From Chloroflexota bacterium (GTDB lineage Bacteria; Chloroflexota; Anaerolineae; Aggregatilineales; Phototrophicaceae): 64,000 nt of DNA. The number at the start of each line of letters is the position of its first letter. Position 1 is the stretch's first letter. Where the stretch lies: contig JAPOOU010000140.1 of the NCBI GenBank assembly GCA_026713245.1, forward strand, positions 1 to 64,000. The letters run 5' to 3'. The position numbers and the translations under genes were made by a program. The notes beneath the pieces are model-generated. The model was given only the letters and a program-made list of their open reading frames with translations. It did not search any database and was not told the origin of the DNA. Shown here piece by piece: positions 1-64,000 of the stretch.

Positions 1-21
1 CCTGTCCTCAGCTTCCGATCT

Positions 22-67
22 GGGGAGGGGGTACCCCCCCCCCACGTATACATACTCTATCTATACT
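22..67. repeat. GGGGGTACCCCC / GTATACATACTNTATCTATA element, copy 1
   Basis: Inverted match to 14314-14355. Confidence 0.75.
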
Positions 68-319
68 GTTACCTAAAAAGGGGGCAAAATGAGGGCATCT
101 TCCCAGCATTTGAGGACGAATTGCGCTTCATTGAACGCTGACGCCTTGCCATCAACTGCCTGTCGAAAACTGCCCGCTCCTCAGCGAAGCATCGGGGAAG
201 GGTGACTCTTATGCCCTCCTCGGTACTTGAAATCATCCTCCTCCGGCTTCGAAAACGTCCTGCGAAGTGCCGCCGTGACAGAGCCACTGCTCTCTCACTA
301 CAGTGGAAGACCTAGAGTT

Positions 320-826
320 ATGTCGCAAGCTGCCCTGGCGATCAGCCTCTTCTTCCACATCCTGGCGACCGTCGTCTGGATCGGCGGCATTCTGCTGATC
401 ACATTCCTGGTCATCCCGCAAGTCAACAAAGTGCTAGAGGGTGAGGCAGCTCTGCATCAAATCTTGCTTCGCATCCGGAGGCGCTTTGCCGGGGTCAGCA
501 ACCTGGCGCTCGTCGTGTTGATCGTCACCGGCTTGCTGCAGATGACAGCCGACCCCAATTACGACGGCCTGCTTCAGCTCGACAATCAATGGAGCCGCGT
601 CTTGTTGCTGAAGCACCTGTTGATTGTGATGATGGCGATCCTCGGCTTGTCGCTGCAAATGAGCGTCGCGCCGGCTTTGGAGCGCGTCAGCTTGCTCCTG
701 CAACATGGAAAGGACGGGGACAGCGAGTGGGATCGCTTGCGCCGAAAAGAACGGCGCCTGACCCTAATCATTGCTCTGCTCGCCATGTTGATTCTGGCGG
801 CGAGCGCCTGGCTTGTCTCGATCTAA
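320..826 (+). CDS. CopD-like / small multi-TM integral membrane protein
   Basis: Four hydrophobic segments (FFHILATVVWIGGILLITFLVIP...); ATG at 320 is a better start than 227 in the ORF track. Confidence 0.6.
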   Translation: MSQAALAISLFFHILATVVWIGGILLITFLVIPQVNKVLEGEAALHQILLRIRRRFAGVSNLALVVLIVTGLLQMTADPNYDGLLQLDNQWSRVLLLKHLLIVMMAILGLSLQMSVAPALERVSLLLQHGKDGDSEWDRLRRKERRLTLIIALLAMLILAASAWLVSI

Positions 827-898
827 AGTGTTTTGCTTATCCTTTTCTGTTATAAAAGAGGGTGAGAACCCATGGCATCCTAGTTGCAAAGGGCTCGC

Positions 899-3800
899 AT
901 GATTGAAGAAAAGGCTCCGGCTTCGTCGGTCAAAACGAAACAGGGTCTGCAAGACTTTAACTTGCAAGACCGCTACACGGTAGAAAACGGTCGCGTCATC
1001 CTGAACGGGACACAGGCCCTGGCGCGCTTGCCGATGGATCAGCATCGGGCGGACAAAGGCCGCGGATTGCATACTGGCAGTTTGATCAGCGGGTATCGCG
1101 GCTCGCCTATGGGCATCATTGACATGGTGCTGGAGCAAATCCCCGGATTGCTGGAAGAACATCATATCCGCTTCATCCCGGCAGTCAACGAGGAGCTTGC
1201 CGCAACCGCCATTCTGGGCAGCCAGACCGCCAACCTCTTGCCCGATCCCAAGTACGACGGCGTCCTGGGCATGTGGTACGGCAAGGGTCCTGGCGTCGAC
1301 CGCAGCGGCGATGCCTTCAAACACGCCAACTTGACCGGCGTCGGCCGATATGGCGGCGTGCTGGCTCTGGCGGGCGACGATCCTTCGTGCAAGTCCTCAA
1401 CCATCCCTTCGCATTCCGAAGTCGCGCTTTACGACGCCCTGATGCCGATACTCTTCCCCGGCAATGTGCAAGAAATCCTCGATATGGGCCGGTACGGTTT
1501 CGAGTTGTCGCGCTTCTGCGGGCTGTGGGTGGGCTTCAAGATCGTCACCGATGTCGCCGATGAATACAGCAGCGCGGAGGTATCGCGCGAGCGCATCCAG
1601 ATCGTCGAGCCGCAATTCACGGTAGACGGCAAGCCCTGGCGCCATACGCAGAACACCGCCTTGATTTCGCCCTACAGCCTGCAATTGGAGCAGCAGATCC
1701 ACGATGTGCGCCTGGACGCCGCCCTGGCCTTCGCCAAAGCCAACAAGCTCAACAAGATCACCGTGCCGACTCCAGGCGCCTGGCTGGGGATCATCGCCGC
1801 GGGCAAGACCTACTATGATCTGCGTCAAGCGCTGCTGGACATCGGGCTGGACGACGGGGAACTTGAGAGAATCGGCATTCGTCTGCTGAAACTCGGCATG
1901 ATCTTCCCGCTCGAACCCGATATCTTGCGGCAATTCGCCGATGGCCTGGAAGAGATCCTGGTCATTGAGGAGAAGCGCTCCTTCATCGAAATGTTCTGCA
2001 AGGAGAAGCTGTACGCCTTGCCAGGCGCCCCGCGCATTGTCGGCAAAAAGGACGAGCGGGGCCAGCGCCTGGTCAAGGCCGACAACGAACTAGACGCCGA
2101 CGAAATCGTGCGCGTGCTGGCGCGCCGGTTGATCGGGCGCGTCGATATCCCTTTCCTGGAACGTCGGCTGAATCAGATCAATACCTTGCCCGACATGGGC
2201 ACGATTCCGATCCTGGCGCGGCAGCCCTACTTCTGCTCGGGCTGCCCGCACAATCGCTCGACCAAAGTGCCGGATGGTTCGATGGCGGCTGCCGGCATCG
2301 GCTGCCACACCCTGGCGATCCTGATGGACCGCAACACCTCCGGCGTCACGCAGATGGGCGGCGAGGGCGCCAATTGGGTCGGCGCTTCGCTATTTTCCGA
2401 TATCGATCATATCTTTCAAAACATCGGCGACGGCACCTTCGCCCATAGCGGTTCGCTGTCGATACGACAAGCTTGCGCCGCTGGCACGCATATGACCTTC
2501 AAGATCCTTTACAACTCGGCAGTGGCGATGACCGGCGGGCAGCAAGCCGACGGATTGATGCCGGTGCCCGAGCTCACGCATTTTCTCTATGCCGAAGGCG
2601 TGGCCAAGACCATCGTCGTTTCCTCGGACCCGGGCAACTTCGCGCCCGATACCAATTGGGCGCCGGGCGCGGAAGTCTGGGATCGCGACCGCATGGATGA
2701 GGCGCAACTCCATCTGCGCGATACGCCAGGCGTAACCGTACTGATCTATGACCAGGAATGCGCGGCCAACCTGCGCCGCAAACGCAAGCGCGGCTACGCA
2801 GCCGACCCCGCCTTGCGTATCTTCATCAACGAAGCTGTCTGTGAAGGCTGCGGCGACTGCGGCAGTGTTTCCAACTGCTTGAGTGTACAGCCCGTCGAAA
2901 CCGAATTCGGCCGCAAGACCCAGATCCATCAATCGTCCTGCAACAAGGACTACACTTGCCTGGACGGCAATTGTCCCGCTTTCATGAGCGTAATCCCGGC
3001 GGACAAACCGCGCGCGCAGTCAAAGCCGGTCTTCAGGGTTGAGCGAGCAATCGCCGAACCGGAACGCCATCTCAACGGCGCCGCCAACATCCTGCTGATG
3101 GGCATCGGCGGCACCGGAGTCGTCACCGCCAACCAGATCCTGGGCACGGCAGCCGCGCTGGACGGGCTACATGTGAGGTCACTCGATCAGACCGGCCTCA
3201 GCCAAAAAGGCGGGCCCGTCGTCTCTAACCTCAAAATCACCGCCGAGCCGATTGATATCGCATGCAAGGTCGGCAATGGCGCGGCCGACGCTTTCCTGGT
3301 TTTTGACGCGCTGACGGCGACTGAGGGCAAAAACCTGGTGCGCGCCCATCCCCAGCGCAGTGTCGCCGTCGTCAGCACCAGCCAGGTGCCGACCGGCGCC
3401 ATGGTCCGCGACACCACAGTCGAATACCCCGAGGCGGATCATATACTGGAGGTGATCAACCGGCAGACGCGGGCGGGCAAAAACGTCTTCTTTGATGCCA
3501 TCGGCATGGCCGAAGCCTTGTTCGACAATCACATGATGGCGAATATGATTGTCATCGGCGCTGCATATCAGGCCGGTTTGCTGCCGATGAGCGCCTCGGC
3601 GATCGACGGCGCGATTGAGCTCAACGGCGTCAAGGTGACGGAGAACCAGCATGCCTTCCGCGCCGGCAGGCTGGCAGTGGCCGATCCGGCCTGGCTGGCC
3701 GAACTGGATTTGGGGCGCAAAGGCGCGTTCGTGGAAGCGCTCGAGCTATCCCCGGCAGCGAAAGCGCTGGTGGATTCTGTCGGCGCATGCGGCGAACTTG

Positions 3801-4417
3801 AGCGCCTGCTGGAAGTCCGCGTGCCGGAATTGATCGCCTATCAAGACGAATCCTATGCCCAACGCTATGTCGAGGATGTCAAGCGTGTCCATGACAAGGA
3901 ACGCGCGGTTTGCCCGGACCGTTGCGAACTAAGCGAGGCCGTCGCGCGCTATCTTTTCAAGTTGATGGCGTACAAGGACGAATACGAAGTGGCCAGGCTG
4001 AGCCTCAAAAGCGACGTGCGAGCGGCCATGCGCGAGCAATTTGGCGACTACGGCCGCTTGCGCTATCACTTGCACCCGCCCATATTGAAGGCCTTCGGTC
4101 TCAAGCGAAAGCTGCAGTTCGGGGGCTGGTTCGAGCTGGTGTACCGCGGGCTCTACGCGCTAAAAGGACTGCGCGGCACGCCCTTTGACCTCTTCGGCTA
4201 CGACAAGGTGCGGCGCGTCGAGCGCGACCTGATCGTTCAGTACCGCCGCTTGATATTCGCCGCCGTCGACGAGCTGAGCGAAGACAACTACGCAGCAGCG
4301 GCGCGACTGGCGGGACTGCCAGACATGATACGCGGCTTTGATGAGGTCAAGCTGGGCAATGTGGAGCGCTTTTGGGGCGAGCTGCAAAAGTTGGGGTATT
4401 CCCAAACTGACGATTAA
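899..4417 (+). CDS. Indolepyruvate ferredoxin oxidoreductase, fused single-chain form
   Basis: Long ORF with TPP-binding core (GCPHNRSTKVPDGS...GGEGANWVGAS), Fe-S cysteines (CEGCGDCGSVSNC) and C-terminal gamma-type domain (GIGGTGVVTANQILG). Confidence 0.9.
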   Translation: MIEEKAPASSVKTKQGLQDFNLQDRYTVENGRVILNGTQALARLPMDQHRADKGRGLHTGSLISGYRGSPMGIIDMVLEQIPGLLEEHHIRFIPAVNEELAATAILGSQTANLLPDPKYDGVLGMWYGKGPGVDRSGDAFKHANLTGVGRYGGVLALAGDDPSCKSSTIPSHSEVALYDALMPILFPGNVQEILDMGRYGFELSRFCGLWVGFKIVTDVADEYSSAEVSRERIQIVEPQFTVDGKPWRHTQNTALISPYSLQLEQQIHDVRLDAALAFAKANKLNKITVPTPGAWLGIIAAGKTYYDLRQALLDIGLDDGELERIGIRLLKLGMIFPLEPDILRQFADGLEEILVIEEKRSFIEMFCKEKLYALPGAPRIVGKKDERGQRLVKADNELDADEIVRVLARRLIGRVDIPFLERRLNQINTLPDMGTIPILARQPYFCSGCPHNRSTKVPDGSMAAAGIGCHTLAILMDRNTSGVTQMGGEGANWVGASLFSDIDHIFQNIGDGTFAHSGSLSIRQACAAGTHMTFKILYNSAVAMTGGQQADGLMPVPELTHFLYAEGVAKTIVVSSDPGNFAPDTNWAPGAEVWDRDRMDEAQLHLRDTPGVTVLIYDQECAANLRRKRKRGYAADPALRIFINEAVCEGCGDCGSVSNCLSVQPVETEFGRKTQIHQSSCNKDYTCLDGNCPAFMSVIPADKPRAQSKPVFRVERAIAEPERHLNGAANILLMGIGGTGVVTANQILGTAAALDGLHVRSLDQTGLSQKGGPVVSNLKITAEPIDIACKVGNGAADAFLVFDALTATEGKNLVRAHPQRSVAVVSTSQVPTGAMVRDTTVEYPEADHILEVINRQTRAGKNVFFDAIGMAEALFDNHMMANMIVIGAAYQAGLLPMSASAIDGAIELNGVKVTENQHAFRAGRLAVADPAWLAELDLGRKGAFVEALELSPAAKALVDSVGACGELERLLEVRVPELIAYQDESYAQRYVEDVKRVHDKERAVCPDRCELSEAVARYLFKLMAYKDEYEVARLSLKSDVRAAMREQFGDYGRLRYHLHPPILKAFGLKRKLQFGGWFELVYRGLYALKGLRGTPFDLFGYDKVRRVERDLIVQYRRLIFAAVDELSEDNYAAAARLAGLPDMIRGFDEVKLGNVERFWGELQKLGYSQTDD

Positions 4418-4653
4418 GGCTGATCTGCTTTCTCTTCCGCTTTGAAGTCGCTCGGCTTGTAAGGAACACCCAGATGGTCGATGATGGCTTGCAGCATTTG
4501 GCGGAGTTCCTCAATCGCCTTGCTGTTTTCCACGACGGCTTGTCTGTCGCTGATGAAGTTTAGGGTGCTTTGCAGGGGCTGCTTCTCCAGTTCAATGCGC
4601 CCGACCGGGATGTCTTCGCTTGGCATGATGTGACCTTGGAACAACGTTGACAT
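4414..4653 (-). CDS. Small hypothetical protein
   Basis: ORF with plausible composition, convergent with the IOR gene; start uncertain. Confidence 0.4.
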   Translation of the reverse strand: MSTLFQGHIMPSEDIPVGRIELEKQPLQSTLNFISDRQAVVENSKAIEELRQMLQAIIDHLGVPYKPSDFKAEEKADQP

Positions 4654-4945
4654 TGTGGCTATGTTATCACAAGCCGCCGCCTTCAATCAAATCAGCTAGT
4701 GTATCCAGGCCGGTTGAAATTGAAAACAACAACCAAATGACTGCCGGTAAGGGCGATCCGCTGGATCGCTCGACGTATAGTAACTGAATGAGCATCGGGC
4801 GACTCGCCGCTGCGCGCGGGTCGCCTGGACACTGACCGCCGACACTGCAGGTCAGTCGCCCCTACCAGATCGTTGGTATTCTGGGTTAAGGACCTCATGT
4901 CGAGGAATGGCCCAAAAGTATTTCAACCGAAAAGGATACACTACC

Positions 4946-5122
4946 TCAAATCGTGAGATTCACCTTGCGCTTGCTATCGGCCTCATCAAGCTCGCGATAA
5001 AACTTGCGGAGGGCGGATAGCACCGCCTGACGAATGATGAGGTAAAGCACTGCCAACGGTACAAGCAAGAAACCAACGTATACTACGATTATAAACAGAT
5101 CAGTTGGACCTAAATTGAGCAT
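4946..5122 (-). CDS. Small single-pass membrane protein
   Basis: MLNLGPTDLFIIVVYVGFLLVPLAVLYLIIRQ..., charged C-terminus; starts at internal ATG 5122. Confidence 0.45.
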   Translation of the reverse strand: MLNLGPTDLFIIVVYVGFLLVPLAVLYLIIRQAVLSALRKFYRELDEADSKRKVNLTI

Positions 5123-5300
5123 GATTTGCCTCCAGATTACAATCGCAAGTTTCAGGACGCAGACAATAACACTAACCTCAGCGTAGTCAATTGCTATGTA
5201 TGTCGCAACAGAACATTTGTTGCATCCTCTCAACCTGTACTACGTTTCACTTTCGCGTTACCATTGCCCACATCCATTTCACGCATAATGAGGTTTTCAC

Positions 5301-6191
5301 ATGAGCGAAAAAGTTGGATTCATCGGCTTGGGCATCATGGGCCGCGGCATGGTCGACAACTTGATGAAAGCCGGATTCGATGTCACGGTCTGGAACCGCA
5401 CGGCTAGCCGCATGGCGCCTTTCGTTGAGCGCGGCGCTTCTGCTGGGAACTCGCCCAAAGCGGTGGCAGAAGCCTGCGATATCATCATCATCTGCGTCAG
5501 CGACACGCCCGATGTGGAAGCGGTCATCCTGGACGCCGACGGCGTCATCCACGGCGCGTCGGCAGGCGATCTGGTCATCGATATGAGCACCATCAACCCG
5601 GTCAATACAGTGGCAATCGCGGAGCAGCTCAAGGCCAAAGGGGTCTCCATGCTCGACGCGCCCATCAGCGGCGGCAGCGAAGGCGCGGCCAAGGGCACGC
5701 TCAGCATCATGATCGGCGGTAGCGACGCGGATGTGACCCGCGCCAACCCGTACTTTGAAGCCATGGGCAGCACCATCACCCACGTCGGCGAACAAGGGGC
5801 CGGGCAGACAGTCAAACTCTCGAACCAGATCCTCTGTGTTGTCAATATGCTAGCGGCCAGCGAAGCGCTGCTCTTCGCTCAGGCCGGCGGCGTCAATCTG
5901 GAAAAGATGCTGGCTGCGGTGACCGGCGGCGCGGCCGGCAGTTGGATGCTGGCTAATCGCGGGCCGCAAGTCATCAGCGATTATTGGGAGCCGGGTTTCT
6001 CGATTGATTTGCAGCAGAAAGACCTGCGGCTGGTGCTGGGCGCCGCCGACGAGATGGGCGTGCCGGTGATCGCGACCGCCCTTTGCTTCAACCTGTACCG
6101 GACGCTGCAAGCGCAGGGACTTGGTGGAGACGGCAACCACAGCATCATCAAGGCGCTAGAGGCCATGGCAGGCATTCAGGCGCGCTTGTAG
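5301..6191 (+). CDS. NAD(P)-dependent oxidoreductase, 3-hydroxyisobutyrate dehydrogenase / tartronate semialdehyde reductase family
   Basis: GFIGLGIMGRGMVDNLMKAGF Rossmann motif and DAPISGGSEGAAKGTLSIM. Confidence 0.88.
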   Translation: MSEKVGFIGLGIMGRGMVDNLMKAGFDVTVWNRTASRMAPFVERGASAGNSPKAVAEACDIIIICVSDTPDVEAVILDADGVIHGASAGDLVIDMSTINPVNTVAIAEQLKAKGVSMLDAPISGGSEGAAKGTLSIMIGGSDADVTRANPYFEAMGSTITHVGEQGAGQTVKLSNQILCVVNMLAASEALLFAQAGGVNLEKMLAAVTGGAAGSWMLANRGPQVISDYWEPGFSIDLQQKDLRLVLGAADEMGVPVIATALCFNLYRTLQAQGLGGDGNHSIIKALEAMAGIQARL

Positions 6192-6192
6192 C

Positions 6193-6275
6193 CGCTCGGC
6201 GGCAGCGAAAAGGTCTGCCGCCGAGCGCAAAATCGTAAGCCTGTTCGTCGCATGAGCAACGCGGTTTACGTAAAC
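6193..6275. repeat. Structured intergenic element, copy A
   Basis: 13-bp hairpin 6193-6227, tetraloop hairpin 6246-6261, GTTTACGTAAAC palindrome. Confidence 0.75.
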
Positions 6276-6345
6276 AGAGGAGCGAGATACCGCAGCGCGA
6301 ATGTGATATGCTATGTATGCGAGCCCGAGATCGGGAGCGGTTGAT

Positions 6346-6936
6346 ATGGCGGAAAAGCTAGCGGAACGTCTGCTGGGCGTAGAAGAATTCCTTGAATGGG
6401 AAAGCAAACAACCATTCAGACATGAACTAATAGGCGGCAGGGTCATTGAGATGACAGGTGCAAGCCCATCTCATAATCGCATCAACTTAAACCTTGCCTT
6501 CGCGCTTGAGAATAGACTGGAAAGCCGAGGATGCGAAGTATTTGCCATTGATATTGGCGTATTAGTCGACCTTGAAGGAACCTATGTCTACCCCGACGTC
6601 ATAGTTGTGTGCGGAGAACAGAAATTCCGTACCGGAGCGCTTCAGACCACGCTAGAGAATCCCACGCTTCTGTTCGAGATTCTGTCGCCAACAACAGAGT
6701 CGTTCGACCGCAATCAGAAGTACATGCAGTACCTTCAAATCCCGTCGCTCGAAGGCTATTTCCTCGTCGCGCAAGACCGGCCGCGCATTGAAGCCGCCAT
6801 TCGCGATGGAGATACCTGGCGACATCGTGTTTCTTCCGGCCTGGAGGCCAGTCTGGCCATCTCGTCGCTTGGCTGCGAGCTTCCGCTCAGCGAGGTTTAC
6901 CGGCAGGTGCGCTTCGAGGACGTCGAAGTCGAGTAG
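6346..6936 (+). CDS. Uma2 family endonuclease (DUF820)
   Basis: EFLEWESKQPFRHELIGGRVIEMTGASPSHNRI...YVYPDVIVVCGE. Confidence 0.85.
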   Translation: MAEKLAERLLGVEEFLEWESKQPFRHELIGGRVIEMTGASPSHNRINLNLAFALENRLESRGCEVFAIDIGVLVDLEGTYVYPDVIVVCGEQKFRTGALQTTLENPTLLFEILSPTTESFDRNQKYMQYLQIPSLEGYFLVAQDRPRIEAAIRDGDTWRHRVSSGLEASLAISSLGCELPLSEVYRQVRFEDVEVE

Positions 6937-7261
6937 CTGGTAAAACAGCGCTTTCATCAATTCAACATTGAACGCCAAGAACGCGCGCATCACAAACGCT
7001 ACCGGAACGATCAAAGCAATTGACAGCAGTTCCAAGTTAAATCTCCTCAATTAGCATAACCTTTGCCGTTGTTCTGCCATAGCCCTCAATTGCCGCTTTC
7101 GACGCACTGCAATGAAGGGATCTGGGCGACATCGAGCGGGAGAATTGAGTTGTGAACCAGGGCTGATCCGTGCATAATGCGGGGCACAATAAAATCCCGC
7201 GCGATAGCGTAGCCGAGACATGTTATGCTATGTGTGGATACTAGAATCAGGAAAAAGTGCG

Positions 7262-7855
7262 ATGGCGGAACAACTGGCGGAATACTTGGTCAGCGCGGAT
7301 GATTATCTGGCTTGGGAAAGCCAGCAGCCCACGAAATATGAATTGATTGACAACAGGATATATCCGATGACAGGCGCCAGCCGATCGCACAATCTCATTA
7401 GTACAAAACTGGCGGTAGCTCTAGACAGTGGACTCGCTGTTCGTGGTTGCGAGACTTATACCAGCGACATGCGCGTGCAGGTCGATAAGGCCGGGATCTA
7501 CACCTACCCCGACCTGGTTGTTGTTTGTGGCGAGCCAAGATTCCGCCAATATGTCACGCAAGATACGCTGTTGAATCCAACGCTGATATTCGAAATCTTG
7601 TCGCCATCAACAGAGTTGATCGACCGCAGCCAGAAGCGTGAGCAATATCTGCAAATTCCGTCGCTTCTCGGCTATTTTCTTGTTGCCCAGGACAAGCCAT
7701 TGATCGAAGCATATACGAGACAAGGCGATGAACGGCGGTATCGCGTGGCGTCGGGACTGGACGCCAGGTTGGTTATCCCCGCGCCAGAATATGAGATTCC
7801 GCTCGAATTCATTTACAGCAAAGCGCAGTTTGATCCGGCTGACAATATCAAATAA
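7262..7855 (+). CDS. Uma2 family endonuclease (DUF820), paralog of the preceding gene
   Basis: DDYLAWESQQPTKYELIDNRIYPMTGASRSHNLI...YTYPDLVVVCGE. Confidence 0.85.
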   Translation: MAEQLAEYLVSADDYLAWESQQPTKYELIDNRIYPMTGASRSHNLISTKLAVALDSGLAVRGCETYTSDMRVQVDKAGIYTYPDLVVVCGEPRFRQYVTQDTLLNPTLIFEILSPSTELIDRSQKREQYLQIPSLLGYFLVAQDKPLIEAYTRQGDERRYRVASGLDARLVIPAPEYEIPLEFIYSKAQFDPADNIK

Positions 7856-7991
7856 GCTCTGGGAAAAATGGGGCGGCAACTGTCCATAGCCTCGCAAGGC
7901 CGATTCAAATCTACCGAAAAAATTAATTGTAAATCCCCAGTCGGCGGGGCATAATTCCTGCTTATTGATTCAATTGTAATGTGAGGACGCC

Positions 7992-8708
7992 ATGAAACCC
8001 ATCCGCGTGACTGTCTGGAGCGAATACCGTCACGAAAGGCACAGCGAAGCGATCGCCAAAGTCTACCCCGATGGCATGCACAACGCGCTGAAAGAAGGCT
8101 TGGAACCATACGGCTTCGACCTAAGAACCGCGACGCTCGATGAGCCGGAACACGGCCTGAGCCAAGATCTGCTGGACAATACTGACGTGTTGACCTGGTG
8201 GGGGCATACGGCGCATGACGAAGTCAGCGACGAGATCGTCGATCGCGTGCAAGAACGCGTACTAAATGGCATGGGGTTGATCGTATTGCATTCCGGGCAT
8301 CTTTCGAAGATTTTCCGCCGCTTGATGGGCACCGGCTGCATGCTTAAGTGGAGAGAAGTCGACGAAAAAGAGCGCATTTGGGTGGTCGATCCTTCGCACC
8401 CGATCTGCGACGGCTTGCCCGAGTATATTGAAATCCCCGAAGCGGAAATGTACGGCGAACACTTCGACATCCCGGCCCCCGACAATCTGGTCTTTATCAG
8501 TTGGTTTGAAGGCGGCGAGGTCTTCCGCAGCGGCTGTTGTTACCAGCGCGGGCAAGGCAAGATCTTTTACTTCCGACCCGGTCACGAGACCTATCCCATG
8601 TACTATCGCGACGATATTCGCAAGGTCATCGCTAACGCCATCAATTGGGCGAAGCCGGTTTCCAACCCGCCCATGGTCCGCGGCAACATACCGGAGTTTA
8701 TGAAGTAA
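7992..8708 (+). CDS. ThuA domain protein (trehalose utilization family)
   Basis: [11 protein letters not shown]...[13 protein letters not shown]...[14 protein letters not shown]...[14 protein letters not shown]. Confidence 0.85.
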
Positions 8709-8754
8709 GCCATCACACTGAAGTCTATGCGCCGCATCGTTTGAATTCTTTCCG

Positions 8755-8860
8755 CAGCCGCCCGGCGCGCAATCGGCGATATAGATTTCCGCGCTCTCGC
8801 ACAGTGGCAAGACTTATCCTTGCGCGAGCAAGGCGCTATGTCAAATATAGAGAGAGTAGG
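8755..8860. repeat. Structured intergenic element, copy E (divergent)
   Basis: CCTTGC-GCGA-GCAAGG hairpin at 8818-8833; similar to copy D. Confidence 0.6.
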
Positions 8861-8867
8861 AGATGCA

Positions 8868-9965
8868 GTGGGAATACTGAATGTTGGAATCATCGGAACT
8901 GGCAATATCGCGCCGGCGTATATACGCGGCTGCAAGCCCTTTGAGGTCATCAATGTCGTCGCCTGCGCCGATATTCTGGTCGACCGCGCGGAGGCCTTCG
9001 CCGCGGAGCACGGACTGACCGCGCACAGCGTAGACGATTTGCTCGCCAACGATGAAATCGATATCGTCCTTAACCTAACCATCCCGGCAGCGCATGCCGA
9101 GGTCTCGCTGCAAATCCTCGAGGCGGGCAAACATGCCTACAGCGAAAAGCCGCTGGCGCTCAACCGCGCTGACGGCGCGGCGATTATCAAGGCCGCGGCC
9201 GACAAGGGCCTGCGCATGGGCTGCGCGCCCGATACCTTTCTCGGCGGTGGGGGGCAGACAGCGCGCAAAGCGATCGGCGACGGCAGGATCGGCGCGCCCG
9301 TCGCCGCGACCGCTACCTGGATGTCGCACGGGCATGAGTCCTGGCATCCCAACGCCGGTTTCTATTATCTCAAGGGCGGTGGACCGCTCTTCGATATGGG
9401 ACCGTATTACCTGACGGCGCTGGTCAATTTGATGGGTCCTGTCCTACGCGTCGCCGGGCTGGCGCAAATGACCTTCCCCGAGCGCATCGCGACCAGTGAA
9501 GCGCTAAAGGGCCAGATTCTGCCGGTCGAGGTCAACACGCATGTCGCCGGCACACTCGAATTTGAGACCGGCGCCATTGCAACGGTGATCATGAGCTATG
9601 ATGTCTGGGGGAATCATCTGCCCCACATAGAAGTCCACGGCGCCGACGGATCGCTCAGCGTTCCCGACCCAAACCGATTTGATGGCGAGGTAGCGGCGAT
9701 CAAAGGCGGGACGCGCGATTGGGTCGATATCCCGCTGACGCATACGCCCAATATCGGCCGCGGCGCAGGCGTCGCGGATATGGCCTATGCCATCCAGTCG
9801 GGACGCCCGCACCGCGTCAGCGGCGACCTCGCCTTCCATGTGCTGGACATCATGTGCGCGCTGGAAGAATCGTCGGAGCAGGGTCGTCATGTCGAGATCA
9901 GAAGTACGCTGGATCAGCCGCAGGCGGTCCCTGCAGGCTTGCCCGACGGCGTGCTCGACATGTAG
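8868..9965 (+). CDS. Gfo/Idh/MocA family oxidoreductase
   Basis: GIIGTGNIAPAYIRG Rossmann motif, EKPLALN; GTG at 8868 with upstream GGAG preferred over the track start 8820. Confidence 0.88.
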   Translation: MGILNVGIIGTGNIAPAYIRGCKPFEVINVVACADILVDRAEAFAAEHGLTAHSVDDLLANDEIDIVLNLTIPAAHAEVSLQILEAGKHAYSEKPLALNRADGAAIIKAAADKGLRMGCAPDTFLGGGGQTARKAIGDGRIGAPVAATATWMSHGHESWHPNAGFYYLKGGGPLFDMGPYYLTALVNLMGPVLRVAGLAQMTFPERIATSEALKGQILPVEVNTHVAGTLEFETGAIATVIMSYDVWGNHLPHIEVHGADGSLSVPDPNRFDGEVAAIKGGTRDWVDIPLTHTPNIGRGAGVADMAYAIQSGRPHRVSGDLAFHVLDIMCALEESSEQGRHVEIRSTLDQPQAVPAGLPDGVLDM

Positions 9966-10022
9966 CGCTGATTCACAGCCAAGACACAATACCCATTGAG
10001 TTTACGCGCAAAAGGAGCGAGT

Positions 10023-11120
10023 GTGCGGACATTAAATCTTGGACTGATCGGTACCGGCAATATTGCGCCGGCGTATATCCGTGGCTGCGAGCTTTTTGAC
10101 ATCATCAAGGTAACTGCTTGCGCGGATATCCTGGATGACCGCGCGGGGGCATTCGCCGCCGAACACGGACTGGCCGCATACAGCGTCGACGAGCTGCTGG
10201 CGCGCGATGACATCGACATCGTCGTCAATTTGACCATTCCGGCGGCACATGCCGCAATCTCGCTCCAGATTATCGAAACTGGCAAACACGTCTATAGCGA
10301 AAAGCCCTTGGCTATCAGCCGCGCCGAAGGCGCAGAAGTCATCAAGGCGGCGAAATCGGCCGGGGTTCGTGTCGGCTGCGCGCCGGATACCTTCCTCGGC
10401 GGCGGCCTGCAAACCGCCCGCAAAGTGATTGATGACGGCATTATCGGCCGACCGATTGCCGCGACCGCCGTCTTCATGGCCCATGGACCCGAGGCTTGGC
10501 ATCCGAACCCTGGCATCTTCTATCTCGAGGGCGGCGGGCCTCTCTTCGATATGGGTCCCTATTATCTGACCGCCTTGGTATCCCTGATGGGGCCGGTGGC
10601 GCGCGTGGCCGGCTCGGCGCGCATCACCTTCCCGGAGCGCATCGCCACAAGCGAAACCCTGATGGGGCAGGCGCTTCCGGTCGAGGTCAACACGCATGTC
10701 GCCGGTACGCTCGAATTCGAATGCGGCGCCATCGCCACAGTGATCACCAGCTTCGATATCTGGGGACATCACCTGCCCCCGATCGAGATCCACGGCGAAA
10801 AGGGCTCGCTTTGCGCGCCGGACCCCAACCGATTCGACGGCGATGTGCAGATCACGCCCGGTGGGCAGCGCGAATGGGCCGATGTCCCGCTATCGCATAC
10901 GGCAAATATCGGGCGCGGCGCCGGCGTGGCGGATATGGCCTATGCGATCCAGTCGGGACGTCCGCATCGCGCCAGCGGCGCTCTCGCCTTGCATGTGCTG
11001 GATATCATGTGCGCGCTGGAAGAATCGGCGGCGCTGGGCCAGCATGTCGCCATCCAGAGCAGGCTCGATCAGCCGGCGGCGCTGCCGGCCGGGCTGCCCG
11101 ACGGCGAACTGGATACTTAA
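10023..11120 (+). CDS. Gfo/Idh/MocA family oxidoreductase, tandem paralog
   Basis: GLIGTGNIAPAYIRG...YSEKPLAI; collinear with the preceding protein; GTG start with upstream AGGAG. Confidence 0.88.
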   Translation: MRTLNLGLIGTGNIAPAYIRGCELFDIIKVTACADILDDRAGAFAAEHGLAAYSVDELLARDDIDIVVNLTIPAAHAAISLQIIETGKHVYSEKPLAISRAEGAEVIKAAKSAGVRVGCAPDTFLGGGLQTARKVIDDGIIGRPIAATAVFMAHGPEAWHPNPGIFYLEGGGPLFDMGPYYLTALVSLMGPVARVAGSARITFPERIATSETLMGQALPVEVNTHVAGTLEFECGAIATVITSFDIWGHHLPPIEIHGEKGSLCAPDPNRFDGDVQITPGGQREWADVPLSHTANIGRGAGVADMAYAIQSGRPHRASGALALHVLDIMCALEESAALGQHVAIQSRLDQPAALPAGLPDGELDT

Positions 11121-11129
11121 GGCTTTCGC

Positions 11130-11302
11130 CACAGAGGCAAAGAGGGCACAGAGAAACCGGTTTGAAGTGCGCCGGCGGTGGCGCGGCTGCTGGCCGAGTG
11201 GGCGCTCAGCGGGCGGCGACCGGGGCTGCTGGTGCCGTTTGGGTATGGGCGGTTTTTTTGATAGACCACAGAGGCACAGAGCACACAGAGAAAAGGGGTT
11301 GA
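11130..11302. repeat. CACAGAGnCACAGAG-type dispersed repeat, two copies
   Basis: cacagaggcaaagagggcacagagaaa (11130) and accacagaggcacagagcacacagagaaa (11265). Confidence 0.75.
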
Positions 11303-11432
11303 AAAATGGCAGCGGCCGTGAACCTGATTGCGGTGCCGGCGCTGAGCGACGCGCGGGCTGTAGGTTTGCAACTCAACATAATCTCATCACGTATAGTGCA
11401 ATGTGTATCACCGACGACTAGGACAACTCTGC

Positions 11433-12464
11433 ATGCCCGGTAAATCGAAAAGAGAGCAGTTAGCGCATAGACTAAGCGCCAGAATCCGTAAGGCGAAGGT
11501 CAAGCGAGAATGTCTTCATCCTAATGCACCAGACGATTGCCGGGGGAAGATCGTCCAAGCTCACACAGTACAGAGAAAACTGCTTAAGAAAATTTCCCGT
11601 AACGGCAGAGTTTACATGCTGGACTTCGATATGACGGCAACACAGTCACCGCTAAGAATGGTCCCCAAGGGAGTTAGCAAGGCATCAACATTCACGGGTT
11701 ACTGTGGCTATCACGACAATCAGCTTTTCGCTCCAATTGAAGACCGAGACTTGCGAGTTGATCAGCATCACGTTTCACTGTTGGCGTATCGTAGCCTGAC
11801 GATGGAGCTATACAATAAGCATAGGTTAAGCGACCTGTATACGCAGGGGCTGGATCTCGAAGATCATTCGGATATCCAAGAGCGTGTTGAGTCGCTCTTT
11901 GGAATGGCGATGCCAGGTACACAAATGGCAATTTCCGATGGGCAAATACTTGCTAGTATGGGACAGGCAATCGTCAATGGCGACTTTTCTGACTTCTATT
12001 ACTATGCATTGGAATTAGACTGTGTGCCGCAAATTCTGTGCAGCGCTGGAAGAACCCTAGCTTGTGACGTAAATGGCGCTCCCGTTCAGGATTTAGCGTC
12101 GCCAGATGCCTTGGACCTAATATCTGTTAACGTGTTACCGCACAGAACCAAATACGGTCTCGCCGTATTTGCTTGGTATGGCAAGAGTGAACCCAATGAG
12201 CAATTCATCAGATCGTTCGACAAGGTGGCACATGATAGGAAGGCAAATGTACTCGTTGACTTCATGTTTCACAACGTGGAAAGCATAATCGTATCACCAA
12301 AATGGTGGGACGAACAAGAAGCTGCAGTAAAAGAACGCTTATTGTCGAAATCCTATTTCGGCGGCAGTTGGTTCACACCTGTCAATTACCCGGTTACATC
12401 TGACGAAACCCGTTACGTCAACTGGAATGTGGTAGGAAAACCGCAAAACAATCTGAACCTTTGA
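11433..12464 (+). CDS. Uncharacterised protein with HNH-like zinc-binding N-terminus
   Basis: CLHPNAPDDCRGKIVQAHTVQRKLLKKI...FTGYCGYHDNQLFAPIE: paired C/H residues in an HNH-like arrangement. Confidence 0.55.
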   Translation: MPGKSKREQLAHRLSARIRKAKVKRECLHPNAPDDCRGKIVQAHTVQRKLLKKISRNGRVYMLDFDMTATQSPLRMVPKGVSKASTFTGYCGYHDNQLFAPIEDRDLRVDQHHVSLLAYRSLTMELYNKHRLSDLYTQGLDLEDHSDIQERVESLFGMAMPGTQMAISDGQILASMGQAIVNGDFSDFYYYALELDCVPQILCSAGRTLACDVNGAPVQDLASPDALDLISVNVLPHRTKYGLAVFAWYGKSEPNEQFIRSFDKVAHDRKANVLVDFMFHNVESIIVSPKWWDEQEAAVKERLLSKSYFGGSWFTPVNYPVTSDETRYVNWNVVGKPQNNLNL

Positions 12465-12466
12465 TG

Positions 12467-14182
12467 CTAAAACTTCGGCTGCCAGACGGGGCCGGCCGGG
12501 TCGCGCCCGCGCAGGAAATCGAAGTCGCAGCCCTGCGGCGCCTGGTTGACGCTGCGCAGGTAGAGTTGGCCGTAGCCGCGCCCAAAAGCCGGCGGCGGCG
12601 CAACCCACTTTGCCCGTCTTTTTGCCAAATCGTCGTCGCTGACGCGAAGGCGCAGGCGGCGCTCCGGCACGTCCAGCTCGATGATATCCCCATCTTCGAC
12701 CAGCGCCAGCGGACCGCCGAGCGCGGCTTCCGGCGCGACGTGCAAGACGATGGCGCCGTATGACGTGCCGCTCATGCGGCCGTCGGAGATGCGAACCATA
12801 TCGCGGACGCCCTGTTTGAGCAGCTTCTGCGGGATGGGCAGATTGCCGACTTCGGGCATGCCGGGTCCGCCGACAGGACCGGCGTTCTGCAGCACCAGCA
12901 CATGGTCCTTTGTCACATCAAGCGCGGGATCGTGTACCCGCGCCTTGAGATCCGCCACGTCCTTGAAAACCAGCGCGGGACCGCTGTGCCTCAGCAATAC
13001 CGGGGTGGCGGCGGCATGTTTGATGACCGCGCCATCGGGGGCCAGATTGCCGCGCAAGATGCTCAAACCGCCTTCGGCAGCCAGCGGATCGTCGAGCGAG
13101 CGGATGATTTCGGGATTGCTCACTTCTGCTGAGGACACATTTTCCGCCAGTGTCGTCCCGGTCACGGTCAGGGCGTCGCCGTTGAGCAGCGGCAGCAAAT
13201 TCTTGAGCACGGCGGGAATCCCGCCGGCGTAGAAGAGGTCTTCCATCTGGTATTGACCGGTGGGGCGCATATTAGCGATCAGCGGCGTCGTCCGGCTGAG
13301 TTCGTCAAAGCGCGACAGCGGCAAGTCGACGCCGGCGCGTCCTGCAATGGCGGGCAAGTGCACGACGGCGTTGGTGCTGCCGCCCAGCGCGTGCAAAAGA
13401 CGAATCGCGTTGTCAAAGGCCTCGGCGGTCAGAATCCGCGAGGGACGGATGTCCGCTTTGACCAGTTCGACGATCTGGCGTCCAGCGGCTTGCGCCAGGC
13501 GGGTGCGGCGCGAATCGGCGGCTGGGATAGCGCCATTGCCCGGCAGCGCGATGCCCAGCGCTTCCATCAGCGAATTCATGGTCGAGGCCGTGCCCATGAC
13601 CATGCAGTGCCCGGCGCTGCGCACCAGATTCTCCTCGACAGCCTGGTAGGTCTCCGCCGTGATGGCGCCGGCCTGGAACTCGGCGGTGTAACGGCGGCAG
13701 TCGGTGCAGGCGCCGAGGATCTCGCCATTGTAATGCCCGTTGAGCATGGGTCCGCCGCTGAGCATGATGGTCGGGATGTCGGCGCTGGCGGCGCCCATGA
13801 GCGCGGCGGGCGTGGTCTTGTCGCAATTGGTCAGCAGCACGACGCCATCGAGGGGATTGCCGCGGACCATCTCTTCGGTGTCCATGGCCGCCAGGTTGCG
13901 GTAAAGCATCGAGGTCGGGCTGAGGTAGATTTCGCCCAGGGAGATGGTGGGGAATTCCAGTGGCAGGCCACCCGCTTGCAGGACACCGCGCTTGACCGCT
14001 TCGGCGAGCTGGCGCAGGTGCGCGTTGCAGTTGTTGAGTTCGCTCCAGGTATTGCCGATGCCGATCAGGGGTCGGGACATGTCGTTGCTGTCGTAGCCCA
14101 TGGCGGCGGTGAAGGCGCGGTGGGTCAAGCCAGCGACACCGTCCTCGTTGAAGAAGGTTTGGCTGCGGGTGGGTTGGGTCAT
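12467..14182 (-). CDS. IlvD/Edd family dehydratase (dihydroxy-acid or sugar-acid dehydratase)
   Basis: GIGNTWSELNNCNAHL...LLTNCDKTTPAALMGA...GACTDCRRY...DGRMSGTSYGAIVLH. Confidence 0.9.
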   Translation of the reverse strand: MTQPTRSQTFFNEDGVAGLTHRAFTAAMGYDSNDMSRPLIGIGNTWSELNNCNAHLRQLAEAVKRGVLQAGGLPLEFPTISLGEIYLSPTSMLYRNLAAMDTEEMVRGNPLDGVVLLTNCDKTTPAALMGAASADIPTIMLSGGPMLNGHYNGEILGACTDCRRYTAEFQAGAITAETYQAVEENLVRSAGHCMVMGTASTMNSLMEALGIALPGNGAIPAADSRRTRLAQAAGRQIVELVKADIRPSRILTAEAFDNAIRLLHALGGSTNAVVHLPAIAGRAGVDLPLSRFDELSRTTPLIANMRPTGQYQMEDLFYAGGIPAVLKNLLPLLNGDALTVTGTTLAENVSSAEVSNPEIIRSLDDPLAAEGGLSILRGNLAPDGAVIKHAAATPVLLRHSGPALVFKDVADLKARVHDPALDVTKDHVLVLQNAGPVGGPGMPEVGNLPIPQKLLKQGVRDMVRISDGRMSGTSYGAIVLHVAPEAALGGPLALVEDGDIIELDVPERRLRLRVSDDDLAKRRAKWVAPPPAFGRGYGQLYLRSVNQAPQGCDFDFLRGRDPAGPVWQPKF

Positions 14183-14313
14183 GTCTTGTATCCTCAGTTT
14201 TCATAGTTTTTACCACAGCCGCTCGCCGGCAGCGAATTTGGCGGCATTTGCCTTGGTTGGGGGCGACCGTTTGACCTGAATAGTCCCGCAAAATCCCCCT
14301 AAATCTCTAAAAA

Positions 14314-14355
14314 ATATAGATACAGTATGTATACGGGGGGGGTACCCCCTCCGAG
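14314..14355. repeat. GGGGGTACCCCC / GTATACATACTNTATCTATA element, copy 2 (inverted)
   Basis: Reverse complement matches 22-67. Confidence 0.75.
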
Positions 14356-14640
14356 TTGGCGGGCGAGGCGGCGAATGCTGGCAGTGAGGAAACAGGTTTG
14401 GCGTTCATAGGGGTCAGGGTAGCAGGGATTGGGATGTGGGTGGCGACTGAATGTTCGCGGGTTTTGGATTTTGCCGCAGGTCGCGTAGACACTGACCGCG
14501 GAGGGGCAAAGTTCACAGAGATTTTTTCACCACAAAGGCAAGAGTGAGCGTTGTAAGGCAGCACTTGACAAATGTATACTACAATTGTAAAGAAAGCGGT
14601 CATTCTTGAGAAGTCACTAAGAATATATGGGAAATACTGA

Positions 14641-15165
14641 ATGCAGCCGCTAGATTATCTGAAGATGGAATTCCTGCAAGTTGCGTACGTTAACGCAGTT
14701 GTAGCAAACGCGGGCAAGAGTTGTGATACTCCTAGAAGAGATGCGGGAATAGATATCAGAGTAGTCGACTGGATTCAAAACCCACAAAATCCAAACAGAT
14801 ATGAGGATGGCGGAGTAGTCTTTAACTGTCAGCTTAAAGCTTCTACAAGATGTAGCTTCAAAGATGGCAACCTGATTTTCCCGATGAAAGTCAGGGACTA
14901 CAACAAACTCGTCAACTGGCCAGGGGTAGGCATCAAGATTCTAGTGGCATTTAACATGCCTAAGGACCCCGAGACATGGTTTAGTCAGAACCGCGAGATT
15001 ATGTGCTTGAGGCACTGCTGTTATTGGACAGAACTGACTGGTCAAGCGCAGTCATCAAACAAGCCCGATTCTTCAAAAAGCATAACGATTCCGGAGGATA
15101 GTGTTTTCGACTCTCAGACTGTTTTGGAGTTAATTGAACGGACAAAACAGGACAAATATTCATGA
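14641..15165 (+). CDS. DUF4365-like PD-(D/E)xK nuclease-fold protein
   Basis: AGIDIRVVDW...GGVVFNCQLKAS fits D...QxK core; C-terminal CCYWTELTG. Confidence 0.55.
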   Translation: MQPLDYLKMEFLQVAYVNAVVANAGKSCDTPRRDAGIDIRVVDWIQNPQNPNRYEDGGVVFNCQLKASTRCSFKDGNLIFPMKVRDYNKLVNWPGVGIKILVAFNMPKDPETWFSQNREIMCLRHCCYWTELTGQAQSSNKPDSSKSITIPEDSVFDSQTVLELIERTKQDKYS

Positions 15166-16253
15166 GCACGACATTGGCGAAGGCACGTACATTCCCAACA
15201 CACCAGATTAAATCATATCTTGAGCGTGAAAGATGGTCTCTTATCAATGAAAACGAGCGTTGGATAATTTTTCAGGGCGATCATCCTGTAGACATTGCGC
15301 TGCCCAAGGACATTTCTGCCCCGGATTACCATGTCTACGTTGAGCACGCATTAAAGACGCTTTCGTCGGCAACAGGTAAAACGCCGGACGCAATAGTCAA
15401 TGACATACTGCGTTACGATCGCGACATATTTGATTTGCGCATTACTGAAAACGCTGATCCAAATTCTACTCCTTTACGTTTAGCATTTAAGGCAATCTCT
15501 GGGCTTAAGCAACTTTTTGTTTGTGCTGCCGACTCCGAAGTTAAAGATGCTAAACCCTACTATCCTAGGGATGGGTCAAATCCAAGAAGAATTCTCGACG
15601 AAATTCGCTTTGGTCACACATTTTCTGGCAGCTTTGGGTACAGTGTTGAATCACCGATTAAGACTCAAACAAATATGTTCATGGCTCCGCTTCCACAGCG
15701 CGTCATGGAAAGAATTGTCATAGGATTAGCGACAACAGATAAAGCGACGAAGATGCAGGATGTGACACCGCTTATAGACGGATACGAAACCGGATTTAGC
15801 GCCAATATGTGCGACGCGATTCTCAGCATGTCTGATGACCATAGCATGGCGATTGAGTTCAGTATTAAGTGGTCCAAAAAACGAAAATATGTGCCCGACG
15901 ACTTGAAGGAGATTAACAGTGTTAATATACAACAAAATCATTTTGAATACTTGAAATCAGCAAGTAATTTACTGCGAGACATCCAACCGGAGTTTGTGAC
16001 AGTTGAAGGTACTGTCGCAAGTCTAAAATCACCCAAAGGTCCGCAGAGTGCAGACGACGTAGATCGCAACGTAACCATAAAATGGGAAATGGAAGAAGGG
16101 AAAACCCGTACGATAGTGGTTGCGCTTGAAACAAATGAATACGCGGAAGCTTGGTCAGCGCACTGGGACAATAGATTGGTCTCGGTTAAAGGATACATTC
16201 AAGGTTCTGAGCGACTACTGTCTGAACCGAGAGATTTTAAGGTCATTGGTTGA
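15162..16253 (+). CDS. Uncharacterised protein, translationally coupled to the DUF4365-like gene
   Basis: ATG at 15162 overlaps the upstream TGA (ATGA); 363 aa, no family recognised. Confidence 0.6.
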   Translation: MSTTLAKARTFPTHQIKSYLERERWSLINENERWIIFQGDHPVDIALPKDISAPDYHVYVEHALKTLSSATGKTPDAIVNDILRYDRDIFDLRITENADPNSTPLRLAFKAISGLKQLFVCAADSEVKDAKPYYPRDGSNPRRILDEIRFGHTFSGSFGYSVESPIKTQTNMFMAPLPQRVMERIVIGLATTDKATKMQDVTPLIDGYETGFSANMCDAILSMSDDHSMAIEFSIKWSKKRKYVPDDLKEINSVNIQQNHFEYLKSASNLLRDIQPEFVTVEGTVASLKSPKGPQSADDVDRNVTIKWEMEEGKTRTIVVALETNEYAEAWSAHWDNRLVSVKGYIQGSERLLSEPRDFKVIG

Positions 16254-16266
16254 AGTTGCGGATTCG

Positions 16267-19263
16267 CTATCCACCCTCCACAATCCGCACCTCATTCTCG
16301 CTCAGCCCGTACAGCCGATACACCAACTCGTCGATCTCGCGGTCCGTCCGCTCAATCCGAGCTTGGGCGATACGGAGCGCCTCGCCGGTCAAGTCGGGGA
16401 GTTGCTTGTGCCAGTCCAGCATTTTGTCGACAAGTGCGACCATCTGATCGTGCAGGGCAACATCGGCGGGGTCGTCAAAGTCGATTGTGCGGATGGGGAG
16501 TTGGCCGAAATACTGTTTTGTACAAGTTATCCATCCCCCTCTGAACTTATTGCTTATTTGCCGCAGATTCCAAAACAATAGCTGTGAATTGAGTAAACCG
16601 AGAAGATACTTAGTGGATAAGGTGTCTTGCTTATTCGATAGCGACACGCTGAAACCGCCACTGGCCATAAGGCAATATCTGTTACCCTGATCGGGATACA
16701 AAGAAAAAAGACCTCTATTTGCAAGTAGAGGTACAAGAATCTGCGCATTGTCGTGTAAATTGAGGTTGCGTGGCGCACTAAAAGAATACCACCCTTTGAA
16801 TTGTTTACGTTTCAACAGACGCTCCTTATTGGAAAGCAGGTACGAGTATGTTTTGGGAAATCTGGCTTTAATGACGTCCTCATCCATAAGTGAATAGCCA
16901 TTGCTTGATACCTCATAAGGAAAGATGATTCGTTCGTTGTTGTTCGGACTGAATGAATATCTATTGAAATCAGTCGCATATATTGGTTGCCGGAGCATCT
17001 CGACTTCAATTTCAACCGGTTCATCTTTGCGGGTAAAGAGCTTGCCATCTTTATATTTCAGACACATGACAGTATCAGCACCACTACTTGACCCTCGTGA
17101 CATATCGGCGGGTAAATCAAGCAATCTGCCAGCATTGTCGGACAACTTGGATAGAAAATTGTGTTCGTCCTCAGTTAAAAATATCCACGATTTAGCGCTC
17201 AGAGTACTCTTATTTATGATTCTTGAATCTTGCCTATCGCTTGTCATTTCTTGCGGTTCGGCACTTAGATATCGAAATGTTGGTTCAGAAGTTTTGGATA
17301 GGAACAATAGACAGGTATATGTAGTGGCGTTATCGAACACTTGAGCGTGTCCGAAATCTACAATGTGGTCGATTAGTTGTTCCTCCGCCAAAAGACCCCG
17401 CAGGGCAATGCCATAATCAGTTGCGAAAAACTTGCTTGGTACGATATATCCCAACTTACCTTGTTTATTGAGTAGATTGATTCCTCTTTCAATAAACAGG
17501 ACATAAATGTCGTAATTGCCTTTGGACGCAGCAATGTAATTCTTCTTGTAGTAAGGCACCGTGTCGGGCGCGGTCTCTTTCATGGTCTGAATGCGAATAT
17601 AAGGCGGATTGCCGATGACGGCGTCGAAGCCGCCGGCATCTATAATCGCGGGGAAGCCGTCTTCGCTATGCCAATCGAAGAACTTAATCCGCAATCGCTC
17701 CTCTTCGGTGAAAAGCGCGGGCTGCTTGCCGTCATAAAAGTCGCTGCCGATGAGGGAATTGCCCCATTTGATGTTGCCGCTGAGGTCGGGCAGGATGCGT
17801 CCGCCGGCGCTGAACATGAGGGTCTGGCGGCCGGTGGCGTCGTTTTCCTTCTCCAGCATCTTGAGCAGCAGGGAGAGCTTGCTGACTTCGACGGCGTTCT
17901 GGTCGAGATCGACGCCGTAGATGTTGTCCAGCAGGATGCGGCGTTTTTCAGCGGTCGTGAGGATCATGCCCTCGCCGACGATTTCGCGGACGCGATTGCG
18001 GTACTGCTTGGGACGGGCCCGGTAATAATCCAGGTGCCAATCGAGCAGGTACTGATAGGCGCCGGTGAGGAAGGAGCCGCTGCCGCAGGCGGGATCGAGG
18101 ATGCGCAGTTTTTCCGCTTCTGCCGGCGTCGCCCCTTTGAGCAATGCGCCGACAGTATTTTCCACGATGTAGTCGACGATATAAGCGGGGGTGTAATAGA
18201 CGCCGCCGGCTTTGCGCACTTCGGGTTTTTCTTCGACGCGCACCGCGCCGCCCGCGCTTAATTCGATGACTTTGCCGAGGAACTGCTCGTAGACCTGGCC
18301 GAGAATATCGGCGGGCAGCACGGAAAATTCGTAGGGGCTGAAGGGAAAATACAGATTTTTGATGATGCGGCGCAGCGGCTCGTCGGGGATGTGGATCTTG
18401 AGCGAATCGAGGTCGGGATCGCTGACGCGCTCTTCTTTGCCGAAGTGGAACAGGCCGGAATTGTATTTGTCATCGGCTTCGTTGAAGAGGATTTTCAGTT
18501 CTTCATAGACTTCTTTGCCCTCGCCTGCGGCGCTGCGCAGGCGTCCGTAGGCTTCGATATCGCGGTCTTCGGCGATGCGCAGGAAGACGATGCGGTCAAT
18601 CGCGCGCTGGACGAGCAGATTAAGCTGGCGTTGGCTGAGGTCGCGGTTATGCAGGGCGATGTCCTTCGCCAGTAGCTCGCGCCAGTTTTCCATCTCGCGC
18701 AGGAAGGCTTGGTCGACGCTGAAGAAGCCGCGGATTCGCTCGCCTTCAATCCACTCGCGCAGCGCGCCTCCGGCGACGGCTTCGCGGCTGAAACGCGACT
18801 CAAGCTCGTCCCATTTGTCGATGTAATCGCCATATTCATAATAACGCAGGCGGGCCGTTGCTGCGGGATCGCTGCGCTGGGGCTGGATGCGGCAATCATA
18901 GACGCTGAATTCTTCGAAATCGGTCAAGACGCTGACGGGCGTATTGCCCGACCAGCCGTAGCGGCGCAGTTGAAAAGCCGGGATGGGGTTCCGCTCCAGG
19001 TTGACATGCGGCATTTTGGTCTCGACGAAGAAATGCGTCGTGTGGCCGATGCGGAAGCCGTAATCCGGGCGTTTGGGTTTTTTAATACCGCCTTCGTCCA
19101 CCATGACGCTGACTTCGAGGCCGACTTGCCGGTTGTCAACGACATCCCAACCCAGGGCGGTAAACAATTTGTCAACGAACTGCGTACGCAATTCCGTTTC
19201 GCTGTCTGGCTTGCGTTCCTCAAACTGTTTAACCAGCTTTCCGACTTCCTCTGGCGCGGTCAT
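16267..19263 (-). CDS. Type IIG (Eco57I-like) restriction-modification enzyme
   Basis: N-terminal nuclease motif PDYGF...FFVETK; LDPACGSGSFLTGAY and IGNPPYIRIQ N6-adenine MTase motifs; C-terminal TaqI-like specificity region. Confidence 0.9.
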   Translation of the reverse strand: MTAPEEVGKLVKQFEERKPDSETELRTQFVDKLFTALGWDVVDNRQVGLEVSVMVDEGGIKKPKRPDYGFRIGHTTHFFVETKMPHVNLERNPIPAFQLRRYGWSGNTPVSVLTDFEEFSVYDCRIQPQRSDPAATARLRYYEYGDYIDKWDELESRFSREAVAGGALREWIEGERIRGFFSVDQAFLREMENWRELLAKDIALHNRDLSQRQLNLLVQRAIDRIVFLRIAEDRDIEAYGRLRSAAGEGKEVYEELKILFNEADDKYNSGLFHFGKEERVSDPDLDSLKIHIPDEPLRRIIKNLYFPFSPYEFSVLPADILGQVYEQFLGKVIELSAGGAVRVEEKPEVRKAGGVYYTPAYIVDYIVENTVGALLKGATPAEAEKLRILDPACGSGSFLTGAYQYLLDWHLDYYRARPKQYRNRVREIVGEGMILTTAEKRRILLDNIYGVDLDQNAVEVSKLSLLLKMLEKENDATGRQTLMFSAGGRILPDLSGNIKWGNSLIGSDFYDGKQPALFTEEERLRIKFFDWHSEDGFPAIIDAGGFDAVIGNPPYIRIQTMKETAPDTVPYYKKNYIAASKGNYDIYVLFIERGINLLNKQGKLGYIVPSKFFATDYGIALRGLLAEEQLIDHIVDFGHAQVFDNATTYTCLLFLSKTSEPTFRYLSAEPQEMTSDRQDSRIINKSTLSAKSWIFLTEDEHNFLSKLSDNAGRLLDLPADMSRGSSSGADTVMCLKYKDGKLFTRKDEPVEIEVEMLRQPIYATDFNRYSFSPNNNERIIFPYEVSSNGYSLMDEDVIKARFPKTYSYLLSNKERLLKRKQFKGWYSFSAPRNLNLHDNAQILVPLLANRGLFSLYPDQGNRYCLMASGGFSVSLSNKQDTLSTKYLLGLLNSQLLFWNLRQISNKFRGGWITCTKQYFGQLPIRTIDFDDPADVALHDQMVALVDKMLDWHKQLPDLTGEALRIAQARIERTDREIDELVYRLYGLSENEVRIVEGG

Positions 19264-19269
19264 AGCGCC

Positions 19270-20400
19270 TCACCCACCCAACTTTTCAAACGCAACCTGC
19301 CTACTCTGCGCGGCAGCTAGCTGCCGCGCTTGCAGCGCCCGCGTCAGATCGGCCAGGTCATCCGCGATGGGCATCAGGTCGATGCGATTGGCGCTATTAA
19401 TCTTCTCGACCCATTCGGGGCGCAGGGCGTCGATGCCGTGCAGGGCGCCGGCGATTGCCCCGCCCATGCCGGCGATGGAGTCGTTGTCGCGGCCGTAATT
19501 GGTCCCGCCCATGATCGTGCCGTCGAAGTCGCCGCCGGTCACAACCAGGAAGCCGAGCGCGACCGGCACTTCCTCGATGCTGTGCGAGCGACTAGGTGTC
19601 CAGTCGTCGGTGCCGTTGCCGCGCTCGCTTTTGGCGTCATCGGGCGAGGTGTCATATTTTCGCATGACATCGCGCAGGGGCGCGATGGCTTCGCGCCAGT
19701 CGCTCAGCGTGCCGGCTGCCTCGGCGATGGCGGCGATGCAATCGGCGGTGCCGTCTTTGGCGACAGACAGCGCAGCGTCGATGATGGAGCTGACGGAGGC
19801 ATCCGGCTTGAAGGCTTCGGCCACGCAAGCGGCCTGGACAGCGGCCGCTTCCAGACCGAAGCTGACTTGATGGGCGCTGAAGATGTCGACCGCTTCGGCA
19901 TAGGCGCGGGCGGGATCGCAGGCGTTGATGATGCCGACCGGGGCGGCGTACATGGCGGCGCCGCAGTTGACCATGTTGCCGACGCCGGCGGTGCGCGGAT
20001 CGGCATTGGCCAGCCAGCGATTGTAGAGCCACTTCTCGGGATAAAAGAGCCGTTCGACCAGCTTCATCTCGCGTTCGTATTCAGGGATCCAGCGGTCTTC
20101 CAGCGCCATCTTCGGCACGATGCGGCGGAAGAATTCGTGGGCGTCCAGGTGGTCGCCGCGCTCGAGATAACATTGGGAGAGCAACTGCACCATGTGGGTG
20201 TCATCGGTATAACGACCGTTGCCGCGGCCGCGCACATTTGCTTCGTCCCAGCTTTCGACCAGGTCGGTGATATAGCCGTAGCGCTCGCGAATCTCGTGGG
20301 GCATGCGCCATTCCGCCGGCGCGCCCATGGCATCGCCTATGGCGCCGCCATAGAGGCAGCCCTGGATTTTCTTCAACAGAATATCGGGTGAATCCGTCAT
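19270..20400 (-). CDS. ADP-ribosylglycohydrolase family protein
   Basis: GCLYGGAIGDAMGAPAEWR...GRYTDDTHMV...GGTNYGRDNDSIAGMGGAIAGALHG. Confidence 0.88.
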   Translation of the reverse strand: MTDSPDILLKKIQGCLYGGAIGDAMGAPAEWRMPHEIRERYGYITDLVESWDEANVRGRGNGRYTDDTHMVQLLSQCYLERGDHLDAHEFFRRIVPKMALEDRWIPEYEREMKLVERLFYPEKWLYNRWLANADPRTAGVGNMVNCGAAMYAAPVGIINACDPARAYAEAVDIFSAHQVSFGLEAAAVQAACVAEAFKPDASVSSIIDAALSVAKDGTADCIAAIAEAAGTLSDWREAIAPLRDVMRKYDTSPDDAKSERGNGTDDWTPSRSHSIEEVPVALGFLVVTGGDFDGTIMGGTNYGRDNDSIAGMGGAIAGALHGIDALRPEWVEKINSANRIDLMPIADDLADLTRALQARQLAAAQSRQVAFEKLGG

Positions 20401-20531
20401 CAGTTTTTCCTCATTTCCTGCGCTGATAGTGGTCAATTCACAAAATAATGCGCCAATCAAGGGGATAGTTGTAGGGGCGGTTTTTCCTGTCGCCCGCCAA
20501 ACGCCCGGCATCTAGCAAACGGGCGGCCCGT

Positions 20532-21614
20532 TTACATAAAGCGCGCGGAGTAGACCACGGCCAGGTTATGCGCCAGGCAGCGCCAGTGATCGCCGCGGTC
20601 ATCGGAGACGTAGAAATTGCCGGCTGTGGTGCCAAAGACCAGAGTATCGCCGCGCGCGTCCATGGCGTGACGGAAGATGAGATCATAGGCGTTATTCTGT
20701 GGCAAGCCTTCGCGCAGGTCCTGCCAGGTCCGCCCGCCGTCTTCGGTGCGACAGATGCGGATGGCGCGATCGACCGGCACGCGGTACTCGGCGCTGACCG
20801 CCGGCGCCACCCAGGCCACGCGTTCGTCCTCCGCGTCCAGCGCCAGCGCGAAACCAAAGCCGGCGGGACCGTCATTCTCCGAGATGTCCTGCCATTGCAG
20901 CCCGCCGTTCTCGCTGCGGTAGATGCCGCAATGGTTCTGCTGCCAGAGCACGTCGGGATTGGATGGGCTGGCGAGAATGATATGGGGATCGTGACCGTAG
21001 TCGTGATGCGGGTCGGGCAGGTAGTCGGCGTAGAGACCGCGATTGCGCGCTTCCCAGGTTTCGCCGCCGTCATGGCTGACGTAGACGCCCCCGACGCTGA
21101 TGCCGGCGATCAAGTGGCGGCTGTCGCGGGGATCGACCACGATGGAACAGCAGCCGGGATGATCGCGCCCGGCGCCGAACCAGTGCTTGTTGCTCGGGTG
21201 GTACCAGAGCGTCTCCATCAATTGAAAGCTGTCGCCGCCGTCATCGCTGACGAAGAGCCCGCCGGGTTCGGTGCCGACGTAAAGGCGGTCCGGCTCGTCA
21301 GCGCCGCCGGGCTCGATCAGCCAGATATAGCTGGTGGCCGCGGGGGCGGTGAAATCGGGCGGGACGGTATCGCCTTCGGGGTATTTGGGCGCTTGGACCT
21401 CTTCCCAGGTGGCGCCCAAGTCGCGCGAGCGGTGCAGTTTGCCGCCCCAATGGCCGTGATCGAGCGATGCCCAGAGCGTGTCAGTGCGCGGGTCATGCAC
21501 GGCATAGGGCACGGGGATGCCTTCAAAGTGGGCGGATTCGATGGTCCAGTCAGCGCCGTTTCTGTTGAGCAGGAGCAGTCCCTTGCGGGTGCCGACGAGT
21601 AGTTTGTTGCGCAT
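20532..21614 (-). CDS. BNR/sialidase-like beta-propeller protein
   Basis: Repeated Asp-box-like motifs SDDGGDSFQ, SHDGGETWE, SENGGLQWQ, TEDGGRTWQ. Confidence 0.85.
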   Translation of the reverse strand: MRNKLLVGTRKGLLLLNRNGADWTIESAHFEGIPVPYAVHDPRTDTLWASLDHGHWGGKLHRSRDLGATWEEVQAPKYPEGDTVPPDFTAPAATSYIWLIEPGGADEPDRLYVGTEPGGLFVSDDGGDSFQLMETLWYHPSNKHWFGAGRDHPGCCSIVVDPRDSRHLIAGISVGGVYVSHDGGETWEARNRGLYADYLPDPHHDYGHDPHIILASPSNPDVLWQQNHCGIYRSENGGLQWQDISENDGPAGFGFALALDAEDERVAWVAPAVSAEYRVPVDRAIRICRTEDGGRTWQDLREGLPQNNAYDLIFRHAMDARGDTLVFGTTAGNFYVSDDRGDHWRCLAHNLAVVYSARFM

Positions 21615-21705
21615 TCTTCAACCCCTCCCCCGGCCCCTCCCCATTGCAATGGGTAGGGGTGGCTCTATGACGTAATCTGTTTGGTCAATTGGCTCGCGTA
21701 CAAGA

Positions 21706-21978
21706 CTAGCCACCTGACAAGGCTTGCATGATGTAAATGCGGGTATCGGCGGAAACGCGATCGGAGAGCGTTCGTTTGTCGTGGATGAGTTCGTCGCCGA
21801 TGAAGATATTGACGTGTTTGCGCAGGGCGCCTTGTTCGTCGATGATGTAGTCGCCCAGGCCGCGCCAGCGCTGGTCGACGGCGCTGACGGCATCGGCGAC
21901 GGTGGCGGCTTCGACCTCGAGTTCGCTCAGGTCGGGGAAGAAGCGTTGCAGGTTGGGTGTGAATTTGACCCGTGCCAT
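21706..21978 (-). CDS. MoaD/ThiS-like ubiquitin-fold protein
   Basis: 90 aa, VKFTPNLQRF...VNIFIGDELI...IYIMQALSGG with terminal GG. Confidence 0.78.
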   Translation of the reverse strand: MARVKFTPNLQRFFPDLSELEVEAATVADAVSAVDQRWRGLGDYIIDEQGALRKHVNIFIGDELIHDKRTLSDRVSADTRIYIMQALSGG

Positions 21979-22052
21979 GGTGCTGCTCCGTTCGTGGTTG
22001 AGCTTAGATTAGAACGGATGTGGGGCGGGGTTGTCAAGATTTGGGTGTTGGC

Positions 22053-22080
22053 CGCAGAGGTACAGAGGGCACAGAGAAAA
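22053..22080. repeat. CACAGAGnCACAGAG-type dispersed repeat
   Basis: cgcagaggtacagagggcacagagaaaa. Confidence 0.7.
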
Positions 22081-22371
22081 TGGTGGGGCGAGCTGGCGGG
22101 TTGCCCGCGACCAAAACGAATAATCGGGCCTGCTTGCGCTACTCTCTCGGAATCGCTGAAGAGCCTTTGACTTGACGGTCGTGAACGTAGCCAGCATATT
22201 CGGTGTTCAAGATTTCGCGGCTGCGTCCGGCGCTGTTGCCGGCGCCGGCGAGGCCATATTCATTTCTTTCGCATGACGCGCCATTCATTTCTGAACCCCG
22301 AAACCTTTGACATTCTCTCAATAATTGATTAAGATCTTGCAAGCTGAGATTCGGCAATAGAGGGAGTTGTC

Positions 22372-22980
22372 ATGAGAAACAACATTGTTCTGGTGTTTTG
22401 TTGCGTATTCACCCTATTCTTGGCGACCGTAGCGCAAGCAACCAGTTTCAGCGGCAACATCTGCTATGATGACGGCGCGAATTGCCAGACTGACCTCGAC
22501 TGGAAGCGCGGCTGGTGCGAGGCAGCTATCGCCCAAAGCTGGGTCGTGGGCAGCGTCGACGAATGCCTGTCCGGCGAGGCGCAAACGCTGACGCCCGAGC
22601 AACGCCAGGCGCGGATTCAATCGCGCGCCGCCCGCCAGAATCCAGTGCAAGACCAGAACGCGCAAAGCAGCGCTTCCAGTTCGCGTCAAAGCAGTGTTTC
22701 CAGTTCACGTCAAAGCAGTGACGGCGGGCAAGGGCGTGTCGCCAACCAGTCCACCCTGACGCGAAGCTCGAACCCGACCGTCTCGGAACGGAAAAGTGAC
22801 AGCTCGTCGAAACAAGGATCGGACAAGACCAGTAACCAATGGGTGCGATGCGGGTCTTGGCGGGTAAACAGAAATGAGCCCGGTCGTTCTGTTTGCGTCA
22901 ATCCCGCTCCTTCTGGTTCGCTGCCGAGGGATTACTCTGAAAGAGAAGAACCTTCATCGGGGGGAGGGACTCCGCGTTAG
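22372..22980 (+). CDS. Secreted Ser/Gln-rich hypothetical protein
   Basis: Signal peptide MRNNIVLVFCCVFTLFLATVAQA, then Cys pairs and a low-complexity Ser-rich region. Confidence 0.6.
   Translation: MRNNIVLVFCCVFTLFLATVAQATSFSGNICYDDGANCQTDLDWKRGWCEAAIAQSWVVGSVDECLSGEAQTLTPEQRQARIQSRAARQNPVQDQNAQSSASSSRQSSVSSSRQSSDGGQGRVANQSTLTRSSNPTVSERKSDSSSKQGSDKTSNQWVRCGSWRVNRNEPGRSVCVNPAPSGSLPRDYSEREEPSSGGGTPR
22666..22720 (+). repeat. 24-bp tandem repeat inside the secreted Ser-rich CDS
   Basis: AGCAGCGCTTCCAGTTCGCGTCAA / AGCAGTGTTTCCAGTTCACGTCAA / AGCAGTG. Confidence 0.8.
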
Positions 22981-23363
22981 TCTGAAATCTCGCCGATCGA
23001 ATGTCGCGCCCCTGTTCTGTTCAGAAGTTTCGCGATGTCCAGAATGCGGCGGTCGACGCTGTCGAACCGTCGCTTCGGCACAGCTGAGGTGACGAGCGCG
23101 ACCTGATAGCTAGTCCCTATAAACACCCCTTCGCGCCTTGGTGGTCGAGATTCTCGCCTAGCTTGATGGACCTGCTGATTGATGCCTTCGGGCGGGCGAC
23201 TTGACAGCTCGCCCCTACAACCTCCCTATGTGACCTTCGTGCCTTTGGGATGATAACCTCCGCGCCTCTGTGCGGCGGTCACTGTCTACGCGACCTTCGG
23301 TGGTGAAAACCTACCCCCCGCGCTAAAATACGCCTTTGCTCTCATAAACCAAAGGACACTCCC

Positions 23364-26300
23364 ATGACCGATTCCAAATTCGCCGGGCTCAGCGAGTTTC
23401 GCTGTATTGGACCCTTCCGCGGCGGGCGGGTGGTCGCGGTTGCCGGCGACCCGCGCAACAGCAATGTCTTCTACTTCGGCGGCGTCTGCGGCGGCGTCTG
23501 GAAGACGACGGATGCCGGGCAATACTGGGAGAACATCAGCGACGGCTATTTCAGCGCTTCGTCCGTGGGCGCGCTGGAAGTGGCGCCGGCCGATCCCAAT
23601 GTGATCTACGCCGGCACCGGCGAAACCACCATCCGCATCGATGTTTCCATCGGCGACGGCGTCTACAAATCGACTGACGCCGGGCGCAGTTGGAAGCACC
23701 TGGGCATGAAAGAGACGCGGCAGATAGCCAAAATCCGGACGCACCCGGAAAACGCTGATCTGGTCTACATGGCGGCTTTTGGCCATGCTTTCGGCAGGAA
23801 CGCCGAGCGCGGCGTCTATCGTTCGAAGGACGGCGGCGATAGCTGGGAGCAGGTCCTGCACGTCAGCGACAAAGCCGGCGCTATCGACTTGAGCATCGAC
23901 AAGAACAATCCGCGCATCATCTATGCCGCCTTCTGGGAAGCCTATCGCAACTTCTGGCAGATCTCCTCCGGCGGCGAGGACAGCGGCCTGTGGCGCTCGC
24001 TGGACGGTGGCGACAGCTGGGAGAACATCAGCGCCAACAAGGGGCTGCCGGAAGGGTTGCTGGGCAAGATCGGCGTGGCGGCGTCGCCGGCGCAGAGCGG
24101 GCGCGTCTGGGCCATCATCGAGAACCAGCCCGACGGCGGCATCTATCGCAGCGACGATTACGGCGAGACCTGGGTCGTGGGCAGCAAGGACAACCGCCTG
24201 ATCTCCCGCGCCTGGTATTACATGCACCTGACCGCCGATCCGCTGGACGCCAACACCATCTACGTCAACAACCTCAACTTCTGGAAATCGACCGACGGCG
24301 GGCATAATTTCAGCGAGATCACCACGCCGCACGGCGATGACCATGACCTTTGGATTCATCCCGAAAATAACCAGATCATGATCCACGGCAATGACGGCGG
24401 CGCTTGCGTCTCTCTTAACGGCGGCTTGACCTTTTCCAGCATATACAATCAGCCGACGGCGCAGTTCTATCACCTCGATGTCGATAGCAACGATCCCTAT
24501 TATGTCTATGGCACGCAGCAGGACAATTCCAGCTTGCGCGTGCCCAGCCGCAGCCGCTTTTCATCGATCATGTGGGACGATTGCGATATCGCCGGCTCCG
24601 GTGAGAGCGGCTATATCGCCGTCCATCCCGATGACCCGAATATCGTTTATGTCGGCGCCGTCGGCAGTTCGCCCGGCGGCGGCAACAGCTTGCAGCGCTA
24701 CGATCACCGTACACAGCAGATCCGCCTCATCTCCACCTGGCCGCGCTCGTCCACCGGTTTGGGCGCGGGGGCGGACAAGTATCGCTTCGCCTGGACTTAC
24801 CCCATCGTCTTTTCGCCGCACGACAGCGGCATTATCTATATCGGCGGCAATCAGATTCTAAAGACGACTGACGAGGGCCAAAGCTGGCAGGAGATCAGTC
24901 CCGACCTGACGAGAGCCGATCCCGAGACGCTCAAGCCCTCGGGCGGTCCTATCAATCGCGACGCCGTTGGCGCCGAGCACTACGCCACGGTGTATACGCT
25001 GGCGGAATCCCCCCACGAAGCCGGTGTCATTTGGGCCGGCTCGGACGATGGTTTGCTGCATATCACGCGGGATGGCGGCGGGCAGTGGACCGAGATCACG
25101 CCGCCGGGTCTAGGGGATTGGTGCATGTTTAACATGATCGAACCTTCGCCGCACGATGCCGCCACCGCCTACGTCACCGCCACGCGCTACAAGAATGATG
25201 ACTATGCGCCCTACGTGTTCAAGACGACGGACTACGGGGAGAGTTGGTCGCTCATAACCGCCGGCATCGCCGACGATCATTACTGCCGCGCCATCCGCGA
25301 AGACCCCAACCGCGAAGGTTTGCTCTACCTGGGCACAGAGTTCGGCTTGTACATTTCACTTAATGGCGGCGACAGCGAGCGCGTAGACACTGCCCCGTCC
25401 TGGCAGCGCTTCCAACTCAACCTGCCCGTCTGCCCGGTTTACGACTTGAAAGTCAAGGGAACCGATCTGGTTATCGCGACGCACGGCCGCTCCTTCTGGA
25501 TCCTGGATGACCTGACCGTTCTTCATCAATATAGCGACGACATCGGCGACAAAGCCGCGCAGCTTTTGGCCCCGCGCCGTGTGGAACGTCACTTGCCCAA
25601 GGTCTTCGACGGCCTCTTTGAAAGCGGCGACGGCAAGCAGTATATGAGCACGCTGGGCGCGGTCGCGCCTTATCTGGTTGAGGAGACGCCCGAACACGGT
25701 CGGAAGGAGACCTGGCTGGATAGCGGCGTCAACCCGCCCAAGGGCGCGGTGATCACCTATTATCTGCGGGAAAAGCCGGGGTCGACGATCAGCTTGCGCA
25801 TCGAAGACGCCGAGGGCAAGGAGGTCAAGACCTTCAAGAGCCTGCACGCCGATGACGAAGAAAAAGCCGCGGCAGAACGCGATGGGCGCGGGGATGCCGC
25901 TTCCTCTGATGAAACGCCCAAAGAACTTCGCATTCCCTCGAGGGCCGGTTGGAATCGCTTCGTCTGGGATCTGCGCTATCCCGATGCGCATAAGGTCATC
26001 CCGCACAACGATAATCAGCAGGGTTTCATCAAGGGACCGCATGCCGCGCCCGGCGCCTACTGGGTGACGCTCTGCGTTGGCGAGGAAGAACAAAGCGCGT
26101 CCTTTGAAGTGAGCAAGGAAGCAGGCGTGCCAGCATCCAACGCCGAGCTCAAAGAGCAGTTTAATCTGCTCATGACGATCCGCGACAAGGTCTCCCAGAC
26201 GCACAAAGTCATCAACCAAATGCGCGATGTACGGGCGCAGCTCAAGGGTTGGCGAGAGCGCATCGCCGGGCTGGAGTCGGCCGCCGGCATCATCGAAGGG

Positions 26301-26609
26301 GCCAAGGCGCTGGAAGAACAGGTTCTCGATGTCGAAAAAGAATTGATGATTCCGGATACGCGGCCGGGCTGGCCGGACGCGATGAACAATGGCGACCGAC
26401 TGGCGGAGCAGTTGAAGAACCTGACCTTCAACGTGGCGCTGGGAGATTACAAGCCGACCGACTATGAATACGGCGCCTACGAAGAAATCGCGGAGGACAT
26501 TGACGGCGTGGTCGGCAAGTTCAATGACATCGTCGCGGGCAACCTGGCGGAATTCAACACCATGCTGGGCAACGCCGGCTTTGGCAAGGTCGCGCTCAAG
26601 GTGGAGTAG
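23364..26609 (+). CDS. Large VPS10/BNR-like beta-propeller glycosyl-hydrolase-like protein
   Basis: Many KTTDAGQYWENIS/KSTDAGRSWKHLG/RSKDGGDSWEQ repeats over 1081 aa. Confidence 0.88.
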   Translation: MTDSKFAGLSEFRCIGPFRGGRVVAVAGDPRNSNVFYFGGVCGGVWKTTDAGQYWENISDGYFSASSVGALEVAPADPNVIYAGTGETTIRIDVSIGDGVYKSTDAGRSWKHLGMKETRQIAKIRTHPENADLVYMAAFGHAFGRNAERGVYRSKDGGDSWEQVLHVSDKAGAIDLSIDKNNPRIIYAAFWEAYRNFWQISSGGEDSGLWRSLDGGDSWENISANKGLPEGLLGKIGVAASPAQSGRVWAIIENQPDGGIYRSDDYGETWVVGSKDNRLISRAWYYMHLTADPLDANTIYVNNLNFWKSTDGGHNFSEITTPHGDDHDLWIHPENNQIMIHGNDGGACVSLNGGLTFSSIYNQPTAQFYHLDVDSNDPYYVYGTQQDNSSLRVPSRSRFSSIMWDDCDIAGSGESGYIAVHPDDPNIVYVGAVGSSPGGGNSLQRYDHRTQQIRLISTWPRSSTGLGAGADKYRFAWTYPIVFSPHDSGIIYIGGNQILKTTDEGQSWQEISPDLTRADPETLKPSGGPINRDAVGAEHYATVYTLAESPHEAGVIWAGSDDGLLHITRDGGGQWTEITPPGLGDWCMFNMIEPSPHDAATAYVTATRYKNDDYAPYVFKTTDYGESWSLITAGIADDHYCRAIREDPNREGLLYLGTEFGLYISLNGGDSERVDTAPSWQRFQLNLPVCPVYDLKVKGTDLVIATHGRSFWILDDLTVLHQYSDDIGDKAAQLLAPRRVERHLPKVFDGLFESGDGKQYMSTLGAVAPYLVEETPEHGRKETWLDSGVNPPKGAVITYYLREKPGSTISLRIEDAEGKEVKTFKSLHADDEEKAAAERDGRGDAASSDETPKELRIPSRAGWNRFVWDLRYPDAHKVIPHNDNQQGFIKGPHAAPGAYWVTLCVGEEEQSASFEVSKEAGVPASNAELKEQFNLLMTIRDKVSQTHKVINQMRDVRAQLKGWRERIAGLESAAGIIEGAKALEEQVLDVEKELMIPDTRPGWPDAMNNGDRLAEQLKNLTFNVALGDYKPTDYEYGAYEEIAEDIDGVVGKFNDIVAGNLAEFNTMLGNAGFGKVALKVE

Positions 26610-26621
26610 GTCTAGCGGAAT

Positions 26622-27215
26622 CTAAAGACTATCTCTCCATAAAGCCAATTGGCTACCCTTGCCAATTGGCTTTCCAATTAGATGGCGAAGGTCACACACT
26701 GCCCCGAAGACCGCAAATACCTGTTCAAAGAACTCATACTGCGAGCCCCAATAAATCATCGCACAAGCCATTGGAGCTCCCTTGCCACCAGTCTTTCCGT
26801 CCACGAGGAATTTCAGACGCGTATCGTATAAAAATGTGATAGCGGTGGCGACACCAAAGACGCAATCCTTCCAGTGCTTAGTATTTGTGGCAACAGGCAC
26901 TAGAGCAAGCACCTCTGCACCATGCACACTATGGGCCTCCGCACATCTATTAAGCCAGTGGTAGATGGTGGTTCCCCTAAGTCTGTCTCTGCCATATGGA
27001 GGATTTACGAAGACAGACGGATAATCCCATGATTCCAATAAACCGTCAAGTTCAGGGAGAGAATACTCTATCGTTGCACCTACGATGGAGTGGAGATTAG
27101 AACACGGGTCTAGAGCAATTGTTCCGCCGAAGAATTCTCGTATTGCAGACACGTACTTTGGTGGAGTACACCAGTGTTGACTTAAGGATTCGGCGTTGTT
27201 TCGTCCAGCTGTCAT
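26622..27215 (-). CDS. DNA N6-adenine methyltransferase (phage Dam-like)
   Basis: QHWCTPPKYVSAIREFFGGTIALDPCSN...VFVNPPYGRD. Confidence 0.82.
   Translation of the reverse strand: MTAGRNNAESLSQHWCTPPKYVSAIREFFGGTIALDPCSNLHSIVGATIEYSLPELDGLLESWDYPSVFVNPPYGRDRLRGTTIYHWLNRCAEAHSVHGAEVLALVPVATNTKHWKDCVFGVATAITFLYDTRLKFLVDGKTGGKGAPMACAMIYWGSQYEFFEQVFAVFGAVCDLRHLIGKPIGKGSQLALWRDSL
26641..26673. terminator. Long inverted repeat at a convergent gene junction, lying inside the 3' end of the methyltransferase CDS
   Basis: AAAGCCAATTGGC-TACCCTT-GCCAATTGGCTTT, 13-bp perfect stem. Confidence 0.6.
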
Positions 27216-27228
27216 TTTTTGGTTTTCT

Positions 27229-28344
27229 TCAACGTGGTTTAGACGTCAAAGTTTCCAAGTCCCTTTTCAATGCTGTTATAGACATACTTTTTGGAGCAAT
27301 AACGTTGAACCATGAGTCGATTTCGGAACTGTGACGTCCAAAAAAGTTTCGAAGAGATTCATCTGCGGAAACGTCCATATTGACTTTGGTGAATCTGTTC
27401 TTGCCCGACTTACCTGAGTAGCTGTCCAAGAACGCCTTTTTGGCCGGTTCTAACTCTGGACCCGGGTCAACCAAGATTTTCTCGATAAATTGGTGTAATC
27501 CTTGGTCAGTTAGAAACAGCAACCAATCATAAGATTGAGCCAGTACGTGCAGTTCTTTATTGTAATTGTCGGACGTAAACCAGTTTCCATGATTGCTCAC
27601 GACCCCTACGGTGAGCATGAAACCGGGAAACTTTGATAACGATTCTGCGCGTATTACTTCACGCAGCATGCTGTGATAAGGCGCCATACGAAAGTTGCCG
27701 TCGGCTTCCTCAATAATACCTTGAACCTGACCATTTCGACTTCTTACCTTCTGAAGGGACGAAACAGATTGGGCAACGTATGCACCCTGTTTCGCTTTCT
27801 CGATAGTCTGAGGACCTTTCTTCATTCCTTCCTCTACACCGACTCGCTTGCACTCGAATATTGCAAATGGGTGACGGTGAAGTTCTGCGATAGTGAGATT
27901 ACAAGAAGTCTGGCTGAGATTATCAACATGGGCAACAATCGGGCCTGCCTGCGTCTCGACGAGCACAGCGGAATTGCGCTTAATGTTGTTGGTAGTAACG
28001 ATCTGATTTGACTTCAAACGAAGGTCTTTGAGCGAACTCAATTGCTTTCGAATCTTTGCAGGTGTGATTGGACGCGAATATGGCTCCATTACGGTATTAT
28101 GCAGCGATCGGATGGGATGGAGGGAAAATTCTACGTTATGCACAATTTCCAAATTGGCAAACTCCGGTAGTCTGCGCTCAATGACTATATGATCACGAAG
28201 ATCCCACGAACACAGCAAGTAATACGTCACAATTTCAATGAGAGTGCCTAAGGCTCGTCCTGCTGCCTTCTTTCGATCTTGTCGATTATGGAATACTTGA
28301 TTGGCAAGATCGTTTTGAAGCGCGTCAATTGACTTATAGCCCAC
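27229..28344 (-). CDS. Putative Type II restriction endonuclease
   Basis: Adjacent to the methyltransferase, same strand; VDN...HPFAIFECKRVG resembles a D...ExK core. Confidence 0.6.
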   Translation of the reverse strand: MGYKSIDALQNDLANQVFHNRQDRKKAAGRALGTLIEIVTYYLLCSWDLRDHIVIERRLPEFANLEIVHNVEFSLHPIRSLHNTVMEPYSRPITPAKIRKQLSSLKDLRLKSNQIVTTNNIKRNSAVLVETQAGPIVAHVDNLSQTSCNLTIAELHRHPFAIFECKRVGVEEGMKKGPQTIEKAKQGAYVAQSVSSLQKVRSRNGQVQGIIEEADGNFRMAPYHSMLREVIRAESLSKFPGFMLTVGVVSNHGNWFTSDNYNKELHVLAQSYDWLLFLTDQGLHQFIEKILVDPGPELEPAKKAFLDSYSGKSGKNRFTKVNMDVSADESLRNFFGRHSSEIDSWFNVIAPKSMSITALKRDLETLTSKPR

Positions 28345-28563
28345 ATGGATTCTCCCAGTAGAGATGAGACAATTTGAATCAGTCAGGATACTGTCGGGAT
28401 TCTATTGTGTATAATACTGCTCTAACTATCATACTGCAAAAAGCCGCCGGTTTGACTCTGTCTTTGAGACGACCTGTTGACATGCACATCGCTCAACTAT
28501 ACGTTTTCAACAGCTTACTCGAAACGGATGTTCGCAGTTCGTCGCGCATTGGGCTAAACGGAT

Positions 28564-29799
28564 TTGAGACGCTCTAAGCCTTTCCTCTATCTGATGCTGG
28601 CAGACTTTCTGGCGAGGTCCGGCTATCAGATGGGCAAGACGCCGCTGCTGTCCATTTTCGCCGACGCGCTGGGCGCGTCCGGCGCATTCCTCGGCGCCAT
28701 TGTTTCCGTATCCACCATCACGGGACTGGTGCTGAAGCCCTTCTTCGGCATCTTGTCCGATCGCGGCGGGCGGCGCGTCTGGCTTTTGATCGGCACTTGC
28801 TTCTTCGCCTTCATGCCCTTCTTGTACGGCTTCATCAGCAGCACCGAGCAATTGTTTGTCATCCGTCTGGCGCACGGCCTGGCGACGGCGATCTATGGAC
28901 CTGTGACCCTGGCTTACATCGCCGAGCTTTCGCGCGGGGATACGGGTGGCCTAAGGTCCGATCCTCGATGCAGATCCGCCGACGCCGACCCGTCGGTGGC
29001 CGAAAATATCGGCTGGTTCCAGATGGCGCGCAGCGGCGGTTACATCGTTGGTCCGGCGCTGGCGGGCGGGCTGCTGACGGTGATGGATCCGGCGACTGTC
29101 TTCACGGTGATCGGGCTGATCAGTTGCGCCGTTTTTGTGCCGGTGCTGCAACTGCCGGATACCCGCCCTGAGAAAAGGCAGAAGCGGAAGCCCCTGCTGC
29201 AGCACGTCCGCAACGCCATTCGCGACGGCGGACGCACGCCGGCCATCTGGTTGACCGGCTCCCTGGAATCCATCACCTTTGTCGCCTTGTACACGCTCAA
29301 GGCTTTCTTGCCGATATACGCGCTCGACGCCGGCGTGAGCGTGGCGCTGGTTGGCAGCTTCTTCAGCTTGCAGGAAGCGATGCATGTGATCGCCAAACCC
29401 TACTGCGGCCGCCTGGCGGACCGCCGGGGTCATCTGCTGAGTATCAGCGCCGGTATGCTGATACTGGCGGCTTCATTGCCGTTGGTGCATGTGGTGGACG
29501 CCGGCGCGACCTTCCTGGCGCCCGCGCTGATGATGGGTCTGGCGCAAGCGCTGATCTTCCCGGCGGCGATTGCCCTGGTCTCTGACCGCATCAGTCCCGA
29601 GCACCTGGGCGCGGGCATGGGACTGATCGGCATGATGCAGAACTTTGGCAAAGTGGCGGGTCCGATCCTGGGCGGGCTGGCGATTCAGGCGCTGGGATAC
29701 GAAGCGACCTTGCTGTGCTTGAGCGCGATGCTCGTTCTGGGCACGGTGGTGATTTGGGTGGTTTATCCGCCGCGCCGGATGGCCTCTGCAACCCACTGA
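28564..29799 (+). CDS. MFS transporter
   Basis: 12-TM-like pattern, GILSDRGGRR loop motif; start TTG 28564 or ATG 28594. Confidence 0.85.
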   Translation: MRRSKPFLYLMLADFLARSGYQMGKTPLLSIFADALGASGAFLGAIVSVSTITGLVLKPFFGILSDRGGRRVWLLIGTCFFAFMPFLYGFISSTEQLFVIRLAHGLATAIYGPVTLAYIAELSRGDTGGLRSDPRCRSADADPSVAENIGWFQMARSGGYIVGPALAGGLLTVMDPATVFTVIGLISCAVFVPVLQLPDTRPEKRQKRKPLLQHVRNAIRDGGRTPAIWLTGSLESITFVALYTLKAFLPIYALDAGVSVALVGSFFSLQEAMHVIAKPYCGRLADRRGHLLSISAGMLILAASLPLVHVVDAGATFLAPALMMGLAQALIFPAAIALVSDRISPEHLGAGMGLIGMMQNFGKVAGPILGGLAIQALGYEATLLCLSAMLVLGTVVIWVVYPPRRMASATH

Positions 29800-29872
29800 T
29801 TTTGCTAAACTGGGTGAAGACTATTTGAGCGTCGATTGTGGTATTATATGCTGGAATCAAAGGTAAGGTATA

Positions 29873-30502
29873 TTGTCTTGGGACCGGTTTACACATATGA
29901 GGCAACGACGAGAAAACGCAGAAATATACAATAACGGCGGAAGATTGCGGAGCGCGGACTTGAGTGGCGCGGGCCTGGAAGGCGCCTGTTTGTACCGCGC
30001 GAATCTTGCAGGGGCGGTCCTACATGGCGCGAACTTGCGCGGGAGTGACCTGCAAGGCGCCAATCTAAAAAGAGCAAGCTTATACGAAGCTGATCTAAAA
30101 GGGGCAAACCTTGGCGGCTCTAACTTAGGCATGTCAGATTTGCGCTGGACATGTTTAGAAGAGGCAAGTCTGCGTCGCGCCAATTTGAATCAGGCAAATT
30201 TGTTGGGCGCAAGGCTGGCCGGGGCGGTTCTGGACTGCGTGGATTTAGCAGGGGCGATACTGCCCGATGGGACGCTATATGCCGAAGAATCAAACCTTGA
30301 ACGATTCACTGATCGTGAAAACCCAGCCTTCACGTCAACGTTAGCAGCAGTAGAGTCCCTGGAAAAAAGTGAAACTATTGAGCATAAGACGAGAAACGCG
30401 TCCGATGGTTATCGACGCCTGCCATGGAAACAGTTTGTGGAACAGAATTACGGTATCCTGGCTGACGACCCAATTGACTGGGACGAAACGCAAACCGAAT
30501 AA
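29873..30502 (+). CDS. Pentapeptide-repeat protein with antitoxin-like C-terminal tail
   Basis: A(D/N)LxxA repeats (SADLSGAGLEGACLYRANLAGAVLHGANLRG...), tail WKQFVEQNYGILADDPIDWDE; TTG start, alternative ATG 29897. Confidence 0.75.
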   Translation: MSWDRFTHMRQRRENAEIYNNGGRLRSADLSGAGLEGACLYRANLAGAVLHGANLRGSDLQGANLKRASLYEADLKGANLGGSNLGMSDLRWTCLEEASLRRANLNQANLLGARLAGAVLDCVDLAGAILPDGTLYAEESNLERFTDRENPAFTSTLAAVESLEKSETIEHKTRNASDGYRRLPWKQFVEQNYGILADDPIDWDETQTE

Positions 30503-30519
30503 ATCGGAGACGCTCTTGA

Positions 30520-30924
30520 ATGAGATATTTGCTCGACACCAATATTTGCATTCGTTACATCAACGGACGAGCACTCCAAATACAGAGAAACATGCACAGC
30601 AAATCGTATGATGACATCGCCGTTAGCACCATTACTAGGGGCGAGATGTATTACGGTTCCGCCAAAAGCCAGACCCCGGAAAGATCACGCGCAAAACAAG
30701 ATGATTTTTTGCGTCATTTTGACAGTCTGTCGTTTGATGAAGAGGCTGCCGAAGAGTATGGTGGCATCCGCGCCTATTTGGAACGACGCGGTACGCCCAT
30801 TGGCAGGCACGATATGTTGATCGCCGCTATTGCGAGAGCGAACGGGCTAATCGTCGTAACACATAACACAAGAGAATTTGAACGCATTCCCGGTCTGAAT
30901 GTTGAAGATTGGGAAGTCGAGTGA
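30520..30924 (+). CDS. vapC: VapC-type PIN-domain toxin
   Basis: MRYLLDTNICIRYING...ITRGEMYYG...GRHDMLIAAIARANGLIVVTHNTREF. Confidence 0.9.
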   Translation: MRYLLDTNICIRYINGRALQIQRNMHSKSYDDIAVSTITRGEMYYGSAKSQTPERSRAKQDDFLRHFDSLSFDEEAAEEYGGIRAYLERRGTPIGRHDMLIAAIARANGLIVVTHNTREFERIPGLNVEDWEVE

Positions 30925-30954
30925 TTGTTATCAAGGTAACACGCGCGGACACTT

Positions 30955-31929
30955 TCACAGCCAGCAACCGTTGACCACCGCACCACGAACATTGACCACC
31001 CGCCGGATATTGCCGCCATCGGCGTCCATCACCATCAATTGATTGAAACCCGGGTACGACGAGGGCGCGACATAGCTGACCCGCCGACTGTCGGGCGACC
31101 AGCGCGGATGTGAAATGCCGCCCGGATGCTGGCTGAGCCGCATCAGATCGCCCCCATCCGGGCGCAGCTTGTGGAGTTGCCCCCCGATAACTGCGGCGAT
31201 CCACTGGCCGTCCGATGACCAGGCGATATCGGTCAGCGCCAGAGGCGTATCGTAGACGACTCGCTCGCCACGTCCATCAGGCGTCGCGATTGCGAGCGAA
31301 TAGGACGGACGCGTATCAGGCGCGTGCTTGACGACGATGTAAGCGATGCTGCCTCCGTCCGGTGACCAGGCCGGCGAACCATACGAGCGCTCCGCGCTCG
31401 GCCGCTTGACGCTCTTGTACGCGCGGCTGGCAAGATCGCCGCTGACCAAGCCATAACGCGGCTGCGGGAATTCCCGGAATTGACGCGATACCATGACGGC
31501 AATGCCATCCGGCGCGAGCGCGATCTGCTTGAGCGAAGTGAGAAGGTCCCCGGCCGCCGGTCGATCCAGATGCAACTTTGAGCCATCAAGCAAAGCATGG
31601 TGGAAGCCGTTGAGATCATGGCGCTGGCTGGCGATCACGAGCGACTGCGATTCCGCATGGCAGTCAATATCCGAGATGTGAAGATAGCCCTCGCCATGCG
31701 GGATTGAGCCGAGGATGCGTTTCATGCCGCTGCCGTCCAGGCCGATGCGATAGACAGAATTAGATTCGCGCCCGGCGTCGATCGCGTCTGTATCCGAGAT
31801 GAACACCAGTTGGTCGTCCGACGCTCGCGGCAGGTCGGTTCCGATTTGATCCAGCCACAAGATCGACGTCACGACGATCAAATATAGCGTGACGATGTCC
31901 TTGCGTAATTTGGCTCTGCCTCGCATCAT
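30955..31929 (-). CDS. TolB/PD40-like beta-propeller protein
   Basis: PAWSPDGGSIAY, DIAWSSDGQWIAA, PRWSPDSRRVSYV repeats; N-terminal hydrophobic segment. Confidence 0.8.
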   Translation of the reverse strand: MMRGRAKLRKDIVTLYLIVVTSILWLDQIGTDLPRASDDQLVFISDTDAIDAGRESNSVYRIGLDGSGMKRILGSIPHGEGYLHISDIDCHAESQSLVIASQRHDLNGFHHALLDGSKLHLDRPAAGDLLTSLKQIALAPDGIAVMVSRQFREFPQPRYGLVSGDLASRAYKSVKRPSAERSYGSPAWSPDGGSIAYIVVKHAPDTRPSYSLAIATPDGRGERVVYDTPLALTDIAWSSDGQWIAAVIGGQLHKLRPDGGDLMRLSQHPGGISHPRWSPDSRRVSYVAPSSYPGFNQLMVMDADGGNIRRVVNVRGAVVNGCWL

Positions 31930-31945
31930 TGATCTCGTCCGCGCG

Positions 31946-33100
31946 CTAAAGCGCCTCAGCCAGAATGGCTTTCAACTCCTCGTGCGTGAGCGGGAGGGGA
32001 TTCCCTTTCATACTGCTGGAAGCGGCCGATTTCTCGGCGATGAGGTCGAAGTCCTTTTCCTCGATGCCATAGGCGCCCAGCCCGGGGATAGCGAAGATCT
32101 CGCTGGTTGCCTCGATCCAGTCCATGGCGTCCTCCGCGGTGGCGGCGCGGTCGAACAAGATGAATTGCGCGGCATATTCAAAGCGCCTCAGTATCAGGTT
32201 ATCCGGCCCGCGCTGTTCCAGCGCTTTGATATTGGCTTTGATGACCGGCGGCAGCAGAGCGGCGCAGATGGCGCCATGCGGCGCGTGGTACATCCCGCCC
32301 AGCACGCCGGCGAAGCCATGCACCGCGCCGAGTTTGGCATTGGCCAGCGCCAAGCCGCCCAGCAAACTGGCCAGAGCCATATCGCTACGCGCTGCGCCGT
32401 TATCCGGTTCGGCATATACCCGGCGCAAGGAACGTCCGGCGCGGCGCAGTCCCTCGACGCAGAGGCTGTCGGTGAGTGGATTGGCCAGGCAGGAGACGTA
32501 GGGTTCGAGCACCTGGGCCAGGGCGTCCATGCCCGTGCTGGCGGTCACTGACGGCGGCATAGAGTGCGTCAGCAGCGGATCTACCAGGGCGATATCGGCC
32601 AACATGCGATTGTCGCGCAAGCTCACTTTGACGCGATGCTCATGCGAGGCGAGCACGGCGTTTTTCGTCACTTCGGTGCCGGTGCCGGCCGTGGTCGGCA
32701 ACGCGATAAATGGCAAAGGCGCCTCCTGCAACTTCTGTCCCTTGCCGATCACCTCGAGATAGTCGAGCGCGTTTCCCTCGTTGGGGATGAGCGCCGCTGT
32801 CGCCTTGCCGCTATCGATGACGCTGCCGCCGCCGATACTGATGACCAGGTCACAGGCGGCGGACAGCGCCGCTTCCTTGGCGCGATTGACCACTTCAACG
32901 CTCGGCTCGCCCGTCACCGGGAAGAGCGTATGCCGCAGACCCGATTGCTCAAGCGCGTGAATCAGATCGCCGACGCGCTCGGGTTGATCGTCGGTGAAGA
33001 GCAGAGCGTTGCCGCCCAGGTCCCCCGCCAGCGACGGCAGTTGGTCCGCGCTGCCGTCGCCGAAAATAATGCGCGTCGCGGTGGCGAATTCAAAGCCCAT
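31946..33100 (-). CDS. Iron-containing alcohol dehydrogenase
   Basis: FGDGSADQLP...SIGGGSVIDSGKA...ALPTTAGTGTEVT...GAVHGFAGVLGGMYHAPHG. Confidence 0.9.
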   Translation of the reverse strand: MGFEFATATRIIFGDGSADQLPSLAGDLGGNALLFTDDQPERVGDLIHALEQSGLRHTLFPVTGEPSVEVVNRAKEAALSAACDLVISIGGGSVIDSGKATAALIPNEGNALDYLEVIGKGQKLQEAPLPFIALPTTAGTGTEVTKNAVLASHEHRVKVSLRDNRMLADIALVDPLLTHSMPPSVTASTGMDALAQVLEPYVSCLANPLTDSLCVEGLRRAGRSLRRVYAEPDNGAARSDMALASLLGGLALANAKLGAVHGFAGVLGGMYHAPHGAICAALLPPVIKANIKALEQRGPDNLILRRFEYAAQFILFDRAATAEDAMDWIEATSEIFAIPGLGAYGIEEKDFDLIAEKSAASSSMKGNPLPLTHEELKAILAEAL

Positions 33101-33172
33101 GGCCTTCCCTTTCGATAATTGTCATTCACAAGCCTGTCGCTATAATGGCATTATGTCGAAAAAAGTGAGGAT

Positions 33173-33871
33173 TTGCGAATGTTACAGCGCCACATTACCC
33201 TGACCGACGAGGTACAAGCCGGGCGAGCTCTGGTGGCGCGTATCGGGCGTGTGCTCTTCGATCGCCGTCTGACCGATGCCGGTGGCGGCAATATCAGCTT
33301 GCGCGTGGACGATGTCTATTGCATGTCGCCGACGCTCGCCGGTCAGATGCGACAGTGGCAGTTGGATGCCGAGGACGTCCTGGTCGTCAGCAAGCGGGGA
33401 GAGATCCTGGAAGGCGATGGCGGCCTAACGCGGGAAAGCGCCGTTCACTTCGGTCTGCACCGGAATTTCAGCGACTTTGGCACACCCGTTATCCATGCGC
33501 ATCCGCGCAACCTGATGGTCTTCGCCTGCGCCAACAGAGCCATGCCGCCGATCATGGAAGCCACCCGCAAGTTCGGCATCACGCCCGTCATCGAATACGC
33601 TCCGGCGCACAGCCCCAAATTGGGCGCGCGAATCGTCGCCACCATGCGCGGGCGCGAGGCGCGCATCGCCAAGCACGCCGCGGGAACCATCGCCCCCTGG
33701 CACGGCTTGTTCTTGATGGGCAAAAACCTGGAAGCTGCCCTGGATGCCGTCGAGCGCCTTGATACCAATGCCTTTGTCATGATGATGTCGCGACACGTGG
33801 ACGCAAGCCCCATGCTGCGCGAAGAAAGCGCGGACATGGAAGCGGCTATCGCCGGCTTCAGCGACGACTAA
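33173..33871 (+). CDS. Class II aldolase/adducin family protein
   Basis: DAGGGNISLRVDD...VIHAHPRNLMVFA. Confidence 0.85.
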   Translation: MRMLQRHITLTDEVQAGRALVARIGRVLFDRRLTDAGGGNISLRVDDVYCMSPTLAGQMRQWQLDAEDVLVVSKRGEILEGDGGLTRESAVHFGLHRNFSDFGTPVIHAHPRNLMVFACANRAMPPIMEATRKFGITPVIEYAPAHSPKLGARIVATMRGREARIAKHAAGTIAPWHGLFLMGKNLEAALDAVERLDTNAFVMMMSRHVDASPMLREESADMEAAIAGFSDD

Positions 33872-33876
33872 TCCGG

Positions 33877-34809
33877 ATGATCGTCTCCCTGACACCCAAT
33901 ACCACGATTGATCTGACGGTATTTGTCCCGAAACTGATCACCGATACCACCCTTCGCGCCTCCCGCACGGTCTACAGCCTGGGCGGGAAGCCAACCGACG
34001 CCTCATGGATACTGGGCAGGATGGGGGTCGGCAGCCTGGCGCTGGGATTGGCGGCGGGCTCGGTCGGCCACAAAGTCAAGGTTATGCTGGAAGCCTATGG
34101 CGTGACGACGGATTTCGTCAGCGCCGAGGGCGAGACGCGCATCAACACGGTCATCATTGACGAAAGTACGGGCGAACATACGACGATCACCTCCGCCTCC
34201 ATGTTCGTCAAGCCAAGCCATCTTGACGCGCTGCGCGAGCGATACCGAGCCGCGCTCAAGTCGGCATCGGTGGTCATCACGGGCGGTTCCCTGCCGCCCG
34301 GCATGGAACCCGAGTTCTACGTCGAAGCAATCCATATGGCGCGCGAACAAGGCGTTCCCGTACTCTTTGACGCCTCACAGCCTAATCTGGAGGTCGGCCT
34401 GCGCGCCAAACCGACCTTCATCAAGCCGAATAATCACGAACTGTCGGCGCTGGTCGGCAAGGAGCTGGATTCCGCGGAAGCGCTGTACGCCGCGGGCAGC
34501 GACGTCCTGGCGCGCTATGGCAGTGAAGTCGTCATCTCGCGGGGCAACAAGGGCGTGCTGGCGGTCCTGCGGGAAGGCAGTTATCGCATCCCGCCGATCC
34601 CGGTTGATGTCAGCAGCCCGGCCGGGGCGGGGGACGCGCTGCTGGCGGGCTTGGCGCATGCTGTTCATCACGGAAGGCCAATAGAAGATGGCTTGCGGCT
34701 GGGCGTCGCCGCGGCGACGGCCGTCTGCCTGCAGCCGGGCACCGCCGCTTACGAGCTCGCGGATATGCGCCGATTCTTGCCCCGGGTCGAGTTGATCCCC
34801 TACCCTTGA
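33877..34809 (+). CDS. PfkB family hexose kinase (1-phosphofructokinase/LacC-like)
   Basis: SLTPNTTIDLTV...GGSLPPGM...KPNNHELSALVG...SSPAGAGDALLAG. Confidence 0.85.
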   Translation: MIVSLTPNTTIDLTVFVPKLITDTTLRASRTVYSLGGKPTDASWILGRMGVGSLALGLAAGSVGHKVKVMLEAYGVTTDFVSAEGETRINTVIIDESTGEHTTITSASMFVKPSHLDALRERYRAALKSASVVITGGSLPPGMEPEFYVEAIHMAREQGVPVLFDASQPNLEVGLRAKPTFIKPNNHELSALVGKELDSAEALYAAGSDVLARYGSEVVISRGNKGVLAVLREGSYRIPPIPVDVSSPAGAGDALLAGLAHAVHHGRPIEDGLRLGVAAATAVCLQPGTAAYELADMRRFLPRVELIPYP

Positions 34810-34880
34810 GCACTAGGCGAGCGACATACCAACTATCACCGGCGCGTTCAAAGTTGTTCCTGGTGAGTAATTGAGGCGTG

Positions 34881-34973
34881 TAGCCGCTCGGCGGCAGCGA
34901 AAAGGTCCGCCGCGCTCACGCAAAATCCTAAGCCTTCCCGTCGCATGAGCGACGCAGTTTACGTAAACAGGGG
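34881..34973. repeat. Structured intergenic element, copy B
   Basis: Close match to copy A; CGTCGC-ATGA-GCGACG at 34939-34954; GTTTACGTAAAC. Confidence 0.75.
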
Positions 34974-35077
34974 CGACCAATCTGGTCGCCCGCCGGTGAT
35001 TCGACGGGTTGCGGCATGATATGACGGGCGACAAGTCTTTTTACGACTTTCCCGGTATTACTTGTTGAAAATTCGAA

Positions 35078-36190
35078 TTATATCACCTCGAGGTAATCCC
35101 GATCCGGCAACTCGGGGAAGGGCGCGTGCGGCTCGGCCTGATACCAGAATGCGGTCGACGCGATATCGTCTTGCAGGGGCAAATAACGATACTCCTCGAA
35201 AGGCACGTCATGCAGCGTCCCTGAGCGCCAGCCCAAGGCTTGAATCGTCACACGCAGGTCTTCCTCAAAGCGGATAGGATCCGGTATATGCCAGCGATAC
35301 ATGCCAAAGCGCTGCTGACTCTGGCGAAAGCCATCCGGCTTGATGACCTGGGGCAATCCCAGATAAGGCGTTGTGAAGGGTGTGTAGAATCCGTCCTGAT
35401 TGCCGAAGCACCAGGCGCCGCCAAAATAATCTTCGGTGCCGGTGCCGCAGATCGTCGGGAACTCCGTATCGCCGTCCATGTAGAACTTGATCTCGCCCTC
35501 GCCCCACCAGCCGCGGTTATTGCTGCCCCAAGCCATGTATGTGCCTACGTAGTGGCCCATGCCTTGGACGCCATCGAGAATGGTATGCACCTCTTTGTAT
35601 GGCAGCGGATTGTTGCGGCGCCACTGCGCGTGCAAGTAGCCGACATCCTCCGGCACATCCGTCAGCGTGTAATCGAACTGGAAGAACATGGGTTGTACGG
35701 GTTTGTCAAGAAGGTTCTCTATCGTGACGCGGGCGCTTTTGCGGAAGGGCATTTCCCAGTAGCTGTTGAAGGCGCTGTGGGAATTGGCGGACACGGGCAG
35801 CGAGTTGACATGGCAGTATTCCGTCCAGCCATTACAGAAGAAGTCCCCAAAGGGCACTTCGATCGACGGCGTCTCTTCATCGTCCCAATAGAAGCGCAGG
35901 ATCAAGGAGCGCCAGTACTTGGCAAAGGTCGTAATCCAGATATGTTGAATGGCGCCCGGTCCCTCAATCTCGGCAAGAGTCGTGACGCTGTTGGCTTCCA
36001 GGTGGATGCAAGGCGACACCTTCCAGCCCTGCCCCAGGTCTTGCGCGGCCGAGAGAGAGAAGCCATCTGTGGCCATGCCGCCCGACCCTTTTTCGCCCTG
36101 GAAATTCTCGGCGCTAATGGAGCGCGTCTTCGCCTTGGACAAGCGCGAGATGTTGCCCATATTCAGATGCAATCCGTTGAAATAATCCAT
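35078..36190 (-). CDS. DUF2961 (GH172) family protein
   Basis: GPGAIQHIWITT...RFYWDDEETPSIEVPFGDFF...GTGTEDYFGGAW. Confidence 0.85.
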   Translation of the reverse strand: MDYFNGLHLNMGNISRLSKAKTRSISAENFQGEKGSGGMATDGFSLSAAQDLGQGWKVSPCIHLEANSVTTLAEIEGPGAIQHIWITTFAKYWRSLILRFYWDDEETPSIEVPFGDFFCNGWTEYCHVNSLPVSANSHSAFNSYWEMPFRKSARVTIENLLDKPVQPMFFQFDYTLTDVPEDVGYLHAQWRRNNPLPYKEVHTILDGVQGMGHYVGTYMAWGSNNRGWWGEGEIKFYMDGDTEFPTICGTGTEDYFGGAWCFGNQDGFYTPFTTPYLGLPQVIKPDGFRQSQQRFGMYRWHIPDPIRFEEDLRVTIQALGWRSGTLHDVPFEEYRYLPLQDDIASTAFWYQAEPHAPFPELPDRDYLEVI

Positions 36191-36229
36191 TAAAACGCTC
36201 CTTCGCATTCGCGATGCGTAGATTGTTGG

Positions 36230-37264
36230 CTATTTCCCTGCTGAAGCTAGCCCTTCAATCGTTTGCCCCGGCTCGCTTGCGTTTGGGGCGAAATCAACGG
36301 GCTTGAAGCAAAGCGCCTGCCGCTCGTCCGAAACTTGCACCATCGGCGGCGCCGTATTTTCGCAAATTGCCTGGACATATTTGCAGCGCTTGGCGAATTT
36401 GCAGGCCTGCGCCTGGAATTCTTTGATCTCGATATCGGGCAGCTTTACGTCCCGCTCCCATTTGTGGTCGACAGTCGGGACGGAATCGAGCAGCAATTCG
36501 GTATAGGGATGGGCGGAATCGGTCAGGATTTGATCGGACGGTCCGTATTCCACCACGCTGCCGCGGTACATGATTGCAATGTAATCGCTGACGTAGTAGG
36601 CGGTAGAAAGATCGTGCGTGATGTAAACAAAGCTGACCTTGTACCTTTCTTTCAGTTCCAGGAAAAGATTGACGATGTTCATGCGCAGCGACGCGTCAAT
36701 CATGCTTACGGGTTCGTCGGCGACGATCAGTTTCGGGCGCGGGATAAGGCTGCGGGCGACGGAGATGCGTTGCAGCTCGCCACCGGAGAACTGATTGGCG
36801 TATTTGCCTTCCACGCGCGACAGGTCCAAGCCGACTGACTCCAGCACTTCAGCGACGATCTCGCGCGCTTCTTTTCTGTTGGCGGCGATGCCCAGGCGAA
36901 TTGCGGCATTGAAGAGATAGCGGTCCACTTTCTTCCGCGCGCTGAAGGCCTCGAAGGGGTTCTGGAAGATTGGCTGGACTGCCCGGTAGTATTCCCGCCC
37001 TTTCAGGCCATCGCCGCCCTTTGAAAACAAAGGGTGATCGTCGATAAGCACATCGCCGGACGTCGGTTGCTCCAGCTCCAGGATGATGCGGGCCAGCGTG
37101 GTCTTGCCGCTGCCGGATTCGCCAACGATGCTCAGTATCGATGGCTCGGCCGCCGGCAAGCTCAGGCTGACATCGTCCACGGCCACCAGGCGCGTCCCGA
37201 AGACCAAGCCGCCGATGCGGAATACCTTGGTCACATTACGCAGTTCAAGCAGGTTCTCGCTCAA
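36230..37264 (-). CDS. Oligopeptide/oligosaccharide ABC transporter ATP-binding protein (OppF-like)
   Basis: GESGSGKTTLA, SGGELQRISVARSL, LIVADEP, C-terminal CKFAKRCKYVQAIC. Confidence 0.92.
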   Translation of the reverse strand: MSENLLELRNVTKVFRIGGLVFGTRLVAVDDVSLSLPAAEPSILSIVGESGSGKTTLARIILELEQPTSGDVLIDDHPLFSKGGDGLKGREYYRAVQPIFQNPFEAFSARKKVDRYLFNAAIRLGIAANRKEAREIVAEVLESVGLDLSRVEGKYANQFSGGELQRISVARSLIPRPKLIVADEPVSMIDASLRMNIVNLFLELKERYKVSFVYITHDLSTAYYVSDYIAIMYRGSVVEYGPSDQILTDSAHPYTELLLDSVPTVDHKWERDVKLPDIEIKEFQAQACKFAKRCKYVQAICENTAPPMVQVSDERQALCFKPVDFAPNASEPGQTIEGLASAGK

Positions 37265-38238
37265 GACGCGCGCTCTCCGTATAGATGACAGGAGACATAG
37301 TGCTCCGGCTCGATCTCCAACAAGGCCGGCTCCTGATGGGCGCAGTGGTCCATCACGCTTGGGCAGCGCGCGGCGAAGCGACAGCCCGCCGGCGGGTCAA
37401 TCAAGTTTGGCGGTCTGCCAGAGATGCCCACACGCTGCCTTCGATCGCCAACCTGCGGCAAGGACTGGATCAGCATCTGCGTATAGGGATGCAAGGGGTT
37501 GCTGAAGATAACTTCGGTGGGACCGTATTCCACCAGTTTGCCGGCGTACATGATCGCCAGCCGGTCGCTGATTTGATAGTGCACCCCCATATCATGCGAG
37601 ACCACGACCAGCGTGTTTTCCATCTGCTGTTGTAGTTCGATCAGCATCAGCAGAATGCCCTTTTGCACCACGACATCCAGCGCTGTTGTCGGCTCGTCCG
37701 CCAGGACGATCTGTGGGTGCAGAAATGTGCCGAGCGCCACCAGCACCCGCTGCTTCATGCCGCCGCTCAGTTGATGGGGATAGGACTTCAAGACCTCGAC
37801 CGGCAGCTCCAACTCTTTAAGATACGCCGCCACCCGTTCTCGTATCATCTTCTTGCCCTTCACTTTGAGGGGGTGGCCCTTGGGCACGGCGTCAAAGAAC
37901 TGACTCTCGATGCGAATGACCGGATTGAGCACGCTCATAGAGCCTTGGGGTATATATGAGATGAATTCCCACCAGTGTTCCCGGATATCTCCCGGCCCGA
38001 TGGTCTTCACGCTACCGTTGCCATCGGGAAAATCGGCTTCGTAACTGCCGGAGATGATCCGCAGCGGCGGCTGAATATAGTCATAAAGCACCTTCAGCAA
38101 GGTCGATTTGCCGCAGCCCGATTCGCCCGCGATGCCAAGCACTTCGTTGGGCAGAATATCGAAACTGACGCCGTCCACCGCCTGGACAACGCCGCGCGGC
38201 GTATCGTAGTAGCACTTGAGATCGCGCAGCCTAAGCAT
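37261..38238 (-). CDS. ABC transporter ATP-binding protein (OppD-like)
   Basis: GESGCGKSTLLK, LSGGMKQRVLVAL, IVLADEPTTALD, CRFAARCPSVMDHC. Confidence 0.92.
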   Translation of the reverse strand: MLRLRDLKCYYDTPRGVVQAVDGVSFDILPNEVLGIAGESGCGKSTLLKVLYDYIQPPLRIISGSYEADFPDGNGSVKTIGPGDIREHWWEFISYIPQGSMSVLNPVIRIESQFFDAVPKGHPLKVKGKKMIRERVAAYLKELELPVEVLKSYPHQLSGGMKQRVLVALGTFLHPQIVLADEPTTALDVVVQKGILLMLIELQQQMENTLVVVSHDMGVHYQISDRLAIMYAGKLVEYGPTEVIFSNPLHPYTQMLIQSLPQVGDRRQRVGISGRPPNLIDPPAGCRFAARCPSVMDHCAHQEPALLEIEPEHYVSCHLYGERAS

Positions 38239-39064
38239 CGCCGTGCCCTCGTCGTTCCGCCGACAAGCTGGATATGCCGGTCGAAATCAGGAATAAGCTA
38301 ATAAACAGCAGGACGATGGCGACAACGGGCGAGCCAATCCACCACCAGCGCTGCCCCAGCAGCGCTTGATGCTGCAAAGCCCAATAGATCATCGTGCCCA
38401 GCGTGGCTTCTTCCAGGCTGGACAGACCAATGACAGCCAGGCCGGACTCGACGGCGATGGCGACCAAAACCGTGTTGACGAAATTCGCCATCGCCCAACT
38501 GAAAATATGGGGCACGATCTCTTCCGCCAAGATGTGAAGCGTGCTCGAGCCGGAGAAGCGCGCTGTGTTGACAAACTGCCGTTCGCGCATGCTCAGGGCG
38601 ATCGATCGCATCTGGCGCGCGGGCCAGGGCCAGTTGAAGAAGATCAATATGATACTGATCAGAACCAAGGACGCGCGTCCCTGCAACAGCGACGACATCA
38701 GGATGAGAATGGGCAATGAAGGGACCACAATGAAGACATCGGCCAGCAATGTGATGACGCGGTCCGGGATGCCGCCGAGAAAGCCGGCCGCCAGCCCGGC
38801 AAAGACACCGATAAGCGTGGCGAAGAAAGCGACAAAGACCCCGATAAAGAGCGAGTTCTGTGTGGCGTAAGACAAGAGCCAAAATGTGTCTTGACCCAGA
38901 TTGGTAGTGCCCAGGAAATGCTCGGCGCTGGGCGGCAAGTTGCGCGGGTGACGGATCCAGTCGCGCGGGTCTTCGGTGGAGAAGAAAGGCAGGATGCCGC
39001 CAAGTATGATAAAGGCGGCCAGGATGATCAAGCCGAGGGTCAGACGAGGGCTCGTTCTGCGCAT
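38231..39064 (-). CDS. ABC transporter permease (OppC-like)
   Basis: HFLGTTNLGQDTFWLLSYATQNSLFIG and multi-TM pattern. Confidence 0.9.
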   Translation of the reverse strand: MRRTSPRLTLGLIILAAFIILGGILPFFSTEDPRDWIRHPRNLPPSAEHFLGTTNLGQDTFWLLSYATQNSLFIGVFVAFFATLIGVFAGLAAGFLGGIPDRVITLLADVFIVVPSLPILILMSSLLQGRASLVLISIILIFFNWPWPARQMRSIALSMRERQFVNTARFSGSSTLHILAEEIVPHIFSWAMANFVNTVLVAIAVESGLAVIGLSSLEEATLGTMIYWALQHQALLGQRWWWIGSPVVAIVLLFISLFLISTGISSLSAERRGHGDA

Positions 39065-39066
39065 CG

Positions 39067-40065
39067 CTACTTCTGCCTGATCCGCGGATCAAAGAATGGA
39101 TACAACAGGTCGATAATCAAGGTGGAAGTGGCGACGGCGATAATGGAAATCGTAATCGTGCCCATGAGCAGGTTGTAGTCTGCTTGCAGCACGGCGCTGT
39201 AGGTCATGGTGCCCAGGCCGGGATAACTGAAGAGGATCTCCGTGATCAGAGCGCCGTTGAAGATGGCGCCGATCTGCAGCGCCAAAACCGTGACCTGCGG
39301 CAGGATGGCATTGCGCAGGACGTAGGCGGTCATGATCCTGCCCTCGCCGGTCCCCTTCAGCTTGGCGAAGTAGACATAGTCCTCTTCCGAGATGCTCGAG
39401 GAAAGCGCCTTCATGCTCAAGACCCACCAGCCGAAGCCGACAATGACGATCGACAAGGCCGGCAGAATCGAGTTGTAGATCACGCTGGAAATAAACTCGA
39501 GAGAAGGCGGATCGCCGCGGATGGAGAAGAAAAGCGGGAAAATTGGATTGATGTGGATGAACAAGATGATCAAGATCAGCGCAGTGATGTAATAGGGGAT
39601 GGGATAGACAAATATGGCGATGACTTCCAGGGCGCGCGAGGAGATCCAGCGGCTCCTGTAACCGGCTAGCAGGCCAATTGCGTTGCCGACGATCCAGGAG
39701 ATGATGGTCGCCGACAAAAGCAAGCCAAGTGTCCAGGGCAGCGCGCGCCCGATCAATTCGTTCACCGGCGTGGGAAACATGGAAAGCGAGGGACCAAAGT
39801 CGCGGGTAACGAAAGTTCGATGCATGAACCCGAAGTACTGATCCGCCAGTGAGCCTTCCAGGCCGAAAGCCTGCGTCAGGGTGGCGCGCATCGCCTCGAC
39901 CTGGTCCGCCTCCATATAGGCGCCGCTGCTCATGATCCGGCCCAGCATTGACTCGACCGGATCCGACGGCATAAAACGCGGCACAAAGAAGACGACCGTG
40001 ATGCCGATCCAAATCACCAGGACATAGGCGATCACCCGCGTGATCACGAATTTGGCGAACTGCAT
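39067..40065 (-). CDS. ABC transporter permease (OppB-like)
   Basis: FVITRVIAYVLVIWIGITVVFFVPRFMPSDPVESM, multi-TM. Confidence 0.9.
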   Translation of the reverse strand: MQFAKFVITRVIAYVLVIWIGITVVFFVPRFMPSDPVESMLGRIMSSGAYMEADQVEAMRATLTQAFGLEGSLADQYFGFMHRTFVTRDFGPSLSMFPTPVNELIGRALPWTLGLLLSATIISWIVGNAIGLLAGYRSRWISSRALEVIAIFVYPIPYYITALILIILFIHINPIFPLFFSIRGDPPSLEFISSVIYNSILPALSIVIVGFGWWVLSMKALSSSISEEDYVYFAKLKGTGEGRIMTAYVLRNAILPQVTVLALQIGAIFNGALITEILFSYPGLGTMTYSAVLQADYNLLMGTITISIIAVATSTLIIDLLYPFFDPRIRQK

Positions 40066-40086
40066 GACGCGACCTCTTGAGAGTCG

Positions 40087-40118
40087 AAACAGGCGCGCTC
40101 TTACGAGCGCGCCTGTTT
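40087..40118. other. Intercistronic hairpin, perfect 14-bp stem
   Basis: AAACAGGCGCGCTC-TTAC-GAGCGCGCCTGTTT between solute-binding-protein stop and permease start. Confidence 0.85.
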
Positions 40119-40140
40119 TCGCAGCATTTATCGGTTCAAC

Positions 40141-42042
40141 CTAGCCGTCGCTCTTGGGCTGGATGAAGGGCATGTGGTACTTGAACAGCGACCACCACCA
40201 CCAGGGTCCTTCGTAGAAGTTGTCGGCGGTTGGCAAGCCGTCCCAATAGGTCGTGACAACTGGTACGAATTTCGAGGTGCCAAACATGGGCAGCCAGGGC
40301 CGCTCAACGACAAACTGCTTTTCGAATTCCGTCAGCAGCGGGATGGTGTCCGGATGATCGCTCGGCAGTGGCGCGATCTGATCGAGGATGCCGCTCAGCG
40401 CGTCGCTGTCGTAACGCATGGCGTTACCGGGCGCGGGCTGGCCAATGGGCACGATGTGGCGCTTGTGCCAGAAGGCGTCGAGCAGGTCCCAGCTATCGGG
40501 CAGGGCGCCGCAGCCGGGCCAATAGGAGCCGGCGTCGAAGGTGCCGTTGTTGTAGTTGCTCCAGAAGGAACCGCCGTCCATCTGTTGCACGGTAGCGTCT
40601 ATGCCGAAGTCGCGCCAGTTATCGGCGACGGCGAAGGCCAGCCGCTGTGACTGCACCTCGAAGTTGGAAGGCGAGTTGATGGTGATTTGCCAGGGGCTGC
40701 CGTCCGGTTTGTGCCAGGCGCCATTATCGAGCGTGAAACCCTCGGCTTCCAGCATTTCAGTGGCTTTAGCCGGATCGTGCTTCCACCAACCGACGCCGAA
40801 GAGATCAACCAGCGCCTCTTCACTTTCTGGCAGGCCTTCACTGCCTTGCTCAGCCAGTATAGCGGCCATGTCCACGGCGTAATTTGGATCGAAAGGCTGG
40901 TAGCCGTCTTCAAAGGCGAATTCCGTCATCCAATCGCGCATGGGCTTGTGGAAGGCGTCTTGAATGGCCTGCACCGGCGGCGTGGCCAGCGGCGATACGC
41001 GCAGAATGCCGGCGAAGGTGGCCAGACCAACGCTCTTGATATCGGTCGCCAGCGCCATCGCCCAGCGGACATTCTGGTTGTCCCAGGGTTCCTGTGTGTT
41101 GGAGAAGACGATGCCGCGCTCGCAGGGGTCATCAAAGTTGGCATAGGGGAAGCCGGCATGCCAGGCGCGCGCGTTCGGGTTGGCATCGCGCAGGATGTCC
41201 CAGGCTTCCGGCGAGATATCGGTGAAGATATCGAGTTGGTTTTGGATGCCGGCGATGATGCGTCGCTCTTCAGTGCCATAAAAGCGGAAGAGTACAAATT
41301 CCGGTCCAGGCTCGCCGTAGATCTGGCCGACATCGGTATGCTGCCAGTCGTCGCGCTTGGTATAGAGGAACCAGTTGCCGTTGGGGTCAACGTCCGTCAT
41401 AGTGTAGGGTCCGCTGCCGACCGGCGGGTAGTTCTGGAATGTGGCGGGATCTTCGTTCTCCCAGATATGCTTGGGCACCATGCGGAAGTTGTCGCCCCAG
41501 ATGTGCACGCCGAGGGTATAGGCCAGGCGCGGCTCCGAGCGCTTCAAGTTGAGTATGATGTTGAGCTCGTCTTCCACTTCGTAGTTGTCAATTACCTGCG
41601 CCAAGAAGCCGCTGTAGGGGAACTCCGGCGTGTTCAAAATCATGTCGATGTTGAAGGCCATATCCGCCGTCGTGATCGGCTCGCCATCGCTCCAGCGCAA
41701 GCCGTCGCGCAAGGTAACGCGGAAGCTGGTGAAGTCGTCGTTGAGCGCTTCTGGCATCTCGGCCGCCAAAGCCGGGAATTGCTCGCCGGTGGCGGTGTTG
41801 ATTTCCCACAAGGTCGAGTAAATCAATTGGTGCAAGCCCGCGCTCATGTGGGTACCCGCTTGATAGGGGTTGGTCTGCGTCGGGTTATTGATGCGACCGC
41901 CGAGCTGGTCGACGATTAGCGTAGTCGCGCGGGGCGTGCCGACTTCGGTCATATCCTGCGCGGAGACGAGCGCGGTGGAAGGCAGAATGATGAGCGTCAA
42001 AAGGAAGACCGAGAAAAGGATTTTGCCGTACTTTTTGTACAT
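40141..42042 (-). CDS. ABC transporter substrate-binding protein (family 5)
   Basis: Signal peptide; LRDGLRWSDGEPITTADMAFNIDMILN; upstream of OppBCDF-like genes. Confidence 0.9.
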   Translation of the reverse strand: MYKKYGKILFSVFLLTLIILPSTALVSAQDMTEVGTPRATTLIVDQLGGRINNPTQTNPYQAGTHMSAGLHQLIYSTLWEINTATGEQFPALAAEMPEALNDDFTSFRVTLRDGLRWSDGEPITTADMAFNIDMILNTPEFPYSGFLAQVIDNYEVEDELNIILNLKRSEPRLAYTLGVHIWGDNFRMVPKHIWENEDPATFQNYPPVGSGPYTMTDVDPNGNWFLYTKRDDWQHTDVGQIYGEPGPEFVLFRFYGTEERRIIAGIQNQLDIFTDISPEAWDILRDANPNARAWHAGFPYANFDDPCERGIVFSNTQEPWDNQNVRWAMALATDIKSVGLATFAGILRVSPLATPPVQAIQDAFHKPMRDWMTEFAFEDGYQPFDPNYAVDMAAILAEQGSEGLPESEEALVDLFGVGWWKHDPAKATEMLEAEGFTLDNGAWHKPDGSPWQITINSPSNFEVQSQRLAFAVADNWRDFGIDATVQQMDGGSFWSNYNNGTFDAGSYWPGCGALPDSWDLLDAFWHKRHIVPIGQPAPGNAMRYDSDALSGILDQIAPLPSDHPDTIPLLTEFEKQFVVERPWLPMFGTSKFVPVVTTYWDGLPTADNFYEGPWWWWSLFKYHMPFIQPKSDG

Positions 42043-42567
42043 GGTTTTTCTCCCTCTAAATGTTTTTGAAATTTGGAATACGGATGGAATATCTCTATTC
42101 GATCGCTGTTCCCCCTTTCATCTACGTCCCTGTGATAAGGACCAAGTCAATGACTGTAACTTAAGCCATACAATATCGCATCTGCATTGCGCTTGCAAAA
42201 ACTTGCCGCAAATTAGAGTGGCTCATTACACAGACGCAAAGTCGCGGCCGTCCACTGGATCGCCCGATGAAGGCGTTGCGGCTTCGTGATTCGCATTTCT
42301 TGCCGGGCGCAGACTTTGTGGCTACAATATCCGCGAACAAGAGCGACTTTCAGAAGAGTTCGCTGTCGCTTACGCGCACATGCCCGGGGACGATAAAGCC
42401 GCCTCGTTTATCGCGCGGGTAAAAAAAGCGGGCTCCGTCGTGGTTCAGCTCTCTGTCAAGCGCACAACCAAGTAGGAAGGAGATCGGCTTTGTCGCTGGG
42501 CTTCTGCCGCTAGTTGGGAGGAAGTCCATCCCTGGTGAGCTATTGAAAGTCTTTTGAGAGGTTCAAA

Positions 42568-43860
42568 ATGAGCAGGAACTTGAAACGCATTTCTACCGTT
42601 TTTCTTTGTCTTTTGCTGTTGACATCCGCCTTTTTCACAAGCGCCCAGGACGAAGTGACCTTGGGCTTCGTCTATGGTTCTTTCGCCCCGCAAGAAAAAT
42701 GGGAGGCCTACTTTGAAGGTTTCCTGGCGGAGCATCCCGAAGTAACCATCAACTATATCCCCGTCCCTCTGGATAGCTGGGGCGACTATACCCAAAAGAT
42801 CGTCACCACCATGCTCGGCGGCGAGCGCGTCGATGTCATCTGGAACGCCATTGAAGCCGTACCGCTGATGGCCGAGCGCGGCGTTCTGCTGGAGTTGGAC
42901 TCCTTCATCGAAAGCGATCCGGATATCCAGGAATTCCTGGACGATGCCCATCCCAAGCTGCTGGAGGGATTGCGCTGGAACGATCAGCAATACCTGCTGC
43001 CTTTCGCCTGGAATACCACGCTGATCTATTACAACAAGTCGGTCCTGGAAAACGCCGGCCTGGATGAACCCGCGCCCGACTGGACCTGGGACGATTTTCT
43101 GCATTATGCCCAGACCATCACGCAGGATTCCGATGGCGATGGCACGAACGACATTTGGGGTTTCCATGCCAACTCCTGGCTTTGGCACCTGGGTCCCTGG
43201 GCGGTAGCCAACGGCTCCTTCTTCCTCAACGAAGATTTCACCGAGCCCTGGTACGACCGGCCCGAAACCATCGAAGCCTTCCAGTTTGTGCGCGATCTGA
43301 TGTGGGAACACGGGGTTGCGCCTTCCGGGTCCTTCAACTTCAGGGAAGCTTTTGTCGCTGGCACCCTGGGCATGATGATCGATTCACCGGCGGGACGTCA
43401 GCGGCTGATCCCGGCCGGTATGTCCGCCGATGACTATGATGTCAACTTCTTCCCGACCAAGTCGGGCGAGGCTGCCAACGGCTCCCAATGGGGCACGGAC
43501 GGCTACGGCATCACCAAGGACAGCGAACACCCCGATTTGGCTTGGGAGATGGTGAAGCACCTGGTGAGCGCCGATGTCATGTCCAAGCTGCTTTCGGGCG
43601 AATTCGCCTCAGCTAGCGCGCCCGCCAGGACATCATTGGCTAGCGACCCGGTTTTGGTCGCGGCCAGCCCGGCCAATTACTGGAGATTCTTTGAGGCGCT
43701 GGAGGGCGGCCGGACCGTCATCAACGCGCCCTACTTCGCGGAACTGTCGGAGATACATGATCGCTATATGTCGCAAGCCTGGGCGAACGAAATGTCCATT
43801 GAAGACGCCGCCGCCAACATTCAAGCGGATATGGAAGCGGTGATCGCGGACAACAGCTAA
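42568..43860 (+). CDS. Extracellular solute-binding protein (sugar, family 1)
   Basis: Signal peptide; WEAYFEGFLAEHPEVTINYIPVP...LPFAWNTTLIYYNKSVLENAGLDEP. Confidence 0.9.
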   Translation: MSRNLKRISTVFLCLLLLTSAFFTSAQDEVTLGFVYGSFAPQEKWEAYFEGFLAEHPEVTINYIPVPLDSWGDYTQKIVTTMLGGERVDVIWNAIEAVPLMAERGVLLELDSFIESDPDIQEFLDDAHPKLLEGLRWNDQQYLLPFAWNTTLIYYNKSVLENAGLDEPAPDWTWDDFLHYAQTITQDSDGDGTNDIWGFHANSWLWHLGPWAVANGSFFLNEDFTEPWYDRPETIEAFQFVRDLMWEHGVAPSGSFNFREAFVAGTLGMMIDSPAGRQRLIPAGMSADDYDVNFFPTKSGEAANGSQWGTDGYGITKDSEHPDLAWEMVKHLVSADVMSKLLSGEFASASAPARTSLASDPVLVAASPANYWRFFEALEGGRTVINAPYFAELSEIHDRYMSQAWANEMSIEDAAANIQADMEAVIADNS

Positions 43861-43865
43861 GCAAC

Positions 43866-43970
43866 AGCCGCTCGGCGCGTAACCGGCGAATCGTACACAA
43901 GAATGCCGCGCTCACAGAAAATAACAAGCCTTCTCCTTGCGCGAGCAAGAGGGTTTGCCAAATAAGAGTG
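43866..43970. repeat. Structured intergenic element, copy D (divergent)
   Basis: AAGCCTTCTCCTTGC-GCGA-GCAAG; similar to copies B and E. Confidence 0.6.
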
Positions 43971-44004
43971 AACGGCGGAGTGGACCTGTCTCCATTCCGC
44001 CGTT
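43971..44004. other. Intercistronic hairpin, 14-bp stem with one G.T
   Basis: AACGGCGGAGTGGA-CCTGTC-TCCATTCCGCCGTT between SBP stop and permease start. Confidence 0.8.
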
Positions 44005-44084
44005 TCAACCACACATTCAATTCTGCATCTTTTCCCTTCCGGCCGGGTCTCGGCTTGAAGCTGGCGAGAAGGTAAATAGTCCTG

Positions 44085-45005
44085 ATGGCGCCATTTCGCG
44101 CGGGGTTGCGCTGGAAAAAGCCTAATCCTCTGGTCCTAAGAGAAGCCATTGCCGGCTACTTTTTCATACTGCCGACTCTCCTGAGCTTCCTGGTTTTTTT
44201 TCTTATTCCGACCATTTCGGGGCTGGGCATGTCCTTTTTCGATTGGGACTTCTTCTCCGAGCCCAAATACGTCGGCGTCGACAATTTCGTCGAGCTTGCC
44301 CAGGACAAGCTCTTCATGACCACGCTGAAGAACACCGCCCTCTTCGCGGTTTCCGCCACAGCTTTGAACGTCGGCTTGGGCATGTTCATCGCAATTGGCA
44401 TAAACAGCATCAAGTGGCGCTGGTTGAAGACATTCTTGCGCACTTCGTATTTCATCCCCTTTGTCATTTCGACGGTGGTGGTGGCATTGCTCTTTGGTTT
44501 CCTGCTGCAAGAGAGTACCGGCGTGGTCAATTATTATCTGACGCGGCTGGGCTTCGACAAAGTCCCCTGGCTATCGTCGTCCCTCTGGGCTTTCCGATCG
44601 ATAGTTCTTATCGATGTCTGGAAACACGTCGGCTTTTTCACGCTCATCTTCCTGGCTGGTCTGCAAGCCATCCCCCGCGAGCTCTACGAAGCGGCGCTGG
44701 TTGACGGCGCCGGACGCCTGGTGAAGCTGACGCGCATCACGATCCCGCTGCTGACGCCCTCACTCTTCTTTTCGCTGATCATCGCCTTCATCGGCGCCTT
44801 CCAGGTCTTCGAGTCAATGTTCGTTTTGACCAACGGCGGTCCCGGCGACGCCACGCGAACGGTCGTCATGCTCCTCTATCGCGAAGCCTTCGGCAGCTTC
44901 AATATGGGTTATGCCGCCAGTATGGCGGTGGTGCTCTTCTTTGTGATCCTGGCCCTGACCGTCGCGCAAGTTCGGCTTGGGGATCGTTGGGTCTTTTATC
45001 GCTAA
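44085..45005 (+). CDS. Sugar ABC transporter permease (MalF/UgpA-like)
   Basis: YEAALVDGAGRLVKLTRITIPLLTP EAA-loop motif. Confidence 0.92.
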   Translation: MAPFRAGLRWKKPNPLVLREAIAGYFFILPTLLSFLVFFLIPTISGLGMSFFDWDFFSEPKYVGVDNFVELAQDKLFMTTLKNTALFAVSATALNVGLGMFIAIGINSIKWRWLKTFLRTSYFIPFVISTVVVALLFGFLLQESTGVVNYYLTRLGFDKVPWLSSSLWAFRSIVLIDVWKHVGFFTLIFLAGLQAIPRELYEAALVDGAGRLVKLTRITIPLLTPSLFFSLIIAFIGAFQVFESMFVLTNGGPGDATRTVVMLLYREAFGSFNMGYAASMAVVLFFVILALTVAQVRLGDRWVFYR

Positions 45006-45023
45006 TCGGCGACGGATGGCGCG

Positions 45024-45929
45024 ATGACGAACGCAACTCTGTCAAAGAGAAATCCCATCTTTCAGGATTTCAACAAGGCCCGGGATAAGTTGATACACAA
45101 TTGGCAAGCCTACCTGGCCAATGTGATACTGGCGCTGCCACTGGTTTTGGGTTCGCTCGTCATGTTTTTGCCGCTGGTCTGGGCCGTATCCTTCTCCTTT
45201 GGGCAGCCGCATGAATTCTTCAAGTTGCCGCCTCCGGTGATACCCAGCGCTTTCCGTCTGGACAACTACCAGGTGGTGTTTGAGCGCGTCGATTTTTTGC
45301 GCTTCTTCCTCAATAGCGTGATTGTCACTACCTGTGTCACAATTGCGCAGCTCATCACTTGCAGCATGGCCGGATATGCCTTCGCCCGCTTGCGCTTCCC
45401 CGGTAAGCGGATCATATTCATACTCTTCCTGGCGTCAATGATGGTGCCGCAGCACGTGACGCTGATCCCGGTCTTTATCATCATCCGCGGCATGGGTCTG
45501 TACAACAACCTGGGCGCGCTGATTGTGCCTTACGCGACCAGCGTTTTCGGCGCCTTCCTGTTGAAGCAGTTCTTCGAAACCATACCTGACGACCTGGAAG
45601 ACGCCGCCAAGATTGACGGCGCCGGCTTCCTGCAAATCTACCGCCGCATCATGCTTCCCTTGGCGGGCCCGCCCCTGGCAACACTGGCGATCCTCACCTT
45701 TAACAGTTCCTGGAATAATTTCTTCTGGCCGCTGATTTTTATCAATTCGTCGGACAAAATGACTTTGCCGCTGGGCATGCTTTACTTGCGCGGTCAAGAC
45801 GGCGTGACCAACAGCGGCGTACTGATGGCGGCTATCGTGCTCAATCTGGTCCCGGTCTTGATTTTCTTTCTGGTCTTTCAGCGCCGGTTGGTCGAAGGCG
45901 TGACATTGAGCGGGTTAAAAGGGGCTTGA
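45024..45929 (+). CDS. Sugar ABC transporter permease (MalG/UgpE-like)
   Basis: LEDAAKIDGAGFLQIYRRIMLPLAGP EAA-loop motif. Confidence 0.92.
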   Translation: MTNATLSKRNPIFQDFNKARDKLIHNWQAYLANVILALPLVLGSLVMFLPLVWAVSFSFGQPHEFFKLPPPVIPSAFRLDNYQVVFERVDFLRFFLNSVIVTTCVTIAQLITCSMAGYAFARLRFPGKRIIFILFLASMMVPQHVTLIPVFIIIRGMGLYNNLGALIVPYATSVFGAFLLKQFFETIPDDLEDAAKIDGAGFLQIYRRIMLPLAGPPLATLAILTFNSSWNNFFWPLIFINSSDKMTLPLGMLYLRGQDGVTNSGVLMAAIVLNLVPVLIFFLVFQRRLVEGVTLSGLKGA

Positions 45930-46029
45930 TCCGCTTTCAGCAGGGTATTGCTAGCGGCTCGGCGCCACTTTGGGGATAATTGTCGAGATCAATCGGTCGA
46001 GTAAACCATGTGTGAAGAAGGAATTGCAA

Positions 46030-48462
46030 ATGAAATATCATGATGAAATTAGAAGTTTCGACGCGGCCGCCACGGCTTTGGCCTTCCCGTTAGGCGGTAT
46101 CGGCACCGGCAACGTCTCGCTGGGGGCGCGCGGCGAATTGCGCGATTGGGAGATCTTCAATCTGCCGGCAAAGGGCGCCTCGATTCCCCTGACATTCTTC
46201 GCCATCCGCTACCGTCAAGCCGGACACGATGCCGACATCCGCGTTCTAGAAGGTCCGGTCCAGCCGCCCTATGACTTGTCACATGGCTATCATCCCTCAA
46301 CCGGCGCTGGTCTGCCGCGCTTCAAGGGCACGAGTTTCCGCGGACAATATCCCTTCGCAGCTATCGAATTCGATGATCCCGACCTGCCTGTCGAGGTGCG
46401 ACTCGAGGCATACACGCCGCTGCTGCCCCTCAATCCGGAAGATTCCGGCATACCCTGCGCGATCATGACCTATACCGTTGCCAACCGGACGGAGGACCCG
46501 GTTGAGGTCAGTCTGGTAGGTACGCTAAGCAATCCAGTCGGCAGCAATGAATTCGATCCCTACATGAACCGGGCCTCGGTAGCGCTCGGGCGCGCGGTGA
46601 ACAGCTTCCGCGACGAGAGCGCCCTGCGCGGCCTGGCCATGAGCAACGACCAGATCGCCGATTCCGACCTCAATTTCGGCAGCGTCGCGCTGGTCAGCGA
46701 TCACGATTCCGCAACTATGAAACGGGCCTGGATGCGCGGCGAATGGTGGGATTACTTGCACGATTTCTGGGATGATTTGCTTGATGACGGCTTGCTCAAC
46801 GATCCGCCGGACGACGAAGCCGGCGAACGCCTCGCCACCGGCTCGCTCGGTCTGGTGGACAGCCTTGCGCCGGGCGAAAGCAAGCAATTCCGTTTCATTC
46901 TGACCTGGTTCTTCCCCAACCGTCCCAATACCTGGGATCTGCGGACTTTGCCCATGCTCGGCGTCGATGAAAAAGACGTGGGCATCGCCCGCAATCACTA
47001 TGCGACGCGCTTCGCCGACGCCTGGGATGTCGGCCGCTATGTAATTGAAGACCTGCAACGACTGGAATCGACAACGCGACAATTTCATGACGCGCTCTTC
47101 GACAGCACGCTGCCGGCGGTCGTTCTCGACGCCATTTCCGCCAATATCGTGCCACTGCGCAGCACCACCTGCTTTTGGCTGGAAGACGGGCGTTTCTACG
47201 GATGGGAAGGCTGCAACGACGAATACGGCTGTTGCCCGGGCAATTGCACCCACGTCTGGAGTTACGCCTTCACCATCGCCTATCTGTTCCCGTCGCTGGA
47301 GCGCGAGATGCGCCGGATCGAATTCAACGTGGAGACCGGCGACGACGGTTTCATGCGCTTCCGCAGCTTCGGCGCCTTTCACGAGGACTTCGTCTGGGGC
47401 GGCAGAACGGACGCCGCCGTCGACGGACAGATGGGCTCGATCCTGCGCGCCTATCGCGAATGGCAACTGAGCGGCGACAAGGACTTCCTCGCGGAAATCT
47501 GGCCCGGGATCAAGCGCGCCATCGGCTTCGCCAGCAGCTATTGGGACAAGGATGGCGACCATGTCCTCGACGCCGTGCAGCACAACACCTATGACATCGA
47601 GTTTCACGGCCCCAATCCGCTCTGCGGGATCTATTACCTGGCGGGGCTACGCGCCGTCGAAGAGATGGCGCTGATTATGGGCGAGGCGGATCTGAGCGCT
47701 CGCTGCCGCCAAGCCCGGGTAACGGGCAGCGCCAATCTGGATGCGATGCTCTGGAACGGCGGCTTTTACGTGCAGCGGGTGGCGGACGTCAACGCGCAAA
47801 AGTACCAGCACGGCGAGGGCTGCTTGTCCGACCAATTGCTCGGTCAACTCCACGCCGAGATCCTGGGATTGGGCAAGCTGCTGCCCGGCGAGCACATTCG
47901 CGACGCGCTCAAGTCGATCTACGATCACAACTTCAAGGACGACTTCAGCGGGCATGCCAATTGCCAGCGCGTCTACGCCCTGAATGACGAGGCCGGTCTG
48001 CTGCTCTGCAGTTGGCCCGAGGGCGGCCGACCCAGCTTGCCCTTCCCTTACGCCGACGAGGTCTGGACCGGCATCGAATATCAGGTTGCGGCGCACCTCA
48101 TTTACGAGGGCTGGATCGACGAAGGCATTGAGCTGGTCGCGGCCGTGCGCGAACGTCATGACGGCATCAGGCGCAACCCATGGAACGAGGTGGAATGCGG
48201 CAATCACTATGCGCGCAGCATGTCGAGCTGGGCGCTGCTGCTGGCGCTCACGGGCATGCAAGCCGATATCGCCAAAGGGCGCTTGAGTTTCTCGCCGGTC
48301 GACAAGGCGCTGTCCCGGGCCGAGCCATTCCGCGCCTTCTGGTCCAACGGTCTTGCCTGGGGCGTCTACTCGCAGTCCTGGGATGCCGAAAGGGAAGCCT
48401 GGCAGCCGGCCATTGAAGTCCTGGGCGGCGACCCTGCGAGCGTGCCGAAAAACGGAAAGTGA
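46030..48462 (+). CDS. GH116 family (GBA2-type beta-glucosidase-like) protein
   Basis: FPLGGIGTGNVSLGARGELRDWEIFN...NEYGCCPGNCTHVWSYAFTIAYLFPSLEREMR. Confidence 0.85.
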   Translation: MKYHDEIRSFDAAATALAFPLGGIGTGNVSLGARGELRDWEIFNLPAKGASIPLTFFAIRYRQAGHDADIRVLEGPVQPPYDLSHGYHPSTGAGLPRFKGTSFRGQYPFAAIEFDDPDLPVEVRLEAYTPLLPLNPEDSGIPCAIMTYTVANRTEDPVEVSLVGTLSNPVGSNEFDPYMNRASVALGRAVNSFRDESALRGLAMSNDQIADSDLNFGSVALVSDHDSATMKRAWMRGEWWDYLHDFWDDLLDDGLLNDPPDDEAGERLATGSLGLVDSLAPGESKQFRFILTWFFPNRPNTWDLRTLPMLGVDEKDVGIARNHYATRFADAWDVGRYVIEDLQRLESTTRQFHDALFDSTLPAVVLDAISANIVPLRSTTCFWLEDGRFYGWEGCNDEYGCCPGNCTHVWSYAFTIAYLFPSLEREMRRIEFNVETGDDGFMRFRSFGAFHEDFVWGGRTDAAVDGQMGSILRAYREWQLSGDKDFLAEIWPGIKRAIGFASSYWDKDGDHVLDAVQHNTYDIEFHGPNPLCGIYYLAGLRAVEEMALIMGEADLSARCRQARVTGSANLDAMLWNGGFYVQRVADVNAQKYQHGEGCLSDQLLGQLHAEILGLGKLLPGEHIRDALKSIYDHNFKDDFSGHANCQRVYALNDEAGLLLCSWPEGGRPSLPFPYADEVWTGIEYQVAAHLIYEGWIDEGIELVAAVRERHDGIRRNPWNEVECGNHYARSMSSWALLLALTGMQADIAKGRLSFSPVDKALSRAEPFRAFWSNGLAWGVYSQSWDAEREAWQPAIEVLGGDPASVPKNGK

Positions 48463-48472
48463 GGCCAGATCC

Positions 48473-49180
48473 ATGGTTCTGAAATACTACAGGCACGGTC
48501 GGCGCGATCAAATGAAGGTGGCGCTGACCTTCGACGACGGACCCAATCCGCCGCGTACCGATCAGGTTATCGAGATCTTGAACAGCAGAGGGGCGCGCGG
48601 CACCTTTTTTGTCCTGGGCAAATGGGTGGAGCGCTGGCCACAGGCGACCGAGCGCATCGTCAAGAACGGGCATGTCATCGGCAACCACAGCTACATGCAC
48701 CACATCCATGTGGGCGATTTTGACCGCGCCGAAGCCGCCATCGGCAATATTCTCGGGCGCCCGACCCAATTCCTGCGCGCCCACTTTTTCAATTTCTTCA
48801 CCTGCCTTTACTCGCCGGTGGCGATGTCGAAGCAAATGAAAATCGTCGACGCGGATGTTAACCCGTCGGATTTTGCCAAGAGCGATCCCCAAGCCATCCT
48901 CGAGGCGACGCTCAATGACCCGTCTCTGGCCGGCGGATCGATCATCGACTTGCATGACAGCACCGAATCGGATGATGATGCCTTGCGCCTGGCGCGTCCC
49001 TTGCCGATGATTGAAGCGCTGCCGGCTATCATTGACGGCTTGGGTGCCAAAGGATACCAGCTTGTCGGCCTCGATGACATGGAGTTGGTCGATCCCATTG
49101 AGTGGACCCAGGACGAGCGCGGCAAGTTCGGCTCCGCGGAAGTCCGCGATGCGATTCATAAATTGGGAAACCGGCGCTGA
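48473..49180 (+). CDS. Polysaccharide deacetylase (NodB homology domain)
   Basis: VALTFDDGPNPPRTDQVIEIL...ATFF-like GTFFVLGKWVER...IGNHSYMHH. Confidence 0.87.
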   Translation: MVLKYYRHGRRDQMKVALTFDDGPNPPRTDQVIEILNSRGARGTFFVLGKWVERWPQATERIVKNGHVIGNHSYMHHIHVGDFDRAEAAIGNILGRPTQFLRAHFFNFFTCLYSPVAMSKQMKIVDADVNPSDFAKSDPQAILEATLNDPSLAGGSIIDLHDSTESDDDALRLARPLPMIEALPAIIDGLGAKGYQLVGLDDMELVDPIEWTQDERGKFGSAEVRDAIHKLGNRR

Positions 49181-49205
49181 TAGACAGCGGCGGAGAAATT
49201 AAATG

Positions 49206-49243
49206 AAAAGGGGATTGCCGGTCGGCAGTCCCCTCGCTTTTTC
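49206..49243. terminator. Probable bidirectional terminator hairpin between convergent genes
   Basis: AGGGGATTGCCG-GT-CGGCAGTCCCCT followed by CGCTTTTT; A-rich on the other side. Confidence 0.75.
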
Positions 49244-49263
49244 CCGCTTCGCGCCAGAACCGT

Positions 49264-52014
49264 TTACTGCGATCCCAGCTGATACACCCGCACGTAGTCA
49301 ACGATCATCTCTTGCGGGAACTCGGTCGTCTCGTCGGGATAGCCGGGCCAATAACCGCCCACCGCCAGGTTCATCAGCATGAAGAAATCGTGGTCATAGA
49401 CCCACTGTTTGCCATCCAGGGCGTTGACGCTGATCAGATTGCTCAGTTCGCCATCGACGTACCAGCGGATGACATAGGGATCCCAATCAATAGCGTAGAC
49501 GTGGAAGCCTTCGTCCAGGTTGACGTCGGCCCGATAGGCGCCGCCGATACCGCCGCCACCGCTATAACCGGGACCGTGCAAGGCGCCGTAGACGACATTC
49601 TTCTCGCCGATGTTTTCCAGAATGTCAATCTCGCCGCTTAGGGGCCAGCCCAGTTCGGGGAAGTTCGCGCCCAGCATCCAGAGGGCCGGCCAGATGCCCT
49701 GGCCGTTGGGGATGTCTATCCGCGCCTCGACCCGTCCATAAGTGAACTCGACCTTGTCCTGGGTGATGCAACGGGCCGATGTGTACTGGCATTCGCCGTA
49801 GTGACAAGTTGAATCCGCCAGCGTTTCTTCGCGGGCGGTGATGACCAGATTGCCCGCGCCATCATGCGAGACGTTTTCGACGCGGTCAGTATAATACTCC
49901 ATTTCGTTGTTGCCCCAGCCATGTCCGCCGATCTCGCACGTCCAGGACGCATCGTCAATCGGCGTACCCGCGGCGGCATCAAATTCGTCCGACCAGAGCA
50001 AGTCCCACTCCCGGGTATCCCAGCCGATGCTCTCGTCGACCTCGACAGTCGTGACCACGGTTTGGGCGCTGGTCTGCACCATGGTCGGGTCGTCGACAAC
50101 GACAATCTCCACTTGATCGAGAAAAGCACTTTGCGCGCCGACGCCGCCCGGGAAGCCGAAAGCGACTCCCCAAACCGCGTCCAGGTTAAATCCGTCATCG
50201 GGCGCGCCACCCGGCTGCCAGTCGGCCCGGCGCTGGAAATATGCGAATGGAATGGTGAATTGCTGCCAGCCGCTGTAGTCGTCCAGCAGATGGTAGAAGA
50301 AGCGTTCGGCCGTATCGGCATTGTTTTCGGGCTGGCGATTATCGAAGAGTTCGATCTGAACGATTTGCCCGGTGTTATTGCCGTAGAGCCAGAACTGAAA
50401 GGCATTGTGCCCGGTCCAATCCTGGCTGACCCAGCTTGCCCCATCGGTGAAGGCGTAGGTGAAGCCGCCCCAGGCGCCGATATTGTAGTCGACGCGCAGG
50501 ACCTGATTCGGCGCGCTTTGATCGGGCAGGGCCAGATCGGTGAAGGGTATCACCTGCGTGATGCCGATGATGGCATTGGCGGTGCTGTCGCCCCAGGGCA
50601 CAAAGCCGATCGCCGGGCCGTCCACTTGACTGACGTAGGCGACGCCGCGCTCGAAGTCCGCAATCACGACCGGATCAGCATTGGACATCGGCTCCAGCAA
50701 GGCTTCGTTCAACTTGACCGCCGCCGGCTGCGCAAGCGCCGGCGCATCCGCCGCTTCGGCTACAGCCGCCTCTTGCTCCGGCAATTCGGGCAAGTCGACG
50801 CCGGGCATGAATATCAACTCGATATCGTCGATAATGGCGAAGGATCCGCCCGTGCCTGCGGGAAATCCAAGTGCATAACCCGATACCGCATCGAGGTTGA
50901 AGCCGTCATCGGGCGCGCCCTCCGGCTGCCAGTCGCTCCGCCGGTCAAAGTCTGCGAATGGGATCTCCAACTGTTGCCAGCCGTAGGAGTCGTCATCGAA
51001 ACGAGCGAACCAGCGCTCGGCGCTATCGCCATCGCGCTTTGGATCCCGATTGTCAAAGATCTCTAATTGCACGGCGCCCCCGGTATTGCTGCCCAGGAAC
51101 CAGAGGCTAATGGCATTGAACTCGCGCCAATCCCGGCTCGTCCAGTTATCGCCATCGTTGAATACATGCGAGAAGCCGCCCCAGGCCGCGATATCGTAGT
51201 TGACATTGAGCGCTCTGGTTTCTTGCCCGTTGCGTTTGGCGTCGGTCAAGCGCAACTCAACGTTGCCCGCCGTATCGCCCCAAGGCGCGAAACCGATGTC
51301 ATTGCCGAAGCTGTCCTGCGCCAGGAAGAGCTCGTACTCTTCGAAGTCTTCCACAGCCAGAGGATCCACCCCCAGCGTGACGAGCCGCACGTCATCCAGG
51401 TAGGCCGTCTGCGCGCCCGTGCCGGCGGGGAAGCCGAAGGCGTAAGCGGAGACCTTGTCCAGACCCAGGCCATCATCGGGCGCGCCGCCGGGCTGCCAGT
51501 CACTCCGCCGCTGGAAGCTGCGGAAAGGAATACTGAAAGCCATCCAACCCTCGTAGTCATCAGCAATGCGATAGAACCAGCGCTCGGCGGTATCGTTATT
51601 GAGATTGGGATTGCGATTGTCAAAGATTTCTACTTGTATCGTACCGCCGGTATTGTTGCCGTGAAGCCAGAAGCTCAGGGCGTTATGGGCCCTCCAGTCT
51701 TGGCTGAGCCAGTTTTCGCTATCGGTGAAAGCATGGGTGAAACCGCCCCAGCCGCCAATATCGTAGTTGATCGCCAAGACTGTCGAACTGACATCGGCGT
51801 GTTCCATAGTCGCCAGACCAAGCGAGACATTGCCCGGCTGGTCGCCCCAGGGCGCGTGACCGATGGCGTTGTTGTGGCTGTCGCGCCCCTCGAAGACCTC
51901 GGCTATTTCAAAGTCGTCAATGACCCGGCCACCGGCTTCTTGCGCATGAATTACCCAGGTCCACAAGCTCAGAACCAGTAGTAAAACCAAGATCAAATGA
52001 TATCTAATTCGCAT
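49264..52014 (-). CDS. Secreted GH16 family glycoside hydrolase with three N-terminal carbohydrate-binding-like repeats
   Basis: Signal peptide; three ~200-aa repeats (..GFTHAFTDSENWLSQDWRAHNALSFWLHGNNTGG..); C-terminal WDLLWSDEFD...WPLSGEIDILENIGE catalytic motif. Confidence 0.9.
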   Translation of the reverse strand: MRIRYHLILVLLLVLSLWTWVIHAQEAGGRVIDDFEIAEVFEGRDSHNNAIGHAPWGDQPGNVSLGLATMEHADVSSTVLAINYDIGGWGGFTHAFTDSENWLSQDWRAHNALSFWLHGNNTGGTIQVEIFDNRNPNLNNDTAERWFYRIADDYEGWMAFSIPFRSFQRRSDWQPGGAPDDGLGLDKVSAYAFGFPAGTGAQTAYLDDVRLVTLGVDPLAVEDFEEYELFLAQDSFGNDIGFAPWGDTAGNVELRLTDAKRNGQETRALNVNYDIAAWGGFSHVFNDGDNWTSRDWREFNAISLWFLGSNTGGAVQLEIFDNRDPKRDGDSAERWFARFDDDSYGWQQLEIPFADFDRRSDWQPEGAPDDGFNLDAVSGYALGFPAGTGGSFAIIDDIELIFMPGVDLPELPEQEAAVAEAADAPALAQPAAVKLNEALLEPMSNADPVVIADFERGVAYVSQVDGPAIGFVPWGDSTANAIIGITQVIPFTDLALPDQSAPNQVLRVDYNIGAWGGFTYAFTDGASWVSQDWTGHNAFQFWLYGNNTGQIVQIELFDNRQPENNADTAERFFYHLLDDYSGWQQFTIPFAYFQRRADWQPGGAPDDGFNLDAVWGVAFGFPGGVGAQSAFLDQVEIVVVDDPTMVQTSAQTVVTTVEVDESIGWDTREWDLLWSDEFDAAAGTPIDDASWTCEIGGHGWGNNEMEYYTDRVENVSHDGAGNLVITAREETLADSTCHYGECQYTSARCITQDKVEFTYGRVEARIDIPNGQGIWPALWMLGANFPELGWPLSGEIDILENIGEKNVVYGALHGPGYSGGGGIGGAYRADVNLDEGFHVYAIDWDPYVIRWYVDGELSNLISVNALDGKQWVYDHDFFMLMNLAVGGYWPGYPDETTEFPQEMIVDYVRVYQLGSQ

Positions 52015-52056
52015 TATGTTTCCTCCATCAATTGCCGGTCGAAAGGGCATGTATTC

Positions 52057-53919
52057 TCAGCACGTCAAACCATATCCACATTCGCGCAAGGGCGCTTCGT
52101 CGCTCGCTCGCAGCGCCGCCAACGGGATCTGTTCCATCGAACGGGGCCAGCTAAATGGCAGTTTTCCCGTGAAGGGAAAATCGCCGAACAGGACATCCGC
52201 CAGGCCGTCGGCCTCTGTCCCGGGCAGCCAGGCGACTACCAGCGCGTCCAGCAGCGGAAGCTGATCGGTGATAATGCGCGGGCGACCCGCGATCAGCACA
52301 ACGATGAGTTGATCGCAGCGTTCGCGCGTACGTTGCAGCAGGGCAATCTCGTCCGGTGACAGGGCGAGATCCGCGCGATCGCCAAAGCCTTCGGCATAGG
52401 GCTCTTCGTGCAGCGCCACGATCCCGACCGCGGCGCGAGCATCGTCCGCAAATTGCCCATCCGGCGAATAGTCGATTGCCGTAGAATCGGAGAGGGTCGC
52501 GCGAATGACCTCAAGAATCGTGGTCCCGGTTGTGGTAGCGCCGGCTTCGCCTTGCCAGGTGATCGACCAGCCCCCGCATTGCAGGCCAATATCATCGGCG
52601 GCGCGACCGCCGACAAGCAAACGCGGCAGGTCCCTGGACAAAGGCAGCGACTGACTATCGTTCTTCAGCAAAACCAGCGATTTTCGCACAGCCTCGCGCG
52701 CCACTTGACGATGCGCAGCGCATCCCAGGCTTTCCAGGAGGGACTTGTCGCCGATTGGCTGGTCGAACAAGCCCAGAGCCAGCTTCGCGCGCAGGATCCG
52801 ACGGACCGCGTCGTCAATACGCTCCCGTGCTACGTCGCCCTGCCGCGCCGCCTCTTTCAAGGTGGAAATGAAGCTGCGGAAATCGTAGGGTACCATGACC
52901 ATGTCGATCCCGGCATTCACCGAAGCGACCACGCATTTGTAATAATCCGAATTGATCTGATTGATCCCCATCCAATCGGTGACCACCAGACCGGCAAAGC
53001 CCAATTCGCCTTTGAGTACGTCCTTAAGCAAATATCGATGGGCGTGCATTTTGATGCCGTCCCAAGTGCTGTAGGAGGCCATCACGCTCCCGACGCCGGC
53101 GTCGATGGTCTTCTGATAGGGCATCAAATGCTGCGCGCGCAGGGTCGCTTCGTCGATCCTGGATATGCCTTGATCGATTTGCCACTGTCCCAGCGCGGCA
53201 TCGGGCTGGGCAGCGGGCGACAGGTCTTGAGGCGGCGCAGTGCTGCCTTGCTGTGGCGCATGTTCCCCTATGGGGCTTTCCCGCCATCCGGCGGCGCCGT
53301 CTGCGACGAAGTGCTTGGCGCATGCCAGCACGCCGCTGCCGCCATCGGCGCGGCGACCGTCCAAGCCGCGAGCCAGCGCCGCTCCCAAGTCCCCGACCAG
53401 CTTGCTATCCTCGCTGTATCCCTCGTAAATTCGTCCCCAGCGCAGGTCCTGCGGGACGGATACGGAGGGCGCGAATGTCCAGTGCACTGAGGTGGCAAGC
53501 AATTCCCGCGCTGTCACCCGTCCGATTCGTTCAACCAGGTCGGCGTCGCGGCTGGCGCCCAGCCCGATATTATGCGGGAAAATCACCGCGCCTTTGACAT
53601 TGTTATGTCCATGCACGGCATCCACGCCATAAATGAGCGGAATCGCCAGGCGAGTTTCCAATGCGGCCTTTTGGAAAGCGCAAACCATGGCGCGCCAGTT
53701 TTCGGGCGTATTCGGCGTCGGATTGCCGCCGCCGCCACTCAACACCGAGCCGATAAAGAATTCAGCAATTTGAGCCGGCTCGACGCTGTTGTTTTCCACC
53801 ATCGTCATCTGACCCAGCTTCTCCTCCAGGGTCATCTGCGACAACAGATGGTCAACCTTGCGCGCGACTTCCGCGTCTGACATTCCTCGTTGTCGGTTAC
53901 TTTCCACTGTTGCTGTCAT
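52057..53919 (-). CDS. GH3 family beta-glucosidase
   Basis: MTLEEKLGQMTMVE...YGVDAVHGHNNVKGAVIFPHNIGLGAS...KHFVADG...GLVVTDWMGI. Confidence 0.9.
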   Translation of the reverse strand: MTATVESNRQRGMSDAEVARKVDHLLSQMTLEEKLGQMTMVENNSVEPAQIAEFFIGSVLSGGGGNPTPNTPENWRAMVCAFQKAALETRLAIPLIYGVDAVHGHNNVKGAVIFPHNIGLGASRDADLVERIGRVTARELLATSVHWTFAPSVSVPQDLRWGRIYEGYSEDSKLVGDLGAALARGLDGRRADGGSGVLACAKHFVADGAAGWRESPIGEHAPQQGSTAPPQDLSPAAQPDAALGQWQIDQGISRIDEATLRAQHLMPYQKTIDAGVGSVMASYSTWDGIKMHAHRYLLKDVLKGELGFAGLVVTDWMGINQINSDYYKCVVASVNAGIDMVMVPYDFRSFISTLKEAARQGDVARERIDDAVRRILRAKLALGLFDQPIGDKSLLESLGCAAHRQVAREAVRKSLVLLKNDSQSLPLSRDLPRLLVGGRAADDIGLQCGGWSITWQGEAGATTTGTTILEVIRATLSDSTAIDYSPDGQFADDARAAVGIVALHEEPYAEGFGDRADLALSPDEIALLQRTRERCDQLIVVLIAGRPRIITDQLPLLDALVVAWLPGTEADGLADVLFGDFPFTGKLPFSWPRSMEQIPLAALRASDEAPLRECGYGLTC

Positions 53920-54067
53920 GTCGCTCCTTCAGCTAAGTTTGATTGCTATGAAATTGCGCATTTTCTACCCCATCTCCCGCAGATGCCCCGTAGCAACGAG
54001 GAAAGGGAGTGCCTCCCAAGTAATGTCCCGCGCCATTACGTCTGATTTCCAACAAAAAAGACGGTGG

Positions 54068-54280
54068 TAGGGGCGGCTCGCTGAGCCGCCCGCAGGCAAG
54101 AGACGCGAATTAGGCTCATTTTCATCAGTAGCGGACTAGCCTTTCAAGTTTGCGCGTCTCGCAGATTCTTCGCTGAGCTGTTCTCAAATTTCTGAACCCG
54201 TAGGGGCAACCCTTTGGTCGCCCGAAGCTGACTAGGGATTCCGTATGCGGGCGATTCAAGAATCGCCCCTACAGGTCTCG
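54068..54280. repeat. GTAGGGGCG...CGCCCCTAC-type intergenic palindromic repeats
   Basis: gtaggggcggctcgctgagccgcccg; cgtaggggcaaccctttggtcgcccg; gcgggcgattcaagaatcgcccctac. Confidence 0.7.
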
Positions 54281-54344
54281 TCTTTCGAGTTCGTAGTCTT
54301 TAGTGTGTGGCAGTCCTTTTCGCCGATTACGCGCCGCGCGGCTT

Positions 54345-55424
54345 CTATTTGTCAACGCCCGTGATGACGATGCCCTGTATGAAAACGCGCTGCGCCATGA
54401 AGAAGATCGCCAGTGGCAATATCATAGAAATGATCGCCGCGGCCAGGATCAACTGCGTTTCTGAACTGTAGAGGCCGTTGAACTCCGTCAAGCCAACCGT
54501 GATCGGATTGGCGTCGCGATTGCCCGCCAGGTAGATCAGCGGTCCGAAGAAATCGTTCCAGGCGAAGAAGAAATGGAAGAGCGAGACCGCCGTGAGGGCG
54601 GGCGCCGCCTGCGGCAAGATGACCGATACAAAGGTGCGGATACGTCCGGCGCCGTCGATCTGCGCGGCTTCTTCCATTTCTTTTGGGATCGTCAGGAAGT
54701 ACTGCCGCAGCAAGAAGACGTTGTAGGCATTGCCGAACATCTGCGGGATGATCAACGGCAGCCAGGTGCCGCCCCAACCCAGCACATTCACGAAGAAGGC
54801 ATAGGTCGGTACCAGGGTCACTGCCGGCGGTAAAACGATCGTCCCGATCAAGACCATGAAGAGCAGATTCTTGAAGGGGAAGTTGAAGCGCGCGAAGCCG
54901 TAGGCGGTACATGACGAAGCCAGGACCGTGCCTATCATGGTCACAAAGGCGTAGACCAGCGTGTTAAAGAGCAAGCGTGCGAAATCGATGGTATTCCAGG
55001 CTTGCGGGTAGTTGTCCCATTGTACCGAGGGCACCCACACCGGCTCCAGGGCGCGCCAATTGCCTTCCCAATCGATAAGCCCGGCATCGGGATTGCCCGG
55101 GTCGACAAATTGGCTGGCTCGTCTGCCCTTTTTGACCAGCGCCCACTCGCTTATGCCCGATTCCGTCGGCACCTGCAAAACGTCGTAGTTCTTGCCTTCA
55201 TAATCAATGGAAACGGCGATGGAAGGAAGGAGCGGCGCCGAGGGATCGGCCGTTTGCGCTTTGGTCTTCAAGGACGTGACCATGCCATAGAGCAATGGCA
55301 TCAGATAGACGCCCAGGATGATCAAAGCGAAGAGGGTGATGCCGGCCTGCAAGAGCAGGTTGCGGCGCCTCCTGGCGATCTCGAATTCTGTCAATGAGTC
55401 GTTCTTTTTCTTTTTCATAGCCAT
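54345..55424 (-). CDS. Sugar ABC transporter permease (MalG-like) with large loop insertion
   Basis: EMEEAAQIDGAGRIRTFVSVILPQAAP EAA loop; extra soluble segment after TM1. Confidence 0.9.
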   Translation of the reverse strand: MAMKKKKNDSLTEFEIARRRRNLLLQAGITLFALIILGVYLMPLLYGMVTSLKTKAQTADPSAPLLPSIAVSIDYEGKNYDVLQVPTESGISEWALVKKGRRASQFVDPGNPDAGLIDWEGNWRALEPVWVPSVQWDNYPQAWNTIDFARLLFNTLVYAFVTMIGTVLASSCTAYGFARFNFPFKNLLFMVLIGTIVLPPAVTLVPTYAFFVNVLGWGGTWLPLIIPQMFGNAYNVFLLRQYFLTIPKEMEEAAQIDGAGRIRTFVSVILPQAAPALTAVSLFHFFFAWNDFFGPLIYLAGNRDANPITVGLTEFNGLYSSETQLILAAAIISMILPLAIFFMAQRVFIQGIVITGVDK

Positions 55425-55425
55425 C

Positions 55426-56418
55426 TTATTTGCTCTCCCCGGCATAGTAGACCCAATAGCGGCCTGTCGCGAACAAAAAGATGGTTATGGCAAGACCGAT
55501 AATGAACATGAACCAGGCCAGCGTTGCGCCGTAACCCATATTCTGGAAGGTAAAGGCTTGTTTGTAGAAATAGATCATGTAGAAGTTGGTACTGCCTTCG
55601 GGATAGCCGCTGCCCAGGTTCAAAACCCAGGGCACAATGAAAAACTGGAGCAGCCCCACGACGCTTAGTATCAGGTTGTAGAAGATAACCGGCGTGACCA
55701 TTGGAATCGTGACCGACCACAACTGGCGCAGCCACCCGGCGCCGTCAATTGACGCCGCCTCGTATAGCTCGGTCGGCACCCCTTGCAAGCTCGCCAGGTT
55801 TATCAGAATGGCGTTGCCGATGCCCCAGAGGCCGATGAATGTATAGGCGATGTAGATCAAATTGGGGTCGTCCAGCCAACGCAGACCGTTGATGCCCGCA
55901 GCCTCGATGCCGACGACCTCGATCAACTGGTTCAGCCAGCCGGTCTGCGGATTCAAGACGCGCGACCAGATCAAGATCGCGGCGATCAGCGGCACCATCG
56001 TCGGCGCATAGAAAAGCGTGCGGAAGATATTCTGGCCGATCAGATGTTGCGAATTGAGCAAGACGGCCAGCAAGAATGCCGATACCATGCCTATCGGCAG
56101 CGAAATCAAAGCGAATTTGAAAGTGACAAAAAGCGTCTCCCAGGTGTTGGGATCGTCGAGCAGCATGCGCGACCAATTTTGCAGGCCGACAAAGCGCGCT
56201 TCATCGGGCGCGGACAAGGTGAAATCGTAGAGAGAGAAGAGCAGAGAGACAACCATCGGAACGAGGTAAAAAATAGCGAAGCCAATCAACCAGGGGCTGA
56301 TGAACAGCAAGCCCCACTTCGCCTCCGCGCGCTGCGCGCCGGTCATCCGAAAGGCTGCCCGGATGTCTATCAGCCTCGGTGTTCCGCGCGCGGCATCAAG
56401 CTCAGAGAACATATCCAT
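55426..56418 (-). CDS. Sugar ABC transporter permease (MalF-like)
   Basis: ELYEAASIDGAGWLRQLWSVTIPMVTP EAA loop. Confidence 0.92.
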   Translation of the reverse strand: MDMFSELDAARGTPRLIDIRAAFRMTGAQRAEAKWGLLFISPWLIGFAIFYLVPMVVSLLFSLYDFTLSAPDEARFVGLQNWSRMLLDDPNTWETLFVTFKFALISLPIGMVSAFLLAVLLNSQHLIGQNIFRTLFYAPTMVPLIAAILIWSRVLNPQTGWLNQLIEVVGIEAAGINGLRWLDDPNLIYIAYTFIGLWGIGNAILINLASLQGVPTELYEAASIDGAGWLRQLWSVTIPMVTPVIFYNLILSVVGLLQFFIVPWVLNLGSGYPEGSTNFYMIYFYKQAFTFQNMGYGATLAWFMFIIGLAITIFLFATGRYWVYYAGESK

Positions 56419-56454
56419 GATTCATGCCCTAAATCCAGGTATGTCGGGGTGAGC

Positions 56455-56485
56455 CCGGCAGATACCGCGCTGCGGTATCTGCCGG
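56455..56485. other. Intercistronic hairpin, perfect 14-bp stem
   Basis: CCGGCAGATACCGC-GCT-GCGGTATCTGCCGG between SBP stop and permease start. Confidence 0.85.
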
Positions 56486-56501
56486 ACAAGATTGTTGCTT
56501 C

Positions 56502-56602
56502 TGTTTACGTTAACCGCGTCGCTCATGCGACGGGAAGGCTTACGATTTTGCGTGAGCGCGACATTCCTGGGACCTTTTCGCTGCCGCCGAGCGGCTATCG
56601 TT
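56502..56602. repeat. Structured intergenic element, copy C (opposite orientation)
   Basis: CGTCGC-TCAT-GCGACG at 56517-56532; reverse complement of copy B. Confidence 0.75.
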
Positions 56603-56604
56603 GT

Positions 56605-57999
56605 CTAGCCGGCTGCGTCAAAGATCCCTTGCAGGTCCGCTTGCAGCGCGTCGAGCGCGGCATCAATGTCTTCGTCGGCGTTGTTATCCACCAGTTGGCC
56701 ATATTCGTTATAGCGCGCGCTGGCTTCCAGGAAGCTGGGCATGCCCTCTTCGTGATTCGGGTTGTCCGGGTGCTGCAAACCAGCCAGGACAACGTCCCAA
56801 TTCAAGCTCGCCCAATCGACATCGGGATAGGCGGCGCCCTGCGCGGCGACGGTGCGCTCGATGAAGCTGTCTTGCAGGCTCAAGCGCGCTGGCATACCGC
56901 CGTAGAGACTGGTCAAATCAGCCGCGCGCTCGCCGAGCAGATAAGTCAAAACCGTGAAGGCCGCTTCGGGATTGTCGCTGCTTTTGAGCACGCCGAAGGT
57001 ATCGGCATGCAGCTTGGCGGTGGTGACGCCATTGTGCGACGGCACGGGCGCAAAGTCCCAGGCGGCGTCCAGATTGCCGGTGCCCCAGCCCAGGTACCAC
57101 AGGTGGATTGTGATCATGCCCATATTGCCGGTATCGAACCAGTTGGCGCTGCCGCCGCCCATGATTTCGCTGCCGCCGTAGACGCCGTTGGGGTAGAAAT
57201 AATCAACCCACATCGCGTCGTGATACCAGTGTTCCGCTTCGCGCCAGGCGTCGGGAATCACGGCCTTGCCGTCCATGTCAACGTAGTTGGCCGAGCCAAA
57301 GAGCGTGTCGCGCCCGCGCACATCGGTGAATTGGCTACCGTAACCGAACTGTACGATATTGCCGGTATCGTATTCGCCCATGGTGGCGTCGTTGCCATTG
57401 GCGTCAACCGACAGGATCATGGCGAGGTCGCGCAGCGTATCGGTATTCCACTCATGTTCGCTGCCTTCCCAATCGACGTACGTTTCGCCGTAAGCGCTGG
57501 GCGGATAGGGGATGCCCGCTTCGTCGAAGAGTTCAATGTTGTACATCAGGAAAGACGGGAAGACCGCGAAGGGAATGCCCAGCTGGCCCTCGCCTTCCAC
57601 GCTGTAGAAATCGATCAGGGCCGGGTCGAAGTCGCTGAGGTCATAGCCGCTGCTGTCGATCATGGGCATCAGATCCAGCCAGGCGCCCGGGAAGGAGGCG
57701 CGGCCGCGGATGCCCATGGGACCAACGATGTCGGGCGCGTTGCCGGCCGCGATCTGCGTGCTCAAGACGTCATAGGCTTGCGCGTTGTCGACGATCTCCA
57801 GCACGAGTTCGATCTCGTCCTGCGCGGCGTTGAAATCGGCCACGATTTCTTCCTGCGCGGCGACTAGCGGCGCATCCGTACCAGCGCCCAAACCAACGTA
57901 CCAGCGGATCTTGACGCGGTCCTGCGCTTGCGCCGCTCCAACTGCCAGCGCCAGCAACAGGCTCAACAGGGTGAACAGGGTGATTCTGGTGTTACGCAT
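56605..57999 (-). CDS. Extracellular solute-binding protein (sugar)
   Basis: Signal peptide; IRWYVGLGAGTDAPLVAAQEEIVADFNAAQDEIELVLEI...; followed by MalFG-like permeases. Confidence 0.9.
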   Translation of the reverse strand: MRNTRITLFTLLSLLLALAVGAAQAQDRVKIRWYVGLGAGTDAPLVAAQEEIVADFNAAQDEIELVLEIVDNAQAYDVLSTQIAAGNAPDIVGPMGIRGRASFPGAWLDLMPMIDSSGYDLSDFDPALIDFYSVEGEGQLGIPFAVFPSFLMYNIELFDEAGIPYPPSAYGETYVDWEGSEHEWNTDTLRDLAMILSVDANGNDATMGEYDTGNIVQFGYGSQFTDVRGRDTLFGSANYVDMDGKAVIPDAWREAEHWYHDAMWVDYFYPNGVYGGSEIMGGGSANWFDTGNMGMITIHLWYLGWGTGNLDAAWDFAPVPSHNGVTTAKLHADTFGVLKSSDNPEAAFTVLTYLLGERAADLTSLYGGMPARLSLQDSFIERTVAAQGAAYPDVDWASLNWDVVLAGLQHPDNPNHEEGMPSFLEASARYNEYGQLVDNNADEDIDAALDALQADLQGIFDAAG

Positions 58000-58044
58000 G
58001 TCCTTCTCCTTAAAACCTAACTAAATGAATGGAAGCATTAAACC

Positions 58045-58058
58045 TGAAACCGGTTTCA
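58045..58058. promoter_or_regulatory. LacI-type operator candidate
   Basis: Perfect palindrome TGAAACCGGTTTCA upstream of the SBP gene. Confidence 0.78.
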
Positions 58059-58110
58059 CTTGTGGGCAAAAAATATCCCTGATAGATTGCCCGCTTGACC
58101 GACCGCGGCC

Positions 58111-58124
58111 TGTAACCGGTTTCA
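58111..58124. promoter_or_regulatory. LacI-type operator candidate (imperfect)
   Basis: TGTAACCGGTTTCA, 66 bp from the perfect copy. Confidence 0.65.
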
Positions 58125-58176
58125 AAAACTGAGAAAAAGTACCTTCCAAATGCTATCCCCTTTCGACTAGCGATCT

Positions 58177-59202
58177 TCAATTTAATTGCGCCGCGCCACA
58201 ACTGGCGCGGACAATCAGCTTAACCGGGTTGATGATGTGCTGCGCCGGATAGGCTTTGCCGGTCATGATGATCTGCGCCAGTTTCTCGACTGCCATTTGG
58301 CCGGTCGTGGCGATCTGCTGTTGCACCGTCGTCAGCGGCGGGTCGGCTTGAATGGCCGGGGGCAGATCGTCATGGCTGATCAAGGCGATATCTTTCGGAA
58401 CGCGCAAACCAGCTTCCCGCAGGGCGCGCAAGGCCCCAAGCGCCATCGTATCCGACGCCACAAATACCGCCTCCGGCTTGCGTCGGATCAACTCTTTCAT
58501 GGCAGCATAGCCGCTCTCCAGCGTATAGTCGCCATAAGCAAGCAAATCCTTTTCGATGGCAATGCCGCGCTCCCTCAGCGCCGACTGGTAACCCGCCAGG
58601 CGATCGTCGCCAGCGGTATTCTGGTCGGAGGCGATCGTCCCGATGCGGCGATAGCCCAGGTCAATAAGGTGCGACGCCGCCAGATAGCCGCCTTTCACAT
58701 TGTCGGCATCCACATAGTTGATGCCTTCCGCTTCGCTCGGCCGTCCGATAAAAACAAAGGGAATATCGGCTTCTTGAAGCTGCGCGATAATGGCGTCGCC
58801 CTTGTGATCCGCCGTGATGATGAGTCCGTCGAACAAGCCGGCGGCGAGGATGCCGTTGAGCGTATCCCTGCCCTGCTTTTCGGTGTAAGAAACGAAGAGC
58901 GAAAGAATCAAATTGTTGTCGGCAGCGCCGCTGGAGATGGCCTCGGTCAAGGCCGGGAAGTAGGGATCGTTAAAGACCATCTGCGCGCTGGCGGAGATCA
59001 CCAGGCCGATGATGCTGGATCGATCCGAGGCCAGCAGGCGTGCGATATTGTTGGGCTGATAGCCGGTTTCGCTGATGACCTTTTGCACCTTCTCGCGGAC
59101 TTCCGGCCGCACATGGGGGTATTCATTCAGCACGCGAGAGACAGTTGCCTTGGAGACATTCGCCAATTCCGCGATACGTTGAATGGTGAGCTTGTTGCTC
59201 AT
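58177..59202 (-). CDS. LacI family transcriptional regulator
   Basis: LTIQRIAELANVSKATVSRVLNEYPHVRPEVREKV HTH; periplasmic-binding-like C-terminus. Confidence 0.93.
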   Translation of the reverse strand: MSNKLTIQRIAELANVSKATVSRVLNEYPHVRPEVREKVQKVISETGYQPNNIARLLASDRSSIIGLVISASAQMVFNDPYFPALTEAISSGAADNNLILSLFVSYTEKQGRDTLNGILAAGLFDGLIITADHKGDAIIAQLQEADIPFVFIGRPSEAEGINYVDADNVKGGYLAASHLIDLGYRRIGTIASDQNTAGDDRLAGYQSALRERGIAIEKDLLAYGDYTLESGYAAMKELIRRKPEAVFVASDTMALGALRALREAGLRVPKDIALISHDDLPPAIQADPPLTTVQQQIATTGQMAVEKLAQIIMTGKAYPAQHIINPVKLIVRASCGAAQLN

Positions 59203-59215
59203 GGGCCGCGCTCTT

Positions 59216-59239
59216 CTTCTTGAAACCGGTTTCAAGAAG
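59216..59239. promoter_or_regulatory. LacI-type operator candidate upstream of the regulator gene
   Basis: 24-bp perfect palindrome CTTCTTGAAACCGGTTTCAAGAAG. Confidence 0.82.
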
Positions 59240-59369
59240 TATAAGCCGGCTTTAAGGGCTTGTCAAGTTTTTCGTCGACGGCGGGTGGATTTTCTGATTA
59301 CTGGCAATTAACCACCGCGGACATCGAGGGCGCCGAGGTTTAAGCTCTTGCCTGCCAAACAGGAGGCGA

Positions 59370-59442
59370 TGTAGGGGTGTTTCGCTGAAACGCCCGCAAA
59401 CAGTGTGTGAAGGAACGGGCGGCACAGCGTGCCGCCCCTACA
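59370..59442. repeat. GTAGGGGYG...CGCCCCTAC-type intergenic palindromic repeats
   Basis: gtaggggtgtttcgctgaaacgcccgc ... acgggcggcacagcgtgccgcccctaca. Confidence 0.7.
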
Positions 59443-59621
59443 GCTCACTCGTTTTCCTTGCACGACTAACTTAGTCTTACTTATGTCCGCTATAGCCTTA
59501 TAAAGGTTCTCAAACGAATCTCTCAGGTTGCCTTCGTTCTGCGAGGCATACCGCGCAGCAATGAATCGAAGGACCGCGATCAATATCGAGATACAAATTG
59601 TCGCGGTTCGAATTACTCACC

Positions 59622-59816
59622 TTATATTGTCTCCCAGAATCTGTCGCTACGGTTGCGTCTTTTGTCGAGTTCACCGCGAGCCTCGTCCATATTGGTTCTC
59701 AAGCTCTTTAGTCTTTTGAAACGACCGAAAACGAGATCAACCGCTAAAGTGGCAACTAACGCAAAGGCATAGATAAATGACACGAACAGCGCAATCACCA
59801 ATAGTGTTTCCACCAA
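59622..59816 (-). CDS. Small single-pass membrane protein
   Basis: MVETLLVIALFVSFIYAFALVATLAVDLVFGRFKRLK... then charged tail. Confidence 0.45.
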   Translation of the reverse strand: MVETLLVIALFVSFIYAFALVATLAVDLVFGRFKRLKSLRTNMDEARGELDKRRNRSDRFWETI

Positions 59817-59908
59817 ATCGTACCGATAACCTTACACTAGTCGGTGTAGCGAATCCAAGAGCATCGCGGACTGCAACATAGTCCGCGGCTGTCGAATTCT
59901 CTATTTAC

Positions 59909-60769
59909 TTAAACAAACAGCGGCGCCATACTGCCCTGCTCGACCATCTCCCGCATAACCGCGTCCGGCGTGCGCTGTTCAAAGCGATGCGCCGCATCCA
60001 AGACCATCGGCAATAGCGTGATATCGCCCACGGTATTGAGGAAGACATCTTCGTTGCCCAAGACCCAGTGCACGGCTTTGTCGATGCTGGCCTGGTCGGT
60101 CAGCGGCTCGTACCAGGTGGCATGGCTGCGCCCCTCGCCGGGATAAGGACGCCGCGTGATGGACTTGATCGTCTGCACAGCGCGCTTCTCCGCCCGGCAT
60201 ATCCGCAGGACTTCTTCAAATGCGGCGCGATACGTTGGATTCTGCATCATGGGATAGTTGTAGGGTAGCAGCACCGAATCAAAGTCGAAGTGCTTAATGC
60301 TCTTCAGGTGCATACCCGCTATGGCGACATCGTGGCCGGTCACACCGATGTACTTCACCAAACCCTGCTCGCGCGCTTCCTGCAAATACTTCAGCGCGCC
60401 ATCCGGTCCCATCGCCACTTCCCATTCTTCTGCGCCAACGAGATAGTGCAACTGGATCAGATCGACCTCGTCCACGCGCAGCCTTTTCAGCGAGCGCTCG
60501 AACTGGGCTTTCGCTTTGTCATAGCTACGCTCGCCCGTTTTAGTGGCCAGGAAAAAATCGCCGCGGTATTTCTCCATCCAGGGGCCAAGTCGCTTTTCCG
60601 AGTCGCCGTAGCTCGCGGCCGTGTCGATGTGGTTGACGCCATTGTCGATGAGCATCTGCATGCTGCGGTCGGCTTCGTCCTGCGTGACATCGCTGAAAGC
60701 CGCCGCGCCGAAAAGCAAGCGCGTGCTGAGATGCCCGCTTCGTCCGAATTCTTTCTTTGGGATGGCCAT
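59909..60769 (-). CDS. Aldo/keto reductase
   Basis: [22 protein letters not shown]...[39 protein letters not shown]. Confidence 0.9.
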
Positions 60770-60898
60770 GAGTCCTCCTCGTCAGCTTGAACCTGCGCCC
60801 CATTATAGCGCAATCGGCGCGGCAAGCGATTGCATGTTGACTAGCTGCTGCTGCGGCGCCTTGTGCCTGGCGCCGTATCTGCATGGCGCGGACGTTGT

Positions 60899-61765
60899 TT
60901 AGCCGAAGAGTTCCTGAATGCGCCCGATAGACGCGCGGAATCCATCTTCGAATGTGCCGCCCAGCGGACGATAAACCGACTCCAGCGAGATGGCGCCGTC
61001 ATAGCCATCTTCACGTAGCGCAGCGGCGATCCGCGGCAAATAGGGTCCCAAATGTCCACTGCCCATCTGCTTGCAGGTGACGGTCGCTTTGGCGATTTCC
61101 ACGGCAACATCTTTGAGATGGACGTGACCAAGGTAGCCGCCGCGCAGCAATTCATAGCCATCGGGAATGGGGACTTCCGCGCAATAGAGGCTGTTTGCCG
61201 GATCCCACAGCGCCTTCAGCCGCTGGGAACCCAACTCGTCGATAAGCTTGCGCGCCAGATAAGCCGATGTGATCATGGCATTGTTGCCGGTTTCCACAAC
61301 CAGCGTTATGTCACGATCTTCGGCGATTTGAACCGCTGGCGCCACCAATTGGCGCAACTTGTCCCAGGCGCCTGTCGCCACATTCCATTCCTCCGCGCCG
61401 TGGCTACCGAACAAGATCATCTCTTTGCGGAAGGCCATGATGCGCACGCGCGGACAGCCCAAAACTTTGGCCATATCAATACAACGCTCCAACGCGGAAA
61501 GATGCGCTTGATAGTCCGCCGATTGCCTGCTGGCACTGCCGACAGACATGCCGCCGAAGATATGCCGGGAAATGCAAGAGACCGAGACGTCATGCGCCTT
61601 GATCAACTGCTGAACGCGGTTCATCTGGCGGTCATCAAGATCGCCGACTTCCTTGTCCCAGAGGAACTGCAGCTCGGCATGCTTCAAGTCGAATTCGTTC
61701 ATCACGCTCAGCGCATGTTCGAATTCGCGACTGATCCCGTCCGTGATCACGCCTAATTTCGCCAT
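60899..61765 (-). CDS. Sugar phosphate isomerase/epimerase (xylose isomerase-like TIM barrel)
   Basis: LVVETGNNAMITSAYLARKLIDELGSQRLKALWDPANSLYCAE...LGHVHLKDV. Confidence 0.85.
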   Translation of the reverse strand: MAKLGVITDGISREFEHALSVMNEFDLKHAELQFLWDKEVGDLDDRQMNRVQQLIKAHDVSVSCISRHIFGGMSVGSASRQSADYQAHLSALERCIDMAKVLGCPRVRIMAFRKEMILFGSHGAEEWNVATGAWDKLRQLVAPAVQIAEDRDITLVVETGNNAMITSAYLARKLIDELGSQRLKALWDPANSLYCAEVPIPDGYELLRGGYLGHVHLKDVAVEIAKATVTCKQMGSGHLGPYLPRIAAALREDGYDGAISLESVYRPLGGTFEDGFRASIGRIQELFG

Positions 61766-61835
61766 TCTGACCTCACGTCTTCCGAATACACGCGCGGGAC
61801 GCGTCTATCCGCACCGCGCCAATCGTGTTCTGTAT

Positions 61836-62717
61836 TCACCAGTGAACTTCAGTCCCCGAGATCTGCTCCAACAACTTGACGATTGACCAGTTGTCCCCCT
61901 CGGGGTAGAGCGATATGCCGGCTTGAAACAATTCGTAGGCCGTGCTGGTGGCGAAGAGACACATGCCGTTTTCCCGCGCCATCGCCAGACTGATGCCCAA
62001 GTCTTTATACATGGTGCCGATGTGGCTGCCAGTATCTTCGAATTTCCGGTCCATGATCAGCTTGGCGCAATTCTTGAAGAAGGGCGTATTGCCAACGTGG
62101 GTGCTGCCGAAGACTTCGTAGAGCGTCTCGCACTTGATACCGGCTTTTGCGCCCATCGCCAGCGATTCGAAGATGCCGACAAAGGTCACGCCAATCAAGG
62201 CTTGCAGGGACGCTTTTACAGTCTGCCCCATCCCGGGCGATGCGCCTACATGGAAGATCTGCTCGCCCACGGCGTTCAGCACATCCTGATTAGCCGCGAA
62301 TACCTCGTCAGCCGCAGCTACCATCATCGTCAATGTACCCGCATCCGCGCCGAACTTGCCGCCGCTGACCGGGCTATCGATCAAATTGAGCTTGCAGCCC
62401 GCCAAGGATTCGTCAACGACGCGCATTTCCGCTGGCGCAATGGTGGCGGTGACGATGATGGTAGCGCCATCGTTCAGAATTGTTTTCAAGGTACCGACCA
62501 CATCCAGTACCTGCGCGCCACTCATGACCATGACAAAGACGACATTCGTCCCGGCCAGATCCGCCAAATCGCTGGCAGGCCTGCCGCCCATTGCCGACAG
62601 CAGGTCCCGCCGATCCGCGCGAAGATCATAACCAAGCACCGGAAAGCCGGCTTGGAGCAGATTCTTCGCCATGCCAATACCCATATTGCCCAAGCCGATT
62701 ACTGCTGTAGTTTTCAT
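61836..62717 (-). CDS. NAD(P)-dependent oxidoreductase, 3-hydroxyisobutyrate dehydrogenase family
   Basis: VIGLGNMGIGMAKNLLQAGF...LIDSPVSGGKFGADAGTLTMMV. Confidence 0.88.
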   Translation of the reverse strand: MKTTAVIGLGNMGIGMAKNLLQAGFPVLGYDLRADRRDLLSAMGGRPASDLADLAGTNVVFVMVMSGAQVLDVVGTLKTILNDGATIIVTATIAPAEMRVVDESLAGCKLNLIDSPVSGGKFGADAGTLTMMVAAADEVFAANQDVLNAVGEQIFHVGASPGMGQTVKASLQALIGVTFVGIFESLAMGAKAGIKCETLYEVFGSTHVGNTPFFKNCAKLIMDRKFEDTGSHIGTMYKDLGISLAMARENGMCLFATSTAYELFQAGISLYPEGDNWSIVKLLEQISGTEVHW

Positions 62718-62828
62718 TTTTTCTGTTCCTTGTATTATTTGGGGCAACTCAGCGAGTCGCCCCTTGGCACTTCTATACAATTTCTATTATTTCATTGGGC
62801 GCCAGACGACGGCCAGGCAACCCGCCTG

Positions 62829-63698
62829 TCAGGACCCGGCCAGGAACTTCACGCCTTGCAGCACGCCCTGCTTCTGATCGTACTCCGTGTCATCGTAGAA
62901 GTGATCTTCCAGCTCGATGCTGACGCAGCCGCCGTAGTTGTTGTCCTTCAAGATATTCAGGATAATCTTCCAGTCGGAGACACCGTGCCCGGGTATAGTG
63001 TAGCGCCAGTTCATGCCGCCGTATTTGTAGGGCCTGCCAAATGTCGCTTCTTGCAGGTTGCCGTACTGATAGAGGTTCTCGTCGATGATCATGCAATCCT
63101 TGCCATGCACATGGAAGACGTGACCCACGAATTCCTTGAGAAAGCGAATCGGGTCGATGCCCATACGCACGAGGTGCGAGGGATCGTAGTTGACGCCCAT
63201 ATTGGGCGAACCGACCTGTTCGATAAAGGCGCGGTAGGTCTCCGGCGTGCAAACCAGCGACCCGGGACCGGGCCAGCCTTCAATCACCAGGTAAGCGTCA
63301 TGCGCTTCGAAGGTCGGCTTCAGCGCGCCGTAGCTCTCGACCATATAGCCGAAGTTTTCGGCGCGACTCCGAGTCGGGTCTTCCGGTATCATGCAGATGA
63401 AGAAGGTCTTGGCGCCGGCGGCGGCGCAATCTCTGATGTATGCGGCATTGCGGGCGACGGCGTCTGCCCGCGCGCCGGCATCTGGCGACATCATCTCGCC
63501 CCCGGCGGGCAGATCGGCGCTGCCGACGCGCAGGCCGGCATCAACTACCGCTTGCGTACAAATATCGGCATCGCGTCCCAGATCGATGACCTCCAGATCG
63601 TTCGCAAGCGCCCAGGCGATCATGCCGTCCAGGTCTTGCTCCCAGTTGAAGTTGCGCCGCCGCCAGCCCAGCGGGAAATTGCCAGTTGCTGTCTTCAT
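62829..63698 (-). CDS. Sugar phosphate isomerase/epimerase
   Basis: TIM-barrel-like: GVNYDPSHLVRMGIDPIRFLKEF...VFHVHGKDC...GGCVSIELEDHF; start at ATG 63698. Confidence 0.82.
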   Translation of the reverse strand: MKTATGNFPLGWRRRNFNWEQDLDGMIAWALANDLEVIDLGRDADICTQAVVDAGLRVGSADLPAGGEMMSPDAGARADAVARNAAYIRDCAAAGAKTFFICMIPEDPTRSRAENFGYMVESYGALKPTFEAHDAYLVIEGWPGPGSLVCTPETYRAFIEQVGSPNMGVNYDPSHLVRMGIDPIRFLKEFVGHVFHVHGKDCMIIDENLYQYGNLQEATFGRPYKYGGMNWRYTIPGHGVSDWKIILNILKDNNYGGCVSIELEDHFYDDTEYDQKQGVLQGVKFLAGS

Positions 63699-64000
63699 AT
63701 GTGTTCTCCTGTTTCGACGAATTTGGGGTATTTTACTTAGGTTCGCCATGTTGAAAAGCGTGAGAAAAGCAGTTATCGCAGAATGCGGCGGATCGGGGGG
63801 CACGAGCGGCAATTGACGACGATATATCCGCCTAATTTACGTCAATCCTGCAATTGCTGCTTGCGAAATAGAACAAGCGTTCTATCATAGCAGCTAGTTA
63901 GATTAAATCATGACTTGCGCCGCGCCGATTGGCTTGTGACAGGGCAAAGGCAGCGGGGGCATTCACAAATCTACGCGATGATTTAGGAGGAAGACGATGT

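What the first reader, a model, noticed from the sequence alone, without database searches (positions are those of the whole stretch)
14641..16253. Candidate two-gene defence system: DUF4365-like nuclease coupled to an unknown protein
The first gene carries a plausible PD-(D/E)xK core (D-x-R...QLK). The second starts within its stop codon (ATGA at 15162), indicating translational coupling. The second protein (363 aa) matches no family I recognise. The pair is AT-richer than its surroundings and ends 13 bp from a convergent Type IIG R-M gene. This is the best candidate here for an undescribed two-component system.
Basis: partly seen in the sequence, partly recalled or inferred. Interest (0 to 1): 0.62.

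Follow-up and report, generated by a model that had tools for sequence, protein, structure and literature searches.

The report
Nuclease plus modular partner defence pair
The two overlapping genes are a member of PDC-M02, an unvalidated candidate anti-phage system already listed in the PADLOC database; the evidence suggests a DNA-cutting nuclease controlled by a modular three-part partner protein, and this copy is a natural hybrid whose halves come from two different relatives.

Summary
In detail: gene A (14641-15165, 174 aa) and gene B (15162-16253, 363 aa) overlap by ATGA, are AT-rich, and end 13 bp from a convergent type IIG gene. The pair is not undescribed: PADLOC-DB names it PDC-M02A/B (E 4e-34, 7e-77). 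I found no published function.

A is a PD-(D/E)xK nuclease whose best structural matches are the DREN domains of SPARDA; its invariant D38/K66 and 98%-conserved Q64 align with the DREN catalytic residues D41, Q60, K62. There is no Argonaute or APAZ. B is confidently modelled (pLDDT 92): N-module, middle domain with a GHTxxGSF motif, C-terminal OB fold. Middle+OB is remotely related to DUF6575 proteins, the toxin of the validated system PD-T4-10 (hhalign 86%).

A sits directly before B in about 122 of 128 loci from many phyla and archaea, and the two co-diverge (r=0.72). Nostocales plasmids carry a 'mini-B' lacking the middle domain. The window pair is recombinant: A plus B residues 1-~72 from one lineage, the rest from another. 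Broken A with intact B occurs in five loci; the reverse was not seen.

Most likely: A is a DNase effector, B its regulator/sensor. No phage assay exists.

The parts
14641..15165 (+). Gene A, 174 aa: PDC-M02A, DUF4365 / DREN-type PD-(D/E)xK nuclease
   Evidence: Pfam PF14280; PADLOC PDC-M02A 4.2e-34; AF2 pLDDT 95.9, top 13 PDB fold hits all SPARDA chains, E down to 2e-7
14752..14754 (+). Codon of D38, aligned with NbaSPARDA DREN catalytic D41
   Evidence: invariant in 114 homologues; alignment; PMC12205087
14830..14838 (+). Codons of Q64-L-K66, aligned with DREN Q60-x-K62
   Evidence: Q64 98%, K66 100% conserved; alignment; PMC12205087
15162..15165 (+). ATGA overlap of A stop and B start
   Evidence: exact 4-bp overlap in 87 of 119 A-B loci
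15162..16253 (+). Gene B, 363 aa: PDC-M02B, predicted regulator/sensor of A
   Evidence: PADLOC PDC-M02B 7.1e-77; no Pfam or NCBIfam family above cut-off; AF2 pLDDT 92.3, pTM 0.84
15162..15419 (+). B N-module (residues 1-86)
   Evidence: AF2 secondary structure; kept in mini-B
15375..15380 (+). Inferred recombination junction, B residues about 72/73 (70-80 depending on the parents used)
   Evidence: max chi-square 141 against 24.7 in 5000 permutations
15420..15986 (+). B middle domain (about residues 87-275) with the GHTxxGSF motif (151-158 in the window); absent from mini-B, shared with DUF6575 proteins
15987..16250 (+). B C-terminal OB fold (about residues 276-363)
   Evidence: local Foldseek matches to SilF, SsbB, Rim1 and other SSBs, prob 0.9-1.0, E 0.007-0.1
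16267..19263 (-). Type IIG restriction-modification enzyme: neighbour in the same genomic slot, not part of the two-gene unit
   Evidence: PADLOC REase_MTase_IIG 9.4e-244; presence/absence in relatives

Best explanation
A-B is a two-gene defence system (PDC-M02). A is a small DREN-type DNase kept in check, and deployed, by B. B is built from an N-module that travels with A, a middle domain that is optional, and an OB fold that probably binds nucleic acid. When B meets its trigger (most likely phage or plasmid DNA, or an aberrant single-stranded nucleic acid), A is activated or assembled and cuts DNA, destroying the invader or killing/arresting the cell. In SPARDA the same nuclease type is switched on by a guide-loaded short Argonaute; here B would take that place. 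Shown: conserved two-gene unit, nuclease fold and catalytic residues, three-part B, OB-like C-terminus, modular recombination, decay pattern. Inferred: that B is the trigger sensor, that A and B bind each other, that the substrate is DNA, that the outcome is anti-phage.
For: PADLOC names both genes as one candidate system. A before B in about 122 of 128 B loci from Chloroflexota, Pseudomonadota, Bacillota, Actinomycetota, Cyanobacteria, Spirochaetota, Planctomycetota and archaea, with overlaps; A-based viral search: 9 of 9 have B. Divergence of A and B correlated, r=0.72, permutation maximum 0.16, n=93. No third gene recurs: among 131 immediate neighbours no PADLOC family matched more than 2. 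A fold = SPARDA DREN, profile matches DREN proteins by sequence, and D38/Q64/K66 align with D41/Q60/K62, shown to matter for catalysis (PMC12205087). OB-like C-terminus of B. Carried on plasmids, temperate phage LE1, prophages. Broken A beside intact B in L021, L040, L030, L124, L155; no intact A beside a broken B, as expected if A is the harmful part.
Against: No phage-challenge data for any PDC-M02 were found (no paper in the library holds the name). OB hits are local and weak (best E 0.007), and OB folds can bind proteins. The decay count is five against none, loci were mostly found through B, and two cases could be assembly errors. Complex formation was not modelled. Family-wide, A distances follow the middle domain (partial r 0.45) rather than the N-module (0.07), so N is not proven to be A's docking part.
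Confidence: 0.6

Rival explanations
1. Plain toxin-antitoxin or addiction module: A is a DNase toxin, B its antitoxin, and the pair mainly stabilises plasmids, prophages and genomic islands rather than sensing phage.
For: Overlapping genes, frequent on plasmids and prophages, broken A with intact B but not the reverse.
Against: B is a large conserved three-part protein, with a middle domain not required for a minimal partner (mini-B), more than a simple antitoxin needs; it shares a module with the defence protein PD-T4-10B; in the window's genus the pair sits in a chromosomal slot alternating with a type IIG R-M gene.
Confidence: 0.18
2. PD-T4-10-like arrangement: B is the toxin and A the antitoxin, as shown for DUF6575 PD-T4-10B and PD-T4-10A.
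For: B residues about 75-289 are remotely homologous to DUF6575 proteins (hhalign 86%; Foldseek 7e-7); PD-T4-10B is toxic and neutralised by the upstream overlapping gene PD-T4-10A (PMC9519451).
Against: A keeps an invariant nuclease active site, unexpected in a pure antitoxin. B is found intact where A is destroyed. The DUF6575 N-domain is missing from B and A does not match PD-T4-10_A. It is not known which part of PD-T4-10B is toxic.
Confidence: 0.12
3. Housekeeping DNA repair or recombination pair: a Holliday-junction-resolvase-like nuclease with an SSB-like partner.
For: Weaker fold hits to Hjc/Hje resolvases (E 0.005-0.05) and OB hits to SSB.
Against: Patchy within one genus (6 of 13 genomes including the window's), highly divergent compared with the flanking gene (35-56% for B in the genus against mostly 75-89% for the best flanking-gene copies), on mobile elements, and closer to SPARDA nucleases than to resolvases.
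Confidence: 0.06

Closest known systems
PDC-M02 (PADLOC-DB 2.0.0 candidate)
   Same: Both genes hit its A and B models; same order
   Different: Nothing defining; unvalidated, and I found no published description of mechanism or structure
SPARDA (DREN-APAZ + short pAgo)
   Same: Nuclease fold and catalytic residues of A
   Different: No APAZ fusion, no Argonaute; B takes the partner position
PD-T4-10 (Vassallo 2022, PMC9519451)
   Same: Two overlapping genes; middle + OB part of B remotely homologous to DUF6575 PD-T4-10B
   Different: Different N-domain of B, different upstream partner (nuclease in place of the PD-T4-10A antitoxin)
PDC-M63
   Same: PDC-M63B matches the C-terminal half of the same DUF6575 proteins
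   Different: Direct comparison with the window protein not made; partner not examined

Membership tests
PDC-M02 | M02A homologue | tested here: met
   E 4.2e-34
PDC-M02 | M02B homologue directly downstream | tested here: met
   E 7.1e-77; 4-bp overlap
PDC-M02 | Anti-phage activity | not testable with these tools
   needs bench work; no paper naming PDC-M02 found
SPARDA | DREN nuclease domain with D/Q/K site | tested here: met
SPARDA | APAZ domain fused to the nuclease | tested here: not met
   A is 174 aa, all of it aligned to the DREN end; no other Pfam hit
SPARDA | Adjacent short pAgo | tested here: not met
   B and the flanking genes tested have no Piwi match
PD-T4-10 | DUF6575 N-domain in B | tested here: not met
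   no Pfam hit in the window protein, nor DUF6575 among the 25 most-matched families of 83 homologues
PD-T4-10 | PD-T4-10_A partner | tested here: not met
   gene A matches only PDC-M02A models
PD-T4-10 | Middle + OB module of the toxin | tested here: met
   hhalign 86%, E 4.7e-6; control A6 vs A10 0.2%; remote homology, toxin part not mapped
Type II toxin-antitoxin | One protein toxic alone, neutralised by the other | not testable with these tools
   decay pattern suggests A is the harmful one

The most novel reading that the evidence does not exclude
PDC-M02 and PD-T4-10 belong to one superfamily of modular two-gene immune systems: a shared middle + OB module is joined to interchangeable N-modules, each with its own upstream partner (a DREN nuclease in M02, a non-nuclease in PD-T4-10). 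New pairs arise by recombination at the N-module boundary, and a minimal form (mini-B, Nostocales plasmids) lacks the middle domain. DREN nucleases would then be controlled without any Argonaute.
Probability: 0.35. Interest if true: 0.7.

Novelty: new member of a known kind. Interest (0 to 1): 0.48.

Why it matters
PDC-M02 is widespread across bacteria and archaea, yet I found no proposed mechanism. Linking its nuclease to SPARDA's DREN and its partner to the validated PD-T4-10 toxin turns an anonymous candidate into something testable, and the natural recombinants mark a domain boundary at which the partner protein can be split in experiments.

Tried and rejected
Genome scan with the window B protein alone found nothing; an alignment spanning the whole family was too diverse; a closer subset worked. 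Whole-chain Foldseek of B against PDB gave no hit below 1e-3. Apparent long A fusions (L061, L085, L117 and others) look like artefacts of taking the first start codon upstream, not real fusions; no natural A-B fusion was found. The IIG gene as a third component was rejected. A-specific co-divergence of the N-module over the whole family was tested and not found. No conserved promoter or operator was evident in the upstream regions.

Full report
Observation. Both ORFs exist as described: 14641-15165 and 15162-16253, overlapping ATGA, 44.2% GC in a 57.4% GC window, 13 bp from a convergent type IIG gene.

Identity. Pfam gives DUF4365 for A and nothing for B; NCBIfam gives nothing above cut-off for either. 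PADLOC-DB gives PDC-M02A (4.2e-34) and PDC-M02B (7.1e-77). All 83 B homologues of the main alignment match PDC-M02B models. A 2026 paper describes PADLOC's PDCs as candidates found by guilt-by-embedding, mostly awaiting experimental validation (PMC12988326); no paper in the library holds the name PDC-M02.

Conservation of the pair. Homologues came from 400 phylum genomes (9 positive), plasmids (16 records), phages (Leptospira LE1 and Mycobacterium prophages), 80 genome loci and 32 viral loci. A precedes B in 119 of 128 by the first count and in three more after re-inspection (L057, L096, L103); the rest are contig edges or decayed copies. 87 of 119 have exactly a 4-bp overlap. Some loci are near-duplicates, so these are counts of records, not independent events. 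A and B divergence correlate (r=0.72, n=93, permutation maximum 0.16). Searching from A gives B in 9 of 9 viral loci. No PADLOC family recurs more than twice among 131 immediate neighbours, so the unit is two genes.

Gene A. AF2 model pLDDT 95.9. The 13 PDB hits below E 1e-3 are all SPARDA chains (TM about 0.5-0.6 over 162-174 columns), with Holliday junction resolvases behind. By sequence the family profile finds DUF4365 proteins of SPARDA (9qbq E 6e-4; 9jsb 0.095), and D38, Q64, K66 align with NbaSPARDA D41, Q60, K62. There D41A and Q60A abolished and K62A impaired collateral nuclease activity (PMC12205087). The fold and active site are therefore well supported; activity of this protein is inferred.

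Gene B. AF2 model pLDDT 92.3, pTM 0.84. Three parts: N-module 1-86, middle about 87-275 with a conserved GHTxxGSF motif, and an OB fold about 276-363. The OB part finds SilF and SSB-like proteins at marginal E-values with high Foldseek probability. Against viral models, besides the LE1 homologue, a DUF6575 protein is found at 7e-7. DUF6575 proteins match PD-T4-10_B, the toxin of an abortive-infection system with an overlapping upstream antitoxin gene (PMC9519451). Profile comparison of B with DUF6575 rose from 23% to 62% to 86% as sequences were added or exchanged; an unrelated control gave 0.2%. The DUF6575 N-domain and the partner gene differ from M02.

Mini-B. In Nostocales plasmids an M02A nuclease is followed, with the same 4-bp overlap in L151-L154, by a 175-181 aa protein made of the N-module and the OB fold, the middle domain missing. 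I did not find this form described. The middle domain is therefore not required in every working pair, assuming these pairs work.

Recombination. In the window's genus M02B is patchy (five of the 12 other species sampled) and only 35-56% identical, whereas the flanking ADP-ribosylglycohydrolase has 75-89% identical best copies in most of them. The slot between an IlvD-like dehydratase and that gene carries A-B + IIG (window), A-B with a IIG remnant (L024), A-B alone (L025, G688, G679), A-B with the glycohydrolase not found beside it (G685), IIG alone (G682), or neither (G689 contig 17). Gene A of the window is 70% and 60% identical to G684 and G679, but B residues 76 onward match L024-L026 (53-72%) rather than those (25-35%); the switch is at B residue about 72/73 (max chi-square 141 against 24.7 in 5000 permutations). 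L186 (G684) shows the same junction (B75-79), and L029 against L027/L187 has 91-93% identical middle+OB with 38-39% identical A. The exchange unit is thus A plus N-module. Family-wide distances do not single out the N-module as A's partner (partial r 0.07, against 0.45 for the middle domain), so docking by the N-module stays a hypothesis.

Decay. Broken A with intact B: L021 (IS6), L040 (internal deletion), L030 (frameshift), L124 (insertion), L155 (frameshift, mini-B). Intact A with broken B: none seen; contig edges excluded. Numbers are small, most loci were found through B, and L030 in particular could be an assembly error.

Mechanism. Best reading: A is a DREN-type DNase effector and B its regulator and sensor. 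Rivals: a simple DNase toxin-antitoxin pair; a PD-T4-10-like arrangement with B as toxin; a repair pair.

Noticed in passing
L151-L155 (Nostoc, Calothrix and Tolypothrix plasmids): Mini-M02B of 175-181 aa: N-module plus OB fold, middle domain absent, behind an M02A nuclease (broken in L155).
   Followed up: partly
window 14183-19269: Chromosomal slot between an IlvD-like dehydratase and an ADP-ribosylglycohydrolase holds different defence genes (A-B, type IIG, both or neither) in related genomes.
   Followed up: partly
L136, L138, L140, L141, L142, L148: DUF6575 (PD-T4-10_B-like) genes with a small upstream partner of about 137-190 aa in Chloroflexota, cyanobacteria, Rhodococcus and Rahnella.
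   Followed up: partly
window 26622-28344 (-): Phage-type DNA N6-adenine methyltransferase-like gene next to a 371-aa gene with a weak type II restriction enzyme match; possible second R-M pair in an AT-rich patch.
   Followed up: no
window 6313-7855: Two tandem genes of 207 and 211 aa that look like paralogues (Uma2-like by eye, not searched).
   Followed up: no
window 8820-11120: Two adjacent Gfo/Idh-like genes (381 and 374 aa) that match the same genes in relatives L024 and L025; likely tandem paralogues.
   Followed up: no
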